Source: a virus. Taken from it: DNA of 59,107 nucleotides. This document shows, piece by piece, positions 1 to 59,107 of the stretch; position 1 is the first letter of the stretch, and every line of letters starts with the position of its first letter. The notes below the pieces were generated by a model. That model was given only the letters and a program-made list of their open reading frames with translations, searched no databases and had not been told where the DNA came from. The position numbers and the translations under genes are program-made. The stretch is from positions 1-59,107 of IMG/VR virus record IMGVR_UViG_3300024346_000067. One strand, given 5' to 3'.

Positions 1-60
1 TTAGACACCGACCCAATAAGAGGATACACACAAATAGGAATAGGATTGAATAATAAGTAA
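1..60 (+). CDS. 3' end of a gene, probable outer-membrane barrel protein (partial)
   Basis: Frame 1 is open from the window edge to TAA at 58-60 and gives 19 residues ending YTQIGIGLNNK. Alternating aromatic and small residues with a final G-x-G-L-N-x-K strand are typical of the last beta strand of Bacteroidota outer-membrane barrels. The stop overlaps the next start (TAATG), so the two genes are translationally coupled. The next protein also ends in a barrel-like strand, which supports a pair of related surface proteins. Only the tail is visible, so the family call is an inference. Confidence 0.5.
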   Translation, partial: LDTDPIRGYTQIGIGLNNK

Positions 61-1676
61 TGAAAAAAATAATACTATCTCTCCTAATATTATTTTTTTG
101 TGTTAAATCTTTCGGACAAAGTACCGTAACACAAACATACATAGACCCGTGTGATAATAAAGTCTATGTAGTTATAATTCCATTTGGACAAAATCAAACC
201 ATTGCAGTTATTAGAGGTAAATCTAAAATTGTAACATTAGCAGATATTAGTAGTGGTGCATTTCAAACATGGGTCAATAGTGTATTTGCAACCCCATGTC
301 CACAAAACGACGCAATAAGATTAGCACAAGAAGCTGCCGCAAGAGCTGCCGCTGATGCCGCGGCGAGAGCAGCGGCGGACGCAGCCGCAAAGGCCGCAGC
401 AGATGCGGCAGCAAAAGCGGCAGCAGATGCTGCAGCAAAGGCCGCATCAGATGCAGCCGCAAAGGCGGCGGCAAGTGCGGCGGCAAGTGCGGCGAGTGGA
501 GCTGCAAGTGGAGCTGCGTCATCTGCAGCAAGTGGTGCTGCAAGTGGGGCGGCATCATCCGCAGCAAGTGGAGCAGCCGCATCCGCTGCAGCATCAACTC
601 CACCACCAATAAACATTGCACCTCCTCCACCACCACCCGTAGTTGCAGCTCCCCCTCCACCTGCGGCGGCACCTCCACCTGCTAGTAGTTCGTCATCCCC
701 ACCTCCGGCAAGTGGTGGTTCATCTTCTTCATCAAGTAGTTCGTCATCAACGGAAACAAAACCCGCTGAGGCAAAACCTGCAGAAACAAAACCCGCCGAT
801 AAACCTGCAGATAAACCCGCTGAACAAAAAGCCGAAGAAAAGAAAACTGAAGCTAAAACCGAAGAAAAGAAAGAGGAAACTAAAACCGAAGAAAAGAAAT
901 CAGAAGAAAAAAAGACTGAGGAAAAAAAGGAAGAAGCAAAAAAAGAAGAAGAGAAAAAAGAAGAAGCTAAAAAAGAGGAAGAGAAAAAGAAAGAGGAAGA
1001 AAAAAAGAAAAAACAAGAAGTAACAAATCCAACATTATTGGCTTCAGATATAACAGGTGCTGAACAACCAGACGGAACTTATTTAGCATCAATATCAATG
1101 GGACTTAGTAAATCATCATTGGCCGGTGATGTTACTTATAGTACTGGATTAATTGTGAATAGTGACTTAAGTTCTATTGTGATGACAGGTGGAATTACTA
1201 AAATGGGATTAACAAAAGATGGTCAGTTAGATGCTATACATTCATACGGAACCGCATTTGCATATTTAGGTGGAAATTACATGAACTTGTTAGGTTACAC
1301 TTGGATTAAACCTACACCAAAAAAAGGTACATATGGTTATAACGTAGGTATCATTAATTTATTTCTTAAAAATGATAGTAGTTTTGATTATAACATAGCA
1401 AGTTCAGCAATCGTATTTTGGACTAAACCATATCCAATAAATAAAAAACTAACCATATCGCCGCAGGTATTTACGATGTTCTCACCCATATCCTGGAATA
1501 GTTCGAATGGTGAAACAACCGTGAATAGACATATGGGATTTTTATTGGGTGCCGCCTTTGATTATAAAATCACAAAAAGATTTGGATTTAGTTTTAATTA
1601 CAAAATAAGTGGTAACACTAATCCAAACGTTCCTTTCTTAAGTAACTTCCAAATTGGTTCAAGAATGATGCTTTAA
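60..1676 (+). CDS. Secreted low-complexity protein with C-terminal barrel-like domain
   Basis: The 538-residue protein starts with a signal peptide (residues 1-20, hydrophobic core, ending SFGQ, a common Bacteroidota pattern). A short N-terminal domain (about 21-85) is followed by an Ala-rich segment with an AAAKAAAD-type octad repeat (about 91-179), a Pro-rich stretch (181-216), a Ser run, and a Glu/Lys-rich charged helix (about 231-319). The last 215 residues (322-538) are rich in alternating aromatic and polar residues and end FQIGSRMML, like an outer-membrane beta barrel. No enzyme motif is seen. The design suggests a cell-surface or periplasm-spanning protein made in the infected host. 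It could instead be a virion fibre, but a signal peptide argues against that. It begins inside the stop codon of the preceding gene. Confidence 0.75.
   Translation: MKKIILSLLILFFCVKSFGQSTVTQTYIDPCDNKVYVVIIPFGQNQTIAVIRGKSKIVTLADISSGAFQTWVNSVFATPCPQNDAIRLAQEAAARAAADAAARAAADAAAKAAADAAAKAAADAAAKAASDAAAKAAASAAASAASGAASGAASSAASGAASGAASSAASGAAASAAASTPPPINIAPPPPPPVVAAPPPPAAAPPPASSSSSPPPASGGSSSSSSSSSSTETKPAEAKPAETKPADKPADKPAEQKAEEKKTEAKTEEKKEETKTEEKKSEEKKTEEKKEEAKKEEEKKEEAKKEEEKKKEEEKKKKQEVTNPTLLASDITGAEQPDGTYLASISMGLSKSSLAGDVTYSTGLIVNSDLSSIVMTGGITKMGLTKDGQLDAIHSYGTAFAYLGGNYMNLLGYTWIKPTPKKGTYGYNVGIINLFLKNDSSFDYNIASSAIVFWTKPYPINKKLTISPQVFTMFSPISWNSSNGETTVNRHMGFLLGAAFDYKITKRFGFSFNYKISGNTNPNVPFLSNFQIGSRMML
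330..590 (+). repeat. Alanine-codon repeat tract
   Basis: This GC-rich stretch in an AT-rich genome consists of repeated GCN codons encoding AAAKAAAD, AAARAAAD and AASGAASS units. Synonymous codons vary between units, so the repeat is kept at the protein level more than at the DNA level. It also creates long open frames on the other strand that are artefacts of composition. Confidence 0.8.
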
Positions 1677-1686
1677 ATAAAAAAAT

Positions 1687-1711
1687 CCTCGAAGTAAAGA
1701 CTACTCCGAGG
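1687..1711 (-). terminator. Hairpin terminator between convergent genes
   Basis: CCTCG-A-AGTA and TACT-C-CGAGG form a stem with one mismatch around a 5-base loop. Read on the minus strand the hairpin is followed by ATTTTTTTATTT, a good rho-independent tail for the leftward gene ending at 1765. On the plus strand no T-run follows, though the hairpin may also serve the rightward gene ending at 1676. Confidence 0.7.
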
Positions 1712-1764
1712 ACATGACAAAAAATAAATGTATCTCTCCAAACACATTAATATAATATAAAATT

Positions 1765-2094
1765 TTAATTTTTATTTGTCAACTCTTGATAAAGATTTTT
1801 TATTTCATAACATTTTTCATAATCTTCAATCATTTCAAAATAAGGGATTAAATCTCTTTTTAACACTATTGATTCTTCTTTATGAAATATGAATTCAGTT
1901 TCCCAATCTACATTCATTATTTTTGCGGATACGAAAAGAACTAATGATTTTTTTCTAGTGTTTTTAAATTCTTTAAACACATTTAAAATATTCTCATATA
2001 TAACATCTTTATTCTCATCATAAAAATCGGTAAAATCTTTATATTTTCCATTGATTTGTAAAGAGATGAACGGCGCAGATTTTCTAGTTCCCAT
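1765..2094 (-). CDS. Hypothetical protein, 109 aa
   Basis: Not recognised. It is a small, soluble, mixed-charge protein beginning MGTRKSAPFISLQ, with no signal peptide or membrane segment. The centre (residues about 45-85) has hydrophobic strand-like stretches (SLVLFVSAKI, ETEFIF), which suggests a compact alpha/beta fold. It is last in the leftward RNA-repair cluster, 69 bases after the cREC gene, and is followed by a terminator. The start fits an A/T-rich leader without Shine-Dalgarno, as elsewhere in this genome. Confidence 0.6.
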   Translation of the reverse strand: MGTRKSAPFISLQINGKYKDFTDFYDENKDVIYENILNVFKEFKNTRKKSLVLFVSAKIMNVDWETEFIFHKEESIVLKRDLIPYFEMIEDYEKCYEIKNLYQELTNKN

Positions 2095-2163
2095 TAAGTT
2101 TAGTTTAGTTAGTTAGTAAATGTTAGAACATAAAATTACAAATAATATTGGTATTAACAAAAA

Positions 2164-2655
2164 TTATTTTTCCCCCTTTGTTCTGTCCCATTTAGCGGCT
2201 CTCGCTTCTGGTGACAAATGAAGTTTTTCGTCTATAGTGTGCTCAATTTTAACCCTAATACAGGTCTGAGGTGTCCTACAATTCATAAAGTAGTTATTTA
2301 TATATCCCATCATGTTTGCACTACCAATAGGGTTAGCTGAATGGACATAAATTTGAGGTAATGGTATTTTAGTGTTCATACTTTCACTTACCAAATATCT
2401 ACAACAATCCATACCGGTTTTTTCATCAATGTTATTATAATTTAATTCATAATTATTTTTAACATTTGTATAATATTCAATCATAGCATCATCACCTAAA
2501 TCGTGATCAAGTGATATAACATCAAAATTTTCTAATCCATGTAATTTAATTTTTGCAACAAATTCATCGTAATTACGAACAATTATCCAATCATTATCCA
2601 AAGGCGTACGAACGTCATCCAAATACAATCTCAATTTATTATTAATTTTCATCAT
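2164..2655 (-). CDS. Cyclic-phosphate processing receiver (cREC) domain protein
   Basis: The 163-residue protein has the hallmarks of the cREC family, a receiver-like fold linked to RNA repair: an N-terminal strand with paired acids (LYLDDVRTP, D13-D14), a VISLDHDLG motif (D50, H51, D52) and a later YVHSANP motif. From family knowledge, this domain occurs beside RNA ligases and kinases in phages and bacteria and is predicted to recognise or process 2',3'-cyclic-phosphate RNA ends. Its start overlaps the end of the RNA ligase gene by 14 bases, so the two are coupled. The exact reaction is not established from sequence. Confidence 0.8.
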   Translation of the reverse strand: MMKINNKLRLYLDDVRTPLDNDWIIVRNYDEFVAKIKLHGLENFDVISLDHDLGDDAMIEYYTNVKNNYELNYNNIDEKTGMDCCRYLVSESMNTKIPLPQIYVHSANPIGSANMMGYINNYFMNCRTPQTCIRVKIEHTIDEKLHLSPEARAAKWDRTKGEK

Positions 2656-3847
2656 TCTTAAATGGTTTTGAATATTTTGGTTTTATTAATTTCCAAATTA
2701 TTTCATCTACTTTTTCATTATTATTATCCCACATTGAAAACAATATTGGGCTTAAAATTTTATCTTGTTTCATCACAAATTCCGCGAATTCTTTTTTAGA
2801 TGGTTCAGGGTCCCTATCACCAAACTTTCCATATCTAAAACCATCATGTAATTTTCCAGCACGTTCTCTTAATTGAAAACATCCATATCTTAAATCACTA
2901 ACTGTGGTTTTAACCCACTTGTAAAATTCATCAGGTACCCTATCTAAAAATTCATCCATAGGTTTTCCATCCCTCAATAATTCCCAAATATCTTTGGATG
3001 AAAAGTTGGTTAATATTTTATGTAATCGTTTATATTCTTCTCCTTTGATTTTCATACGAAAACCATTCTTAAATTTAACTACATATCCTTCTCTATCCTT
3101 TTGTATTTCTTCTTTAAGTAAATCATATCCTTCTCCCCAAGTCTTATATGTCATTACTAATTCAAATCCACTTTCTTGTAAAAAAAACAAGGAACTATCA
3201 GGAACCTCATTTCCTGTTTCAGTGTGAATCGCACCAAGAACAACTAATTTTTCCTCGCCTTTGTAATCGACCACAATTCTATTTTCGGGATAAATTATTT
3301 CAAACAAATATGTATTGTCTTTTCTCCATGCACTGATGTCGTGTCTACCAAGAATTTCTTTTCCTTTAATTGCCTGCGGTGATGTGAAAGATCCACGAGT
3401 TGATAATATCCATTCACCCCTTTTCTTTGGTGTTGGTTCATAATATGGATTTTCATAATCAGGTAAGTTGTTTGGGTCAAAGAACCTTTCCATACCTGTT
3501 TCATAATTGTTATTAAACCAAATATTGTATCTTCTTTCATCCGTTAATTCTTCTTCATAATAAAAAAGAATACCTAAAGACCCATCCATCTTTTCATAAA
3601 CAACATAATCTTCATTTGGGATATCCTCTGGTTTGTGCTCCTCGTAGTTGAAGAATTTTTTAAATGGTCTTGCAACAATAACACCTTCTGAATTGGTTAC
3701 TAATCCGCGACATTGTATTGTAATATCATCCCACAATCTTTCATACTGAACTTTTGGACTATAATTCCATATAGTTAAGTCATAGGTTGGGTGAGTTTGT
3801 TTATGTAACAAACCATCTTTGTGGTATCTTTCTAAAGTTTCTAACAT
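2642..3847 (-). CDS. rnlA: RNA ligase, T4 Rnl1 type
   Basis: At 401 residues it is close to T4 RNA ligase 1 (374). The nucleotidyltransferase motifs are visible in order: motif I YEKMDGS with the AMP-accepting Lys at about 86, GEWILSTRGSF (about 144-154), motif IIIa LFEIIYP (about 181-187), motif IV EGYVV (about 253-257) and motif V with two lysines (MKIKGEEY, about 265-272). The enzyme would seal 5'-phosphate to 3'-OH RNA ends, classically to repair tRNA cut by host anticodon nucleases. It lies in a leftward cluster with a 5' kinase upstream and cREC downstream. Its start overlaps the preceding gene by one base (TAATG). Confidence 0.93.
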   Translation of the reverse strand: MLETLERYHKDGLLHKQTHPTYDLTIWNYSPKVQYERLWDDITIQCRGLVTNSEGVIVARPFKKFFNYEEHKPEDIPNEDYVVYEKMDGSLGILFYYEEELTDERRYNIWFNNNYETGMERFFDPNNLPDYENPYYEPTPKKRGEWILSTRGSFTSPQAIKGKEILGRHDISAWRKDNTYLFEIIYPENRIVVDYKGEEKLVVLGAIHTETGNEVPDSSLFFLQESGFELVMTYKTWGEGYDLLKEEIQKDREGYVVKFKNGFRMKIKGEEYKRLHKILTNFSSKDIWELLRDGKPMDEFLDRVPDEFYKWVKTTVSDLRYGCFQLRERAGKLHDGFRYGKFGDRDPEPSKKEFAEFVMKQDKILSPILFSMWDNNNEKVDEIIWKLIKPKYSKPFKNDEN

Positions 3848-4092
3848 TACTTAATGGGTTTATAAAATCCAATATTGTAAGTCCACTTTATCCAATTAAA
3901 AGACAAATACACCGCACATATTTTGTTTTGAAATAATGATTTATGTGATTCTGGTTCACATGTTTCAAAATAAAGATATACAAAAGGTAATGGGTATACC
4001 GCCCATTGATTTTTAAATAAATTTGAAGATAATTTCATATTTCGTTGTTTTGGTAATGTTGTTTTAAAATAAGATTCAATAAATTGACTCAT
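3847..4092 (-). CDS. Hypothetical protein, 81 aa
   Basis: Not recognised. It is small, aromatic-rich and basic, with several Trp, Tyr and Phe residues in the C-terminal half and three cysteines or near-cysteine positions (ETCEPES, NKICAVY). It is packed between the kinase and RNA ligase genes with no gap on one side and a one-base overlap on the other, so it is surely co-transcribed with them. A role in RNA repair is suggested only by position. Confidence 0.55.
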   Translation of the reverse strand: MSQFIESYFKTTLPKQRNMKLSSNLFKNQWAVYPLPFVYLYFETCEPESHKSLFQNKICAVYLSFNWIKWTYNIGFYKPIK

Positions 4093-4521
4093 CTATAACT
4101 TTATTTCAAACCTCTCCTTCATTTGTTGGAGTTTATTTTCGGGTACTCCGTGAACATTTTCATTACCATGTCTGTTTTCAACAACTACACAATGTACTCG
4201 GTAATTATATCTTTCGGCCATTTCAAAATAAGTTTTCATTTCCCATTCTTGGGTAAAAGTATTGGCCACAACTATACGTGCAATTCCTTGTCTCATTCTT
4301 TCTGAACATCTAAATTGACAATAGTTATGAGCCTCTTTTATTTTGGTACCATCAAAAATATAATCACCATCATCGTTAACAAAAAAATCATCCGCAGATA
4401 AAACTTCTTGCGGATTGTTATTTGGTTGTAATAATATAATGTTTGCTATTGTTGATTTCCCTGAACCAGGAATTCCTCTTAAAAGTATTAAATCACCTTT
4501 TATTTCGTTTAAATTATCCAT
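4093..4521 (-). CDS. Polynucleotide 5'-kinase-like P-loop protein (kinase domain only)
   Basis: The 142-residue protein has a Walker A loop GIPGSGKST (16-24), a following SADDFF motif and the AAA_33/zeta-like kinase layout found in T4 polynucleotide kinase and N4BP2-like kinases. It would phosphorylate 5'-OH RNA or DNA ends so that the adjacent RNA ligase can seal them. Unlike T4 Pnk (301 residues) it has no C-terminal HAD phosphatase domain, so 3'-end healing must come from another protein, possibly the neighbouring cREC. The gene abuts the next one without a gap. The substrate (RNA end versus another small molecule) is inferred from context. Confidence 0.8.
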   Translation of the reverse strand: MDNLNEIKGDLILLRGIPGSGKSTIANIILLQPNNNPQEVLSADDFFVNDDGDYIFDGTKIKEAHNYCQFRCSERMRQGIARIVVANTFTQEWEMKTYFEMAERYNYRVHCVVVENRHGNENVHGVPENKLQQMKERFEIKL

Positions 4522-4545
4522 AGGTAGGATTTTAAATTAAAAAAT

Positions 4546-4568
4546 AGGGGGATTGGTTTCAACCCCCC
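4546..4568 (-). terminator. Rho-independent terminator after lipoprotein gene
   Basis: GGGGG and CCCCC pair, with an inner TTG/CAA extension around a GTTT loop. On the minus strand the stem is followed by a TTTTTTAATTT tail, just after the lipoprotein stop codon. Confidence 0.75.
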
Positions 4569-4574
4569 AATTCC

Positions 4575-4790
4575 TTATTTTACTTCTTCGTTAGAAGTTG
4601 GTTTCTCTACATCTAAATTTAATTCAGTTGCACCTGATGGAGCACCTGATGTTGTAGAATCAGTTGATACAACAGTTGTATCAGCTTGAACCGAAGTTGA
4701 GTCAGTTGTTTGATTAGCGGTTGACCCAGAACCACAAGCAGTTAGTGTAAGTACTACACCAAGTGCTAAAATAAATGTTACTTTTTTCAT
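4575..4790 (-). CDS. Small secreted lipoprotein, 71 aa
   Basis: Starting at the ATG at 4788-4790 gives a type II signal peptide, KKVTFILALGVVLTLTACG, with lipobox LTAC (Cys at residue 19). The mature part is short and rich in Thr, Ser, Asp and Val, without a recognisable domain, and ends in a charged tail. A longer in-frame reading exists but puts a poor hydrophobic extension before the signal peptide and runs into the promoter. The gene is a single-gene unit bounded by terminators on both sides and has its own host-type promoter. A phage lipoprotein of this kind may act in superinfection exclusion or membrane alteration; this is inference. Confidence 0.75.
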   Translation of the reverse strand: MKKVTFILALGVVLTLTACGSGSTANQTTDSTSVQADTTVVSTDSTTSGAPSGATELNLDVEKPTSNEEVK

Positions 4791-4796
4791 ATATAG

Positions 4797-4827
4797 TAAA
4801 TATACGATTTTTAAGTCATAAAACAAA
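4797..4827 (-). promoter_or_regulatory. Bacteroidota-type promoter for the lipoprotein gene
   Basis: On the minus strand TTTG (4827-4824) is followed after 19 bases by TATATTTA (4804-4797), a 7/8 match to the Bacteroidota -7 element TAnnTTTG. The start codon is 6 bases further on, so the leader would be very short. Confidence 0.5.
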
Positions 4828-4840
4828 ATCACAATAAAAA

Positions 4841-4862
4841 ACCCCAACGAGATGTCGGGGTT
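4841..4862 (-). terminator. Rho-independent terminator after clp gene
   Basis: ACCCC-A-ACG and TGT-C-GGGGT form an imperfect stem. On the minus strand GGGGTTTTTTATTG follows, giving a T-rich tail downstream of the Clp gene that ends at 4973. Confidence 0.65.
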
Positions 4863-4972
4863 TAAGGTCTTTGGGTGGGTTCAACCCCACTTACTTATGA
4901 AAAAAACGAAAAGGTAATCGACAAAGAGAACCTACAAGAATATAAATATATATGTTTTTACAAAAAAACTAA

Positions 4973-6994
4973 CTATTTATCATTCTTTTTAAAAATAACC
5001 AATTTTTGGTCTTTTATTTTTAACGTAATTTGTTCATTTTCAATAATATTACCTTTTAATATTTCTTCACTTAAAAAATCTTCACAAAGATTTTGAATAA
5101 TTCTTTTGATTGGCCTTGCACCATATTCTTCTTGTGAATTTAATTCAAAAACTCTTAAAGTAACTGATTTGTCAAAAACTACCTTATAGTTTTTATCTTT
5201 TAAACGATTATTCAATTTACCAATTTCAATATTGATAATTTTCTTTAAAGTTTCGTCATTTAATGAATTGAATAAAACAACATCGTCAATACGATTTAAA
5301 AATTCAGGATTAAATTGTTGCTTTAACGCCTTTTGAATCATTGTCTTTCTAACTTCATATTTTTGAACTTCAGAAGATGACGTCGAGAAACCAACTCCAC
5401 CACCAAACTCTGAAACTTTTTTGGCTCCGATGTTTGATGTCATAATAATTAAACAATTTGTGAAATTAACTTTTCTACCAAATGAATCTGTTAAATGTCC
5501 TTCATCTAAGATTTGTAATAGTAAATTGAAAACATCCTTATGAGCCTTCTCAATTTCATCAAATAAAATGACAGAGAATGGGTTATTTTTAACTTTCTCA
5601 GTTAATTGACCCCCTTCATCATAACCAACAAAACCTGGAGGAGAACCGATTAATTTTGAAACATTGTGTCTATCCATGTATTCGCTCATATCAATACGAA
5701 TAATTTTTTCAGGGTCACCAAATAAAAATTCAGCTAATGTCTTTGCCAAATATGTTTTACCAACACCAGTGGAACCTAAGAAAATAAATGAACCTATTGG
5801 TTTATTAGCATCTTTAATACCAACACGATTACGTCTAATTGATTTAGATATTGTCATTACCGCTTCATCTTGTCCAATAACTTTCTCACCAAGTAATGTT
5901 TCAAAATTTAATAACTTTTGAGTTTCTTTTGTATCTAATTTTGAAATAGGTACTCCTGTCATTTCAGATACAATAAGGTAAACGTCATCAACCGACACAG
6001 GAATCTTGTTATCTTTTTGTTTTTCAGACCACTTGAATTTTTCATCTTCAAGTTTATCCATTATTTTTCTTTCATCATCTCTTAATTTTGCTGCTTGCTC
6101 ATAATTTTGAGATTTAACTACTTGAATTTTCTTTTCTTTAATTTCGTCTACCTGTTTTTTTAATTTCTCGATAGATTCGGGAATTCTTGTTGATATTCTT
6201 TTTTCTGAACCAAGTTCATCTAAAACATCTATCGCCTTATCGGGAAATTGTCTATCAGTAATATAACGAGCTGAAAGTTTAACCACAGTTTCAATAACAC
6301 CGTCTTCATAACTAACTTTATGAAACTCTTCGTAAGATTTTTTTAGATTTTTTAAAATCTCTACGGTCTCAGACAATGTAGGTTCTTTTAAAATAACTTT
6401 TTGAAAACGACGTACCAACGCACCATCCTTCTCAATATGTTTTTTAAATTCATCAAAGGTAGTTGCACCAATACATTGTATTTCCCCACGAGCTAAAGCG
6501 GGTTTAAGAATATTGGCAGCATCCATTGCACCACTTGCATTACCCGCACCAACCATAGTATGTAATTCATCGATGAATATAATAACATTCGGAGCCTCTT
6601 GTAATTCATTAATGATTGCTTTAATTCTTTCTTCAAATTGACCTCGATACTTTGTACCTGCAACCAAAGATGTTAAATCTAAAGACATAATTCTTTTATC
6701 CAATAAATTCGTTGGACAATCACCTTTGAGAATCATCAACGCAAGTTTTTCAACTAACGCGGATTTACCAACACCGGCGTCACCAACAATAACTGCATTA
6801 TTTTTCTTTTTACGAGAAAGAATTTGAGCGATTCTTTTCACTTCCTTGTCCCTACCAACAACGGGGTCAATCTTACCTTCTTCAGCGAGTTTTATTAAAT
6901 CTCGAGAAAAATTATCCAAAATCGGTGTGTTTGAACCTTTCCTAACTTTCTTAGGATTAACCGTTGGTCCATCATCAAAAAAATCTACTGCCAT
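4973..6994 (-). CDS. ClpC/ClpA-like AAA+ unfoldase without N-domain
   Basis: The 673-residue protein has two AAA+ modules. The first has Walker [10 protein letters not shown] (71-79) and Walker B IIFIDELH (138-145); the second has Walker A GSTGVGKT (407-414) and Walker [16 protein letters not shown]-like helical segment lies between them (about 292-320) and sensor-2 GARPIKR is near the C-terminus (625-631). The double Clp_N domain of ClpA/ClpC is missing. A VGF tripeptide (534-536) sits where ClpC carries its ClpP-docking loop, so it may dock on host ClpP, unlike the disaggregase ClpB. Substrates are unknown. It is a single-gene unit with a host-type promoter and is divergent from the Hsp20 gene. 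Confidence 0.9.
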
Positions 6995-7015
6995 GTTTAA
7001 TAAGTTTTATGTACA

Positions 7016-7047
7016 CAAACATAACATATTCTATACTAAAAACCAAA
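7016..7047 (-). promoter_or_regulatory. Bacteroidota-type promoter for clp
   Basis: On the minus strand TTTG (7047-7044) is separated by 20 bases from TATGTTTG (7023-7016), an exact match to TAnnTTTG. The clp start codon lies 21 bases downstream. This is the pattern read by the Bacteroidota housekeeping sigma factor, so clp is probably expressed by unmodified host polymerase. Confidence 0.6.
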
Positions 7048-7147
7048 CAATAGACAAAATGTCAAAAATTATTTTTTTTTATGTCATAATGTCAAAAAAA
7101 TATATGTGGTTCAGAATTTGATTTTAATACAGTAAAAATTAAAAATT

Positions 7148-7504
7148 ATGATAACATTATTTAAAGACCCATTTTTTACTGGATTAGATGTTAACCGTTT
7201 TCTATCTACACCAGAAACAAACGTAAGTAAAGGAGAAACCGAATATGTGGTTTCGATAAGCGTACCAGGATTATCTAAAGATGATTTAAAAATTTCCACA
7301 AAAGAAGGTATATTAAAAATATCTTATGATAAGTTAGAATCAGATTCAACGCATCATTTTGTTGGTAGTTTTGTGAAATCATATAACATCCCTGATGACG
7401 TAAAAGAAAAAGACATTATTGGTAAGGTTGAAAATGGAGTTTTAATATTAACACTACCTATTGATAGAAAAAAATCTTTGGAGAGAACGATTTCTCTTAA
7501 TTAA
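7148..7504 (+). CDS. Hsp20 / alpha-crystallin small heat shock protein
   Basis: The 118-residue protein contains one alpha-crystallin domain (about 24-110): the strand ETEYVVSISVPGLSKDDLKI near the start and the signature ENGVLILTLP near the end. The N-terminal arm is short and the C-terminal tail is truncated, without a clear IxI motif. It would act as an ATP-independent holdase. Small heat shock proteins are common in T4-like phages and cyanophages. It is divergent from the Clp unfoldase, so the phage brings two protein quality-control genes together. Confidence 0.92.
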   Translation: MITLFKDPFFTGLDVNRFLSTPETNVSKGETEYVVSISVPGLSKDDLKISTKEGILKISYDKLESDSTHHFVGSFVKSYNIPDDVKEKDIIGKVENGVLILTLPIDRKKSLERTISLN

Positions 7505-7556
7505 TTTTTTTTTATTGATTATTTTTCGTATATTGTTAATATAAAACTATAACACC

Positions 7557-7802
7557 ATGTCAATAAAAAAAGAAAAAATCAGTGGAGAAATGATTGATGT
7601 TACAATCAATTCTTCAAGTCTTAAGTCAGCATCTTATGACTCATTATCGGAAAGATTAACAATCACATTCAATTCGGGAGTTTCTTACGAGTACCGTAAA
7701 ATCCCAATGTTATTGTTTACTAAATTTAGACTAGCGAAGTCTCAAGGGACGTACTTTAACAAGTTCATCGCTAAAGAGTTTAAATTTAAAAAATTAGATT
7801 AA
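7557..7802 (+). CDS. KTSC domain protein, 81 aa
   Basis: The whole protein is one KTSC domain (named after the C-terminal extension of lysyl-tRNA synthetase): SSSLKSASYD, a strand pair LTITFNSGVSYEYRKIP, then FRLAKSQGTYFNKFI. The function of the family is not settled; nucleic-acid binding is suspected. A second, clearly related copy follows immediately (7861), so the pair arose by duplication. A strong terminator separates the two genes. Confidence 0.85.
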   Translation: MSIKKEKISGEMIDVTINSSSLKSASYDSLSERLTITFNSGVSYEYRKIPMLLFTKFRLAKSQGTYFNKFIAKEFKFKKLD

Positions 7803-7807
7803 AACGA

Positions 7808-7835
7808 AACCCCGAGAAATCGGGGTTTTCTTTTT
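7808..7835 (+). terminator. Rho-independent terminator
   Basis: AACCCCGA and TCGGGGTT make a perfect 8-base-pair stem closed by a GAAA tetraloop and followed by TTCTTTTT. It ends the Hsp20/KTSC unit. Confidence 0.9.
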
Positions 7836-7860
7836 GATATTTATTACATATATTAATCAT

Positions 7861-8106
7861 ATGGGAATAACATCAGAAAGAATCGAGGGTAAGATGATAC
7901 ATGTCATCATCAACTCATCAAATTTAAAAGAGGCTTCTTATAACACAGAGAGCGAGGACTTAACTGTCACTTTTAATAATGGAACTATTTATGAATACAA
8001 TAAAGTTCCTTGGACAAAATTCACTAAGTTTAGACTTGCTGAATCACAAGGAAAACACTTTAACGAGAACATCGCTAAAGGACATAAGTATAAAAAAATA
8101 GGATGA
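7861..8106 (+). CDS. KTSC domain protein, second copy, 81 aa
   Basis: It shares the domain layout of the copy at 7557 (SSNLKEASYN, LTVTFNNGTIYEYNKVP, FRLAESQGKHFNENI). The ATG at 7861 was chosen because it matches the start of the first copy; a TTG reading further upstream would run into the preceding terminator. The gene ends ATGA over the start of the nucleotidyltransferase gene, so these two are coupled, which suggests a shared role. Confidence 0.85.
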   Translation: MGITSERIEGKMIHVIINSSNLKEASYNTESEDLTVTFNNGTIYEYNKVPWTKFTKFRLAESQGKHFNENIAKGHKYKKIG

Positions 8107-8858
8107 GTTTATTTGAAGAATTAATTGAGGATAGACAAGAGGATGAGAAGATTGTAAAATCATTCAAACCTAAAGATTCACTTTCAGACCAAATATTTGA
8201 AGGTTTGAATGATAAATTTTCTATGCGTGATGATATTCGAAAAAGATTAATTGAAATTTCAAATAATTTTATCGAGTCTTTTGGTGTTAAGTTTTTTATT
8301 CATGACGTAATATTAACGGGTTCATTATCAAACTATAATTGGTCTCAATATTCAGATGTTGATTTACACATTTTAATTGATTTTGATGAAACGGAACATC
8401 CAATGGACTTAGTTAAGGAATTCTTCGACGCAAAAGAGAGGGTTTGGAATGAGAAACATGACATTAAAATAAAAGGTTTTGATGTTGAGGTCTACGTACA
8501 AGATGTAAAACAAGAACACATATCGTCTGGTGTTTATTCTATTTTACACAATAAATGGTTAATTGAACCGGAAAAAAACAAACCAAATATTGATGATAGA
8601 ATGATTCTTCAAAAAGGAGAACATTATGCTAAACAAATTGATTTATTAATTAAAAAATCAAATAAAACTAACATTTTGCAAATGATTGATGACTTTAGGA
8701 AAAAGATAAAAACATTCAGACAAAGTGGTTTGGAACAAGGTGGTGAGTATTCTTATGAAAATTTAACCTTTAAATTATTGAGAAGAAATGGATACTTTGG
8801 GAAATTAATAAAACTAAAAAAAGACATAACTGACAAGAAATTGTCGGTGACACAATAA
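8103..8858 (+). CDS. Nucleotidyltransferase (DNA polymerase beta-like fold)
   Basis: The 251-residue protein carries the minimal nucleotidyltransferase signature: LTGSLSN (G73, S74), then YSDVDLH with acids D85 and D87, and a third acid in FDVEVYV (D127 or E129). These are the residues that bind two metals and transfer a nucleotide. The C-terminal half is helical and basic. Related proteins occur in many T4-like phages without a known substrate. It may be an antitoxin- or tRNA-related enzyme, but no partner toxin is seen. It overlaps the KTSC gene by four bases. Confidence 0.75.
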   Translation: MSLFEELIEDRQEDEKIVKSFKPKDSLSDQIFEGLNDKFSMRDDIRKRLIEISNNFIESFGVKFFIHDVILTGSLSNYNWSQYSDVDLHILIDFDETEHPMDLVKEFFDAKERVWNEKHDIKIKGFDVEVYVQDVKQEHISSGVYSILHNKWLIEPEKNKPNIDDRMILQKGEHYAKQIDLLIKKSNKTNILQMIDDFRKKIKTFRQSGLEQGGEYSYENLTFKLLRRNGYFGKLIKLKKDITDKKLSVTQ

Positions 8859-8886
8859 AGAACCTTATTTTTTCCCTATATGTGTG

Positions 8887-8894
8887 TATTTATA
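8887..8894 (+). promoter_or_regulatory. TATTTATA late-promoter-like element (gene at 8929)
   Basis: An exact TATTTATA lies 34 bases before the start of the first gene of the head-side unit. The same octamer precedes most virion units in this window. Confidence 0.55.
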
Positions 8895-8928
8895 GGATAA
8901 GAATAAGTATATCTAACAATCAAAAAAA

Positions 8929-9951
8929 ATGGCAGAGATAAAACCCCTAGGCAGTGAAAAACTTAACACAGAAGACAAATTAAAAAGAATTCTTGAGTTA
9001 ACTTATTTCAACGAAAATAAAAAATCAAATTCATCTACTAAACCTGAACTGGTTAAAGAATCAAAATCAGGTGGGGTATTTGGTATTGTTAAAGAAAAAG
9101 ACGGTTACTACGTAAAAAGAGGATTAAACGAATCATCATTAGATTATATTGGTGGTATGTTTATGAAAAACAAAAATAAATTTAGTTCATACGCGGATGC
9201 ATATAAAAGATTAAATCTTTTAAACGGACAGGAAAATATACAGGAAGCAACCAAGTATGTTTTAAAACAAAACAAACCACAAGAAGAAGCTCCAATGGCT
9301 GAACCATCTATGGATGCGGCTCCCGTACCAAGTATGGAACCTGCTCCTGAGGCTCCAGCGCCTGAGGCTCCATCTAGTGAATTTCCGCCAGCTGATGGTG
9401 TAGATATGGCTGGAGTAGAAGGTGGTGATTCTGCTAAACGTTCAGACTATATGGCTGAAGCTCAAAAATTTGCAGGAAAGTTAGGACAAGAATTGAGGGA
9501 TTTACATGATAGAATGGAAAGTGATGATATAAAGTATATTTTAAATATGATTATATCTGCCGTTGATTTAGATAAATTAGATGACGAAGATATTGAAGAC
9601 ATCGCAAAGAAATTTGAACGTGAAGAGGAAGAAGGTGGGGAAATGGGTTCAGAAGAGCCCGCAATCGAACCATCACCTGAAGCGTCGGCTGAACCGACAT
9701 CAGATGAGGATTTGGGTGAAAATTCAATGTCAGCATTAGATGAGTTCATTAATAATCCTGCACCTGGAGAACAAAAAGAAATATCTTTAGATGATTTTGT
9801 GGATGGTGGTGACGATTTATCAAAAAGTGCAGACTTGGAGATGGGAAATGATGAAAAACAAAAAGACGTCGATAAGGAAATAGATTTAGATGAAATTAAA
9901 AATGAAATTCATAGAAGTATCGGGGAAACCTTAAGTAAATATTTCAACTAA
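8929..9951 (+). CDS. Acidic Pro/Ala/Glu-rich protein, probable virion or assembly protein
   Basis: Not assigned to a family. Of 340 residues, the N-terminal 110 are globular (KEKDGYYVKRGLNESS, YADAYKRLNLL), the middle (about 118-150) is a Pro/Ala/Glu linker, and the rest is strongly acidic with helical segments. The acidity and composition resemble scaffold-type or internal head proteins. It opens the rightward unit that leads to terminase and sits behind a late-type element, so a structural or assembly role is likely. It is followed with only one base between genes by the next. Confidence 0.6.
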   Translation: MAEIKPLGSEKLNTEDKLKRILELTYFNENKKSNSSTKPELVKESKSGGVFGIVKEKDGYYVKRGLNESSLDYIGGMFMKNKNKFSSYADAYKRLNLLNGQENIQEATKYVLKQNKPQEEAPMAEPSMDAAPVPSMEPAPEAPAPEAPSSEFPPADGVDMAGVEGGDSAKRSDYMAEAQKFAGKLGQELRDLHDRMESDDIKYILNMIISAVDLDKLDDEDIEDIAKKFEREEEEGGEMGSEEPAIEPSPEASAEPTSDEDLGENSMSALDEFINNPAPGEQKEISLDDFVDGGDDLSKSADLEMGNDEKQKDVDKEIDLDEIKNEIHRSIGETLSKYFN

Positions 9952-9952
9952 A

Positions 9953-10354
9953 ATGCATCTAATATATGTCAATGAGATTGGTTCAGATTACAAAGGTCAA
10001 AAACAGTATGAATTTGTTTTTAGTGAAAGTACTGAGATTGATATGGGGGAGTGGTTTATCATTCCTGCTTCGGCTAACCAACAATCTAAATCTCCTGACA
10101 TCGAATATGTTGATGTAGTTGGATTATTAAAGAATACGGATTTACAATTAGAACTTATTCAAAACTCCGATTATTTTGGGGTTATTGACGCTGTAGATGG
10201 TGTAATATCGTTAGCTTGGGAGAAATTTGATTTTGATTCAGAAAATGAAAGGTTATCTTTTAAATTCGCGGAATCTTTAGAAAATGTTACAAAAAAATTA
10301 AAACAAAGAGGTTATATTCTATTAAAAGAAAATATTAAAATAAATAATATATGA
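9953..10354 (+). CDS. Hypothetical protein, 133 aa
   Basis: Not recognised. The acidic globular protein has alternating strand and helix character (EIGSDYKGQKQYEFVFSE, WFIIPAS, ISLAWEKFDFDSENERLSF). The start lies one base after the upstream stop, and the end overlaps the next start as ATGA, so it is embedded in the head-side operon. No enzyme motif, signal or membrane segment is visible. Confidence 0.6.
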   Translation: MHLIYVNEIGSDYKGQKQYEFVFSESTEIDMGEWFIIPASANQQSKSPDIEYVDVVGLLKNTDLQLELIQNSDYFGVIDAVDGVISLAWEKFDFDSENERLSFKFAESLENVTKKLKQRGYILLKENIKINNI

Positions 10355-11109
10355 AAAGAGACGTAATTGTTGGACAACTTATTAAAGAAGGATTTTCTGA
10401 AAAAACATTGGTTAATTTCAATGATAAACAACTTTCTGATTTACATGAAAGAATTGTCGTTGATGCTGACAAATTAAAAACAGACCCAAAATTACAGGCG
10501 TTGGCTAAAGACCCAAATACTGAGGTTGAAGTTAAAGAGGAATTAAAAGGTAATCAAAAGAAATTAGATAAGAACCACAATGGTAAAATTGATGGTCAAG
10601 ATTTTAAAATATTAAAAGGTCAGAAGAAAGAAGTTAAAGAAGCATATAAACCTAAATCGGATGAAAATGTTTCAAGAAAAGATTGGAAACATTTTAATGC
10701 AGATGGTGAAGAATTAAAAAATGAGCCTAGAATGAAAGGTGGGTATTCAATCGATAAAGAAGGAAAACGCCATGAATCAAAATCATCTTCCGAAGTAAAA
10801 GAATGGGTTGAATCGTTAGCTGAAAATAATTTTCATAGTTTCACATCAAAAAATGAAATCATGGAACTTATCCAAAGTAAACTTAATGAATCTGAAGTTA
10901 TGGAACCACAACACGGTGCCAATGTAAAAAAGGGACACAACGGTATTCCTGAATTTATGACTTATGATGCTATTGTTGGTAGTGGTACAAAAACAGCACC
11001 GGCTAAACCAAAAGTTGATCCAGGTACTAAACCTGCAAAACCAAAAACTCCGTTTCAGCCAGGACCGGGACCAAATCCAAAACCAAAGGCATTAAAAGAA
11101 AATAAATAA
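10351..11109 (+). CDS. Lys/Glu-rich protein with an EF-hand-like loop
   Basis: The 252-residue protein is highly charged. Residues 73-84 read DKNHNGKIDGQD, a canonical EF-hand or dockerin calcium loop with acids or Asn at positions 1, 3, 5, 9 and 12. The N-terminus (VIVGQLIKEGFSE) looks helical, and the C-terminal 50 residues are a Pro/Lys linker (KPKTPFQPGPGPNPKP). The overall function is unknown. It overlaps the previous gene by four bases and precedes the 480-residue gene by 12 bases, so it belongs to the head-side operon and may be a structural or internal protein. Confidence 0.6.
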   Translation: MKRDVIVGQLIKEGFSEKTLVNFNDKQLSDLHERIVVDADKLKTDPKLQALAKDPNTEVEVKEELKGNQKKLDKNHNGKIDGQDFKILKGQKKEVKEAYKPKSDENVSRKDWKHFNADGEELKNEPRMKGGYSIDKEGKRHESKSSSEVKEWVESLAENNFHSFTSKNEIMELIQSKLNESEVMEPQHGANVKKGHNGIPEFMTYDAIVGSGTKTAPAKPKVDPGTKPAKPKTPFQPGPGPNPKPKALKENK

Positions 11110-11121
11110 TTTTATTAAATT

Positions 11122-12564
11122 ATGGAATTATCTAAGAAAAAATTGTTATCTTTAATTAAAGAAAATATTAATGAGATGGCAATGGATTTCGATACCCAAG
11201 ATAGACCTAATAGTGATTTACAAAATAAATTACAACAAGGAGATACGCCACTAACTAAGGTTCCATTACCTAAAACCGGTGAAGAACCTAATAAAAATTT
11301 CCAAGAATTGTTGGCGTCTGAAAGATATAAACAAGTTGTTGAAAATTTAAGACGTTACGTTCCAGAATTTCAAGGAACACTTACTGGTATGGGTGGGATG
11401 GGTCAATTACATCAAATATTGGGAAGAGCATTTTACCGTATAACCGAATTAGAAAGTACACATAAAGAAGAGTTGGAAAGATTGGCGATTGATTTAATCG
11501 TTGCTGAAATGGGAATTTCTGAAGACGAAATTGAATTTGATGCTAAAATTATTGGTATGGGAGAAATACCAACTGATGATTTTAATAGAGAAGATGTTAA
11601 TCAAGAGAATCCTGGCGAGGTTAACGTTGATGATGAGAATGGTGAAGAAGAACAACCTACAGTAGAAAATCCTGAACAAGAAGTACAACTATATCAAGAT
11701 TTAGAACAACTTAATTTAGAGAGAGCTAAACGAAGATTAATAAATGCTATGACACAAGGGGCTTCAAAAAGAGGTCATTATATGTATCATTTAGTTGCGG
11801 ATAAAATTGGGGAAATTACAGGGTCACAAGAATTATTGAATTTATATGGTATAATGATGTCAATCAATGACGTTAATTATTGGCAATTTAGTGATGAAAC
11901 AATCGCGGGTGCTGGTGATAATGTTGCTGGTAAGGTTCAAGTTGAAAGACCAAGTGGAGGTGATGAAGAAGAGGGTGGTGAAGAAGATGCTGAATATGGT
12001 AAACCTAAAATAATCGCACGAGGAATTAATTTTCCAGTTTTAGTTCATGAATTAATCAAAGGATTAATGGAAATAATTGCAGTTCAAGGACAACCATCCG
12101 ACCCTGAATTATTTCAACAAGTATCTCAACATGAAGATACGTTAGAAAAAGAAATGTGGGATTTAAGATTAGGTCCCGCAATATGGGATAGAATTAGAGC
12201 ACAATTTCCTGAAGAAACATTAATGGAAAATGGAAGATATCTACAGAATTATATTATGATGAATATCTTCAAATTACCCGCTAAACAATTTTTAGTGTTA
12301 ATGAAAGAAGTTATTTCTGATTCAGATAAAGGTAAACGTTTAATGATTAATTTATTACGAGGTATTCAAGAAATGTTAAACCAACAAGACTATGAATATC
12401 AAATGGATAGATTTAATGATGAGTTAGAGGGTATGTCAAATGAAACTCAGGACGATGAATTAACATCATTCTTAGGTGATTTAGGTATTAAATTATCGGA
12501 TGATGATGATGAAGACGATGATGACATTTATAAAGAATTAGGATTAGACAGACCTAAAAGATAA
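11122..12564 (+). CDS. Hypothetical virion-associated protein, 480 aa
   Basis: Not assigned to a family. It begins with a helix-forming peptide (KKLLSLIKENINEMAMD) that contains an INE site like those of other candidate capsid-targeted proteins here. Two helical domains (about 55-170 and 195-420) are separated and followed by acidic linkers; the C-terminus is a run of Asp. It ends 41 bases before terminase, with a strong terminator in between. A structural or head-assembly role is inferred from its place directly before gp17; it is much too large to be a normal small terminase (gp16). Confidence 0.55.
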   Translation: MELSKKKLLSLIKENINEMAMDFDTQDRPNSDLQNKLQQGDTPLTKVPLPKTGEEPNKNFQELLASERYKQVVENLRRYVPEFQGTLTGMGGMGQLHQILGRAFYRITELESTHKEELERLAIDLIVAEMGISEDEIEFDAKIIGMGEIPTDDFNREDVNQENPGEVNVDDENGEEEQPTVENPEQEVQLYQDLEQLNLERAKRRLINAMTQGASKRGHYMYHLVADKIGEITGSQELLNLYGIMMSINDVNYWQFSDETIAGAGDNVAGKVQVERPSGGDEEEGGEEDAEYGKPKIIARGINFPVLVHELIKGLMEIIAVQGQPSDPELFQQVSQHEDTLEKEMWDLRLGPAIWDRIRAQFPEETLMENGRYLQNYIMMNIFKLPAKQFLVLMKEVISDSDKGKRLMINLLRGIQEMLNQQDYEYQMDRFNDELEGMSNETQDDELTSFLGDLGIKLSDDDDEDDDDIYKELGLDRPKR

Positions 12565-12567
12565 TAC

Positions 12568-12593
12568 AAGGGAGGTTTAACCTCCCTTTTTTT
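12568..12593 (+). terminator. Rho-independent terminator before terminase
   Basis: AAGGGAGGTT and AACCTCCCTT form a long, nearly perfect stem with a minimal loop, followed by TTTTT. It closes the 8929-12564 unit and is immediately followed by the late element of the terminase gene. Confidence 0.9.
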
Positions 12594-12594
12594 G

Positions 12595-12602
12595 TATTTA
12601 TA
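12595..12602 (+). promoter_or_regulatory. TATTTATA element directly before terminase start
   Basis: The octamer ends three bases before the ATG at 12606. If it is a -10-type late promoter, the transcript would be practically leaderless or would start at or just past the ATG. Confidence 0.5.
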
Positions 12603-12605
12603 TAT

Positions 12606-14381
12606 ATGAATTCCAAATTAGAACAATTAAAAGAATATGCAAAGATTATTAAAGATGCCCCATATGCGTTAAAAACATATCTGCAGACTTATGATAATAC
12701 TCAAAAAAAATATGTTCCATTAGAGTTATTTCCTGACCAAATTCAATTAATTCAGGATTATGAAAATTATAATGAAAACATTACTAGAAAATATAGACAG
12801 GCGGGTGTTACAACAGTAACCGCTGCATGGATTTCAAAAAAATTACAGACAGCAAAAGAAAGTGAACCCGAAAGAGTTCTTCTTATTGCGAACAAAAGAG
12901 ATACCGCCGTGGAAATGGCTAATAAAGTTAGACACTTTATTGAACAATGGCCTGAGTGGATTAATGTTGGGTTCTCACCTGATAAAAACTCTGAAAGTAG
13001 ATTTAGATTAAACAATGGTTGTGAGGTTAAGGCGGTAGCAACATCTGCGGATGCGTTACGTGGTTATACACCAACCATACTTGTATTTGATGAGGCAGCA
13101 TATATTGAAGCGGGTGATGATTTTTGGGCGGCATCTATGGCGTCCCTATCAACGGGTGGTAAGATTATTCTTATCTCTACGCCAAATGGTTATGACCCCA
13201 TATATTATGGTGTTTATGACCAAGCATTACGTGGAATTAATGATTTCCATATAACTGATTTAAGGTGGTTTAATGACCCTCGTTACACTAAAGACTTATG
13301 TTGGGTAAAATGTTCCGACATATGTCATTACATGTTAAATAGAGAACAATATGACGACAACGAAGTTGTTTTACATGACTTTGATATTGAAAAATACCAA
13401 GAACTGGTAGAACAAGGATATAAACCATTTTCATCTTGGTTTGAATCTATGTCTAAGAAATTTAAATATGATAGACGTAAGATTGCTCAGGAATTGGAAT
13501 GTGACTTCTTAGGTTCGGGGGATGGAGTTATTCCTGGAGATATTCAAGAGAATATTGCTAAGAATATGATACGAGTTCCTAAAGAAAAGTATATGCAAGG
13601 AACATTTTGGCAATGGAAAGAACCCGTTCAAGGTCATAGGTATATAATGGGGGTTGATGTTAGTAGAGGAGATAGTGAGGATTTTTCTTCAATCAATATT
13701 GTCGATTTTGACGATAGAGAACAGGTTGTTGAATATATAGGAAAAATACCACCAGATGATTTGGCTAATATTGCATACAAATGGGGTATTTTATATGATT
13801 GTTTTATTGTAATAGATATCACAGGAGGTATGGGTGTTGCAACATCAAGAAAACTACAAGAAATGGATTATAAAAATCTTTTTATTGACGGTATTAACAC
13901 TCAGAATATATGGGAATACAATAAAAAGGCTTTAGATAAAATTCCTGGTATAAATTTTAACAATAAAAGAACTCAAATTGTTGCAGCATTTGAAGAACAA
14001 CTTAGAAAAGGGTTTTTAGTAAGGTCAAGTCGTTTATTAAATGAATTAAATACGTTTGTTTATATGAATGGAAGACCTGACCACATGAAGGGAGCTCATG
14101 ATGACTCAATCATGAGTATGTCAATGGCTCTCTATGCTGGTGATATGTGTTTCAATCAATTACAAAGGAACGATTCTAAAAATAAAGCGGTAATTGAATC
14201 TTGGGCGTTATCCGAAAGAACTTATGAACCTTCTAAAACACATTATTCATATGGTTCATCTTTTGATCAAATAGGTGCAATGGGTATGGATACTAACAAT
14301 ATTTACCATAAAGATAACCCAACAAACATATCTAAGGACGTTTATAGAGAACATATGTGGTTATTTGGGAAATCTAAATAA
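12606..14381 (+). CDS. 17: Terminase large subunit (gp17-like)
   Basis: The 591-residue protein is close to T4 gp17 (610). The ATPase half has a deviant Walker A RQAGVTT (64-70), Walker B TILVFDEA (157-164) and coupling motif STPNG (191-195). The nuclease half shows RNase H-like acids: GVDVSRGDSED (D351), FIVIDITGG (D404) and AHDDS (D499/D500). It is the motor that cuts concatemers and pumps DNA through the portal encoded just downstream. No small terminase gene is recognised nearby. It lies behind its own terminator and late-type element. Confidence 0.96.
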   Translation: MNSKLEQLKEYAKIIKDAPYALKTYLQTYDNTQKKYVPLELFPDQIQLIQDYENYNENITRKYRQAGVTTVTAAWISKKLQTAKESEPERVLLIANKRDTAVEMANKVRHFIEQWPEWINVGFSPDKNSESRFRLNNGCEVKAVATSADALRGYTPTILVFDEAAYIEAGDDFWAASMASLSTGGKIILISTPNGYDPIYYGVYDQALRGINDFHITDLRWFNDPRYTKDLCWVKCSDICHYMLNREQYDDNEVVLHDFDIEKYQELVEQGYKPFSSWFESMSKKFKYDRRKIAQELECDFLGSGDGVIPGDIQENIAKNMIRVPKEKYMQGTFWQWKEPVQGHRYIMGVDVSRGDSEDFSSINIVDFDDREQVVEYIGKIPPDDLANIAYKWGILYDCFIVIDITGGMGVATSRKLQEMDYKNLFIDGINTQNIWEYNKKALDKIPGINFNNKRTQIVAAFEEQLRKGFLVRSSRLLNELNTFVYMNGRPDHMKGAHDDSIMSMSMALYAGDMCFNQLQRNDSKNKAVIESWALSERTYEPSKTHYSYGSSFDQIGAMGMDTNNIYHKDNPTNISKDVYREHMWLFGKSK

Positions 14382-14423
14382 TCTTCCTATTATCAAAATT
14401 ATAGTTTATATTATAAAGAAAAG

Positions 14424-14431
14424 TATTTATA
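14424..14431 (+). promoter_or_regulatory. TATTTATA element before portal gene
   Basis: The exact octamer ends four bases before the portal ATG at 14436, the same close spacing as for terminase. Confidence 0.5.
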
Positions 14432-14435
14432 TAGA

Positions 14436-16247
14436 ATGGCAAATCAAAACTCCACCGTATTTCAGAAGTTAACTAGAATGTTTGGTTTCCCTGGTCAACA
14501 GGCTCAACAAACACCATCTTTTAATTTTAACAAAGACGAATTATTAAAAACAGATAGTAGAGAAGACTACGAGAAAGCAATGTTACAGGCTCAACAGAGT
14601 CAATATATTGCAGACAAATGGTCAAAATTGGACCAATCATTATACAACCAATCGGTTTACTATGAACCAACAAGAATGGCCGCGTATTATGATTATGAAT
14701 CAATGGAATTTACTCCTGAAGTATCTGCAGCACTAGACATATACGCAGAAGAATCCACTACTATGTCAGAAAAGGGTGAAATATTAACAATATACTCGGA
14801 ATCAGATAGAATTAAAACAATACTTGAGGATTTATTTCAAAACAAATTGGACATTAACACAAACCTACAAATGTGGGCTAGAGGTATGGCGAAATATGGT
14901 GATGATTTTGTTTATTTAAAAATTGATCCAGAAAAGGGTATTATTGGAGTACAACAATTACCAAATATTGAAATTGAAAGAATTGAAGGTGCATCAACTA
15001 AAAAAGCAATTAATACAGATAGTAAAGTACCATCAAGAGAATTAAGATTTCAATGGAAAAATAAAGATTTAGAATTCCAAGCTTGGGAAGTTGCACATTT
15101 TAGATTATTAGGTGATGATAGAAAGTTACCATATGGTACTTCTATGTTAGATAAGATTAGAAGAATTTGGAAACAACTTTTACTTGCTGAAGATGCGATG
15201 TTAATTTACAGAACATCTAGAGCACCTGAAAGACGTGTATTTAAAATATTTGTGGGTAACATGGACGATAAAGATATCGAACCGTATGTACAAAAAGTTG
15301 CCAATAAATTCAAACGTCAACCAGTATCTGACCCACGTAATGGTCAAGTAGATATGAGGTACAATCAGATGGCGGTAGACCAAGATTATTTCGTACCTGT
15401 TCGTGACCCAGGCCAAACTATGCCGATTGAAACATTACCTGGTGCATCAAATTTAGGTGAGATTGCCGATATTGAATACATTCAAAAGAAAATGTTAGCG
15501 GCACTTCGTATTCCGAAAGCATTCTTAGGTTTTGAAGAAGTTGTTGGTGATGGAAAAAATCTTGCATTAATGGATATACGTTTTGCAAGAACAATTAATA
15601 AAATACAAAAATCATTAATACAAGAATTAAATAAAGTTGCTTTAATCCATCTATATCTTTTAGGTATGGAAGATGAATTAAATAATTTTACACTTTCATT
15701 AACTAATCCATCATCTCAATCCGATTTATTGAAAATTGAAATGTGGAAAGAGAAGATAACACTTTACAAAGATGCAACATCAGACCAATCACAAATTGGT
15801 ATATTGCCGGTGTCTCACACATGGGCCAAGAAAAACATTCTTGGGTTTAGTGATAATGAAGTTGTTTTAGATTTACAACAACAACGTCTTGAAAGAGCGA
15901 TGGGATTTGAATTAAACAATACACAGAATGTAATTAAACGTTCAGGTGTGTTTGATGATGTGGATGCAAAGTATGGTATCTCTGAAGAAGAAAGAGAAAA
16001 GGCAATGGATGCTGCGGGTGGTGAAGCGCCAGGTGGTGGAATGGATATGGGTGGAGGGTCAACACCAGAACCTCCAGCGGCTGGAGGAGACGCACCACTA
16101 AGTGAATCTACTAAATCAAAGAAATCAAAAATATTAGGTATGCTAGGTGAAGAAAAAGAAGATTTCAACTCTTTATTTGATATGAAAAGAGCACAACAGA
16201 ATATTTATGAAATAGAAACTAAATTGAACGATATTTTAAACGATTAA
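14436..16247 (+). CDS. 20: Portal protein (gp20-like)
   Basis: The 603-residue protein is the T4 gp20 type (T4: 524). Features include the N-terminal EFTPEVSAALDIYAEES region, the LPYGTSMLDKIRRIWKQL helix, followed by EDAMLIYRTSRAPERRVF, and the YIQKKMLAALRIPKAFLGFE segment. The C-terminal 100 residues are a Gly/Pro-rich linker plus a charged helix, an extension relative to T4, with an LSE site that the prohead protease might cut. It forms the dodecameric ring that nucleates the prohead and docks terminase. The next gene starts two bases after its stop. Confidence 0.96.
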   Translation: MANQNSTVFQKLTRMFGFPGQQAQQTPSFNFNKDELLKTDSREDYEKAMLQAQQSQYIADKWSKLDQSLYNQSVYYEPTRMAAYYDYESMEFTPEVSAALDIYAEESTTMSEKGEILTIYSESDRIKTILEDLFQNKLDINTNLQMWARGMAKYGDDFVYLKIDPEKGIIGVQQLPNIEIERIEGASTKKAINTDSKVPSRELRFQWKNKDLEFQAWEVAHFRLLGDDRKLPYGTSMLDKIRRIWKQLLLAEDAMLIYRTSRAPERRVFKIFVGNMDDKDIEPYVQKVANKFKRQPVSDPRNGQVDMRYNQMAVDQDYFVPVRDPGQTMPIETLPGASNLGEIADIEYIQKKMLAALRIPKAFLGFEEVVGDGKNLALMDIRFARTINKIQKSLIQELNKVALIHLYLLGMEDELNNFTLSLTNPSSQSDLLKIEMWKEKITLYKDATSDQSQIGILPVSHTWAKKNILGFSDNEVVLDLQQQRLERAMGFELNNTQNVIKRSGVFDDVDAKYGISEEEREKAMDAAGGEAPGGGMDMGGGSTPEPPAAGGDAPLSESTKSKKSKILGMLGEEKEDFNSLFDMKRAQQNIYEIETKLNDILND

Positions 16248-16249
16248 AA

Positions 16250-16996
16250 ATGAACAAATTCGGAACGATAAAATCAAAAATGTTAACTAAAATAACTGAA
16301 TCTTATTCTAAACAAAATAAGAATGAAGTTAAAGATATGTTAAACACAATTAAAGAAAACAAAGCATTTAAAGAAATGTATTTGTTTTATGAAGAAATTG
16401 AGAATAAATATTTCGAGGATAAAGAGATTGCAAAATTATATGTTGAGGGATTAAATACATATTTTGGTCAACCAATGGGTAATTGGAATGATTTAAATGT
16501 ATTTTGTGAATCTCTACATGATAAATTGGGTAATATTGAAATTGAAATTAACGAATTATATGAATCTTTAGATATATTATCTGAAAAAGATTCATTATCA
16601 AATATTGAAAAAAAGGTTATTGCAAAAAAGAAATTAGTAGAACATTTAACAACTAAAAAAGATATTAACGAGTCTCAAGAGACTAAATTTGTCGCAAACG
16701 AAAATTTATTACACGCTGTTTTAGCAAACAATTTTAATGTACTTTACACTAATACACTTTCTGAAGAACAAAAAATCGAATTAAAAACAATACTTGATTT
16801 ATCAAGTGAAGATTTAGAAAACAAAACATCCGAATTAAAGGAATCTATATTAAATCAAATTGGTGATATCATAAATGAATCTAAAGATTCTGAAATGGTA
16901 ACCAAACTATCTAAAGTAAAAGATGAGGTCCTAAAAAAGGAAACATCTAAAATTAATTATTACAGATTAACTGAATTAAAAAATGGTCTTAACTAA
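16250..16996 (+). CDS. Helical protein after portal, possible prohead core protein
   Basis: Not recognised by family. It has 248 residues, is almost entirely helical and is rich in Lys, Glu and Asn (for example KNEVKDMLNTIKENKAFKEM). The N-terminus MNKFGTIKSKMLTKITES carries an ITE site at residues 15-17, similar to the start peptides of T4 internal proteins cut by gp21. In T4 the small core proteins gp67 and gp68 lie between genes 20 and 21, so position and composition suggest a prohead core component. It is coupled to the portal gene; its stop lies within a terminator hairpin. Confidence 0.55.
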   Translation: MNKFGTIKSKMLTKITESYSKQNKNEVKDMLNTIKENKAFKEMYLFYEEIENKYFEDKEIAKLYVEGLNTYFGQPMGNWNDLNVFCESLHDKLGNIEIEINELYESLDILSEKDSLSNIEKKVIAKKKLVEHLTTKKDINESQETKFVANENLLHAVLANNFNVLYTNTLSEEQKIELKTILDLSSEDLENKTSELKESILNQIGDIINESKDSEMVTKLSKVKDEVLKKETSKINYYRLTELKNGLN

Positions 16997-17010
16997 GACC
17001 ATTTTTCTTT
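16980..17010. terminator. Bidirectional hairpin terminator
   Basis: AAATGGTCTTA and TAAGACCATTT pair almost perfectly. On the plus strand TTCTTTT follows and on the minus strand a T-rich stretch follows, so it can end both the portal unit and the leftward bS21 gene. The coding ends of both genes lie inside it. Confidence 0.85.
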
Positions 17011-17180
17011 TGTTGGACATATATTGCCTTTAAAACCTCTTTTCTTTTATTCACTGAAGGTTTAACAAACTCCTGTCTTGCTCTTAATTTTTGAACTTGT
17101 TTAACTTTTTGAACTTTCTGTTTGTAAGTTCTTAATGCACTCTCGATGCTTTTTTCTTTTGTAACGTCAATTATTATCAT
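16989..17180 (-). CDS. rpsU: Ribosomal protein bS21, phage-encoded
   Basis: The 63-residue protein matches bS21 over its length: SIESALRTYKQKV, QKLRARQEFVKPS, NKRKEVLKAIYVQQKK. The LRARQEFxKPS block is the Bacteroidota form of the protein. Tyr54 is present at the position that, as I recall from Flavobacterium ribosome work, helps sequester the anti-Shine-Dalgarno end of 16S rRNA. The protein would join the host 30S subunit and shape translation initiation. The gene is a lone minus-strand unit in the plus-strand head module. No GGAGG-like sequence stands before its ATG, whereas host rpsU genes in this group are reported to keep a strong Shine-Dalgarno. Confidence 0.9.
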   Translation of the reverse strand: MIIIDVTKEKSIESALRTYKQKVQKVKQVQKLRARQEFVKPSVNKRKEVLKAIYVQQKKNGLS

Positions 17181-17284
17181 ATTAATATAAGTATATCACA
17201 AATATATAAAAATATTTTTGGAATTGTAAGATATTTTCTTTATAATTTATTAACACCATAAATAATATATAATGAAAAACCTTA

Positions 17285-17710
17285 ATGAAAATTGGAAAAT
17301 ACATCCCACTAGGGACGTACAACGACGTGAAAATCGGTTATGGTACCGTAGATTTTAGAAATCTTAAAACCATTTACTTAAAATTAAATTCGTGGACTCA
17401 ACCCGAAAATGAAACAGACGACTTTAACAGTACAATTAATAAAACAAGAAGAAAAGTAAAAGAAATTATATACAATCTCAAGTGTCCAAATTTTAAACAA
17501 CAATCAATAGTTGATTTAGACATAAGAACTAAAGGTATAAAACTTGAAAAGAGGTCTTTTATGAATTTAGAGATTACATTATATGTCGATACTCAATTTG
17601 ATGTTAAATCAAAAGAAATAAAAAACATCATTAAAGAGTTATTAGAAAACGTCATAGATAATGGTTTATCTGATAAAAAATTATTCAATTTCAACGTAAA
17701 TAAGAAATAA
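17285..17710 (+). CDS. Hypothetical protein, 141 aa
   Basis: Not recognised. It is a basic alpha/beta protein (KIGYGTVDFRNLKTIYLKLNS, DLDIRTKGIKLEKRSFMNLEITLYVDTQ) with a helical C-terminus. The start at 17285 is followed by a good coding frame; an ATG 13 bases upstream is in another frame and opens only 28 codons. The place between portal and protease corresponds to the small core genes of T4, but there is no sequence support for that role. Confidence 0.6.
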   Translation: MKIGKYIPLGTYNDVKIGYGTVDFRNLKTIYLKLNSWTQPENETDDFNSTINKTRRKVKEIIYNLKCPNFKQQSIVDLDIRTKGIKLEKRSFMNLEITLYVDTQFDVKSKEIKNIIKELLENVIDNGLSDKKLFNFNVNKK

Positions 17711-17724
17711 GTTAGATATTGATG

Positions 17725-17732
17725 TATTTATA
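17725..17732 (+). promoter_or_regulatory. TATTTATA element before prohead protease
   Basis: Exact octamer, 16 bases before the ATG at 17749, in the short gap after the 17285 gene. Confidence 0.5.
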
Positions 17733-17748
17733 GTAATAAAAACTATAA

Positions 17749-18432
17749 ATGAAGGTATTAGGACCAAAAGAAACCGGTAGAGGAATTTTAATTGAGTATG
17801 ACGCCGGTCACGTTTCTCCTGAAGATAATAAAAAAATAATTTCAGAAATGAAGAACATGGACTTTTCACAAGACCTTGTTCTTTATGCTGTTTTGCAAAA
17901 ATACGATACCCCAAACAAGAACGGGAGAATCTATCCCGAAGCAATTCTCAAAAGAGAAAACGAAAAATATCAAACTCTTATTAAAAAAGGTGGGGCTCTA
18001 AATGAGTTAAATCACCCGTCATCTTCACTTATCGATTTAGATAGAGTATCACACTCTATTGTTGAAACTTGGTGGGATGGTAGAATGTTAATGGGGAAAA
18101 TTAAATTATTCACATCACCAGGATGGAAGAAAATGGGTATTGTCTCCACTAAAGGAGACCAGGCAGCCATGTTAATAATGAATGGTGCTGTTTTAGGTAT
18201 CTCATCTAGAGGTGTTGGGTCACTTAAAAACGTTAAAGGGGACAACATAGTTCAAGAAGATTTTGAATTAGTATGTTTTGATTTAGTTTCATCACCTTCA
18301 ACACCTGGAGCCTATATTTTTTCAGATCCATCTGAAAGAGATCAATATCAAGAATCAATAGAAGAAAAACCTGTAGTTGACGACAAAATGAAAAGATTGA
18401 TGGGTAAATTAGATACTTTTTTATCTAAATAA
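17749..18432 (+). CDS. 21: Prohead core protease (gp21-like)
   Basis: The 227-residue protein has the size and motifs of T4 gp21 serine protease: NGRIYP near residue 58, catalytic His in NELNHPSS (H89) and catalytic Ser in LGISSRGVGS (about 152-153), followed by DLVSSPSTPGA. It matures the prohead by cutting scaffold, internal proteins and capsid protein at sites ending in Glu ([IL]xE). It sits immediately before the scaffold and capsid genes as in T4. The C-terminal 30 residues are charged and may be an auto-processed tail. Confidence 0.93.
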   Translation: MKVLGPKETGRGILIEYDAGHVSPEDNKKIISEMKNMDFSQDLVLYAVLQKYDTPNKNGRIYPEAILKRENEKYQTLIKKGGALNELNHPSSSLIDLDRVSHSIVETWWDGRMLMGKIKLFTSPGWKKMGIVSTKGDQAAMLIMNGAVLGISSRGVGSLKNVKGDNIVQEDFELVCFDLVSSPSTPGAYIFSDPSERDQYQESIEEKPVVDDKMKRLMGKLDTFLSK

Positions 18433-18486
18433 TCAATTTTATAGGTGTAGTTATATTGAAAAATAGAATTTTTCATAAAACGATAC

Positions 18487-18494
18487 TATTTATA
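18487..18494 (+). promoter_or_regulatory. TATTTATA element before scaffold gene
   Basis: Exact octamer, 23 bases before the ATG at 18518. It probably also serves the capsid gene, which has no element of its own. Confidence 0.55.
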
Positions 18495-18517
18495 AGATAA
18501 TAAAAACAAAAATTCAA

Positions 18518-19717
18518 ATGACTGAAAAATCAATTTTAGAACAAGCGTTACTTCAAGTGCAAAATCTTGAAGAAGCTGTTAAGCAAAATGCAAAAGGTAT
18601 ACTTGCTTCAACCATGAAACAAGAACTAAGCGACTTGCTTAAAGAATCATTAGAAGAAGAGGAGAAGTTAGATCCAATGGGTGAACAACCTGAAGACGAA
18701 ACTAAACCTGAAGAAGAGGACGACGATATGTCAGACGATGACGCAACTGCAGATGATGCAGAAGCTGATGACGCTGAAAATGATACTGACCTCAATAACG
18801 AACCAAGTAAAGGAATCGATGATTTAGATTCTGACGCAATGGGTGACGATTCATCAATGGATGAGCCTGAACTTGAATTACCTGCGGCAGGAGAAGGTAT
18901 CGATGACGAAGATGTTATGGACATGACAGGTGCTTCAGATGATGAGGTACTTAAAGTTTTCAAAGCTATGAAACCAGAAGATGGTATTGTAGTTAAGAAA
19001 GATGGTAATAACGTTGAATTTGGTGACGGAGAAAACGAATACATCATTAAACTTGATGGGGACGATTCAATGGATTCAGCACCAGAAATGGAACCAGAAA
19101 TGGGAACTGATATGGGTGGGGAAATGGATGAAAATTCTGAAGTTGATGAGGAACCAATTTACGAAATTGAGTTTTCTGAAGAAGATGAATCTTCTGAAGA
19201 AGGTGATGTTAAAGAAGTTGAAGCTACAGAAGCTGCAAGAACTTATGGTGCTGACGTAAGAACTCCCGCAAATCAAGGTAAAAAATACAAAGCGGGTCGT
19301 CATGAAATGAATGAAAATGTTAAATCTTTAAATGAAGAGATTGAAACATTGAAAAAGCAAAACGGTGAATACAAGAAGGCTTTAGTTCTTTTCAAAGACA
19401 AACTTAACGAAGTTGCTGTGTTCAATGCAAACTTAGCTTACGCTACACGTTTATTTACTGAACATTCTACAACAAAACAAGAGAAAATGAATATTCTTAA
19501 GAGATTTGATTCAGTTTCTTCATTAAATGAGTCTAAGGGCTTATATAATACAATCAAAACTGAACTTGGTGTAAAAACAACAGTTACCGAGTCAGTGGTT
19601 GAAAAAATCTCTAACACTCCATCATCATCTACATCAACTGAAGTATTGGCGGAAGCGAAAGCTTACGAAAATCCACAATTCAGAAGAATGAAAGATTTGA
19701 TGGGAAAAATAAAATAA
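18518..19717 (+). CDS. 22: Prohead scaffold protein (gp22-like)
   Basis: The 399-residue protein has a helical N-terminus (ILEQALLQVQNLEEAVKQ), a very acidic central part (about 45-230), and a C-terminal coiled-coil region (about 265-330) ending QFRRMKDLMGKIK. Composition, size and position between gp21 and gp23 fit the T4 scaffold gp22 (269 residues), although the acidic insert is long. A VLAEAKAY site near the end is a likely prohead-protease cut. It would fill the prohead, template the shell and be degraded before packaging. The identity rests on context more than on conserved motifs. Confidence 0.75.
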   Translation: MTEKSILEQALLQVQNLEEAVKQNAKGILASTMKQELSDLLKESLEEEEKLDPMGEQPEDETKPEEEDDDMSDDDATADDAEADDAENDTDLNNEPSKGIDDLDSDAMGDDSSMDEPELELPAAGEGIDDEDVMDMTGASDDEVLKVFKAMKPEDGIVVKKDGNNVEFGDGENEYIIKLDGDDSMDSAPEMEPEMGTDMGGEMDENSEVDEEPIYEIEFSEEDESSEEGDVKEVEATEAARTYGADVRTPANQGKKYKAGRHEMNENVKSLNEEIETLKKQNGEYKKALVLFKDKLNEVAVFNANLAYATRLFTEHSTTKQEKMNILKRFDSVSSLNESKGLYNTIKTELGVKTTVTESVVEKISNTPSSSTSTEVLAEAKAYENPQFRRMKDLMGKIK

Positions 19718-19744
19718 TAAATTAAAAAACAAAATACTCAAAAC

Positions 19745-21490
19745 ATGGGAGCATTATTAGATTCAGGTATGGTAGGTAACATCGGGTTAAAACACCTTAG
19801 AGTTATCAAAGAAGATACCATCAAAAAATGGGATGACTTAGGATTCTTAGAAGGTCTTAACGGTCACCAAAAAGATAACATCGCACAATTATATGAAAAC
19901 CAAGCGTCTTATTTAATCAACGAAGCTGCAATTGCAGATGCGTCTGGTTCTTTCGAGACTGTAGTTTTCCCTATTATTCGTCGTGTATTCTCAAAATTAT
20001 TAGCTAACGACATCGTGTCTGTACAAGCTATGAACTTACCAATCGGTAAATTATTCTATTTCGTACCAAAAATTCAAGAAAGAACGGCTAACGGTCTTGA
20101 TCATTACAAGCCATACGGTTATCCTGATGCGGCTGCTGGTGTTACTGCAACTGCTGGTTATCCTGCAACTGCAAAACCTCTTTACGATCGTTTCTACGAA
20201 AACAGTGATGCCGCTGACCAAGGTCTTTTTGATTACTCAAAAGGTTCTTTCACAGTAGCATCTATCACTGGTACATCTATTGTAACTTTCTCAAATGGTG
20301 TTGAAAGTAGTGCGGTAACTCACGCTACAGGAACAACTATTGACTCAGTTATCTTAAAGTTAACAGGTTTCTCTAAATTAGGTCAAGGTAAATTAGCAGG
20401 TCCAGACGGTAACGAAATGGACACAGAAGAGTTCTTAGCTTCTTTAGCTGTAACTTCTGCACAAGTTCAATCAGGTGCTGCGTTAAATTTTAACGTGGTA
20501 ACTCAAAAATATGGTAAAGGTATGGTAGCTTACGGACAGAAGTCTTCAGGTACTAACGGTAACTTATTTAGAGACATTTGTGATGAAGATGGTACAATCT
20601 ACTTAAATGTTGATTTACAAACATATTCAGCAACAGCAGGTTTCAGTTCTCATACAGTTGCAAGTAATTCAACTTTAGTTGGTGCTGACTTTGTTGCAAC
20701 ATATCGTCAATACGCAACTTTAGAGTTCGAAGATGAAATCGGTGAAGTATCTTTTGATTTAGAGTCAGTAACAGTTTCTGTAACTGAAAGAAAATTAAGA
20801 GCTAGCTGGTCTCCTGAATTGGCTCAAGACGTTAGTGCATTCCACAACATCGATGCTGAGGCAGAATTGACTGCATTGTTATCTGAGCAAATCGCTGCTG
20901 AGGTTGACCGTGAAATCTTACGTGACTTACGTAAAGGTGCCGCTTGGACTGCTAAATGGGATTACAATGGTTGGAAATACGGTGGAACTGGTGGAGCAAC
21001 TCTACAAGGTTACACTCAAAAAGATTGGAACCAAACTTTGGTTACAAAAATTAACCAAATTTCAGCTCAAATCCATAAGACTACTTTAAGAGGTGGTGCT
21101 AACTGGGTTGTTGTTTCTTCTGAAGTTTCTGCAGTATTTGATGATTTGGAATATTTCCACGTATCAAACGCAGAACCTGAGCAAGATCAATACAACATGG
21201 GTATCGAGAAAATCGGTTCAGTAGCAGGTCGTTACCAAGTGTATCGTGACCCTTACTTCCCAGCTGGAAAAATCTTGATTGGTCATAAAGGAAAATCATT
21301 ATTGGACGCAGGATATGTATACGCACCATACGTGCCATTACAATTAACTCCAACAATGTACAATCCATTTACAATGACTCCTATCAAAGGAATCATGACA
21401 CGTTACGCAAAGAAAATGGTGAACAACCGTTACTTCGGTGTAATCAATGTAAGTGGTATCCAAACATTTGACATGGATAGTTTAAGATAA
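19745..21490 (+). CDS. 23: Major capsid protein (gp23-like)
   Basis: The 581-residue protein is slightly larger than T4 gp23 (521). Diagnostic segments are MNLPIGKLFYFVPKIQ, ATLEFEDEIGEVSFDLE, ERKLRASWSPELAQDVSAFH followed by DAEAELTALLSEQIAAEVDRE, and the C-terminal LTPTMYNPFTMTPIKGIMTR. A likely maturation site is YLINE-AAIAD at residue 60, matching the position of the T4 cut after Glu65. The region 125-290 is divergent with Thr/Ser-rich strands and probably forms the surface insertion domain. It is 27 bases after scaffold and followed by a strong terminator. Codons are less AT-biased than in neighbours, as expected for high expression. Confidence 0.97.
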   Translation: MGALLDSGMVGNIGLKHLRVIKEDTIKKWDDLGFLEGLNGHQKDNIAQLYENQASYLINEAAIADASGSFETVVFPIIRRVFSKLLANDIVSVQAMNLPIGKLFYFVPKIQERTANGLDHYKPYGYPDAAAGVTATAGYPATAKPLYDRFYENSDAADQGLFDYSKGSFTVASITGTSIVTFSNGVESSAVTHATGTTIDSVILKLTGFSKLGQGKLAGPDGNEMDTEEFLASLAVTSAQVQSGAALNFNVVTQKYGKGMVAYGQKSSGTNGNLFRDICDEDGTIYLNVDLQTYSATAGFSSHTVASNSTLVGADFVATYRQYATLEFEDEIGEVSFDLESVTVSVTERKLRASWSPELAQDVSAFHNIDAEAELTALLSEQIAAEVDREILRDLRKGAAWTAKWDYNGWKYGGTGGATLQGYTQKDWNQTLVTKINQISAQIHKTTLRGGANWVVVSSEVSAVFDDLEYFHVSNAEPEQDQYNMGIEKIGSVAGRYQVYRDPYFPAGKILIGHKGKSLLDAGYVYAPYVPLQLTPTMYNPFTMTPIKGIMTRYAKKMVNNRYFGVINVSGIQTFDMDSLR

Positions 21491-21511
21491 TCTTCGGATT
21501 TATCATATTAA

Positions 21512-21546
21512 GAACCCTCACAGAAATGTGGGGGTTTTTTATTTTT
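21512..21546 (+). terminator. Rho-independent terminator after capsid gene
   Basis: AACCCTCACA and TGTGGGGGTT pair around a GAAA loop with one mismatch and are followed by TTTTTTATTTTT. It ends the scaffold-capsid unit. Confidence 0.9.
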
Positions 21547-21579
21547 GGTATATTCCAGAATATTATGTATATTTGCTTT

Positions 21580-21894
21580 ATGTCCGAAGTAGATTACAAT
21601 AAATTAAGGTTAGACGTCTTAGAGAAATTAATCCAATCAAGAGGTATTGATTGCAAGATTAAAAAGGACGAAATGGTAAAGATGTTAAAACTCGACGATG
21701 AGGGGAAATATCGGGTACCAATGGGTAATACCACATATGAAAAATCAGAAGGTGGTTTTAATGTAGGAATAGACATAAAAAATCAATCGGACTTAGTACA
21801 GATTGGTAAATTGGTGGAAAAAAAAGATGCAAAATCATTAAATAGGTATTCAGATAATAGAGTGTGGTTTTGGACAAAACAAAAATTAATGTAA
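21580..21894 (+). CDS. Small protein with SAP-like N-terminal motif, 104 aa
   Basis: The ATG at 21580 is preferred: earlier in-frame starts lie in the terminator and would add a hydrophobic stretch unlike the rest. The N-terminal helix-loop-helix (YNKLRLDVLEKLIQ, then DCKIKKDEMVKMLKL) resembles a SAP/LEM-type DNA-binding motif, but this is a weak match. The remainder is acidic-basic mixed with no catalytic signature. The stop overlaps the start of the dCMP deaminase gene (TAATG), so the two are co-translated. Confidence 0.6.
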   Translation: MSEVDYNKLRLDVLEKLIQSRGIDCKIKKDEMVKMLKLDDEGKYRVPMGNTTYEKSEGGFNVGIDIKNQSDLVQIGKLVEKKDAKSLNRYSDNRVWFWTKQKLM

Positions 21895-22334
21895 TGAATT
21901 GGATGGAGTACTTTTTAGAGATTGCTGAGGTGGTAAAACTCAAATCTAAGGACCAATCTACACAGATAGGTGCCGTTGTAGTCGGTGAGGGTAATAACGT
22001 CCTTTCTACGGGTTATAATTCGTTTCCAAGGGGTTTGGATGATTCATTAGAAGAACGTCAACAGAGACCCGAGAAATACTTCTGGATAGAACACGCAGAA
22101 CGTAATGCAATATACAATGCGGCGTTAGAAGGTGTATCCCTTAAAAACTCAACAATTTATTTAACATCGGGACTACCTTGTATGGATTGTGCTAGAGGAA
22201 TTGTTAATTCGGGAATAAAGACGGTATATTGTAAGGAAGTCTGTACCACTAAAAACAAAGAAAAGTGGGATGAATCCCAAAGTAAGGCTAAACAACTTTT
22301 AAATGAGTGTGGAGTTAATCTTATTTATTATTGA
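21894..22334 (+). CDS. dCMP deaminase (zinc-dependent)
   Basis: The 146-residue protein has the cytidine/deoxycytidylate deaminase signature: HAERNA (H67, catalytic E69) and PCMDC (C96, C99), which bind one zinc. The STQIGAVVV strand and the STIYLTSGLPC segment match the dCMP deaminase/ComEB family. It converts dCMP to dUMP, feeding dTTP synthesis and complementing the dUTPase encoded at 34768. The ATG overlapping the upstream stop was chosen; an in-frame GTG 30 bases earlier lies inside the preceding gene. The 3' end overlaps the convergent gene by seven bases. Confidence 0.93.
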   Translation: MNWMEYFLEIAEVVKLKSKDQSTQIGAVVVGEGNNVLSTGYNSFPRGLDDSLEERQQRPEKYFWIEHAERNAIYNAALEGVSLKNSTIYLTSGLPCMDCARGIVNSGIKTVYCKEVCTTKNKEKWDESQSKAKQLLNECGVNLIYY

Positions 22335-23101
22335 GTATCAGGTATTTTAGTATCCTTTATAAATTTTATATGTGAATTTTTATATGATTTTAATGATTCA
22401 TCATTTACATCTTTAGTATATTGCCAATTCCAATACAAATCATCATTTATTTTAAAACCATAAAATTCATGAACTTTCTTTTGTAAATCATTAACATTTA
22501 CACCATTAAAGTTTTGTCCCGTACAAATAAATCCAGTTTCAATATCTTTAACTAAATTAGATTCACCTAACGCTGTGTGTCTATTTTCTATCCAAGTTAG
22601 ACGTTCGATTAGATTTTGATAAAACATATTTGTTTGTCCCCATCTAACGGAACTGAGAAATATCACAGCGTCAGATTCAAACAACTCCTTACTTATTTTC
22701 CAAAGTTCATCTTTGGGATTGTTAATACTAGCCCAACATCTGTGATGACCGGTCGGATTTTTGTCTTTATCCTTAAGTTTTGCTTTTAATAAACCACAAC
22801 TGTTACCGTCTTTCCTTGATACATTACCTTCACAAGGAACTATATTTAGTTCTGAAACATCTATTAATGTTGATTTATCTCCTAATTCATCATTAAGATA
22901 CATCGCAATCATTTTTGATTTTGGTATATCAATATCATTTTTGTCCCAATTATGTCTATTAGAACAACTTAATAGTAAAACTTTTTTCTTATTTTCAAGA
23001 ACACCCAACGTTTTCTTAATTGACTTCCAAGCATCAGATTGTACCATCTCCTCAGAAATCATCATTTGTCTAATCCTTTGTATGTTCTCTTGTAAGTTCA
23101 T
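22328..23101 (-). CDS. Flavodoxin-fold NAD(P)H-dependent oxidoreductase-like protein
   Basis: After a 17-residue leader (MNLQENIQRIRQMMISE), residues about 38-190 look like the flavodoxin-like FMN reductase fold: KKVLLLSCSNRHNW as first strand and phosphate loop, ADAVIF-like strand (SDAVIFLSSVRWGQ) and FYQNLIERLTWIE. A Cys-containing segment (CEGNVSRKDGNSCGLL, then HHRCW) may hold a metal or disulfide. The leader resembles that of the next upstream protein and may target it into the head. A redox enzyme delivered with DNA would be unusual. The C-terminus is helical and unassigned. Cofactor binding is inferred from fold pattern only. Confidence 0.6.
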   Translation of the reverse strand: MNLQENIQRIRQMMISEEMVQSDAWKSIKKTLGVLENKKKVLLLSCSNRHNWDKNDIDIPKSKMIAMYLNDELGDKSTLIDVSELNIVPCEGNVSRKDGNSCGLLKAKLKDKDKNPTGHHRCWASINNPKDELWKISKELFESDAVIFLSSVRWGQTNMFYQNLIERLTWIENRHTALGESNLVKDIETGFICTGQNFNGVNVNDLQKKVHEFYGFKINDDLYWNWQYTKDVNDESLKSYKNSHIKFIKDTKIPDTQ

Positions 23102-23102
23102 A

Positions 23103-23630
23103 TTAATCTAACCATTTGGCGTTTAGTCCGATATACACATTAGGTTGTATAAATCCATCGGGGAATTGTATAAATGTTTGTGTGGTTCTATGCCAACCTT
23201 CACCTAATTCATATTTACCATTTTTGGTTTTAAATAGAATAATTGGTTCTTCGGAAATCCCCTGACTCTGTAATAATTCTTTTTGTGTTCCGTGTCTTTC
23301 AATATCTTTGTCAACATCTTGTCTTACTTCACCTGCAATTCTACTTTCCAACTGTTTTTTTGTGTTATCGGTAAAGATATCCATTGATATTGGGAAATCT
23401 TTTTGGAACTCCCATTCCATATCTTTAACATACATATCAACCCATTCTGTAATACCTTCATTTGTGCTTATATCATCTGATTGTGTAACCATTTTATAAA
23501 CCCAATCTCTTATTACATATTCAGGAGTGTTTGGTAGTTTTTCTTTTAACCAATTAAGCATTCCTTGTCTTGTTTCTGTAACAATACCCATCATTTCTTT
23601 GATTCTATGTATGTTCTCTTGTAAGTTCAT
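23103..23630 (-). CDS. Protein with capsid-targeting-like leader and ParB-like EGWHR motif
   Basis: The 175-residue protein begins MNLQENIHRIKEMMGIVTE, nearly the same leader as the flavodoxin-like protein downstream. A helical middle (about 23-110) is followed by EPIILFKTKNGKYELGEGWHRTTQ, which resembles the ParB/Srx-fold core in which a strand leads into a G-E-x-x-x-R type motif. No helix-turn-helix is seen, so it is not a complete ParB. It begins one gene before the flavodoxin-like gene with one base between them. Function is unknown; a nucleotide- or DNA-related role is a guess. Confidence 0.55.
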   Translation of the reverse strand: MNLQENIHRIKEMMGIVTETRQGMLNWLKEKLPNTPEYVIRDWVYKMVTQSDDISTNEGITEWVDMYVKDMEWEFQKDFPISMDIFTDNTKKQLESRIAGEVRQDVDKDIERHGTQKELLQSQGISEEPIILFKTKNGKYELGEGWHRTTQTFIQFPDGFIQPNVYIGLNAKWLD

Positions 23631-23639
23631 ATTAATATT

Positions 23640-24389
23640 TTACCAGGTACGACAAGCCCAATAACGTGGTTTCCATCTTGGACCTGGATTATCACAATTC
23701 ATACGTGCTCTAAACGATTTACGTCTTGCAGGATTATTCTTTTTAATTACCATTCTTTTACCTTTAGCGGATTTACCACCAAAACCAAAGTTTACTTTAA
23801 CAACTTTACCTTGACCATTCTTAACGTAAACTTTAAACTTTTTAACATCACCTTGCATAATTTTACCAAGTTGTACTTTACGACCTTGGTATTCAGCCTC
23901 GTTTAACAGATTAGTAGATTCTAAGTTTGTCTTTTCTATTGAACCAAACTCATCTTCATATATTAAAACTGGTGTTTCTTCATTAAATTCAAACAATCTT
24001 TCAAATTGTTCTTCACTAATTTGTATGATTAATTTTTTTTCCATTGACTCATCAAATTTTGTCATAGTAGGTTTATTACCCTTACCAACTTTAGGGTCTT
24101 TCTTTTCCGCTCGTCTTTTTTGTGACGTCATCGATTTTTTATCTTTCTTACTATAAGATGACGCAACTTTTGGTGTTTCTTTAGATACTTTTTTAGATGG
24201 TCTACATTTAGGATATGATTTACCATCCGCGTCTTTACGACCACATGGTGGGTGTTTTCCGTCAACCTTTTTGCTTACGTCAACCCACTTTTCTTTAAAC
24301 CATCTTCTAAGGTCTTCTTGTAAGACTTCTCCCGATTTTAATGATTCTTCTATATATTCTTTATCTTCTTTAGATACTATGAATTTCAT
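23640..24389 (-). CDS. DUF5872-like basic protein, probable internal virion protein
   Basis: Starting at the ATG at 24387-24389 gives 249 residues. The segment LRRWFKEKWVDVSKK, followed by GKHPPCGR, YPKCRPSKKVS, and later KSMTSQKRRAEKKDPKVGKG, matches the DUF5872 domain of phages and large DNA viruses. A linker with an LLNEAE site leads to a second basic domain (GRKVQLGKIM, KKFKVYVKNGQGKVVKVNFG, KSFRARMNCDNPG) also frequent in marine phage proteins. Strong positive charge and the cleavable-looking site suggest DNA-associated proteins packed inside the head. An upstream in-frame reading overlaps the next gene and is not used. Confidence 0.65.
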   Translation of the reverse strand: MKFIVSKEDKEYIEESLKSGEVLQEDLRRWFKEKWVDVSKKVDGKHPPCGRKDADGKSYPKCRPSKKVSKETPKVASSYSKKDKKSMTSQKRRAEKKDPKVGKGNKPTMTKFDESMEKKLIIQISEEQFERLFEFNEETPVLIYEDEFGSIEKTNLESTNLLNEAEYQGRKVQLGKIMQGDVKKFKVYVKNGQGKVVKVNFGFGGKSAKGKRMVIKKNNPARRKSFRARMNCDNPGPRWKPRYWACRTW

Positions 24390-24390
24390 A

Positions 24391-25038
24391 TTATTTTTTA
24401 CATTTTTTCCATCCACCACCTTTAGCCTTATAATCTTTTGCTGCGAATCCGTTTGCATATGCAGAAGGGTAAACGTCAAATTTAGCCTTAGCCTTAGCTT
24501 TAGATGCTGCCCATTTTGCAGGGTCTGTTGGACAATTTTTACTTTCGTCTATTTCCATCGCCTCATACATTTCCTTTTCTGATAGATTTTTAGGTTCAAC
24601 ACCTTTTTTCTTCATATTGATTGCAATTGCGGCTTGTTGTGCTGGACTACTCGCTTCATTAACTGGTACACAATTTGGTACCGTTTTTCCATTTTTTTTC
24701 TTACTACCAATTCTTTTGTACCCATCCCAACATTTTTCAGATAAATCTTTTTCCGATTCGGATAGATTCTTTTGTTCAAAGTATCCTTCCATAAAATTTG
24801 CAACTTCTTCAATATCGTCTTTAGATGTTGTAATATGGTCACCAGCCCAAGCATGTTCCCCCGTTACTAATTTAGGGAAATCTGGCATATGTTTAAAGTT
24901 TAATATCTTTTCAATATCATTTTTCATTTGAATTAGGTTACTTAAAACCATATATGTTCCATCTTGTGAAATGTGATTTTCTTGTTCCATCTGTATTATC
25001 TTTTTGAGTTGCGACTCGGTTAAAATGATTTTTTTCAT
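24391..25038 (-). CDS. Lys-rich protein with phage internal-protein motifs
   Basis: The 215-residue protein starts MKKIILTESQLKKIIQ, a leader with an ILTE site seen at the start of many large-phage proteins. Further on it holds CWDGYKRIGSKKKNGKTVPNC and a C-terminal module (CPTDPAKWAASKAKAKAKFD, then PSAYANGFAAKDYKAKGGGW), both recurring in T4-like environmental phages. A VNEASS site separates the two modules. The function is unproven; charge and repeated modules suggest DNA or capsid association. The start is set by the TATTTATA element three bases upstream, which also excludes a longer reading that would overlap the next gene. Confidence 0.65.
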   Translation of the reverse strand: MKKIILTESQLKKIIQMEQENHISQDGTYMVLSNLIQMKNDIEKILNFKHMPDFPKLVTGEHAWAGDHITTSKDDIEEVANFMEGYFEQKNLSESEKDLSEKCWDGYKRIGSKKKNGKTVPNCVPVNEASSPAQQAAIAINMKKKGVEPKNLSEKEMYEAMEIDESKNCPTDPAKWAASKAKAKAKFDVYPSAYANGFAAKDYKAKGGGWKKCKK

Positions 25039-25041
25039 ATA

Positions 25042-25049
25042 TATAAATA
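25042..25049 (-). promoter_or_regulatory. TATTTATA element (minus strand) before 24391 gene
   Basis: Reads TATTTATA on the minus strand, three bases before the ATG. The sequence from the element to the start codon is the same as for terminase (TATTTATATATATG). Confidence 0.5.
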
Positions 25050-25051
25050 GT

Positions 25052-26422
25052 TTATTTTTCAGACACAATCTCAAATTTTATTTTATCCTTATAAAAAATT
25101 TCTTCTGAGAATGTTTTACCTTTTATCTCTAAAGTATATTCACGAGGAATAAGATAAGATGTGTTTAAAACAAATGAATTTTCGTTGGTTTTATCGACCT
25201 TAGTCCAATCATGAACGTTAACCTGAACAAGTCCTTCGTTTATATAAATTCGATAATGTACCTCGTCTAATAATACACTTTTTGGGGTGTTAATTGATCT
25301 AAATGTTATCACAATTTTTCTTTCTTCACCTCTTTTTATTTTTTCATTTTGGTTAAGTCCAAAATATTGTATTGAATAACGTTCTAAATCAGTTTGATTG
25401 ACCCCAATAGAAAATCCTGATGAAAGTGGTTTTGGTATGAATTTTTGTACGGTATTATCAAATTGAACACCTTCAATGAATATGTTTTTCCAAACATCAC
25501 TAAAGAATTTTTTACCATCGCAATTAATACCTGATATTCCAAAAGTAACTTTATAAACGCCCTTTCTCACTAATGTTGATGTAATCCCTGTTAATCCACT
25601 AATTGGTGTGTTAGTTGAGTTTAAAATATCAACAGTGGGAACTGAATCTAAATTCACATAATTTCCATTTTTTGTAACATACAAATATAGATTTTGTTGT
25701 AAATCTTCAATAAAATCAAATCTATCATCATCTATTCTATCGTCAAATATTGATTCAACATATGGTTCAAAAAAGGTTTGAGTATATTTTGTGAAAAATG
25801 AGACAGATTGGTCAACTGGTTGAGGTACTAATTGATATGGTACACTAAAGGCCACACCTAAACCATAGTCGGTAGCCCCCGTTAAGACACCATTAACATA
25901 GTTTGTAATGTCAACATCTAAGTTTTCATTACCATTATCAAAATGAGCGGTAGTAACAATGGTTGGGGATGCGTTATAAATACCGTTTATTGTCCAAGCA
26001 CTTAATGTCGTTCTATTGTACCAGTTAGAAGGTCGTTGGTCAAATGTGTTGTTATCTTCATTAAAATCGTAAACTTGGTCATAATCAAAACCATATCCCT
26101 CATCCCAAAATTCAGGTATTTTAAAAACAATTAAATCAAATGAAGTTGCTCTTAATCTACCACTATAACCATTTTGACCAATTAATGCTTCATCACCAAA
26201 AATAGTGTTTGTCATTTTAAGATAATGTTTAGTAGTGTTCAAATTTAAAACCAATTCATCGTTATCTGTTTTGGTTTTTAAATCAGAAAAATCAACTTTA
26301 AATATATATTTAGAAAAACTAGAACCGAAAAATATGTCGGTATTAGGGTTTTTAGACGTATTTGTCTGAGAATCCTTTACAATAGTATTGTTTTTTTCAA
26401 AATATGAACGGAAATATGACAT
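25052..26422 (-). CDS. Virion structural protein, DNRLRE-like beta domain
   Basis: The 456-residue protein is rich in beta strands. Residues about 75-215 (TTLSAWTINGIYNASP, ENLDVDITNYVNGVLTG, YGLGVAFSVPY) resemble the DNRLRE jelly-roll domains of surface and tail proteins. The second half contains Ig-like strands (DSVPTVDILNSTNTPISGLT, VRKGVYKVTFGISGIN, REYTLEIKGKTFSEEIF). It lies next to the gp5-like gene and behind a late element, so a baseplate or tail-fibre-base role is likely. No exact T4 equivalent is recognised. Confidence 0.6.
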   Translation of the reverse strand: MSYFRSYFEKNNTIVKDSQTNTSKNPNTDIFFGSSFSKYIFKVDFSDLKTKTDNDELVLNLNTTKHYLKMTNTIFGDEALIGQNGYSGRLRATSFDLIVFKIPEFWDEGYGFDYDQVYDFNEDNNTFDQRPSNWYNRTTLSAWTINGIYNASPTIVTTAHFDNGNENLDVDITNYVNGVLTGATDYGLGVAFSVPYQLVPQPVDQSVSFFTKYTQTFFEPYVESIFDDRIDDDRFDFIEDLQQNLYLYVTKNGNYVNLDSVPTVDILNSTNTPISGLTGITSTLVRKGVYKVTFGISGINCDGKKFFSDVWKNIFIEGVQFDNTVQKFIPKPLSSGFSIGVNQTDLERYSIQYFGLNQNEKIKRGEERKIVITFRSINTPKSVLLDEVHYRIYINEGLVQVNVHDWTKVDKTNENSFVLNTSYLIPREYTLEIKGKTFSEEIFYKDKIKFEIVSEK

Positions 26423-26432
26423 CTTTTTTATT

Positions 26433-26440
26433 TATAAATA
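26433..26440 (-). promoter_or_regulatory. TATTTATA element (minus strand) before 25052 gene
   Basis: Read on the minus strand it is TATTTATA, ten bases before the ATG. The site is part of a larger palindrome, TATTTATAAATA (26429-26440), so it contains the octamer in both directions. Confidence 0.5.
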
Positions 26441-26445
26441 TCCAA

Positions 26446-28017
26446 TTAATTAATCTTAATTGAACTATTCAACATGTCAGCTTCTAAATTTGAAATTTTG
26501 GTCATTAAATCTATGTAATTTGGGTCAGATTGTATTAACGGTGTTTCCATTAAATGTACGTGACTGGCAAATAGATTGGCCATACTATACAATACCTGTA
26601 ATAATACTTCACCTCTAACAAGTGAGAATGTGTTTGGGTCGATTGACTCCAAATACTCTTCTTGCTTAATTTCGTATTTATTTAACTTTTCAAAAGAAAT
26701 TGGTTTTTTATTTTCAAAATTAGGTGATTTTGCCTCAGTGGATAACATGTAAATTTTATCAGTTATTAATGCTGAAAAAGATTGTTCTAACCCATCAGGA
26801 CCTTTCTTAAGATATGTGTTTTTTACCCTTTTATTTTTTCCTGGAATTGTATAACTACTAACTGAAAAAACTAAACCATTTTGTGGACCAACATTTTGTG
26901 CTAAAATTACTTTACTAAATTTTGCAATTCGATTAGCAGTTTCACCTGATGATAGTTGTTTTTCTTTACAATCTTTTGTTGGTCTGAAATAAAACGGATG
27001 TAAATCAACATCACCTATTGGTAAGGTCCCTCCAGTTAATTCTTTTTTATATGAATTATAAACTTCACTTAATGTTCCTTTCGAGTGAATTGTTTTAAAT
27101 ACGTCCCTTATTAAAACTTCAGGAGGACGTTCATCACTTGAATTTAATGAAAATGTTACACCTGATGTACTACCGTCTAAACTGTTTAATTTAGTTAAAC
27201 CTGAAAGAATTAAAACGTCAGCTAAATTGGTGTTATCGGTTTTATAAACATTTTTACCATAAAAAGTTTTACCTGATGAAATGGCTTCGTTTATTGTGTA
27301 AACATAAAAATCTACGGTTGTTGAATCTCCTGAAAAACTTTTAATATCATATTCAATAATTGACTTTAGTGGTTTTGATTCGATTTCCCATGTATCAATC
27401 GTGTCGGTAACTTGTTGTAAATTCTTATCAAATTTTTTAAGATATAAAGAAGAATTTTTATTTGCTAAGATAGGTTGTGAAACCAATTCCGTTTTTTGTT
27501 TTATTGTGGCTCCCTTTTTTGATATTAATTTACCACCTCGCATCATTAAACCATTTTCGGTGAATATAATATCTGAACCATATTTTCCGTAAACACCATA
27601 ATCCGTGTGTCTAGCAAACGCCCCATCATTTTTAATTAATTCATCCGTATCTTTTTTTGAAATATTTGGACCATGTTTTGCCGCAATACCGTAAGTAGTA
27701 TTCTCAACTTGAGCTGAGTGTGTTTGAGAGTTGTAATCGTGCATTGTTGTAAACGGACCTGCAACATACTCTACGTTAGTAAATTCTTTTTCTGTGTTAT
27801 ATGATAGTAATTTTACAGTTTGACCAATTTCAGGGATAAAATTAATATTAGTTGGTAAAAACGGAATTGCGGTAAATAAATCTTTATCATCCCACGCACT
27901 ATAATCCAATGCCTTTTCCATTTCTCCGGTATATGAACTATATTTAATACACCTAATTCTACCTAAATGTTTTGGGTCCAAATTATCAATACAAACACCG
28001 ATATCAATTATTTTCAT
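26446..28017 (-). CDS. Baseplate central spike protein with gp5-like OB domain
   Basis: The N-terminal 100 residues match the OB-fold of T4 gp5 and VgrG: VCIDNLDPKHLGRIRCIKYS, then AIPFLPTNINFIPEIGQTVKLL. A stretch TDYGVYGKYGSDIIFTENGLMMRGGKLI suggests a following beta-prism-like or spike region. Compared with T4 gp5 there is no sign of the lysozyme domain. The C-terminal 110 residues are helical. It probably forms part of the trimeric tip that pierces the cell envelope. It overlaps the small gene upstream by four bases and lies among other tail genes. Confidence 0.7.
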   Translation of the reverse strand: MKIIDIGVCIDNLDPKHLGRIRCIKYSSYTGEMEKALDYSAWDDKDLFTAIPFLPTNINFIPEIGQTVKLLSYNTEKEFTNVEYVAGPFTTMHDYNSQTHSAQVENTTYGIAAKHGPNISKKDTDELIKNDGAFARHTDYGVYGKYGSDIIFTENGLMMRGGKLISKKGATIKQKTELVSQPILANKNSSLYLKKFDKNLQQVTDTIDTWEIESKPLKSIIEYDIKSFSGDSTTVDFYVYTINEAISSGKTFYGKNVYKTDNTNLADVLILSGLTKLNSLDGSTSGVTFSLNSSDERPPEVLIRDVFKTIHSKGTLSEVYNSYKKELTGGTLPIGDVDLHPFYFRPTKDCKEKQLSSGETANRIAKFSKVILAQNVGPQNGLVFSVSSYTIPGKNKRVKNTYLKKGPDGLEQSFSALITDKIYMLSTEAKSPNFENKKPISFEKLNKYEIKQEEYLESIDPNTFSLVRGEVLLQVLYSMANLFASHVHLMETPLIQSDPNYIDLMTKISNLEADMLNSSIKIN

Positions 28018-28214
28018 TTTACTTGTCTTTTACCTATTTCCGTATTTACGTTATTATATAGTTCACTAATACTTTCCATATGTCTAGTTAAATCGATAAT
28101 TAAACTTTTAGTTTTTTCAAATTCATCATATAATTCTTTTTCAACTAAAAATAAATCACCATTTGATTTGTTTTTAACATCTGTAGCAATATCTATTAAT
28201 TTTTCTTTTTCCAT
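28014..28214 (-). CDS. Small helical protein, 66 aa
   Basis: Starting at the ATG at 28212-28214 gives a short, charged, helical protein (EKEKLIDIATDVKNKS, FEKTKSLIIDLTRHMES). An in-frame extension further upstream would run inside the neighbouring gene and is rejected. It is packed between two structural genes, overlapping the spike gene by four bases, so it may be an assembly factor or minor tail component. No family recognised. Confidence 0.6.
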   Translation of the reverse strand: MEKEKLIDIATDVKNKSNGDLFLVEKELYDEFEKTKSLIIDLTRHMESISELYNNVNTEIGKRQVK

Positions 28215-28215
28215 T

Positions 28216-30102
28216 TTAATGTGTAATACCAAAAGAAGGTCCCGCCAATGGATTTGCACCAAATACCGAAACCTTAGAGTTAGTGTCATGTTCTTTAGTA
28301 TGACCATCTATTATTCCTTTTACAAAATCACCCACTTGACTTGGTACACCAAATTTATCACCTGTGTCAATACCAGCCCCGTTTAAATTTTCCATTGCAT
28401 TCATATATGCTCTGTCGGCACTATAACCATCCCTAAGTGCACTCGTTAAAAGTAAGATTGGAGGGATTTGTATTAAACTTAAAGCACCCATCAATGCGGC
28501 ATTAATTGTGGAGTTAATTAAACCATATAATGTTTCACAATTTGTTAAATCAGTTTCTAATAATTTTGTTAACAACGCAATTAATGAACTTATTATTAAT
28601 ACATATTTTTTTGATTTATTTAGTAAAATTTTAGCAGCAAAAATTGCTAAGAATTCAATTAAATCTTTTTTAACACGAGACCAAAATTCCGCCAAAAACT
28701 TCCAAAAAAGTTGATTAATAATATAATTAAAAAGTTTATGTAATTTTTTCATGATAACTTTAACATCGTTAATTGTATTACCGGCTTCAGAAACTAATTG
28801 TTTATAAACAATAACAATAGGTAAAAAATATTTTGGCGATAATACCGAAGCGATTAAAGCTTTAGGTAGATTTAATATAAATGAACTCAACAAATTAATA
28901 TGGAAATTATCCACGGGTATCGTATCATTAGTTTGATTGTGAGCATCTGCAGCTGCATTATATAACGTTTTAGAAACAACATCGTTTAAATTTTTATTGT
29001 TTGATAAGAATACAAAATCTTCAAAATGGGTAGAACTAATTTCAGCTGTAAAGTCATTACAATCTCTAAATTTTAAAACTCGATTACGTCTATTTGCCTC
29101 ATCATCTAAATCAATTCCTTCTACGTCGTCAAAATCAAAATAAAATTCTGAATCTTGGTCGTTCTCATTAAATTGAGTTGTTGCATTTTGTTTTAATCCA
29201 GTGTCGGGGGCACCACAATTTGCACAAATTTTCTTTAGTAATCTTGTTAAATTATCAAGACCAATATTAAATAATGGTGGTTCACTACCATCGGCGTTTA
29301 TTGTCATTAATACTGCCATTTTGGTAACTCCAGACATATCAATGTTTTCAATGTTACTATAATAGTCATTAAAAAATCCTTGGATTGTTCCTCCTGTAAT
29401 TGCGTTAGTTGGATTAACTTGTAATCCTGAAATATTATATTTTTGATTGTTTTGGTCCCATACAAAATCAAAAAGTGAATCACCATTTTGTGTTGTAAAA
29501 GATTGTGATCCTCCATTAAAACTATTGAATAACATTCTATTCATTTGCTTAAGACCTGTTACCGATGATGATGATTCGTAAACTATTTTTCCCGTACTTG
29601 AAGTTGGGTCCATAGTTAAAACGTTCATGAAATCAAATTCGGTAGGGCTTAATGTAACAGTACTTCCTGTGAATGATTTTTGTGTTCCACAAATACCATC
29701 GCCAGCAAATAGAATTTTTTGAACCCCATCCATTACAATCGTTTTTGAACTTTTTATGGTTTCGTGTGCCGATTCTTGTGTAATTTGTTTTAATCTTTGT
29801 TTTGAAAATGCTCTATCTGAATAGTCCACCGTTGGATTTTTGGGAGCGGTGCCTAAAAACCCTTCAACGGTGTCAATTAGGTCTTGAAATATATCGGTCT
29901 GACTTTCTTTTTTTTTCGCCCTCTTGGGAATTAAATCACTTAAATTTTTTCCATTAAAATTTGGAACTTTTGAGGCCAATTTATCTGGAATAGACCCAAC
30001 AAAAGCTTTACCTGAATCAACTACTTTTTTTGCGTCGTCGTTGATTTTTTTAACGGCATTAATCTTAGATTTAATCTTAGCTTTTTGTTCTTTAATTGAC
30101 AT
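28216..30102 (-). CDS. Large virion structural protein, 628 aa
   Basis: No named family recognised. The N-terminus is basic and helical, residues about 100-260 are beta-rich with Ser/Thr/Gly (SFTGSTVTLSPTEFDFMNVL), a CANCGAPDTG segment has two cysteines, and residues about 400-560 hold several hydrophobic helices (PKALIASVLSPKYFLPIVIVY, LIEFLAIFAAKILL). These could be amphipathic packing helices or membrane segments. The C-terminus is a Gly-rich tail ending FGITH. It lies in the minus-strand tail cluster between the spike and the sigma factor, so a baseplate or tail role is likely. Confidence 0.55.
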   Translation of the reverse strand: MSIKEQKAKIKSKINAVKKINDDAKKVVDSGKAFVGSIPDKLASKVPNFNGKNLSDLIPKRAKKKESQTDIFQDLIDTVEGFLGTAPKNPTVDYSDRAFSKQRLKQITQESAHETIKSSKTIVMDGVQKILFAGDGICGTQKSFTGSTVTLSPTEFDFMNVLTMDPTSSTGKIVYESSSSVTGLKQMNRMLFNSFNGGSQSFTTQNGDSLFDFVWDQNNQKYNISGLQVNPTNAITGGTIQGFFNDYYSNIENIDMSGVTKMAVLMTINADGSEPPLFNIGLDNLTRLLKKICANCGAPDTGLKQNATTQFNENDQDSEFYFDFDDVEGIDLDDEANRRNRVLKFRDCNDFTAEISSTHFEDFVFLSNNKNLNDVVSKTLYNAAADAHNQTNDTIPVDNFHINLLSSFILNLPKALIASVLSPKYFLPIVIVYKQLVSEAGNTINDVKVIMKKLHKLFNYIINQLFWKFLAEFWSRVKKDLIEFLAIFAAKILLNKSKKYVLIISSLIALLTKLLETDLTNCETLYGLINSTINAALMGALSLIQIPPILLLTSALRDGYSADRAYMNAMENLNGAGIDTGDKFGVPSQVGDFVKGIIDGHTKEHDTNSKVSVFGANPLAGPSFGITH

Positions 30103-30479
30103 TATAATGAATACTTATCGGATTTCTTATCTTCGTCAGTGTTAACGAGTCTGTCTAATATTTCTCTATCTTCATCTGATAATGTTAACTTACCCATAGG
30201 TCCTCCACCAGAACCTCCACCTGAAGTTTGTTTAAGTAAAACACTCTGTAATTTAACTAATGAGATTTTCTTCTCTGTACAGTCGTTTAGAATTTTTTGT
30301 TGTTCTTTAATAACAGGACCAATAACGCTCATATCTTCAGCGTCTTTCATGAAACTCATCATTTTTCTCATGATGGTAGATGCGGTGTTTCTGTTTTCGA
30401 CTACATCATTGTATATCTCTTGCATTAACGCCATTGCGGAATCAATATCTAAAGTAATATTGTTTTTTCTTTCTCTCAT
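30102..30479 (-). CDS. Helical protein, 125 aa, possible tail assembly factor
   Basis: The helical N-terminal 85 residues (DSAMALMQEIYNDVVENR, IMRKMMSFMKDAEDM) are followed by a Gly-rich linker and a short acidic helix (LSDEDREILDRLV). The stop overlaps the start of the large structural gene (TAATG), and a TATTTATT element stands three bases before its ATG. This makes it the first gene of the tail unit that runs leftward. No family recognised. Confidence 0.6.
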   Translation of the reverse strand: MRERKNNITLDIDSAMALMQEIYNDVVENRNTASTIMRKMMSFMKDAEDMSVIGPVIKEQQKILNDCTEKKISLVKLQSVLLKQTSGGGSGGGPMGKLTLSDEDREILDRLVNTDEDKKSDKYSL

Positions 30480-30482
30480 AAC

Positions 30483-30490
30483 AATAAATA
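30483..30490 (-). promoter_or_regulatory. TATTTATT element (minus strand) before 30102 gene
   Basis: Reads TATTTATT on the minus strand, three bases before the ATG. It lies between the sigma factor gene and the tail unit, so the tail unit can be expressed separately as late genes. Confidence 0.45.
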
Positions 30491-30493
30491 GAT

Positions 30494-31192
30494 TTATTCT
30501 AAAAACCCAACTAAAATACCGTCATAAATCTTTTTATAACGTTTCATTGCTATTCTAATCTCTTTTGTTGATAATGAAGTCATTTCCCTTAAAGAGAGTA
30601 GGATGAGGTTCTTATTGAACTTATTACCGTCCCCAACTTGGAATATTTTATCAAAATTGCTAAAAATCTCAAGTAAGGCGTAACCTAATTTTTGTTCGTT
30701 TTCGTTTAAATTTTGATTTTCTACGAATTCTTCTAAGTTTGCGGTTAATTTAATTATAATTGCTTGGTAGTCAATAACATGTTCGTCAATAACATATGAT
30801 AAATCCGTACTGTCTTCAACGTCCGAAGAAATGTCATCATATGATACTTGTCTATTCTGTTCTTTGTTATCTTTCTGTATTGCACCCATAAGGTAATTTT
30901 TACAGATTGTACCAAAATAGGAATAAGCCTTTGTATTTTTAGTATGGTCAAATTTATTTATTTTCGTTATTAAAAAAGACATAGTATCGGTGTGAATTTC
31001 ATTAAAATCCATATCTTTTCTATATAATTTATAACGTCTAATAATACTTTCTACCATTGTAATTAATGGGTCTCTTAAATATTCATTGAATATCTTGTTC
31101 TTTTCTGTTTCGTCAGTACTTTCAAGGTAATTGACTACCGCCTTTTCTTGATCCTCACCAAAGTAAATTTTTTGGGTTCTAGGTCTTGGCAT
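30494..31192 (-). CDS. 55: Late-transcription sigma factor (gp55-like)
   Basis: The 232-residue protein has a sigma region 2 pattern: ITMVESIIRRYKLYRKDMDF, then TKINKFDHTKNTKAYSYFGT and CKNYLMGAIQKDN (about 76-110), as in T4 gp55 (185 residues). The rest is acidic and helical, ending with a short basic segment like region 4 remnants (LSTKEIRIAMKRYKKI). It would direct host RNA polymerase to the TATTTATA elements found before virion genes. It is encoded upstream of the tail unit and overlaps the glycosyltransferase stop by one base. The sliding-clamp and gp33-type partners are not seen in this window. Confidence 0.85.
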   Translation of the reverse strand: MPRPRTQKIYFGEDQEKAVVNYLESTDETEKNKIFNEYLRDPLITMVESIIRRYKLYRKDMDFNEIHTDTMSFLITKINKFDHTKNTKAYSYFGTICKNYLMGAIQKDNKEQNRQVSYDDISSDVEDSTDLSYVIDEHVIDYQAIIIKLTANLEEFVENQNLNENEQKLGYALLEIFSNFDKIFQVGDGNKFNKNLILLSLREMTSLSTKEIRIAMKRYKKIYDGILVGFLE

Positions 31193-31971
31193 TAAGTGGT
31201 TATATAGTTTACTTCTCGTTTATTTTTGAAGAAAAATTCTTTTTTAGCTGTGTCTAACCAAAATTTAACTTCGTTTTCTAATAATTTTTTATTTTCGTCG
31301 TTTCTGTAACTCCAAAATAATGAATCTTCTCTCATGTTAACGTGTTGATATCCAATACGAGGTACTGTCATAATTCTAACACCATTGTGTGTTAATCTTA
31401 ATAAAAATTCATAACTAAATGATAGTTTGATATTTTCCTTAAGACTACCATTATCTTTAATAACTTGAGTTCTATATAAACCACCACTTGTTTGGTAATT
31501 TTGAAATTCTAATAAAACTTCATTGTCAATAAATCCTTGTAATTCGGTAAAACCATACGCCCAAGCAGACTCGTTTGTGAAATTAACAAAATTACCTTCT
31601 TGATTTATATCTCTAATGATTGGTAAGAACACATCAACATCAGAATATATGTTTAGATATTCATTCATTGATTTTAACCAAATTGGTCTATACTCATCAT
31701 CAATTTCAAAAATTGAAAACCATTCAGTTTCACATTTTTCAATTCCTAAATTTATTTGTGAACAAAAATCTGTGTTACCTTTATTTTCAACAAATGTAAT
31801 TTCTAATTTATTTGATAAATTATTAAGTTCTTTTTTAACTTTGGTTGGACAAATAATAGATAAAATAACATCATTATGAAAATCCTCAATAGAGGAAATC
31901 GCGTTAGTTAACATTTCTTTGTAGTCACCGTCAATTTTATGAATTGGTAATATTATTGTTATTTTTTTCAT
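31192..31971 (-). CDS. Glycosyltransferase family 2-like protein
   Basis: The 259-residue protein shows the GT-A fold of family 2: KKITIILPIHK at the start, VENKGNTDFCSQINLGIE, and a DxD-type acidic motif in FEIDDEY (about residues 88-94). A later GLYRTQVIKDNGSLKENIKLSFSYEFLLRL-like region (shortened here: SFSYEFLLRL) matches the acceptor side. It would transfer a sugar from a nucleotide donor; the acceptor may be phage DNA, a virion protein or host surface glycan. It is coupled to the sigma gene downstream and overlaps the next glycosyltransferase by four bases. Confidence 0.8.
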   Translation of the reverse strand: MKKITIILPIHKIDGDYKEMLTNAISSIEDFHNDVILSIICPTKVKKELNNLSNKLEITFVENKGNTDFCSQINLGIEKCETEWFSIFEIDDEYRPIWLKSMNEYLNIYSDVDVFLPIIRDINQEGNFVNFTNESAWAYGFTELQGFIDNEVLLEFQNYQTSGGLYRTQVIKDNGSLKENIKLSFSYEFLLRLTHNGVRIMTVPRIGYQHVNMREDSLFWSYRNDENKKLLENEVKFWLDTAKKEFFFKNKREVNYITT

Positions 31972-33035
31972 ACAGTTTCTTCTTGTTTTAATTTTTCTAA
32001 TGCAGTTTCGATTGACTCCACTCTTTTATTTTTTAAAGAATTAAAAATTGATTTAATACTTGTTTTGGTTATTGATGTGTCATAAGGTAATAATGTTTCT
32101 TTCATTTTTTCTTTAACTTCGTCAGTTAATTCAACACCATCAATCCAAGCTAAAATATATGAACCCAAAACATCTACAATTTTATTACTATCATAGGTCC
32201 ACATTCCATTTTCACTTAACCAAGATGGTTCTGAATTAGGAATTTTACCAACAACAGGTACACCACATTTCATAGATTCTAATGGGAAGGTACCAAAGGT
32301 AGACTCATCATCAATCCACAATGAAACCATACATTCTTTTAAATTCATTGCAAATTCATCATATGTCATTTGAACCATGTCTCTAAATGTAATCCATCTA
32401 AGTTGTGGGAATTTTATATAAAACTCAGAAATTAACTTTCTATGTTTTGATCTGTCTCTACAACTGATAGCAACATATGGTTTTAATGGTAATTCAATAG
32501 GTGAAAATTGGTCACCAATAATTGGTGGGATAACATGAACTAAACTCTCAGGGAAATACTCCATGATATATTGTTTAGTTTCTTCTGTAGTTGTAATTAC
32601 TTTATCAAAACCAAAATCACTAAATCTACTTCCGATTGGTAATGTTTCAAACATGTAATCCTTTTCTTGAATTAACATTACTTTTACACATTTGATGTTT
32701 GATAATTGTTGTAATGCGTTTCCGTAATATTCAGGAACAACAACAATATCATCAATTTTTAATTCAACTTTATCGTCTTTAATACTCACGATATCTAAAG
32801 ATGAGTATGTCTCACCCAACCAAGATTTAACACCAACATATGATTTATCTTCAACTAAAATTTTAGCTTCGATACCATCTTCTTTTAATGTTAGTGCCAA
32901 ATCGTAAATGTATTTTACGGATGCTCTTGCGTTATTTTTTGAGTCGTATGTTAAAAAATATACAATACTCTCTTTTGTGTTTAATCTACCTAATGCAGAT
33001 TCTAATTTTTCTATGTTTTCGTTTTTATTACTCAT
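31968..33035 (-). CDS. Glycosyltransferase, GT-B fold (family 4-like)
   Basis: The 355-residue protein has the two-lobed GT-B pattern. The N-terminal half contains IVYFLTYDSKNNARASVKYI; the C-terminal half contains ISCRDRSKHRKLISEF and the donor-binding region FGTFPLESMKCGVPVVGKIPN, the usual E-x-x-x-x-G-x-P-V motif of GT4. The acceptor is unknown. It is encoded directly upstream of the family 2-like enzyme with a four-base overlap, and a third glycosyltransferase lies at 35881, so a multi-step glycan or base modification is plausible. Confidence 0.8.
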   Translation of the reverse strand: MSNKNENIEKLESALGRLNTKESIVYFLTYDSKNNARASVKYIYDLALTLKEDGIEAKILVEDKSYVGVKSWLGETYSSLDIVSIKDDKVELKIDDIVVVPEYYGNALQQLSNIKCVKVMLIQEKDYMFETLPIGSRFSDFGFDKVITTTEETKQYIMEYFPESLVHVIPPIIGDQFSPIELPLKPYVAISCRDRSKHRKLISEFYIKFPQLRWITFRDMVQMTYDEFAMNLKECMVSLWIDDESTFGTFPLESMKCGVPVVGKIPNSEPSWLSENGMWTYDSNKIVDVLGSYILAWIDGVELTDEVKEKMKETLLPYDTSITKTSIKSIFNSLKNKRVESIETALEKLKQEETV

Positions 33036-33324
33036 CGTCTTCGATTAATATTTGGTTTTTTATTAAAGTGTTAAATGCAATTTTAAATGATACTGATGTT
33101 CCTTCTTGGCCAAATTTCCCGAGACCTTCGTCTACTTCATCAATCTCACCTAATATTCTTTCTAAACACATTTTTATTAGTTCATATTTAAAAATGTTAA
33201 TATGAGTTGATTCATCATCTTCCTCTTCATCATTATCAGTTTTATCTACTGCTGGGGTGGTTCTACATTTATCTGTGATTCCGTCGATATTAATGTAGTA
33301 GTTTTTTCCAAAGAGTTCAACCAT
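33028..33324 (-). CDS. Acidic hypothetical protein, 98 aa
   Basis: Not recognised. It has an N-terminal hydrophobic strand (FGKNYYINIDG), an acidic linker (KTDNDEEEDDES) and a helical second half (KYELIKMCLERILGEIDEVDE). It overlaps the glycosyltransferase by eight bases and the upstream HAD-like gene by 79 bases. Such a long overlap is unusual; either this protein starts later or the overlap is real. The clear strand/helix pattern and acidic composition typical of this phage favour a real gene. Confidence 0.5.
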   Translation of the reverse strand: MVELFGKNYYINIDGITDKCRTTPAVDKTDNDEEEDDESTHINIFKYELIKMCLERILGEIDEVDEGLGKFGQEGTSVSFKIAFNTLIKNQILIEDDE

Positions 33325-33896
33325 GGTTCTTGTATTTCAGTTAATTTAGATATTTCTTTTTTATTTGTAAAGTGTTGATTATAAGTTGTGTTGAATTTGA
33401 TTACATCTTTATCTTCAGGACATAAGTCCAAAATATTTTTATTATCGGTAATCCAAACATCACATTTATTCCAATTATTTTCAATTTCATCACTTCTAAT
33501 GAACTTAATATTATTACCTAAAAATCCATTTTTAGATAAAAAGAATAATGTTGCGGGTTTTGCTTTACCCAACTCATCTAATCCAATTAATGTAAAATTA
33601 TGATTTGGGTTTTCATAAATTATTTTATGTAAATCACTAAATGTTGTTGAATAACTTAGTCCTGCGTGACCAAAAATTTCAATCGGATATTCAATAAAAA
33701 GGAAGTAATCAGATTCTTCTTTAGACTCAAATTTATATGAGTTTAATAAGTTATCATTTTGAATTGGTTCAATTACCCCATATTCAAAATTACTTTCTAA
33801 CTTAACATCGTCTGCTAAGTATGCATCATTATAGTGATAATCAAATTTTTGTATTGTGTTTCTTATTACACCATCTATACTAATGAATATTTCCAT
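33246..33896 (-). CDS. HAD-like protein with degenerate nucleophile motif
   Basis: From the ATG at 33894-33896, 216 residues. The start MEIFISIDGVIRNT follows the HAD motif I layout (DxDGVxxN), but the first Asp is replaced by Ser, so the usual nucleophile is missing. NFTLIGLDELGKAKPATLFFLSKNG could be motif II/III and KCDVWITDNKNIL the motif IV acid loop. It may be an inactive or repurposed phosphatase, or a deoxynucleotidase relative. The extra C-terminal 60 residues overlap the next gene. It follows a terminator after phoH, so it probably has its own promoter. Confidence 0.55.
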   Translation of the reverse strand: MEIFISIDGVIRNTIQKFDYHYNDAYLADDVKLESNFEYGVIEPIQNDNLLNSYKFESKEESDYFLFIEYPIEIFGHAGLSYSTTFSDLHKIIYENPNHNFTLIGLDELGKAKPATLFFLSKNGFLGNNIKFIRSDEIENNWNKCDVWITDNKNILDLCPEDKDVIKFNTTYNQHFTNKKEISKLTEIQEPWLNSLEKTTTLISTESQINVEPPQQ

Positions 33897-33935
33897 AGTA
33901 GAAATATACAAGTAAAAAATACATAAGTAAACAAT

Positions 33936-33969
33936 AAACCCACACCATTATGTTAAACGATGTGGGTTT
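33936..33969 (-). terminator. Hairpin terminator after phoH
   Basis: AAACCCACA and TGTGGGTTT pair (9 bp) with a 16-base loop. On the minus strand it is followed by ATTGTTTACTT, a weak T-rich tail, and lies 24 bases after the phoH stop. Confidence 0.6.
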
Positions 33970-33992
33970 ATTAAATGAAATTAACTTTATTG

Positions 33993-34724
33993 TTAATCGT
34001 ATCTATTTAAAATTTCACCAATAATTGGGTTTCTTACAATGTCTTGCATTCCGAATTCAAAAATTCCAATTCCTTTAACATCTTGTAATCTCACTTTAGC
34101 GTCAAATAAACCAGATTTAGTTTTATCTCTGAATTTATCTGATTGTTCAAGGTCTCCTGAAATAAAGAATTTTGAATTATATCCAATACGAGTTAATAAT
34201 AACTTAATCTGTGATGGGGTCGCATTTTGAGCCTCTTCAAAAACGAGGATTGTATTATCTACATTCCAACCTCTCATGTAAGCAAGTGCCGCAACTTCAA
34301 TATAACCTTGTTCTTTTAGTTCTTCTCTTGCTTCTTTACCAATAATCTTATTTAAAAGATAATAAGATGGATAAATGTATGGGTCTAATTTTTCTTCTAA
34401 ACCCCCTGGAAGTGACCCTAATTTCTCTTCAGCTTCAACTGCGGGTCTAACTATGATTATCTTCTCATACTTGTTAGAATCGTCGTATAATAGGTCCACA
34501 GCACGTTTCATTGCTATGTAGGACTTACCTACACCTGCGGGACCGAAACATAATGTTATTTGATTTTCACCAAGAATGTTCCAATAGGTTTCTTGGTTTT
34601 TTGTAAGGAACTTTTCTTTAGGACGTTTGATTATTTGTCTTATCCTATCTTTATGTGATATTTTCTTCTCTTCTACTAATACTGGTGGGTGATTGGTTGT
34701 TTTGGTTCTTTTCTTATATTCCAA
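33993..34724 (-). CDS. phoH: PhoH-like ATPase
   Basis: The 243-residue protein has Walker A GPAGVGKS (61-68) and Walker B TILVFEEAQN (158-167), with the family markers IIIVRPAVEAEEKLGSLPGG, KLDPYIYP and FISGDLEQSD. PhoH is common in marine phages and acts as an RNA-related ATPase or helicase of uncertain role. It follows the dUTPase gene behind a TATTTATA element 32 bases upstream, and is followed by a terminator, so it forms its own short unit. Confidence 0.93.
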   Translation of the reverse strand: MEYKKRTKTTNHPPVLVEEKKISHKDRIRQIIKRPKEKFLTKNQETYWNILGENQITLCFGPAGVGKSYIAMKRAVDLLYDDSNKYEKIIIVRPAVEAEEKLGSLPGGLEEKLDPYIYPSYYLLNKIIGKEAREELKEQGYIEVAALAYMRGWNVDNTILVFEEAQNATPSQIKLLLTRIGYNSKFFISGDLEQSDKFRDKTKSGLFDAKVRLQDVKGIGIFEFGMQDIVRNPIIGEILNRYD

Positions 34725-34756
34725 AATTGATATTTTTAAAAATTCCGTTTATTGTT

Positions 34757-34764
34757 TATAAATA
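34757..34764 (-). promoter_or_regulatory. TATTTATA element (minus strand) before phoH
   Basis: Reads TATTTATA on the minus strand, 32 bases before the phoH ATG and just after the dUTPase stop. Confidence 0.45.
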
Positions 34765-34767
34765 TCT

Positions 34768-35397
34768 CTATTTTCCAGTTGAGCCAAACCCACCCGTTCC
34801 ACGATCTGTATCTGATAACTCAGGAACTTCGGTCATATATATTGTAGGATAAGGTAAAATAATAATCTGTGCACCTCTTTCTCCTACTTTATACTTTATT
34901 GAGTCAAGTCCGTTGGTTTTTTTAAAAGTAGCTTGTAATTCTCCTCTATATCCACTATCAATTACACCAACACAATTTGATAATATTAAATCTTGGTTTC
35001 TAACTGATGAACGGGGGAATACTAACCCCACAAATCCTTTTGGGATTTCCATTGCAATACCAAATCCATAAGAAACACTAAATGATGTGTTTTCAATTTC
35101 TCTTGTTATTGTTAAATCCATACCAGCATCACCAATTTTTGAATATGAAGGGATTACCGCATTAGGGTCTAATTTTTTAACCTTAACTAAAGTACCACCA
35201 CCCGTCATTGTTGGTTGAGTGTTAATTATGTTTTGTCCCATGGGTTGTGTCGGTTCTGTTGGCATTTCTTTATAAAGTGAATTTAATACATTATCAATTT
35301 CATTCATAAAATTAACATCAACATTTTCTTCAGAATTTAATGTTTCTTCTATATCTTTTAATTTTTTAAGATACTCCTCAATAGCGTTTTTATCCAT
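34768..35397 (-). CDS. dut: dUTPase (trimeric) with N-terminal extension
   Basis: All five motifs of trimeric dUTPases are present: GDAGMDL (89-95), PRSSV (128-132), GVIDSGYRGEL (144-154), RGAQIIILP (174-182) and the C-terminal RGTGGFGSTG (199-208). It hydrolyses dUTP to dUMP, keeping uracil out of phage DNA, and works with the dCMP deaminase at 21894. About 68 residues of helical, acidic sequence precede the catalytic domain (KNAIEEYLKKLKDIEETL), unlike standard dUTPases of about 150 residues. It overlaps the next upstream gene by eight bases. Confidence 0.95.
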   Translation of the reverse strand: MDKNAIEEYLKKLKDIEETLNSEENVDVNFMNEIDNVLNSLYKEMPTEPTQPMGQNIINTQPTMTGGGTLVKVKKLDPNAVIPSYSKIGDAGMDLTITREIENTSFSVSYGFGIAMEIPKGFVGLVFPRSSVRNQDLILSNCVGVIDSGYRGELQATFKKTNGLDSIKYKVGERGAQIIILPYPTIYMTEVPELSDTDRGTGGFGSTGK

Positions 35398-35611
35398 TTT
35401 TTTCTTTTTTGTCTAAAATCCATTTATCCAATTTCTTCACCCTTTCTTTCAAGTCATTATCTTGAGGTCTTAAACAACATTCAACAAACACATCGGTTAC
35501 TCGTTGTAATTCCTCAAATGTAACTTGAACACCAACTGTACTGAGGTATTCTAAAGCCATTTTACTTTGCGATTGACGCATTATCTGTATATCTCTGCCG
35601 TAAAAATCCAT
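35390..35611 (-). CDS. Small hypothetical protein, 73 aa
   Basis: Not recognised. It is helical, basic to neutral, with two adjacent cysteines (FVECCLRPQ). Pattern EELQRVTDVFVECC followed by LKERVKKLDKWILDKK suggests a helical bundle or coiled coil. It overlaps the dUTPase start by eight bases, so the two are expressed together. Confidence 0.6.
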   Translation of the reverse strand: MDFYGRDIQIMRQSQSKMALEYLSTVGVQVTFEELQRVTDVFVECCLRPQDNDLKERVKKLDKWILDKKEKNG

Positions 35612-35632
35612 AGTTCAGTTGGTGTTGTTAAA

Positions 35633-35869
35633 TTACTTTGTTTTGTAATATTCAGGTGTGTTCTTGTCATCAATAATACAATCGATTTTTAATTTCTTAA
35701 CATCGATAATTTGACTTGAACGAATATCGCCAGCTAAAAATTTTGAAGCGGTGATGTTTGCCTCAGCATTTGATTCTGCTTGAACGATAATGTTTGATTT
35801 TGTTAAACGTGGGTTACCCTCTCTGTCTAATTGTTCGGATTCGTATCCTACTGTTACTGTGTAATGCAT
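35633..35869 (-). CDS. Small hypothetical protein, 78 aa
   Basis: It is a beta-alpha-beta type protein: YTVTVGYESEQL, KSNIIVQAESNAEANITAS, SSQIIDVKKLKIDCIID. The layout resembles DUF4494-like small proteins of Bacteroidota phages, but the match is weak. It starts shortly after the glycosyltransferase end and leads toward dut. Function is unknown. Confidence 0.55.
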   Translation of the reverse strand: MHYTVTVGYESEQLDREGNPRLTKSNIIVQAESNAEANITASKFLAGDIRSSQIIDVKKLKIDCIIDDKNTPEYYKTK

Positions 35870-35880
35870 AATTGTTTTTT

Positions 35881-37107
35881 TTATTTATTTATAATTGATT
35901 TGAAAAATTCTACTCTATCTTGACAAACTTTTTTAAGTGAATATTTGTCTTTTACTGTTTCATATAAACGTTCACCTAAATCTTCAATCATATTTGGGTT
36001 TTCAATTAAACGTTTCATGTTCTTTGCCCAATCTTTATGATTTCTTTTTGGATTAACTAACAATGCGTTTCCGTTCTTATTAAAAACACCATTATCAACT
36101 GCCGAAATTAAATCTAAAGTATAAGGGTCTGCCTCACTTGCAATAATTGCTTTCTTATGAAATCCCGCTTCAATAACTTTTAGTTGTGATTTATTTCCGT
36201 TAAATAAAGATTCAACCAACGGTGCTAACGACACATCAAAAGTATTATAGTTAGTCGCGTAACTGTTAATTTCTTTTGTCCACCTTCTTCTATATGGTTC
36301 GTTAACGTCATCATAAGGTGTGTCAGTAAATGAATTTAAATATGTTTTATATTCATCGTTAATTACACTATAGTTGTCGGTGAAAATTTTCTCATACTTA
36401 TACCAAACAGTTTCTGTTGGTTTAATTGGTCTATTTCTTTGTTGATTTGTTTGACTATCAATTTCAGTTACAGTACCTCTTAAATCAAATCCACATAACA
36501 CAAATTGAACTTTATCTTTATATGAATTATGTGTTGTTGAAATACCGTTTGACATTAATTCAATATCAAATAAATGTGAGGAACCACCTAACCAACCAAA
36601 TCTAATTTTATCAGACTCAATTTTATTAATTTTATATTGTGGTTCTTCTTCATTAACCGCATTTGGAAAAACCTCAACATTTTTCACTTTTAACCTATCT
36701 TTAATTGTCTTTGCAAAAATTGAAGTTGTAGTTGTAACATAGTCAGCCAATTTCAACATTTCAATTTTCATTTCACCAATTTTCGATGCTTTAACTTGGT
36801 GATACATTGGATGTCTTTGGTCAACAAACCATAAATCATCAATATCCATAATGACTTTAATTCCTTTTGATTTTAACCAATTAATTCTATTGATGTTATC
36901 TTCGTGATTTGTTTGGTGAATAAAAGTATGAAAAACAACGATATCATAATTTAAGAAAAATTCATCATTATTATCTGCGTTATATGATATATCGACATGT
37001 ATATCATTTGAATGGTTATCACCAATAAATTTATAGGGGTCCATAACCCTGAATTTACCGACACCGTGTTTGTCCGATGGAATTGCTAAGATTTTAATTT
37101 TTGACAT
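35881..37107 (-). CDS. Glycosyltransferase, GT-B fold (family 4-like), 408 aa
   Basis: The N-terminal lobe starts KIKILAIPSDKHGVGKFRVM with the Gly-rich substrate loop, and includes DIVVFHTF and IKVIMDIDDLWF. The C-terminal lobe has IRFGWLGGSSHLFDIELM and QLKVIEAGFHKKAIIASEAD, the expected donor-binding E and loop, then NPKRNHKDWAKNMKRLIENP. It is related in type to the enzyme at 31968 but longer, with an insertion (about 215-290). Substrate is unknown; a role in glycosylating DNA or virion protein is plausible. Confidence 0.8.
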   Translation of the reverse strand: MSKIKILAIPSDKHGVGKFRVMDPYKFIGDNHSNDIHVDISYNADNNDEFFLNYDIVVFHTFIHQTNHEDNINRINWLKSKGIKVIMDIDDLWFVDQRHPMYHQVKASKIGEMKIEMLKLADYVTTTTSIFAKTIKDRLKVKNVEVFPNAVNEEEPQYKINKIESDKIRFGWLGGSSHLFDIELMSNGISTTHNSYKDKVQFVLCGFDLRGTVTEIDSQTNQQRNRPIKPTETVWYKYEKIFTDNYSVINDEYKTYLNSFTDTPYDDVNEPYRRRWTKEINSYATNYNTFDVSLAPLVESLFNGNKSQLKVIEAGFHKKAIIASEADPYTLDLISAVDNGVFNKNGNALLVNPKRNHKDWAKNMKRLIENPNMIEDLGERLYETVKDKYSLKKVCQDRVEFFKSIINK

Positions 37108-37144
37108 ATAATAAAATATATCAAAAATTATTCAGAAAACAAAA

Positions 37145-37729
37145 TTACTTAGCTTTATTTACGCCAGTAATTTTACCTTTGAATATAGAATCACCTACCT
37201 TTAATACTAAATTTTCATTTATAGATGATGTTGTGGATGCTGTAAGTATTTGATTTAACTTCTCATCCATTACTTTACGAATGGTATTTTCAATTAAAAT
37301 TGAAATTGCATTCATATCAATATTAGATGTTTGTTGTAAATTGTTTTGTTTTGATTGAGGTTGTTTTTTACCTATACCCTCTTGTTCCATTAAACGTTTG
37401 GCCCCTTTAACAAAATCCATATCTAAAGTATCATTTAATGATATTTGGTCCATTTGTTGGATTGGGTTTTCAATCATTGCTCTTTTAATTGCTTCAGGTA
37501 ATTTAGATTGATTAATTTTATCAACCGACGGTACACCCATAGGTCTTGTAGCTTGTTTTGTAGGTTGGTAGTCTTCATTATTTACAACATCTTCCGGTGC
37601 TGACCTTAGTAAACTTTCGTCTACATTACCTCTCTCGTAATTTCCTGAATCAACTTTGTTCATAACCTTTTTGGCTTGAACTAACTTATGCATTAAATCG
37701 TTTTGTGATATTGAACCTTGTTGTGACAT
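37145..37729 (-). CDS. Hypothetical protein, 194 aa, possible virion component
   Basis: No family recognised. It has polar, Gln/Asn-rich linkers (GKKQPQSKQNNLQQTSN) between helices (NDLMHKLVQAKKVMNK, MNAISILIENTIRKVMDEKL) and a short C-terminal strand pair (ENLVLKVGDSIFKGKITG). No signal or membrane segment. Position upstream of the WYL-like gene and composition fit a minor structural or assembly protein. Confidence 0.55.
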   Translation of the reverse strand: MSQQGSISQNDLMHKLVQAKKVMNKVDSGNYERGNVDESLLRSAPEDVVNNEDYQPTKQATRPMGVPSVDKINQSKLPEAIKRAMIENPIQQMDQISLNDTLDMDFVKGAKRLMEQEGIGKKQPQSKQNNLQQTSNIDMNAISILIENTIRKVMDEKLNQILTASTTSSINENLVLKVGDSIFKGKITGVNKAK

Positions 37730-37765
37730 AATATTAAATATTTTCTATTTTAATTATAAACTATT

Positions 37766-38506
37766 TTATGAAAACATTAAACGTTTTATTTTTCTAATAC
37801 TTTCATTTAATAATTCATCCTCATCTTCTTCTGGTTTTTGTATTTGTGGTTCGGGTTGGTTTGGTTGTGGTAATTCCTCAGGAGTTTTAGGTTCTTCCGG
37901 TTGTGGTTCTGGTTTAGGAACCTCAGGAGATTTACTCGGTTTACTTTGTGGTGTTGGTTGTGGTAATTCCTCAGGAGTTTTAGGTTCAATCGGTTTCGGT
38001 TCTGTTGGTTTAACTATTGGTTTAGATATTGGTTGAATTTTAGTTGGTTTTCCTTTAATTGGTTGTGGTTTTTCAACCGGTTTTGTTTTAGGTGTTTTTG
38101 TCCAATCTGCCGTTACATACGTAACACTCATAGAACGATCATCACCTTCTTTATATTGTGGTCTTTTGGTATCGAAAGTTTCGTCACTCAATACTTGAAC
38201 ATTATTCATTCTACTTAAAATAAAAGTTCTCCATCCATGTTCTGCAAATCCTTTTTTGGATGTTGATGGTGGTTGAACCCACGCTCTTAATATAAGATTA
38301 CCCTTTTTACTTAAACCCAAGGCAACAGATTCAGCCTTAACCCTATAACCCGCCTTAACACTATCTTTCTTAGGTTTTCTTGGACCTGAATAATAGAAAG
38401 ATATTGGATATCTATTTTTAATAGCATCCACTATCGGTTTTGTTTTTGTGGTCTTTAGGATATTTTGTTCCTCAAGTACTGAAAAGAATAATTGATTAAA
38501 ATTCAT
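37766..38506 (-). CDS. WYL-like domain protein with Pro-rich tail
   Basis: Residues about 22-110 follow the WYL-domain pattern: IVDAIKNRYPISFYYSG, VKAESVALGLSKKGNLILRAW, GWRTFILSRMNNVQVL. WYL domains bind nucleotides or nucleic-acid ends and often regulate. The remaining half is a Pro/Lys/Glu linker with two copies of PKTPEELPQP. The last residues (DELLNESIRKIKRLMFS) form a helix similar to the leader peptides of the 22-25 kb proteins. No helix-turn-helix is present, so it is not a classic WYL transcription regulator. Confidence 0.6.
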   Translation of the reverse strand: MNFNQLFFSVLEEQNILKTTKTKPIVDAIKNRYPISFYYSGPRKPKKDSVKAGYRVKAESVALGLSKKGNLILRAWVQPPSTSKKGFAEHGWRTFILSRMNNVQVLSDETFDTKRPQYKEGDDRSMSVTYVTADWTKTPKTKPVEKPQPIKGKPTKIQPISKPIVKPTEPKPIEPKTPEELPQPTPQSKPSKSPEVPKPEPQPEEPKTPEELPQPNQPEPQIQKPEEDEDELLNESIRKIKRLMFS

Positions 38507-38901
38507 TATTGAAAATCGGGGTATTTGTTATTTTCACCAAACGCGTTTTTAGTTACTGTTGCAATTCTTGTTTGAATGTCAGTCATAGAACCAACTTCAC
38601 CATTTTCACCTTTTTGTCCTTTACCAAATTCATCTCCATCGGAAATTGCGTTAGGGTTTGTAACACCATAACCATTATTTGCACCATATTTATTGGCTGA
38701 AATGATATCCGTTCTAGTGTTTATATCTGTTAATGAACCCACTTGACCATTTTGATTTTGACCTTTACCAAATTCATCTCCATCAGAAACTGCGTTTGGA
38801 TTTGTGATACCATAACCATTATTCGCTGAATAACGATTAATTGCTAATTCTGTTGGTCTAAGTTGATTAGCTAAGGCTTCTAATTGTGTTATTTTTGCCA
38901 T
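38506..38901 (-). CDS. Protein with tandem 48-residue repeats, 131 aa
   Basis: Two nearly identical units, residues 24-63 and 72-112, share NNGYGxTNPNAxSDGDEFGKGQ and VGSxTDIxTR, and a third unit is cut short at the C-terminus (FGENNKYPDF). The Gly/Asn-rich repeat resembles a structural or surface peptide, not an enzyme. It overlaps the WYL-like gene by one base and follows the next gene with one base between, so it belongs to the minus-strand virion-like cluster. Confidence 0.65.
   Translation of the reverse strand: MAKITQLEALANQLRPTELAINRYSANNGYGITNPNAVSDGDEFGKGQNQNGQVGSLTDINTRTDIISANKYGANNGYGVTNPNAISDGDEFGKGQKGENGEVGSMTDIQTRIATVTKNAFGENNKYPDFQ
38566..38832 (-). repeat. Tandem repeat inside the 38506 gene
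   Basis: Two direct repeats of about 120-144 bases, from 38832 to 38713 and from 38688 to 38566, encode the units described for the 131-residue protein. Most differences are synonymous or conservative, so the duplication is kept as protein. Confidence 0.8.
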
Positions 38902-38902
38902 A

Positions 38903-39400
38903 TTAGTATAATATTAATTTTTTTATTTTGTTAATTTCCTCAAATAAACCTAACGATGTGATTGGTGAAATTGATGATTTATGTGAATTACTTTTAATTA
39001 AATTTAATGAGGGTAACATACTTGGTTTCTTTTTGTGTTTCTTTAAAAAACTATTTTTTCTTTCTCCGGTCATTGCGCCCATCTCATCGGCATCTTTTCT
39101 TCCTTCTTTCCTATTGACAATCATGTCTCTTTCACCGTCTAAGAATTGTTTTCCCCAATTATTCATTAAATCACCGCCAGCCAAGTCATACCTAATTTTA
39201 TCACCAATTTTATCAATATTTTGTAAGTCATGAATAATTCGTTTTAATTGACCGTATTTAACTTTTTTATCCCCCAATAATTTTTTAGCCCTTTGTAATC
39301 CATGAGCGTGAGAACCATTAAGTCCTATAACCGCGTGATTTACATTATCTAAAATATTTTGTGGGATATCAAATATCCTCTTTTTTAATTCACTATTCAT
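38903..39400 (-). CDS. Hypothetical protein, 165 aa
   Basis: It is a basic, mostly helical protein with IPQNILDNVNHAVIGLNGSHAHGL and AKKLLGDKKVKYGQLKRIIHDLQNI at the start and GERKNSFLKKHKKKPSMLPSLN later, ending in the helix LFEEINKIKKLILY that resembles the C-terminal helix of the 37766 protein. The stretch after residue 60 (DLAGGDLMNNWGKQFLDGERD) recurs in phage proteins of unknown function. It overlaps the upstream gene by eight bases. Confidence 0.6.
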   Translation of the reverse strand: MNSELKKRIFDIPQNILDNVNHAVIGLNGSHAHGLQRAKKLLGDKKVKYGQLKRIIHDLQNIDKIGDKIRYDLAGGDLMNNWGKQFLDGERDMIVNRKEGRKDADEMGAMTGERKNSFLKKHKKKPSMLPSLNLIKSNSHKSSISPITSLGLFEEINKIKKLILY

Positions 39401-40184
39401 TATCCTTTTTCAAATGTTTGATAATATCATCTGCAGTTAATCCATTACTTTCTAAAGAATCTCTTAATGAATCTATTTGTCTTTTTATTATTGGGTTTAT
39501 TTCTTTCTCTTCGTCTTGTTCCCCAACTTTAGAAACTAAATCGTTGTCTTTTCTTTTTTTAACAACACTTTCAATATACTCTTCCATGAATTTTTTTGGA
39601 TTTTCGATTAGTCTTACTTTATCGGTTCCTTTTAATTTAGGGTCATATCCCATCGCTTCTAATCTTTCCATAGTTTCTTCGTGAGATAAATCTAATTCTT
39701 TTGTGAAATGGTCATATGCTTTTTTAAAACTTTCATCATCACCCATTGTATCGTCATAACCTAAAGCATCACCCATTGCAATTTCTATAAGTTTTTCTTT
39801 ACTTATTTCTTTACCCTCACCCCAATACCTTGTATAGTTTTGAATACCCAACGTACCATAATTACCTGACATACCTCTACCTGTTTTAACCACCTTATCT
39901 GTGATTGAATTTGATGTTACACCTTTGGTATTTAAATCACCTGGTTTTTTACCACGACTAATATTTCCGTTTTTATCTACAATTTCATCAACTTCTTCTT
40001 CTTTTTCCACTTTATCAGGAATTTTAGAATAATCGGTGTCATCTGAATTTTCTTTTGCCCATTTACCCCATTTATTCTTCTCTTTCTTAGGTTTACCCTT
40101 TTCATTTGCTTTCGCATAGAAGAATCTTTGTTGTGCTTTTGACGCAAATTTCTCTTCAATTACCTGTTTTATAAAATTATTCAT
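39393..40184 (-). CDS. Charged protein with AQQRFF motif, 263 aa
   Basis: The first 15 residues (MNNFIKQVIEEKFAS) act as a short leader helix, then KAQQRFFYAKANEKGKPKK matches the SKAQQRFxYA motif widespread in phage internal and scaffold-type proteins, followed by a Trp/Lys/Glu segment. A middle domain includes TGRGMSGNYGTLGIQNYTR and EKLIEIAMGDALGYDD, and the end is helical. It opens the leftward run of small virion-like genes and has a late-type element 15 bases upstream. Function is unknown. Confidence 0.6.
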   Translation of the reverse strand: MNNFIKQVIEEKFASKAQQRFFYAKANEKGKPKKEKNKWGKWAKENSDDTDYSKIPDKVEKEEEVDEIVDKNGNISRGKKPGDLNTKGVTSNSITDKVVKTGRGMSGNYGTLGIQNYTRYWGEGKEISKEKLIEIAMGDALGYDDTMGDDESFKKAYDHFTKELDLSHEETMERLEAMGYDPKLKGTDKVRLIENPKKFMEEYIESVVKKRKDNDLVSKVGEQDEEKEINPIIKRQIDSLRDSLESNGLTADDIIKHLKKDNE

Positions 40185-40199
40185 CTATTTGGACTTTTA

Positions 40200-40207
40200 T
40201 ATAAATA
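40200..40207 (-). promoter_or_regulatory. TATTTATA element (minus strand) before 39393 gene
   Basis: Reads TATTTATA on the minus strand, 15 bases before the ATG. It stands back to back with a plus-strand copy at 40225. Confidence 0.5.
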
Positions 40208-40224
40208 TCAAATGTTATGAAAGA

Positions 40225-40232
40225 TATTTATA
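40225..40232 (+). promoter_or_regulatory. TATTTATA element before fibre-like gene
   Basis: Exact octamer ending five bases before the ATG at 40238. An ATG in the same frame at 40217 lies before the element and is therefore less likely to be the true start. Confidence 0.5.
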
Positions 40233-40237
40233 TAATA

Positions 40238-42091
40238 ATGAATAGACAGAATATTTTAAACTTTTACGGGTCTAAATTTAATTTGAAATTAGATTCGTCC
40301 GAATTATACGATTTTGAACTTGGGAAAACGACCGTAGATTATAATACCGATGTGTTGGATTTAACAAACGAAATCACCTATACAGGACTAACAATCGACT
40401 CTTCTTGCTATTCAGGGTTTACAACCCCTTGGGCGTTACCAATCAATGAATTATACACAGGACACACTTGTGATTTCACAATTAAAAGAAGAACTGAAAA
40501 GGGTTGGACATTAGATTTTGTTTTTGATAGAAACAATATTGGGTGGTCTGGAGGAACGACTTTTTATTATTGGGGGATTAGTGGAGAAACCAATCAATCA
40601 TATTACGCAGATAATAATCTTTCATTTAAATTTACCAATGATGGTAGAATAAAATGGAATTCTTATAGATATTCAGGTAATTGTGATGCAACGTCAGGAT
40701 ATACCGAATCTTATTACATCTCATCAGGACAAACACCTGTTTTATGTTCAGGAGGTACATCTTCTGATTTTAACGTAACAATAACTTTTGATAGATATAA
40801 ACATTATCAAGATTGTGATATTGAAAATGAGGGCGGGTGGAACGATTTAATTCGTGGACCACACCCAATTAGTTCTACTGGTAATACGGGTTCTACAACC
40901 ACTCAAATTACCACGGGGTATACGATTATTAACAATTACACCGATTGGGTTACGGGTGCAACAGGAACAACTGAGTTTATTGAGGTTTTAAATAAAAAAT
41001 GGTTTAATGAAAGACAAAAAAGGTTAGGTGTCTTAAAAATATATCTAAACGGTAAAAGAATTTATAAATTAGATGATTGGGAAGAGGTTATTCCATCTCT
41101 TAGGAAATCTGAAAATGACATAATTCAAAAATGGGGTGGAGGTACGACCGCGTATAATACAATACACACGGGAACAACTCTTTTTCAAATTAAACAAGTA
41201 AAGTATTTTGAGGAACCTTTAGATTTCATTCATGTTAATCATCATTATTTAACATCAATTAAACCAAATTTTTCAATAAATGAATGTTCAGATGATTGTG
41301 TTGACACTATTATTGGTTTAATAACGCCAACCCCAACTATAACACCAAGTGTTACACCAACCTTAACTATAACACCAAGTGTTACACCAACACTTACCGT
41401 AACATCATCCGTTACTCCAACTCGTACAGTTACACCAACATCAAGTGTGACTCCAACTCGTACAGTTACACCAACACCAAGTGTGACTGCAAGTATCACC
41501 CCAACGCCAACTGTTACACCAACGACAACACCTGTAAGTTTAGGATTTCAATGGATGACTATTAACTCAATTACCAATTCAACCGCATCAGGTATAGGTC
41601 AAAACAATATTACTATTGCCGTTACACAAAGTAAAGGTGGTATGCAAGTAGAGAGTCCAGGTATGTATAGTGCCGAAACATTCCCTCAAGAATATGATGT
41701 TCCATCTACTGGAACTCAAATACGAAATACATCAGATGGTGTGTTTACCGCAACATTTAGTCAACCAGTCACAGATCCTTTGATTGCTTTTGCTAGTGTA
41801 GGTAATCCGGGTTTACAAGTTCCAGTTCAATCAACCTTACCGTTTACACCAATTTGGAGTACGGCAACCACTTATCAAAATCCAGTAAACGGAACTCAAT
41901 ATACTCAATTTACAGGAACAGAAGGCTTTAACATTATCCGTATAGATGGTACGGTAAGTAGCGTAAGTTTTAATTACACCGTTACAGAATTCTACTGTAC
42001 TGTTTGCTTTGGATTCGTTGATCAAAATACTCTACCTACACCAACTCCTACAAACAGTCCAACACCAACTAATACACCAACACCAACTTAA
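40238..42091 (+). CDS. Tail fibre/adhesin-like protein with PT repeats
   Basis: From the ATG at 40238 the protein has 617 residues. The N-terminal 340 are rich in Gly, Ser, Thr, Trp and Tyr (FVFDRNNIGWSGGTTFYYWG), typical of carbohydrate-binding or fibre beta structures. A central linker of TPTPTITPSVTPT-type repeats (about 362-432) leads to a beta-rich domain (about 433-590), and the protein ends in a second, short PT run (LPTPTPTNSPTPTNTPTPT). It is probably displayed on the virion. The abrupt end in repeats suggests that a longer relative has lost a C-terminal module. Confidence 0.65.
   Translation: MNRQNILNFYGSKFNLKLDSSELYDFELGKTTVDYNTDVLDLTNEITYTGLTIDSSCYSGFTTPWALPINELYTGHTCDFTIKRRTEKGWTLDFVFDRNNIGWSGGTTFYYWGISGETNQSYYADNNLSFKFTNDGRIKWNSYRYSGNCDATSGYTESYYISSGQTPVLCSGGTSSDFNVTITFDRYKHYQDCDIENEGGWNDLIRGPHPISSTGNTGSTTTQITTGYTIINNYTDWVTGATGTTEFIEVLNKKWFNERQKRLGVLKIYLNGKRIYKLDDWEEVIPSLRKSENDIIQKWGGGTTAYNTIHTGTTLFQIKQVKYFEEPLDFIHVNHHYLTSIKPNFSINECSDDCVDTIIGLITPTPTITPSVTPTLTITPSVTPTLTVTSSVTPTRTVTPTSSVTPTRTVTPTPSVTASITPTPTVTPTTTPVSLGFQWMTINSITNSTASGIGQNNITIAVTQSKGGMQVESPGMYSAETFPQEYDVPSTGTQIRNTSDGVFTATFSQPVTDPLIAFASVGNPGLQVPVQSTLPFTPIWSTATTYQNPVNGTQYTQFTGTEGFNIIRIDGTVSSVSFNYTVTEFYCTVCFGFVDQNTLPTPTPTNSPTPTNTPTPT
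41321..41533 (+). repeat. Short tandem repeat encoding TPS(V)TPT units
   Basis: A CCAACxxxAxxACACCAAGTG-like unit recurs about ten times and encodes alternating Thr-Pro. Slippage or recombination in this tract would change linker length. A second short copy occurs at the 3' end of the gene (about 42034-42088). Confidence 0.75.
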
Positions 42092-42093
42092 AC

Positions 42094-42101
42094 TATTTAT
42101 A
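42094..42101 (+). promoter_or_regulatory. TATTTATA element before 42106 gene
   Basis: Exact octamer directly after the fibre-like gene stop, ending four bases before the next ATG. Confidence 0.5.
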
Positions 42102-42105
42102 ACAT

Positions 42106-42474
42106 ATGGAATTCTTTATAAGACAAGGGGCGTCTGACCCAATATTAAAAATGAGGATGATTGATGATGGTAAAAACGACAAATCATCATTTAATGATTT
42201 ATTAGCAAATGCAACAATCACATTTGACATGTTTGACACAAAAACAGACCTACCTGTTATTTTAAACGAAACTTGTTTATTAACAACAAGAACAAAGTTG
42301 TATAACCAAACAACAGACGAATATTACATTACATATCGATTCACAGAAAGTCAAACATCTGAGGTGGGTAAATTTGAGGGTAAAATAACCGTACAATTTG
42401 ATGATGGGTTAGGGAATAACACAACTAAGTTAATTTTACCGATTAAAGAAAAATTATTCATTAATATCTCATAA
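42106..42474 (+). CDS. BppU-like baseplate/tail accessory protein, 122 aa
   Basis: The N-terminus EFFIRQGASDPILKMRMIDDG matches the start of BppU-type upper baseplate domains (xQGxxxPxLKxRL), followed by Ig-like strands (NATITFDMFDTKTDLPVIL, EYYITYRFTESQT) and a closing strand pair. It probably links a receptor-binding or fibre protein to the tail, which fits its place directly after the PT-repeat protein. The next gene, DNA polymerase, starts 100 bases later. Confidence 0.6.
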   Translation: MEFFIRQGASDPILKMRMIDDGKNDKSSFNDLLANATITFDMFDTKTDLPVILNETCLLTTRTKLYNQTTDEYYITYRFTESQTSEVGKFEGKITVQFDDGLGNNTTKLILPIKEKLFINIS

Positions 42475-42527
42475 CTTTTTTATTACCGATTTTTTTTCTT
42501 ATACTTATAAATGTAAACAAGGCAAAC

Positions 42528-42542
42528 TGTGATTTAATCACA
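42528..42542 (+). promoter_or_regulatory. Small hairpin in the DNA polymerase leader
   Basis: TGTGAT and ATCACA form a 6-bp stem with a TTA loop, 32 bases before the polymerase ATG. In T4 the polymerase binds a hairpin operator in its own mRNA leader to repress translation; this hairpin could be an equivalent, but it does not overlap the start codon. No late element precedes the gene. Confidence 0.3.
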
Positions 42543-42574
42543 AGCTAATACGTCACATTTAAAAAAATTATAAG

Positions 42575-45472
42575 ATGAAAGAGGTTATCTCTCAGGAAGT
42601 TATTGAAAACTTTCTTAATGGGGGTGACGATGAGAAATACATCGTAGGTGTCGAATATGACTACCCCACAAATTCAATATCCAAAATTATTCAAGACCCA
42701 ATTAAGGGTAAAATCGTAAAAACAGACTCATTTGTTCCGTTTTTGTGGGTTGGAGATTTAAGTAATTTAAATTTCTATGGTAATTCCAAAGCCACACAAA
42801 AAAAGATGATGGGTAAGTATGGTATTATCATTGATAAACTTGAAACTCAAGGAAATGAACGACTTGAGTTGGGAATGAAGTTTTTAGTGAAGAGTATTAA
42901 AAGTTATACCGATTTAATTAATTTCTTTAAAACAGGTGGACTTGACCCTTGGGGTGAAGATGTTAGAAAACATTTTACAATTCTATCACCCGTTGAACAA
43001 TATCTTGTTCAAACAAAAAAAAGATTATTCAAAGGGATTGACGATTACGGTGGAGTTAATCGATTTGTATTTGATATTGAAACTACAGGTCTTGACCCCG
43101 AAACTTGTCATATCATATTAATTGGGGTTAAAGATAATCGTGGTTTAAATGAAACTATTAGTGCATTTGGTGAAGATGGTGAAAAGAAATGTATTGAAAG
43201 ATTTTTTAAATATATTAGTGATTTAAAACCAACTATTGTTGCTGGATATAACTCCGCATTCTTTGACTGGCCGTTTATATTAAAACGTGCACAAATATTA
43301 GGTGTTGACGTAAATGCTTTAACACAAATATTAACAGGCACGGGGATGAAAGAAAAGAAGGGGGTTTTAAAACTTGCAAATGAAATTGAAGATTACACAC
43401 AACATGTAATTTGGGGATTTAATATTATTGATATTGCACATTCTGTTCGTAGAGCACAAGCAATTAATTCTGAGATTAAATCTTGGGGTTTGAAATATAT
43501 TACCAAATATTTGGAGAAAGAGAAAGAGAATCGTGTATACGTTGAAGGTAATCAAATATCAAAAATTTATTTGGATAACGAAAGTTATTATGTAAATCCA
43601 AAGACGGGTGGTTATAAAAAAATTGGAGAACCCGGTACAGAAAATTTATTAGATAGGTTCCCTGGTAAGTTTGAGATATGGCCAGGTAGAAAAATTGTAG
43701 AACAATATCTTGATGATGACTTGTTTGAAACTATGGTTGTTGACGATTCGTTTAGTCAATCTACATTTTTGATTTCTAAATTGGTACCAACAACTTATGA
43801 AAGAGTTGCCACAATGGGTACCGCCACTTTATGGAAAATTATAATGTTAGCATGGTCATATGAAAATGGTTTAGCAATTCCAGCAAAAGATGAAAAACGT
43901 GCATTCACAGGTGGACTATCAAGATTATTAAATGTTGGTTACTCTAAGAACATTGTTAAGTTTGACTACTCATCACTTTATCCATCAATTCAACTTGTTT
44001 ATGATATATTTCCTGAGTGTGATGTTATGGGTGTACAAAAATCAATGTTAAAATATTTCCGTAACATTCGTATTAAGTACAAACAACTTGCCGGTGAATT
44101 AAAAGATACTGACCCTGTACAATCGGAGATGTATGACCGTAAACAATTACCAATTAAGATTTTTATTAACGCATACTTCGGTAGTTTATCTGCTCCACAC
44201 GTATTTCCTTGGGGTGAAATGGATTCAGGTGAAACCATTACCTGTATTGGTCGTCAGTGTTTACGTATGATGATTATGTTTTACATGAAGAAAGGTTATA
44301 AACCTCTTGTAATGGATACGGATGGTGTAAACTTTGAAACACCTGAGACCGCTAAGGATACTGTTTATATTGGTAAAGGATTAAATGAATTGGTTATTGA
44401 AGGTAAAGAATATCGTGGTATTGAAGCGGACACCGCAGAATTTAATGATATCTTCATGAGAAATGAAATGGGTCTTGATATTGATTATACCGCACCCGCG
44501 TGTATTAATATTTCACGTAAAAATTATATCATTAAGTTAGTAAAGAAAGGTAAAGAAAAAATAAAACTAACGGGTAATACTATTAAGTCTAAAAAGATGC
44601 AGACATATGTTACTGAATTTTTAGATGAGGGTTTAAAGTTTTTATTAAATGGTGACGGATTATCTTTTGTTGAATTATATTATGAATATGTGAATAAAAT
44701 TTATAATAAAGAAATTCCATTATCAAAGATTGCAAACAAAGCACGTGTTAAACAATCCATTAAAGATTATAAAAAACATGTTCAAAAAGTTACCAAATCA
44801 GGTTCTTTAATGTCACGTCAAGCACATATGGAATTGATAATGAATAGTGACTATCCCGCAGGATTAGGTGACACAATTTATTATGTTAACAATGGAAGTA
44901 AAAAATCTTCTGGTGATGTTCAAAAAATTACCAAACCAACTAAAAAACAGAATGAAGATTATATGGCTAAATTTGGTGTGTTAATGCCTGAAAATTTTAT
45001 TGAGGTTAACTGTTATATGATTGATGAAAAGGAAATTCTAAATAATCCAAATTTAACTGGTGACTATAATGTACCTCGTTATTTAAATAATTTTAATAAA
45101 AGAGTTGAACCATTATTAGTTGTTTTTAATCCATCAATAAGAGAAGATATATTAGTTGAAAGTCCTGAAGAAAGACAATATTTTACTAAAACACAGTGTG
45201 AATTGGTGAATGGATTTCCATTAAAGGAAACAGGTCAAGATAAATTTGATGAGGTTATGACCTTGTCAGATAGTGAGGTTGTGTTTTGGAATAAAGTTGG
45301 ACGTGATCCATTCTTTATGTATGTGGAAAATAGTTTAGAATTGGCTGACCCATATTGGGTAAATCTTAATAGAGAAGTTGTTGCGTCCCAAGTGGGGTCT
45401 ACTGTGAGTAATGAAGACGAAATTATCGGTAACGATAACGGTGATTTAATACTACACGTAACTGAAGTTTAG
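42575..45472 (+). CDS. 43: DNA polymerase, family B (gp43-like)
   Basis: The 965-residue protein has the 3'-5' exonuclease motifs FVFDIETTG (D167, E169) and AGYNSAFFDWPF (about 223-234), then polymerase motif A KFDYSSLYPSI (D464), motif B KQLPIKIFINAYFGS (about 523-537) and motif C VMDTDGVNF (581-584 DTDG). T4 gp43 has 898 residues and DTDS at motif C, so the Gly here is a deviation. It is the replicative polymerase with proofreading. Its 3' end overlaps the neck gene on the other strand by four bases. Confidence 0.96.
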   Translation: MKEVISQEVIENFLNGGDDEKYIVGVEYDYPTNSISKIIQDPIKGKIVKTDSFVPFLWVGDLSNLNFYGNSKATQKKMMGKYGIIIDKLETQGNERLELGMKFLVKSIKSYTDLINFFKTGGLDPWGEDVRKHFTILSPVEQYLVQTKKRLFKGIDDYGGVNRFVFDIETTGLDPETCHIILIGVKDNRGLNETISAFGEDGEKKCIERFFKYISDLKPTIVAGYNSAFFDWPFILKRAQILGVDVNALTQILTGTGMKEKKGVLKLANEIEDYTQHVIWGFNIIDIAHSVRRAQAINSEIKSWGLKYITKYLEKEKENRVYVEGNQISKIYLDNESYYVNPKTGGYKKIGEPGTENLLDRFPGKFEIWPGRKIVEQYLDDDLFETMVVDDSFSQSTFLISKLVPTTYERVATMGTATLWKIIMLAWSYENGLAIPAKDEKRAFTGGLSRLLNVGYSKNIVKFDYSSLYPSIQLVYDIFPECDVMGVQKSMLKYFRNIRIKYKQLAGELKDTDPVQSEMYDRKQLPIKIFINAYFGSLSAPHVFPWGEMDSGETITCIGRQCLRMMIMFYMKKGYKPLVMDTDGVNFETPETAKDTVYIGKGLNELVIEGKEYRGIEADTAEFNDIFMRNEMGLDIDYTAPACINISRKNYIIKLVKKGKEKIKLTGNTIKSKKMQTYVTEFLDEGLKFLLNGDGLSFVELYYEYVNKIYNKEIPLSKIANKARVKQSIKDYKKHVQKVTKSGSLMSRQAHMELIMNSDYPAGLGDTIYYVNNGSKKSSGDVQKITKPTKKQNEDYMAKFGVLMPENFIEVNCYMIDEKEILNNPNLTGDYNVPRYLNNFNKRVEPLLVVFNPSIREDILVESPEERQYFTKTQCELVNGFPLKETGQDKFDEVMTLSDSEVVFWNKVGRDPFFMYVENSLELADPYWVNLNREVVASQVGSTVSNEDEIIGNDNGDLILHVTEV

Positions 45473-46584
45473 ATGATATTGATTGGAGCTGGCATTGCTC
45501 TGAACTTGAGTGACTTATTAAGGTTCTCAGCTTCGCCAGCTTTTCTTTCAAGAATTTTGTCAGGACGAAGTCTTTCAAGTCGAGCCATTAGTTCTTCCAC
45601 TAATTTAGATTTCTCATCTTTACCCTCAGTAATTAATGAAGTGTAATCTAATTTAATTGTACTATCAGGAACTTGTAAATCTCCTGAGAATTTACCCCAA
45701 ATACGACCTAAACCTTCTTTAGAATAACCGATTAGATATTTTCTAACCCAATTTTGAGATGGTTTATTTAAACTATCCCATGTTAATTCTTCGGTCATCA
45801 CATCTGAAGGTAATTTAATAACGTCTTTGTTTTTCTTTAAACAGGTATCTCTATCCATGGTATCATAGTACCAATACCAAACATAATAATTCTTTCTAGC
45901 TATAGAACCAAAATCGAACCTACCGCCAGGAACATTAAATAAATGTATTAACTTTTTACCTTCAGGACCCGCAGTTATTTTATATGTTAAGTCTCCTCCG
46001 ATAAGTCTATTCTTTATATTTCTATCACCCATTCTAAGCATTAAATCAAAACCTGGCGTCATTAGATATGACCCTGTTGACCCAACTTGAGCAAATCCAC
46101 CCATACCCCCAAATCCATTACCACCTAATCCACCAAAACCCGCAGATATTGGGTCAACTATGGTATCTGTTAAAGTTGCTCGTGTAAACCACAATAATTC
46201 ATTAATTTCACGTCCAGCAGGTACTTCATATATTTGTTCACCATTAATTAATTCAATAAAATCTTTTTTAAGTTCATTATCTCCACCAGCCTGTAAACCT
46301 ACGATTTTAGAGTAGGAATGGGTATATTGAGTTTCATAATCCAAACTTCTTGTTGTAAACGCTCTTGATAAGGATTGGGTATCTAAATTAAGTCCCGCCA
46401 ATGCTGACCATTGAGATTCAATTAACCAATCACTAACATATTGTTCATATTCAGATAGAGATAACTCCAAAAACGTGTCCATTTGTTCTTGGGTTAATTC
46501 AATACCACGAACGGGCATACCTAATAAATGGAATACTTGAGTATATAATTTTTCTTTTTCTTGTTCTGAAATAATTGTCGACAT
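45469..46584 (-). CDS. 13: Neck protein (gp13-like)
   Basis: The 371-residue protein shares the T4 gp13 layout: LLGMPVRGIELTQEQMDTFLELSLSEYEQY near the start (T4: a similar [26 protein letters not shown] stretch, shortened here), a Gly-rich central loop (FGGLGGNGFGGMGGF), and a helical C-terminus (LVEELMARLERLRPDKI). gp13 with gp14 closes the packaged head and joins it to the tail. Genes for gp14- and gp15-like proteins follow at 48609 on the other strand, which supports the call. Confidence 0.72.
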   Translation of the reverse strand: MSTIISEQEKEKLYTQVFHLLGMPVRGIELTQEQMDTFLELSLSEYEQYVSDWLIESQWSALAGLNLDTQSLSRAFTTRSLDYETQYTHSYSKIVGLQAGGDNELKKDFIELINGEQIYEVPAGREINELLWFTRATLTDTIVDPISAGFGGLGGNGFGGMGGFAQVGSTGSYLMTPGFDLMLRMGDRNIKNRLIGGDLTYKITAGPEGKKLIHLFNVPGGRFDFGSIARKNYYVWYWYYDTMDRDTCLKKNKDVIKLPSDVMTEELTWDSLNKPSQNWVRKYLIGYSKEGLGRIWGKFSGDLQVPDSTIKLDYTSLITEGKDEKSKLVEELMARLERLRPDKILERKAGEAENLNKSLKFRAMPAPINII

Positions 46585-46599
46585 AATTTTATATATTCT

Positions 46600-46607
46600 A
46601 ATAAATA
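46600..46607 (-). promoter_or_regulatory. TATTTATT element (minus strand) before neck gene
   Basis: Reads TATTTATT on the minus strand, 15 bases before the gp13-like ATG. Confidence 0.45.
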
Positions 46608-46622
46608 GTTTATATTTAAGTT

Positions 46623-46829
46623 ATGAACGATAAATTAAACGAACTATTCACAATTTGTGGTATCAACGATTTTATTTTCACATACCAAAAAGAAGGTGAG
46701 GAAAATTATATTGATTATTCCGTTAATCCTGAAAAAAAGATTGTTGTAAACATTTCAAATGTAGAGGACGAAGAATTAGATAAGTTGTTAACTTCAAAAA
46801 TTGAAGAATTAAAAGAGTTGTTTAAGTAA
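46623..46829 (+). CDS. Small acidic protein, 68 aa
   Basis: Not recognised. It has an N-terminal helix, two strands (DFIFTYQKEGEENYIDYS, KKIVVNISN) and an acidic C-terminal helix (EDEELDKLLTSKIEELKELF). It is divergent from the neck gene and its last 21 bases overlap the convergent helicase gene. The regular secondary structure pattern favours a real gene. Confidence 0.5.
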   Translation: MNDKLNELFTICGINDFIFTYQKEGEENYIDYSVNPEKKIVVNISNVEDEELDKLLTSKIEELKELFK

Positions 46830-48560
46830 ATCCTTACTGAACGATTCAGAGTATTCTCCGTCACCCATTACTTGGTCAATTACCCCTTTCTTTTTCTGTA
46901 ATATATTATAGATAATTTTCTCAACCGTATTCTCAAAAACGGGGTAATAAACTAATACACTATTTTTTTGTCCATATCTATACGCTCGGTCTTCACCTTG
47001 AGCGTGGTCAGCTGGTACAAAAGATAAGTCATTCATAATAACAACTTCAGCCGAGGTTAATGTAATCCCAACACCCGCGGCTTTAATATTACCAATAAAG
47101 ACTTTTATTTTATCGTCGGTTTGAAATCTATCAACGTTTTCTTGTCGTTTATCTTTATTCATACGACCATCAAGAGTCACTGATATTTTTTTATATTTGT
47201 CATGTAACATATCTAATGACATTGTAAAGTTGGTAAACACAATTACCTTTTTACCTTGTTCAACAAATTTGTCAATCAATTCACAAGTATATGGTATTTT
47301 TTCATAAGCGATAAGTTGTCTAATTTTCATTAAACGATTTAACGTAACTGTGATTGTTTCATCATTTTTCTTATCGGTACTAATACGTGTAAACTCTTCT
47401 AATTCCTCATCATACATTTTACTACTCAGTTCAACAAAAACAGGTGTAACAATTTTTTCAGGTAAATCAAGAATATCATTCTTCATTCTTCTTAATACAA
47501 CGTGTTTTGTTCTTTCACGAAGTTCATCTAAATTACTTGCGCCACTTGTATTCCACACTTTACGATTACCAACTCTAAATTGATATCCTTTACAGTATCT
47601 ACGAACATAAGATTGCCAATTTAAAGTTAGTGGAGACTCAACAATCTTTAATAAGTTGAAATAATTAATAGGTCTTGAGGTCATTGGTGTTCCTGTTAAT
47701 AACCAAACCTTAGGTATGGTTTCAAGAACGTCATTTAATAATCTAGTTCTGTTTGCGGTTGCATTTGAAATGTAGTGAGCCTCATCTACGATTGCCAAGT
47801 CAAAATTGGCATTAACCAAAAGTTTATAATCGTCGCTATCCTCGCTCTTGTCTGTAGTGTGGTAGTTCTTAATAATATCATAATTAATAATGTAGAAATC
47901 AAAAGTAGAACCCCATTTACGTCCTTCGACAATTAAAACTTTTCTATCTGAATAGTTTTTTATTTCCCTTTCCCAATTTATTTTTAAAGATGCAGGACAT
48001 ACTATAAGTATCTTCCTTGCTTTACTTTCTAACGACGCAATAACGGCGGATGTTGTTTTACCTAAACCCATGTCATCAGCTAAAATAAATTTATCGTTTG
48101 CCAATAGTTTCTCAATCGCTTCTTTTTGATGTTCCATTGGTGGTCTAACATCGTACTTACTATAATCTATAATTCGATTAAGTTTTTTCTCTTCTTGCAT
48201 TACCGCAGCCTTTGGTAACCACATTGCACTATTTTGTTCTGTTTCTAAAATTTTGCCCCATATATGAAACGCCTTGTCAGATTCACACAATAGTTTTTCA
48301 CACCAAATTTGTTCGGGTGCAGTTGGTAATAATCTTTCTTCTTGTATTTTTTCACCAAAAGTTGAAACAATTTTAATATGTTTTCTTGCAACCTTTGGAG
48401 TTATCTGATGATATTTTTGTACATACTCAGATTGAGGTCTTGTTAATTTAAAATTCTTAACTTCCACAAATTTTCTTTTCCAATCTAATAGTTGATTGTT
48501 AGAACCTTCATAGGTTAATAATATATTTCTCGCCTCAATTTCGGGAATCTTAGTTTCCAT
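46809..48560 (-). CDS. SNF2-family helicase
   Basis: From the ATG at 48558-48560, 583 residues. The SF2/SNF2 motifs are visible: DMGLGKT (163-169), IVDEAHY (258-264, DEAH box), LTGTP (288-292), VIVFTNF (about residue 435) and QGEDRAYRYGQ (521-531), the Swi2/Snf2 motif VI. The type is SMARCAL1/HepA-like, translocating on DNA, perhaps in fork remodelling or recombination, like T4 UvsW/Dda by role only. A TATTTATG variant stands 11 bases before the start; an earlier in-frame ATG would add ten hydrophobic residues and lies before that element. Confidence 0.9.
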   Translation of the reverse strand: METKIPEIEARNILLTYEGSNNQLLDWKRKFVEVKNFKLTRPQSEYVQKYHQITPKVARKHIKIVSTFGEKIQEERLLPTAPEQIWCEKLLCESDKAFHIWGKILETEQNSAMWLPKAAVMQEEKKLNRIIDYSKYDVRPPMEHQKEAIEKLLANDKFILADDMGLGKTTSAVIASLESKARKILIVCPASLKINWEREIKNYSDRKVLIVEGRKWGSTFDFYIINYDIIKNYHTTDKSEDSDDYKLLVNANFDLAIVDEAHYISNATANRTRLLNDVLETIPKVWLLTGTPMTSRPINYFNLLKIVESPLTLNWQSYVRRYCKGYQFRVGNRKVWNTSGASNLDELRERTKHVVLRRMKNDILDLPEKIVTPVFVELSSKMYDEELEEFTRISTDKKNDETITVTLNRLMKIRQLIAYEKIPYTCELIDKFVEQGKKVIVFTNFTMSLDMLHDKYKKISVTLDGRMNKDKRQENVDRFQTDDKIKVFIGNIKAAGVGITLTSAEVVIMNDLSFVPADHAQGEDRAYRYGQKNSVLVYYPVFENTVEKIIYNILQKKKGVIDQVMGDGEYSESFSKDLLKQLF

Positions 48561-48595
48561 ATTAAAATATACATAAATAGAATGTAACATTAAAC

Positions 48596-48603
48596 TATTT
48601 ATT
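48596..48603 (+). promoter_or_regulatory. TATTTATT element before gp14-like gene
   Basis: TATTTATT ends five bases before the ATG at 48609, with the flanking C also found at other close-spaced sites (CTATTTAT). Confidence 0.45.
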
Positions 48604-48608
48604 AGGAT

Positions 48609-49121
48609 ATGAACAATAAACTACCTATTACCAGAATGTCTAAATTCCTGTCTCAGGATGACTTCGATTTGAATATTCAAATGGGTGAGGAGTATCTTCA
48701 TGGGGATTTAAACATGAAATTGGTATTATATCGAGTGGACAGACAAAAGACTGAAAATGATGATGTATATGCCGAAGTGGGAACCGATGAAATCAAATAT
48801 TTCCCACCAATCGAATTTAATGGTTTGGTTAAAATAGAGGAACCAAAGAATGTTGCATATAAAACAGGTTTACTTAGATATTTGGAACCAGGTAATATGA
48901 TACTTTCCGTTTATATTAAACATTTAGAAGAATTAAAGATTGATATTAGATACGGTGATTATATTGGATATCCTGAATCCGAAACAAGAACAAGGTTTTA
49001 TACCGTTACAAATGACGGAAAGGTAACGTCGGATAATAAACATAATATGTTTGGATATAAACCATATTATCGAACAATAACGTGTACACCAGTACAAGAT
49101 TCATCATTTAGAGGAGTATAA
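48609..49121 (+). CDS. Head-completion/neck protein (gp14-like)
   Basis: The 170-residue protein is beta-rich: LNMKLVLYRVDRQKT, EIKYFPPIEFNGLVKI, GNMILSVYIKHLEELKIDIR, and YPESETRTRFYTV. Size and order directly before the gp15-like gene suggest the neck component that joins gp13 to the tail terminator (T4 gp14 has 256 residues). The similarity to T4 gp14 in sequence is low, so the assignment rests mainly on position and strand pattern. The next gene starts two bases after the stop. Confidence 0.5.
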   Translation: MNNKLPITRMSKFLSQDDFDLNIQMGEEYLHGDLNMKLVLYRVDRQKTENDDVYAEVGTDEIKYFPPIEFNGLVKIEEPKNVAYKTGLLRYLEPGNMILSVYIKHLEELKIDIRYGDYIGYPESETRTRFYTVTNDGKVTSDNKHNMFGYKPYYRTITCTPVQDSSFRGV

Positions 49122-49122
49122 C

Positions 49123-50355
49123 ATGGGAATACCAAAAAGAAAACTTAGTGTGACACTATATCCTGAAAAAATATTAGTGGAAAGAAGACAAGAATTGTTA
49201 GAAAAAATAACAAAGTCAGACGCGTATTTACCCGAATCAATATTACATGATGATATGGATATGGGATTTTTGGAATATGTAAATAAGAATTTTAAGGTAG
49301 TTTCAAATAACGTTCAAATACCAATTATTAATAAAATATTAACCATTCAAAGATGGGGTGAGTTTACACAAAATTGGAGTTTTAGTAATGAGGATGGAAA
49401 TATGGAACTTCCGTTTGTTGCAATTATAAGAAAGCCAGACGTTCAATATGGTACCAATCCATCAGTACAAAGAACAATACCTGATAGATATCAATTTCAT
49501 TATGCTACCGTACCTACTTGGAATGGAACATCAATGGGTGCTGATATCTATAAAATCCCACAACCAATTCCGGTAGATATTTCATATGAAGTTACCATTA
49601 TTTGTAATCGTTTTAGGGATTTGAATAAATTTAATAAAAAAGTACTACAAAGATTTCCATCAAGACAAGATTACACAAGAGTAAAGGGTCACTACATCCC
49701 TATTGTATTAGATAGTATTGACGATACAAGTCCGATGGAAGCATTAGATGGACGTAGATTTTATATGCAAAATTATAAATTTACAATGTTAGGGTTCTTA
49801 ATAGATAGTGACGAGTTTGAGGTTAGTCCCGCTGTTAGTAGACTATTTATTATGAGTGAATTTACAAATGAAAACGCAAATATGAGAAAATATCAAAATA
49901 AGTCTCTTAGTTTAACTAATGTTAACTTTACGGGAAATGGAACACAAACATTATATAGTGTGGGTGAAAGTATTGGTACGTTATTTGGAGTATCAGTTAA
50001 TGGAGTTTTACAAGAAAAAGGTAATGATTTTTATCACATTACATATACACATAAAATAACATTTGTTACACCTCCACCAGCGAATGCCGTAATACTAATA
50101 ACATATTATAAAGGTAGAAACAACGTTATATTAGATACCTACGGTAAGGTTATTCAAGTCGATAAAGAAGTTTTTACATATACCGGGTCTACAGTTACGT
50201 TTAACGTATCAAACCCAATTAGTAGTGTAATCACATTAGACATTAACGGATTAGTTGAAGACGAGTCGTCAGGTTATACCGTTGGTGAACAATCTGTTAC
50301 TTTATTAGGAACCCCTGTTGTGGGTTCTGTTATTACGGTTTCTTACTTATATTAA
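49123..50355 (+). CDS. 15: Tail completion/sheath stabiliser (gp15-like) with added repeats
   Basis: Residues about 1-265 resemble T4 gp15: YKIPQPIPVDISYEVTIICN, then FNKKVLQRFPSRQDYTRV, and RRFYMQNYKFTMLGFLIDS. gp15 caps the tail tube and sheath and meets the neck. Residues about 268-410 form two copies of a 70-residue beta module (FTGNGTQTLYSVGES, FGVSVNGVLQEKGNDFY, KITFVTPPPANAVILITYY; then a shorter second copy), an extension absent from T4 gp15 that may decorate the tail top. It ends over the RHH gene on the other strand by four bases. Confidence 0.7.
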   Translation: MGIPKRKLSVTLYPEKILVERRQELLEKITKSDAYLPESILHDDMDMGFLEYVNKNFKVVSNNVQIPIINKILTIQRWGEFTQNWSFSNEDGNMELPFVAIIRKPDVQYGTNPSVQRTIPDRYQFHYATVPTWNGTSMGADIYKIPQPIPVDISYEVTIICNRFRDLNKFNKKVLQRFPSRQDYTRVKGHYIPIVLDSIDDTSPMEALDGRRFYMQNYKFTMLGFLIDSDEFEVSPAVSRLFIMSEFTNENANMRKYQNKSLSLTNVNFTGNGTQTLYSVGESIGTLFGVSVNGVLQEKGNDFYHITYTHKITFVTPPPANAVILITYYKGRNNVILDTYGKVIQVDKEVFTYTGSTVTFNVSNPISSVITLDINGLVEDESSGYTVGEQSVTLLGTPVVGSVITVSYLY

Positions 50356-50507
50356 GATTCACCATAAATGTCTTTTTTGGGTTTACATAGGTCTTCTATG
50401 AACTTTTCCAACAATTTATAAATTTTTAATCCATTTTTTTCACAATGGGTTTTAAGTAGTTGGTGATGTTTTTCACTGATTTTGACGTTTTTCGTTTTGT
50501 TTTCCAT
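50352..50507 (-). CDS. Ribbon-helix-helix-like small DNA-binding protein, 51 aa
   Basis: The true gene is the last 51 codons of a longer open frame; its ATG is at 50505-50507. TKNVKISEKHHQLLKTHCEKNGLKIYKLLEKFI has the strand-helix-helix pattern of small phage RHH regulators (shown here in two parts: KNVKISEKHHQLLKTH and KNGLKIYKLLEKFI). It would bind DNA as a dimer. It lies alone on the minus strand between tail genes, with the 116-base gap to the sheath gene as a possible operator region. Confidence 0.7.
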   Translation of the reverse strand: MENKTKNVKISEKHHQLLKTHCEKNGLKIYKLLEKFIEDLCKPKKDIYGES

Positions 50508-50578
50508 AATTAAAGATATAAAAAGATAAATAAGTATCTTTTTATAAAAAGTATCGAAATCTTTGATAAAAACAAAGA

Positions 50579-50586
50579 TATTTATA
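50579..50586 (+). promoter_or_regulatory. TATTTATA element before sheath gene
   Basis: Exact octamer, 37 bases before the sheath ATG at 50624, followed by an A-rich leader. Confidence 0.55.
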
Positions 50587-50623
50587 AGATAACTAATAAA
50601 AACATTTAACCAAAAACAAATCG

Positions 50624-53095
50624 ATGGCAAATTCAAACAGAGTATTCGTTTCTCCAGGTGTGTACACATCTGAGAAGGATCTAACATTCGTAGCACAAAG
50701 CGTCGGAGTAACAACATTGGGTTTAGTGGGTGAAACCTTAAAAGGTCCCGCATTTGAACCTATTTTAATTGGAAACTTCGATGAATATAAAACATACTTC
50801 GGACCAACTTCACCTGAAAAATATGGTGACGGTAACCCAAAATACGAATTAGGGTATGTTGCAAAATCATATTTACAAGAATCCAACCAATTATTCGTAA
50901 CAAGAGTATTGGGATTAACAGGATATAAAGCAGGAAAAACATTCGGAATTAAAACTTTAGGTACAAAGAGTAACATAATTGTAGCGGCATTAAGGTCAAG
51001 AGGACGTTATTCAGGTGAAACTTTAATATATGAAGTTACTGGAAATACCTCGTTTGTGATTAGTGGTTCAACACTAGAAAGTGATCCATTATCCGAATTT
51101 ACAATTTATGTAACGGGGGTAACTGAAGGTGCAAAATCATTCACTTGTAGTTTAGATACAACATCTCCAAAATATATAACTAAAGTATTAGGAACCGCAC
51201 CGTTTGATAAGGCTTATGGTGATGTACCACTTTACGTACATGAAGTTTATCCAAATTTAAATTTAAACCTTTACCGTAATGGTTCAATTAGTGGATTAAG
51301 TTTAACTGAGGTATATAACGCTGAAGGTAATAATTTTGCTGATGGGTATGACGCAGATGATTTATCTAAATTAGCCGCCATTTCACCAACTGTAGTTTCA
51401 GAAGTAAGAGGTGGTAAAGTTGACGAATTATTTGATGTCATTACAATTTCAGACGGGGATACCGCAAATATTGAGGTTAAAATAACGATACAAAATATCA
51501 ATTTAGATACTGGAGAATTTGATTTATTAGTTCGTGATTTTAATGACTCTGATGAGAATATGGTTGCGTTGGAGAAGTTTACAAGATGTAGTATGAATCC
51601 AGATGTTGCAGGTTATATCGCAAGAAAAATTGGAACATCTGATGGTGAATATTCATTAAATTCAAAATATATCATGTTATCAATGAGTGATAACGCACCT
51701 GTCGATGCATTTCCTGCAGGATTTAAAGGATTTGCAGGAGCAACAATCTCAGGGGCTACGTTAGGTAGTGTTTTATATAAAACTGAATTTTTTGATGCTG
51801 GAGATACAATATACACAGGAGCCACTCTTTCAGGTTATACGGGATTGACAAGTAGTGGTGACAAATATAGAAAAACTTCATTAGGTTTATCTTCTGATGG
51901 TTATCATAGTTTTGATAGTGATTTATTTAAATATAAAGGTACGGGTTCTACAATGAATTATACCAATGGATTCCATTTGTCAACAAACGCATCCTCAATC
52001 ACAGGAACAACATATCAATGTACTCCATATGATTTAGAGGGTCAAAGTGGTGGAGATGGAAATAAATTAACATCTATTAACTATCGTAAATTCACATTTG
52101 CAGCTTGTGGTGGTCATGATGGTTGGGATATCTATAGACAAACAAGAACAAACACAGACGCGTATGTTTTTGGAAAAAATACATACACATCAGGTAATAC
52201 AACTAATGGAGGGTTATTTGGAACCGCATTTGGTACCGCTAACTCAGATTTATACGCTTATTTAAAGGGTATTGAAACATTCGCCAACCCTGAGGCTGTT
52301 AATATTAACGTATTTGCAACTCCAGGTATCAATTTCTTTGACCACTCATCTTTAGTTACACAAGCTATTGATATGGTTGAAAATGATAGAGCGGATTCAA
52401 TTTATATTATTGGTTCTCCTAATGAATCAGCTTCAGCGAATGTTATTTCAGATTTAGAAGAACAAGGAATTGATTCTAACTATTCTGCAACATATTGGCC
52501 TTGGATTCAAGTAAGAGACACAGATAACGCAACTCAACTATATATCCCACCAACAGGTGAGGTTGTTAGAAACATTGCGTTGACAGATAACGTTTCTTAT
52601 CCTTGGTTCGCGGTAGCAGGTTATTCAAGAGGTTTGGTAAATGCAATTAAAGCAACTAAAAAATTAACTCTTGATGAAAGAGATGAATTATACAAGAACA
52701 GAATTAATCCAATCGCAACATTCTCTGATACAGGTACCATTATATGGGGTAACAAAACGTTACAAGTTAGAGAATCGGCTTTAGATAGAATTAACGTAAG
52801 AAGATTACTATTGAGAGCAAGAAAGTTAATTTCAGCTGTTGCAGTTAGATTGTTGTTTGAACAAAACGATGACCAAGTAAGACAAGAATTCTTAAGATTG
52901 GTAAATCCAATTTTGGAAGCAATTAAGAAAGAGAGAGGTCTTTTTGATTTCCGTGTAAGTGTATCAAATTCTCCTGAAGATATTGATGCTAACACATTGA
53001 GAGGTAAGATTTATATCAAACCAACTCGTTCTCTTGAATTTATTGATTTAGAATTCATTATTACTCCAACAGGAGCTTCATTTGAAAATATCTAA
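50624..53095 (+). CDS. 18: Tail sheath protein (gp18-like)
   Basis: The 823-residue protein is longer than T4 gp18 (659). The N-terminus FVSPGVYTSEKDLTFVAQSV and VTTLGLVGETLKGPAFEPILIG, and the C-terminal SAVAVRLLFEQNDDQVRQEF and ANTLRGKIYIKPTRSLEFID are typical contractile sheath segments. The middle (about 90-520) carries Gly/Ser/Thr-rich insertion domains that would face outward. It polymerises around the tube and contracts during infection. Unlike T4, it is not next to terminase but about 36 kb away. Confidence 0.96.
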   Translation: MANSNRVFVSPGVYTSEKDLTFVAQSVGVTTLGLVGETLKGPAFEPILIGNFDEYKTYFGPTSPEKYGDGNPKYELGYVAKSYLQESNQLFVTRVLGLTGYKAGKTFGIKTLGTKSNIIVAALRSRGRYSGETLIYEVTGNTSFVISGSTLESDPLSEFTIYVTGVTEGAKSFTCSLDTTSPKYITKVLGTAPFDKAYGDVPLYVHEVYPNLNLNLYRNGSISGLSLTEVYNAEGNNFADGYDADDLSKLAAISPTVVSEVRGGKVDELFDVITISDGDTANIEVKITIQNINLDTGEFDLLVRDFNDSDENMVALEKFTRCSMNPDVAGYIARKIGTSDGEYSLNSKYIMLSMSDNAPVDAFPAGFKGFAGATISGATLGSVLYKTEFFDAGDTIYTGATLSGYTGLTSSGDKYRKTSLGLSSDGYHSFDSDLFKYKGTGSTMNYTNGFHLSTNASSITGTTYQCTPYDLEGQSGGDGNKLTSINYRKFTFAACGGHDGWDIYRQTRTNTDAYVFGKNTYTSGNTTNGGLFGTAFGTANSDLYAYLKGIETFANPEAVNINVFATPGINFFDHSSLVTQAIDMVENDRADSIYIIGSPNESASANVISDLEEQGIDSNYSATYWPWIQVRDTDNATQLYIPPTGEVVRNIALTDNVSYPWFAVAGYSRGLVNAIKATKKLTLDERDELYKNRINPIATFSDTGTIIWGNKTLQVRESALDRINVRRLLLRARKLISAVAVRLLFEQNDDQVRQEFLRLVNPILEAIKKERGLFDFRVSVSNSPEDIDANTLRGKIYIKPTRSLEFIDLEFIITPTGASFENI

Positions 53096-53117
53096 TCTAA
53101 AAGGAGATATAAATAAG

Positions 53118-53143
53118 AAGGGGGTCGAAAGACCTCCTTTTTT
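53118..53143 (+). terminator. Rho-independent terminator after sheath gene
   Basis: AAGGGGGTC and GACCTCCTT pair (one G-T) around a GAAA loop and are followed by TTTTTTG. Confidence 0.9.
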
Positions 53144-53376
53144 GTTTGTGGAATGCTCCACGTGGAACGTTTTACGAGAAAAATGAATGTATACTCGGCC
53201 CAGTATATACTAGTATATTCTAGAACTAGTTATTTAAGTATTTATATTTAATAAAGAAATATAAGAGTTTATACTGGAACTAGATACTGGAGCCTGTAAA
53301 AAACTACGAAAAATAATTGACATTATCAAGTACTTTAATAAAAATAGTAAAAATAAATTATTTTCCAATATAGATA
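53140..53376. other. Gene-free, palindrome-rich intergenic region
   Basis: The only stretch over 300 bases without a gene (53096-53422). After the sheath terminator it holds a parS-like palindrome (53154-53169), TATACT/AGTATA inverted repeats (53190-53207), ACTAGT twice (53209-53214, 53225-53230) around TCTAGA (53219-53224), a TATTTATA octamer (53239-53246), and two ATACTGGA direct repeats (53271-53278, 53284-53291). No convincing reading frame is found (longest start-to-stop about 22 codons). It could be a centromere-like, origin or recombination site, or an RNA gene. Confidence 0.6.
53154..53169. promoter_or_regulatory. parS-like palindrome
   Basis: TGCTCCACGTGGAACG differs at 2 of 16 positions from TGTTCCACGTGGAACA, a common form of the chromosomal ParB-binding site parS; the core CTCCACGTGGAA contains the invariant CACGTG centre. 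A chance CACGTG-centred 16-mer this close is unlikely in an AT-rich genome, but the ParB of the host is not known. Confidence 0.45.
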
Positions 53377-53384
53377 TATTTATA
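53377..53384 (+). promoter_or_regulatory. TATTTATA element before tube gene
   Basis: Exact octamer, 38 bases before the tube ATG at 53423; the spacing and A-rich leader match those of the sheath gene. Confidence 0.55.
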
Positions 53385-53422
53385 AGTAAGTATAAAATAA
53401 CAAAAAATTTAACAAATACAAA

Positions 53423-53911
53423 ATGGCAGATTTACTAATGAAAATGCCGGTTCCATATGAACCGAAAAGAACAAACCGATTTATCTTAAGATTTCCATCT
53501 TCATTGGGAATTAATGAATGGTATGTGTTCTCAACATCTAGACCAAAAGCAAAAATAAAATCAGTAGAGATACCATTCTTGAATACTTCAACATACGTGG
53601 CGGGTAGATTTGAGTGGGAGGAAATGTCTGTAACGTTTAAAGACCCAATCGGTCCTTCTGCATCACAAGCGTTAATGGAATGGTTCCGTTTACATGCTGA
53701 ATCAGTTACAGGTCGTATGGGATATGCTGCTGGTTATAAAAAAGACATTGAACTTGAGATGTTAGACCCAACAGGTGTTGTGGTTGAAAAATGGATTTTA
53801 CAAGGTACTTTCTTAACAGGATTGAACTTTGGAGATTTGGACTACTCAAGAGACGATATTGCAACTATCCAAGCTTCTTTAAGAATGGATAGATGTATTC
53901 AAGTTTATTAA
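53423..53911 (+). CDS. 19: Tail tube protein (gp19-like)
   Basis: At 162 residues it matches T4 gp19 (163). Segments PYEPKRTNRFILRFPSSLGI, KIKSVEIPFLNTSTYVAGRF and EWEEMSVTFKDPIGPSASQA are the family's strand and loop pattern, ending IQASLRMDRCIQVY. Hexameric rings of this protein stack into the inner tail tube. It is a single-gene unit between a late element and a terminator, as expected for a highly expressed product. Confidence 0.97.
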   Translation: MADLLMKMPVPYEPKRTNRFILRFPSSLGINEWYVFSTSRPKAKIKSVEIPFLNTSTYVAGRFEWEEMSVTFKDPIGPSASQALMEWFRLHAESVTGRMGYAAGYKKDIELEMLDPTGVVVEKWILQGTFLTGLNFGDLDYSRDDIATIQASLRMDRCIQVY

Positions 53912-53935
53912 TATTACATTTTTTTCATACATAAG

Positions 53936-53969
53936 ACCGATAACTCAGAAATGGGATATCGGTTTTTTT
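53936..53969 (+). terminator. Rho-independent terminator after tube gene
   Basis: ACCGATA and TATCGGT pair around a 14-base loop and are followed by TTTTTT. The T-run merges into the next late element. Confidence 0.85.
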
Positions 53970-53976
53970 ATTTATA
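53969..53976 (+). promoter_or_regulatory. TATTTATA element before gp26-like gene
   Basis: Exact octamer directly behind the terminator tail, 38 bases before the ATG at 54015. Confidence 0.55.
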
Positions 53977-54014
53977 AACTTTACTTTCTTGTAATTATAG
54001 TATAAACTTATATT

Positions 54015-54764
54015 ATGGAAGAATATCACATTGACCCAACAATCGCATATGACGTTGTAGAATTACCTAGTCGAGGGATTTACTACGCCAACAACAAGAA
54101 ATCACTCAAAATTTCTTATTTAACTGCTGCGGATGAAAACATATTGGCGGCACCAAATTTAATACAGACAAATCAAATTGTTACAGAACTTTTAAAAAGA
54201 AAAGTTTTGGACAGAGATATGAATGTAGATGATTTAATTGAAGAGGATAAACAAGCGATTTTAATATTTTTAAGAAACACCGCATTTGGTACGGAATATA
54301 AATTAACATTAAACGACCCAAAAACAGATAAGACATTTGATATTGAGGTTGATTTAAGTTCGTTGGATTTCAAACCATTTGATTTGGTTCCTGATGCAAA
54401 TGGGGAATATTCGTATTTTATGGAGAAAAGTAAAATCGATATTACTTTTAAATTTTTAACACAGAAACAAGAATTAGAGATAAAAGAAATTCAAAAGAGT
54501 TGGAACGGTAACGGTGTTGCACCAATTATTACAAAACAACTTGAATTCATGATTAAATCAATTAAGGGTAACAGAGATATTATGAATATCAGAAACCTAA
54601 TTGAAAATTTACCAATAAAAGATTCCCAAAGTTTCAGGAAATTTATCAACGATAAAAAACCTGGAATTAATTTAAACAAAAAAACAACGACCCCTTCAGG
54701 AGAAGAAATCCAATTTGAAATTGGGTTTGGGGTAGAGTTTTTTCGCCCTTTCTACGGATTATAA
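54015..54764 (+). CDS. 26: gp26-like baseplate protein / tail assembly chaperone
   Basis: The 249-residue protein follows the T4 base-plate family pattern (gp26/gp51 type): YDVVELPSRGIYYANNKKSL, KISYLTAADENILAAPNLI, LLKRKVLDRDMNVDDLIEED, AILIFLRNTAFGTEYKL and DIEVDLSSLDFKP. Placed directly before the tape measure gene it probably also acts as the tail assembly chaperone. Its stop at 54762-54764 is followed in another frame by a conserved-looking extension (54736-54894), so a longer frameshift product is likely. Confidence 0.8.
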   Translation: MEEYHIDPTIAYDVVELPSRGIYYANNKKSLKISYLTAADENILAAPNLIQTNQIVTELLKRKVLDRDMNVDDLIEEDKQAILIFLRNTAFGTEYKLTLNDPKTDKTFDIEVDLSSLDFKPFDLVPDANGEYSYFMEKSKIDITFKFLTQKQELEIKEIQKSWNGNGVAPIITKQLEFMIKSIKGNRDIMNIRNLIENLPIKDSQSFRKFINDKKPGINLNKKTTTPSGEEIQFEIGFGVEFFRPFYGL

Positions 54765-54894
54765 GCGCAATCAATTAACGGAGATACTATTTTTAGTGAA
54801 AAGAGGGTTTTCATATGGGGATATTATGTCAATGCCAGTCTATGTTAGAAAATATTTTATTTCATTCATGATGGAATTAGAAAACTCTAACTAA
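54736..54894 (+). CDS. Frameshift extension of the gp26-like protein
   Basis: After a TAG at 54733-54735 this frame stays open to TAA at 54892-54894 and encodes LTEILFLVKRGFSYGDIMS, then MPVYVRKYFISFMMELENS. The pattern (hydrophobic helix, GFSYGDIMxMPVY, then RKYFxxxMxxE) is typical of the C-terminal part of phage tail chaperones. It has no start codon near its beginning. It is reached from the gp26 frame by +1 (or -2) slippage at TTTTTT (54738-54743), just before the stop. A sequencing indel would give the same picture, but the position matches programmed frameshifting before tape measure genes. Confidence 0.65.
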   Translation, partial: SFFALSTDYKRNQLTEILFLVKRGFSYGDIMSMPVYVRKYFISFMMELENSN

Positions 54895-54896
54895 TC

Positions 54897-54904
54897 TATT
54901 TATA
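54897..54904 (+). promoter_or_regulatory. TATTTATA element before tape measure gene
   Basis: Exact octamer ending three bases before the ATG at 54908, directly after the frameshift extension stop. Confidence 0.5.
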
Positions 54905-54907
54905 TGT

Positions 54908-56791
54908 ATGCCAACAGACAAAGAATTAAAAAGGGCGGCTGACGAAAGTTTAGATAAGTTTAGTAAACTTTACGACCCAAAGGGTGAAAATCCTACCGCC
55001 ACGGTAAACGCATATAAACTTTATAAAAGTTTAAGTTTATCCGACATTGAAGCTAAAGGAGATAAACCATCATCAACTGCGGGAAAATTCGCTAAAGGAA
55101 CTTTAGGTATCATACAAACACAAGAGGCTGGTGGTTCATATGCTGATAGTAAAAGTGTTGTAAACGCCGAAAAAGTGTTTAGTTTGGCGTTTGATACAAA
55201 AGGTAATTTATTAGAATCAGGTAAAATATTTTCAAATATTCTTGAGGAAGCAGGAACACAAGGAAAACAAGAATTAAGTAACCAAGCTGTATTGTTAACA
55301 GACATTAACACTAAAACAGGATTAACAGGTAAATTATCAAAAAATTATAGAGAAGAAATATCTGCAGCATATCCCGCATTAGCAAGATTAGGAATTGAAT
55401 ATTCTGAATTGGCAAATGCTGCAGTGTCATTAGTACAACAATCGGGTAAATTTAATTTAATTAATAAAGAACAATTTGAGTCTATGGGTTTAGCGGCTAA
55501 GGCTTACGTTGGAAGTATTGCTGAGGTTGTTGAGATGATACCCGGATTTGAAAGGGTTGGTATTGGTGCAACTGGTGTTGTGAAAGCAGTTTCAGAGGCT
55601 GGTGCAAGATCAATAAATCTTGGTTTAAGTTCACAAAAAATTACAAAAGAATTAGGTCAAAATATTGGGTTATTAAATTCGTATGGTTTTCAAAACGGAG
55701 TTCAGGGTCTTGAAAGAATGGTTCAAAAAGCAACCGAATTTAGAATTAGTATTGCTGAAGTTTCTAAATTGGCGGACAATGTGTTTACACCTGAAAAGGC
55801 CATTGATTTGGCCGCAAATTTACAAGTGTTAGGTGGAGCAATAGGAGATTTTAACGACCCACTTAAACTAATGTATATGGCCACAAATAATGTGGAAGGT
55901 TTACAAGATGCATTAATTGGTGCTGCGAGTTCATTGGCAACATATAACCAAGAACAAGGAAGATTTGAGGTAACGGGACTTAACCTAAGAAAGGCAAGAG
56001 AAATGGCACAGGCGTTAGGTGTTGATTATAAAGAGTTAACTAACGCGGCAGTTGCCGCTCAAGAAAGGTTAACAGCGGGTGAATCGTTATCTGGTCTAAG
56101 TATTAAAGCGGAGGACAAAGAATTTTTAACAAACATTGCACAGATGCAAGACGGTAAAATGACCGTTTCATTACAATCTAAAGAATTAAAAGATTATTTT
56201 GGTGGTACAACCGTAGCATTAGAATCTTTAACAGATACACAAGCTAGTAAATTATTGGAATTTAAAAAAGAATTTGAGAAATTATCGCCAGAAGATATTG
56301 TTAGAAAACAAGCGACAGACGTTGAAAATATTAGAAGAGATTTAACCTTTTTAGTTGCATCAACAAGACTTAGGGGTGAAGAATTAATTAAAGCGGTTGC
56401 TGAAGGTGCTGGTGTGTCATTTAAGGCGGCTGCGGATACAGTAAGAGTAATGACAGGTGGTAGTGAAGCTTCTGTAAATAAAATTTTATCTAAATTAGAG
56501 GCGGACGCAAAAAAAGATGCTGATAAAAAAGCCCAAACGGCAAAAGTAAACGCACCAAAATCAAATGAAGTAATGACCGCAGACCAAGTTAAAAATGAGG
56601 TCGAGAAAAAAGTTGCGGACACAAATAAAGGAACACAAAATGTGAATATGAGTGTTAAACATGAAGTTCAAGTTCCTGCAGTTATGGATGCACTTCAAAG
56701 AGAAATTGTAAAAGACCAAAGTTTATTTGCAAGTTGGGGTTCAAGAGCGGATTCAGATTACACAACACCTCCAGTTGCTAAAGGAAGATAA
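54908..56791 (+). CDS. Tail tape measure protein
   Basis: The 627-residue protein is long, helical and Ala/Lys-rich (AADESLDKFSKLYDP, NAAVSLVQQSGKFNLINK, AAQERLTAGESLSGL, KLEADAKKDADKKAQTAKVN). It follows the chaperone-like gp26 gene as tape measures usually do. At about 0.15 nm per residue it would set a tail of roughly 94 nm, near the T4 tail (gp29, 590 residues). The C-terminus (SVKHEVQVPAVMDALQRE) may be the part exposed at the tip. No clear peptidase or lysozyme domain is seen. Confidence 0.75.
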   Translation: MPTDKELKRAADESLDKFSKLYDPKGENPTATVNAYKLYKSLSLSDIEAKGDKPSSTAGKFAKGTLGIIQTQEAGGSYADSKSVVNAEKVFSLAFDTKGNLLESGKIFSNILEEAGTQGKQELSNQAVLLTDINTKTGLTGKLSKNYREEISAAYPALARLGIEYSELANAAVSLVQQSGKFNLINKEQFESMGLAAKAYVGSIAEVVEMIPGFERVGIGATGVVKAVSEAGARSINLGLSSQKITKELGQNIGLLNSYGFQNGVQGLERMVQKATEFRISIAEVSKLADNVFTPEKAIDLAANLQVLGGAIGDFNDPLKLMYMATNNVEGLQDALIGAASSLATYNQEQGRFEVTGLNLRKAREMAQALGVDYKELTNAAVAAQERLTAGESLSGLSIKAEDKEFLTNIAQMQDGKMTVSLQSKELKDYFGGTTVALESLTDTQASKLLEFKKEFEKLSPEDIVRKQATDVENIRRDLTFLVASTRLRGEELIKAVAEGAGVSFKAAADTVRVMTGGSEASVNKILSKLEADAKKDADKKAQTAKVNAPKSNEVMTADQVKNEVEKKVADTNKGTQNVNMSVKHEVQVPAVMDALQREIVKDQSLFASWGSRADSDYTTPPVAKGR

Positions 56792-56804
56792 ATTAGTTTA
56801 TATC

Positions 56805-56812
56805 TATTTATA
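56805..56812 (+). promoter_or_regulatory. TATTTATA element before last gene
   Basis: Exact octamer, 13 bases before the ATG at 56826. Confidence 0.5.
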
Positions 56813-56825
56813 TTAAAACAGAATA

Positions 56826-59107
56826 ATGCCAAGTTACTTAGACTTTGATTCAACCAAAAATTTTAGAGATAAAATACTAGGTAAAACGTTAAATAGACCA
56901 AATGGTCCACAAACGTTTACCAAGACAGACTATGGTGTGCAAAATACAAGTGATATTGCAAATAAGGATTTAGACAATGTTGACACTAATAGAGGTAATG
57001 ATTTATTAATACCACAGAATTCCAACACATTTAAGCCTGAAATTTACACAATTAAAGAGGATTTAAATACATTACCAAGAAGGTCTAATTTAAACCTATA
57101 TCCATATTTTCCAACTAATGGAGAATCATATAATTTGATTGGAATAATGAATACAGACCAATATGAAATGGAGTCTGAATTATTCAAATTTGCGGCAAAT
57201 AACATTAAAAACAATACAGATGGTCCTGTATATTCAAGAATTGCTCAAAATGTTGCAAAAAACACTTTAGGTAGAGTTAGAATTCTTGATGCGTTAAATG
57301 GTAATACAACCACTGCGGTAAACATTATCACAGGTAGGGAACCCTTAATTGAATCAAATTATAAAATTACGGTTGATAATACATTAAGTATTCCGGGTCA
57401 AGCTGCAAATTTTTTGGAGATTGTATCTGGTATCCAATTACCGTTCTCAACAATACCTGGAGATTACCTTAGTGATCCATCAAATCCAATCAATTACAGA
57501 CCTGTGGCTTCCACGGAGTTAGGTAAACTATATCAAGATGTGACTGGAGCTTTAGGTTCGTTAATTGGAATAAAAAGACGTCCTAAATTAGATAGAAAAC
57601 CTTCTGACCTATTGATTGAACATATGGGTCAAGGACAGAAAAATAGATTATTTGATTTGTTGTCATTTTCAAAATATTCACCAAATTACACAACAACCGC
57701 TAGATCACAAAACACATCAAAAATATTCAGTTATGTTGATAAAGCAGCACAAGGTGTTAAAAATCTATTAGGGTTAGAGGCACCAAAAGGTATTGCATAT
57801 ATTGGTGACGATAGAGGAGAGGATGTGAAATATGCGATGAATGATTTTAATGATAGACCTGTTAGAAGTAGTTACTATTTAACACTATTATTTGATGAGG
57901 TGTCAGCAAATTTATTTCACTCAACTAAAAATTATACAGAAGGTGGTTCAGTTGGTGGTAAATTATCATGGATTAGTAAAAACTCTAAAAATGAGTTAGG
58001 CGCTAATAACCAACAATATGCTGATAGTGCTTCAGCATTAACAGAATCCTTATCAACAAAATACGATTTTAGGTCAGATTCCATATTAGGAATTACACAA
58101 GAAATATTAGATTCAATGCCATCAGATGGTGGCGCCGCTCGTTCACATGTTGCAAATGTAATAGACCAAACAAGTAGAATATTCCAAGACGGTGATATTA
58201 AAATATCACGAGGTTCTGCAATTAAGTATACCGATAAGTACGGTGGTGAAAAGGGTGTTGAATATTGTAGAGTTTGGACAAAAGATAGACCATATTCACA
58301 TCTTTCAGACACAATGAAAAGAACGTCAATCATTAGAAAATATGACGGAAGTGTAATGGGTGGTGGAAGTAGACCTTGGAATTTGAATATTGGACCGATG
58401 TCAAATGGTAGAAAATCATTTGATAATTCAACAAACATTAAAGATGGACAAGCTAAAAAGTACATGTTTTCTTTTGAAAATTTAGCGTGGAAATCGTCAA
58501 ATAGAGATGGATTTAGAGTTTCAGACTTACCCGTTTGTGAAAGAGGTCCAAATGGTGGTCGTGTTATGTGGTTTCCACCTTATGATTTAAAGGTAAGTGA
58601 ACAAAACGCCGCTAGATGGGAAGAAAATTCATTTTTAGGAAGACCTGAACCAATATACACATATCAAAACACAGCAAGAAGTGGACAAGTTTCATTTAAA
58701 GTTGTTGTTGACCACCCAAGTATTTTAAATCTTTTAGTAAGAGAACATTTTGGTGGAATGAGTGATGAAGAATCTGAAAATTATATTAATGCATTTTTTG
58801 CTGGATGTAAAGATGAGGATTTTTATAGTTTAATTCAAAAATACACACAATTAGATCAGAATGATGTAAACAATATTAAGGCGTATTTGAATGCGGGTTC
58901 ACCTAAAGAGATTATTAAAAAATTCAAATATACATCAGAGGATGTTAAAATATCAAAACCAGATACAAATTCAGAAAAAACTAATCAACCAGCACCATTT
59001 GAAAAACAATTCTATTTTGATAATGATTTTCCAAAAGCTGGTGGTGACGATGAAAAATCAAGTCAAACATATTCACAATTATTTGCTGCTTATTCAGGAA
59101 AAAGTAT
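56826..59107 (+). CDS. Large baseplate-like protein (3' end beyond window)
   Basis: The frame is open from ATG 56826 to the window end (760 codons without stop). The N-terminal part has YLDFDSTKNFRDKILGKTLN; the later part has FSFENLAWKSSNRDGFRVSD, RVMWFPPYDLKVSEQNAARW and GRPEPIYTYQNTARSGQVSF, the last resembling a domain recurrent in large-phage baseplate and contractile-injection proteins. The SGQVSFKVVVDHPSILNLLV segment is a recurrent tail-protein ending region (quoted in short). It follows the tape measure gene, as baseplate hub proteins do in T4-like phages. No T4 gene number can be given. Confidence 0.65.
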   Translation, partial: MPSYLDFDSTKNFRDKILGKTLNRPNGPQTFTKTDYGVQNTSDIANKDLDNVDTNRGNDLLIPQNSNTFKPEIYTIKEDLNTLPRRSNLNLYPYFPTNGESYNLIGIMNTDQYEMESELFKFAANNIKNNTDGPVYSRIAQNVAKNTLGRVRILDALNGNTTTAVNIITGREPLIESNYKITVDNTLSIPGQAANFLEIVSGIQLPFSTIPGDYLSDPSNPINYRPVASTELGKLYQDVTGALGSLIGIKRRPKLDRKPSDLLIEHMGQGQKNRLFDLLSFSKYSPNYTTTARSQNTSKIFSYVDKAAQGVKNLLGLEAPKGIAYIGDDRGEDVKYAMNDFNDRPVRSSYYLTLLFDEVSANLFHSTKNYTEGGSVGGKLSWISKNSKNELGANNQQYADSASALTESLSTKYDFRSDSILGITQEILDSMPSDGGAARSHVANVIDQTSRIFQDGDIKISRGSAIKYTDKYGGEKGVEYCRVWTKDRPYSHLSDTMKRTSIIRKYDGSVMGGGSRPWNLNIGPMSNGRKSFDNSTNIKDGQAKKYMFSFENLAWKSSNRDGFRVSDLPVCERGPNGGRVMWFPPYDLKVSEQNAARWEENSFLGRPEPIYTYQNTARSGQVSFKVVVDHPSILNLLVREHFGGMSDEESENYINAFFAGCKDEDFYSLIQKYTQLDQNDVNNIKAYLNAGSPKEIIKKFKYTSEDVKISKPDTNSEKTNQPAPFEKQFYFDNDFPKAGGDDEKSSQTYSQLFAAYSGKS

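Follow-up and report, generated by a model that had tools for sequence, protein, structure and literature searches.

In phage lambda the tail assembly chaperone is made in a short and a long form, gpG and gpGT, by a −1 frameshift, and passages of the review by Atkins et al. describe G-T frameshifting as conserved in long-tailed phages "except T4" (PMC5009743). The same passages mention a likely +1 shift in HSTV-2 and UUU_Ynn as a sequence especially prone to +1 shifts in bacteria. For the T4-like phages, the title of Vladimirov et al. 2022 states that their chaperone genes point to some mechanism distinct from frameshifting (PMC10885494); the summary of that work in the PRFect paper speaks of a short gene and a long fusion gene (PMC10885494), and an excerpt of a paper on a Pseudomonas phage refers to it in connection with poly-T −1 signals (PMC12846349). 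The same +1 motif as the one treated below, TTT-CGC, has been proposed for the chaperone of the HF1 group of haloviruses, which are archaeal myoviruses, and in the relevant section its authors note that the proposal still needs experimental evidence (PMC7230728). As far as these sources go, lambda G/GT, −1 shifting in T4-like chaperones and the proposed TTT-CGC +1 shift of HF1 haloviruses are already known. Within the searchable literature, what is new is that the T4_baseplate family shifts in the +1 direction, how widely it does so, and an upstream RNA stem; no account of +1 shifting in chaperones of the gp26 family was seen in a search that covered few subscription papers.

The window, i.e. 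the whole stretch of 59,107 nt that was analysed (IMG/VR record IMGVR_UViG_3300024346_000067), contains a tail module with a sheath-like gene (50624-53095), a tube-like gene (53423-53911, phrog_4542), a gp26-like gene (54015-54764, + strand) and then a 627-aa ORF (54908-56791, + strand). The gp26-like gene encodes 249 aa, the putative short form of the chaperone, and is the only copy of PF12322 (T4_baseplate) in the 59-kb record (E 1.1e-8, 35.5 bits, above the gathering cut-off of 24.5); it also matches phrog_150, baseplate hub (E 5.7e-12). The ORF that follows is presumably the gene of the tape measure protein, an assignment made by position, since the order of genes is as in annotated relatives and its positional counterpart carries a tape measure annotation in Flavobacterium immuto, SP-15, LIS04 and phiXF1; comparison with Pfam/PHROG-type profiles gave no family match for it.

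Overlapping the end of the gp26-like gene, a second frame on the + strand runs open from 54736 to a TAA at 54892-54894 (52 codons) and has no start of its own. The boundaries of both frames are exactly those given in an earlier, sequence-only reading of this DNA, and the second is indeed in the +1 frame relative to gp26. It lies directly behind an in-frame TAG (54733-54735, + strand), which bars entry from upstream of the shift site, and the only ATG, GTG or TTG in its first half is a GTG at codon 21. Because this TAG stands upstream and the gp26 stop (TAA, 54762-54764, + strand) downstream, the shift is confined to nine codons: a ribosome on gp26 reaches the extension only via a shift in GAG TTT TTT CGC CCT TTC TAC GGA TTA, or at the stop.

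Comparison with relatives establishes that the extension is protein-coding and under purifying selection. In loci fetched with gp26 alone (the best 80 of 124), it was matched in all 80 and always in the +1 frame (worst E 1.7e-8), three of the matches being shorter than 47 residues. The further 78 loci fetched with the extension also have it in +1 without exception, and since these (the best 80 of 183) were picked by the extension itself, its presence there is no test. Over the 162 fetched loci plus the window, 161 gave a tblastn match to the extension, L161 and L162 being those without. The 161 matching rows yielded 82 distinct complete sequences after exclusion of L159, L160, incomplete rows and rows with less than 240 nt upstream; removal of L084 as partial left 81, and thinning at <95% nucleotide identity left 55 representatives with a mean pairwise identity of 74%. 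In the first 36 codons past the gp26 stop these 55 contain no stop in the extension frame versus 173 and 157 in the other two, and pN/pS is 0.24 versus 1.14 and 1.55; for the whole single-coding part of the extension, JC dN/dS is 0.08. A sequencing error in the T-run was considered and rejected: the same +1 frame recurs in relatives, in contigs from many metagenomes, which makes an indel very unlikely.

Given the conserved +1 frame, the selection on it, the confined shift window and the TTT_CGN motif, it is very probable that a programmed +1 ribosomal frameshift yields short and long tail assembly chaperones, much as had been suspected from the sequence. The candidate site is TTT TTT CGC C (54738-54747, + strand), where the P-site TTT at 54741-54743 can re-pair with TTC at 54742-54744 while the rare codon CGC (54744-54746, + strand) occupies the A site. 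For a majority of ribosomes the reading would be ...GVE-TTT-TTT-CGC-CCT-TTC-TAC-GGA-TTA-TAA, which yields the short chaperone. Some would pause while Phe-tRNA sits on TTT 54741-54743 and CGC fills the A site; moving ahead by one base to TTC and resuming at GCC, they would give a predicted product of 292 residues (...GVEFF-ALSTDYK...) from which the tryptic peptide TTTPSGEEIQFEIGFGVEFFALSTDYK would be expected. The three-helix domain gained at the C-terminus would correspond to the end of T4 gp51. Acting on the tape measure protein, whose gene presumably follows directly, the short form would play the part of TAC-N (lambda G) and the long form that of TAC-NC (lambda GT). The synthesis of both proteins, the precise way in which the ribosome slips, the proportion of the two forms, their chaperone function and what the stem described below does are what we infer from the sequence comparisons.

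The run of six T that had been singled out at 54738-54743 is present, and a T6 run is found in 54 of 55 representatives. What stays constant, however, is TTT_CGN and not the six T: L010 has TTC TTT CGC, and TTC TTT CGN also occurs in some distant relatives. The first TTT is conserved in 54/55 representatives, the P-site TTT in 55/55 and CGN in 55/55 (CGC 44, CGT 6, CGA 5), followed by CCT (54/55), TTC (55/55) and GGA (55/55). In place of the T-run as such, the likely driver is a P-site slip from UUU to UUC while CGC, a very rare codon, occupies the A site. Among 16,414 codons in 44 window ORFs, CGC occurs 3 times, the shift site included, and CGG 0 times, compared with 364 AGA and 119 CGT; these counts are of phage-window codons and those of the host may differ, and the CGT found in six representatives is less rare. 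The conservation of the first TTT is more than slippage at the second would require, and a slip at either one gives an identical product. Parallels to such a site exist outside phages. The +1 site of influenza A PA-X, UCC_UUU_CGU, likewise joins a UUU_C P-site slip to a CGN A-site codon, a preference for CGN in the A site being noted in other putative +1 sites in the same passages (PMC3498833); PA-X belongs to a eukaryotic RNA virus and an unrelated gene, so that the parallel is one of mechanism only. In bacterial prfB, P-site re-pairing from CUU onto UUU before a stop gives a +1 shift, which resembles the CTT_TGG of loci L159 and L252; as summarised in part of the PRFect paper, prfB shifts at a stop codon (PMC10885494), whereas the window would do so at a sense codon. 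Downstream of the site no unusual RNA structure emerged: the fold of the window is equalled or surpassed by 191 of 200 shuffles (z +1.47, the window folding worse), and the long-range helix that RNAalifold proposes there has no change on both sides. No phage-encoded tRNA was found in the window.

Upstream of the shift site lies a conserved RNA stem, which the sequence-only reading had not mentioned. RNAalifold, run on 20 representatives, pairs RCCCCR at 54690-54695 (ACCCCT in the window) with YGGGGU at 54728-54733 (TGGGGT), both on the + strand; 7 nt separate the 3′ arm from the P-site codon, and this arm lies at the trailing edge of the ribosome. Across the 55 representatives, the third base is invariant in five of the 29 fourfold-degenerate gp26 columns (ACC226, GGA229, GGG239, CCT245 and GGA248), all in the last 24 gp26 codons, CCT245 and GGA248 also coding for the extension. 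The one freely varying stem pair joins the wobble positions of codons 227 and 238 (A-T 20, G-C 27, G-T 4, A-C 1, T-T 3), and the association of these two third bases is the strongest of 3,322 third-base pairs in gp26, with a Fisher p of 1.6e-9 that ignores kinship (next 6.3e-5). A kinship-aware test leaves only 2 independent pairs on supported branches, with the same direction in 1.9 of 2 on average. All six stem pairs are formed in 49/55 representatives and five in the other 6, among them the window, where U stands opposite U at the varying pair; controls with shuffled partners or slid registers were worse both on cells paired and on covariation score. Folded singly, the window stretch 54685-54740 is matched or bettered by 22 of 200 shuffles (z −1.15). 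The CCCC/GGGG arms are also visible in sister loci L302, L307, L324, L327, L342, L345 and L347 and are absent from sister loci L312 and L339, which share the shift site. The stem probably stimulates or tunes the shift. The stem loop contains TCAGGAGA (54696-54703, + strand), which is nearly invariant in the 55 representatives, synonymous positions included (codon TCA in 54/55, GGA in 55/55). This Shine-Dalgarno-like TCAGGAGA lies about 38 nt from the P site and was judged too distant to be a direct stimulator with an RF2-like effect.

T4 gp26 and gp51 both belong to PF12322, and the extension of the window can be linked to the C-terminal domain of gp51 through intermediates. In profile comparisons, whose E-values are for single comparisons, extensions of the window clade match those of a Microcystis/Flavobacterium-type clade (E 4.5e-16), the latter match cyanophage-type extensions (E 2.6e-6), and these in turn match residues 206-245 at the gp51 C-terminus of eight Straboviridae (E 9.5e-10; gp26 control 0.35). 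Direct comparisons are far less telling: window clade versus gp51 gave E 0.0042 (prob 8%; lowest of 20 column shuffles 0.035) and versus cyanophage-type extensions E 0.015 (prob 3%), the other two +1 clades alone gave 0.016 and 0.094 against gp51, and all extensions pooled gave 7.9e-5 (prob 61%; gp26 controls 0.26-0.5). Column-shuffled controls against gp51 reached at best 0.029, 0.011 and 0.035 in 20 each, 0.029 being that for the cyanophage-type step, and T4 gp51 as a single sequence gave no significant match. The end of gp51 thus matches cyanophage-type extensions, and these are linked on to the window extension via the third clade. T4 would then have the two forms as two genes, gp26 and gp51, which stand on opposite strands, as opposed to one gene plus a shift in the window. 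The sequence-only reading had set T4 outside the classic scheme; given the match of the gp51 end it need not be. In the structure model of the predicted long product (mean pLDDT 79), the extension forms three helices (247-261, 267-272 and 275-289; pLDDT 81-86 over blocks 251-290), and the linker 230-244, which holds the shift site, is under 50. With 893 PDB chains aligned, the best two, at low Z, were the HK97 tail assembly chaperone (2ob9, Z 4.7) and YqbN (3klu, Z 4.5), which we take to be a phage tail chaperone, aligned to residues 7-94 and 7-92 of the N-terminal domain; in the structure alignment, stray terminal residues of the gp26 rows were placed far right. Foldseek against the PDB returned no match with E <= 0.001 (2ob9: E 2.3).

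How the extension is entered could be explained in other ways. The earlier proposal left room for +1 or −2 slippage, and in a −2 ribosomal shift, which would add one extra Phe (EFFF-ALST), the P-site tRNA on the second TTT could re-pair two bases back within T6 and arrive at an identical final frame. It could also be that RNA polymerase slips on the T-run and produces a mixed mRNA population, as the T6 run of 54/55 representatives and the mostly T7 run of the related TTT_TGG/TTT_TAC clade might suggest. Six T are short for polymerase slippage, and both explanations meet the same difficulty in loci in which the run is broken and the extension frame is nonetheless kept, namely TTC TTT CGC in L010 and L269, TTC TTT CGT in L164 and L263, TTC TTT TAC in L248 and TTT CTT TGG in L159 and L252; the extensions of loci with a broken T-run are recognised as homologous, and −2 re-pairing would be mismatched in these seven. 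Because the frame persists where the T-run is broken, +1 P-site slippage fits and the other two fit badly, so that the +1 part of the earlier proposal stands; we hold the −2 shift to be highly improbable and polymerase slippage to be slightly less probable still. Another possibility is a small gene in its own right, with translation of the extension beginning within gp26 or right behind it. Database annotation does list it as a separate ORF, 41 of the 55 representatives have, after the preceding stop and ahead of the single-coding part, some ATG, GTG or TTG, mostly a TTG inside gp26, and in L162 and L173, where the extension is in the −1 frame, there is an ATG at the gp26 stop. In 14 of the 55 representatives, however, the window included, the extension-frame TAG is separated from the GCC codon by only three codons. 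In 13 of them none of the standard starts (ATG/GTG/TTG) precedes the single-coding part, though a non-standard codon might serve as a start; the fourteenth, L077, has an ATG in the overlap. In 40 of the other 41 such a codon does exist in the extension frame, yet the positions are scattered, and codon conservation reaches back into the overlap. With start codons either missing behind a close TAG or scattered, a separate gene was rejected for most representatives and has the smallest probability of all the explanations weighed here.

A different doubt concerns not the shift but the proteins. By convention T4 gp26 counts as a baseplate hub protein, the names of PF12322 and phrog_150 refer to the baseplate, and, according to passages of a T4 review, genetic studies too put gp26 in the hub (PMC3004832); the frameshift could therefore be real and its products be hub components instead of tail assembly chaperones. 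A table in the same review, on the other hand, gives gp26 and gp51 as hub assembly chaperones (PMC3004832), the gene of the window sits after the tube gene and has the short/long architecture, the best, though weak, fold match is the HK97 chaperone, and the title of Vladimirov et al. 2022 concerns T4-like tail assembly chaperones. A hub identity thus seems unlikely to us, and a tail assembly chaperone made in two forms by a +1 shift remains the preferred reading.

Far from being an isolated case, the arrangement is found, as an open +1 extension, in 178 distinct loci of the broader family, the +1 class being defined there as an open frame of 30-150 codons. The broader sample consists of four more scans plus thirteen phage-record loci, classed by script and by eye. 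In the window clade the extension is +1 in 55/55 representatives, all with TTT_CGN, and in the Microcystis/Flavobacterium-type set in 69/73 (TTT_TGG 45, TTT_TAC 21). The SP-15-type set has it in +1 in 23/23 uncut loci among L261-L292 (TTT_CGN 15; two without TTT or CTT, CCC_AGT being possible), and L293-L295 of the same scan have −1. In a mixed set (A3) 23 of 38 distinct loci are +1; the 15 without a +1 extension of 30-150 codons include six with a second long ORF that has its own ATG, two with a similar long frame (L303, L319), and L298, L305, L313, L326, L337 and L344. Eight of the thirteen phage-record loci are +1, and L162, L167, L171, L172 and L173 are in the −1 frame. Outside the window clade there are 123 +1 extensions. 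A profile from another set recognises 111 of them (E <= 0.01), but 0 of 66 −1 frames from these loci; the extensions left unrecognised are those of L165, L168, L251 and nine SP-15-type loci. Some single assignments need comment: for L164 the script assigned a later TTT, yet GAA TTC TTT CGT reads like the others; five further A1 loci listed as −1, that frame being as long or longer, have TTT TTT TGG with the +1 frame open; L191 and L236 break off inside the extension, and none was seen in L215. No joined long protein is listed in the annotated relatives examined, and plasmids gave no match.

The −1 direction prevails among the cyanophage-type loci, a label that for the A4 loci rests on similarity to DSL-LC02. 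In the scan with Synechococcus phage DSL-LC02 (Kyanoviridae) and Aeromonas phage phiAS5, a −1 extension is present in 78 of 79 distinct loci, the 79th ending early. The gp26 of these two phages is of the same family and in the same place as that of the window and has the same TTTTTTCGCC core, but it ends in GAT TTT TTC GCC TGA, with the extension in the −1 frame at T_TTT_TTC instead of +1; GATTTTTTCGCC in DSL-LC02 and phiAS5 versus GAGTTTTTTCGCC in the window have the core in common and differ in framing. L348 and RAS14 (L167) are also −1, with long T-runs. A gp26 end of T_TTT_TTC with a −1 extension is seen in L171, L172 and L353-L432, and the records of DSL-LC02 and phiAS5 list a separate small hypothetical ORF at that place. 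The chaperone of halovirus HF2 has no PF12322 match, belongs to other PHROGs and shows no profile similarity to the window protein, and family or profile comparison thus does not support it as a homologue. In the trees, which were built quickly, contain long branches and came with a warning to that effect, 70 chosen +1 rows are split from the −1 and Straboviridae rows by a branch with 100% SH-aLRT, and with five −1 exceptions added the fewest +1/−1 changes number 4.

Copies of PF12322 number 2 each in T4 and in the tandem record, and 1 each in DSL-LC02, phiAS5, SP-15, G007 and five large window-clade records; the model missed Mel-JY01, immuto and G006. In L296, L297, L304, L306, L316 and L317 the gp26-like gene is followed by another long gene that starts at an ATG of its own and has an extension-like end; in L316 both genes match PF12322, which makes this a tandem duplication parallel to T4 gp26/gp51. 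One could imagine that in a deep branch of T4_baseplate-family tailed phages Phe-tRNA slips +1 at UUU_CGN or UUU_U to give the chaperone pair, and that T4-like cyanophages slip −1 in TTTTTTC, the direction having switched at a homologous site; that the T4-type phages and the tandem group replaced recoding by duplication; and that the stem drives the slip in the subclade of the window; for this scenario as a whole we find the case evenly balanced. The T4 gp26 family itself, against the "except T4" of the review, carries a conserved recoding site that is often +1, and the T4 gp26/gp51 pair looks like a two-gene version of the short/long arrangement. With +1 shifts, −1 shifts, tandem copies and split genes, the family offers a natural series in which to study what makes phages maintain a ratio of short to long chaperone; it also provides a large collection of UUU_CGN +1 sites together with a candidate for an upstream stimulator.

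Several smaller observations may be added. L241, within the +1 clade, has TTC TTC TGG, no T-run and an extension only in the −1 frame, which may be a real switch or a contig error. In the SP-15-type loci L280, L283, L285 and L289, CCC_AGT stands near the usual place of TTT_CGN, and the shift may have moved to the proline codon; Listeria phage PSA reportedly shifts at a proline codon. In L165 (Xanthomonas phiXF1) and L168 (Pseudomonas QdP_Psa3), gp26 ends TTC TTT CCC TAA with an open +1 frame unrecognised by the extension profiles, and the shift could be at TTT_CCC or CCC_TAA. Finally, TATTTATA occurs shortly before tail genes of the window (54897-54904, 53969-53976, 53377-53384, 50579-50586 and 56805-56812) and is perhaps a late promoter or start signal; the window has 23 copies on both strands versus a mean of 12.3 in shuffles, and in 41/55 representatives the motif lies within 45 nt of the extension stop.
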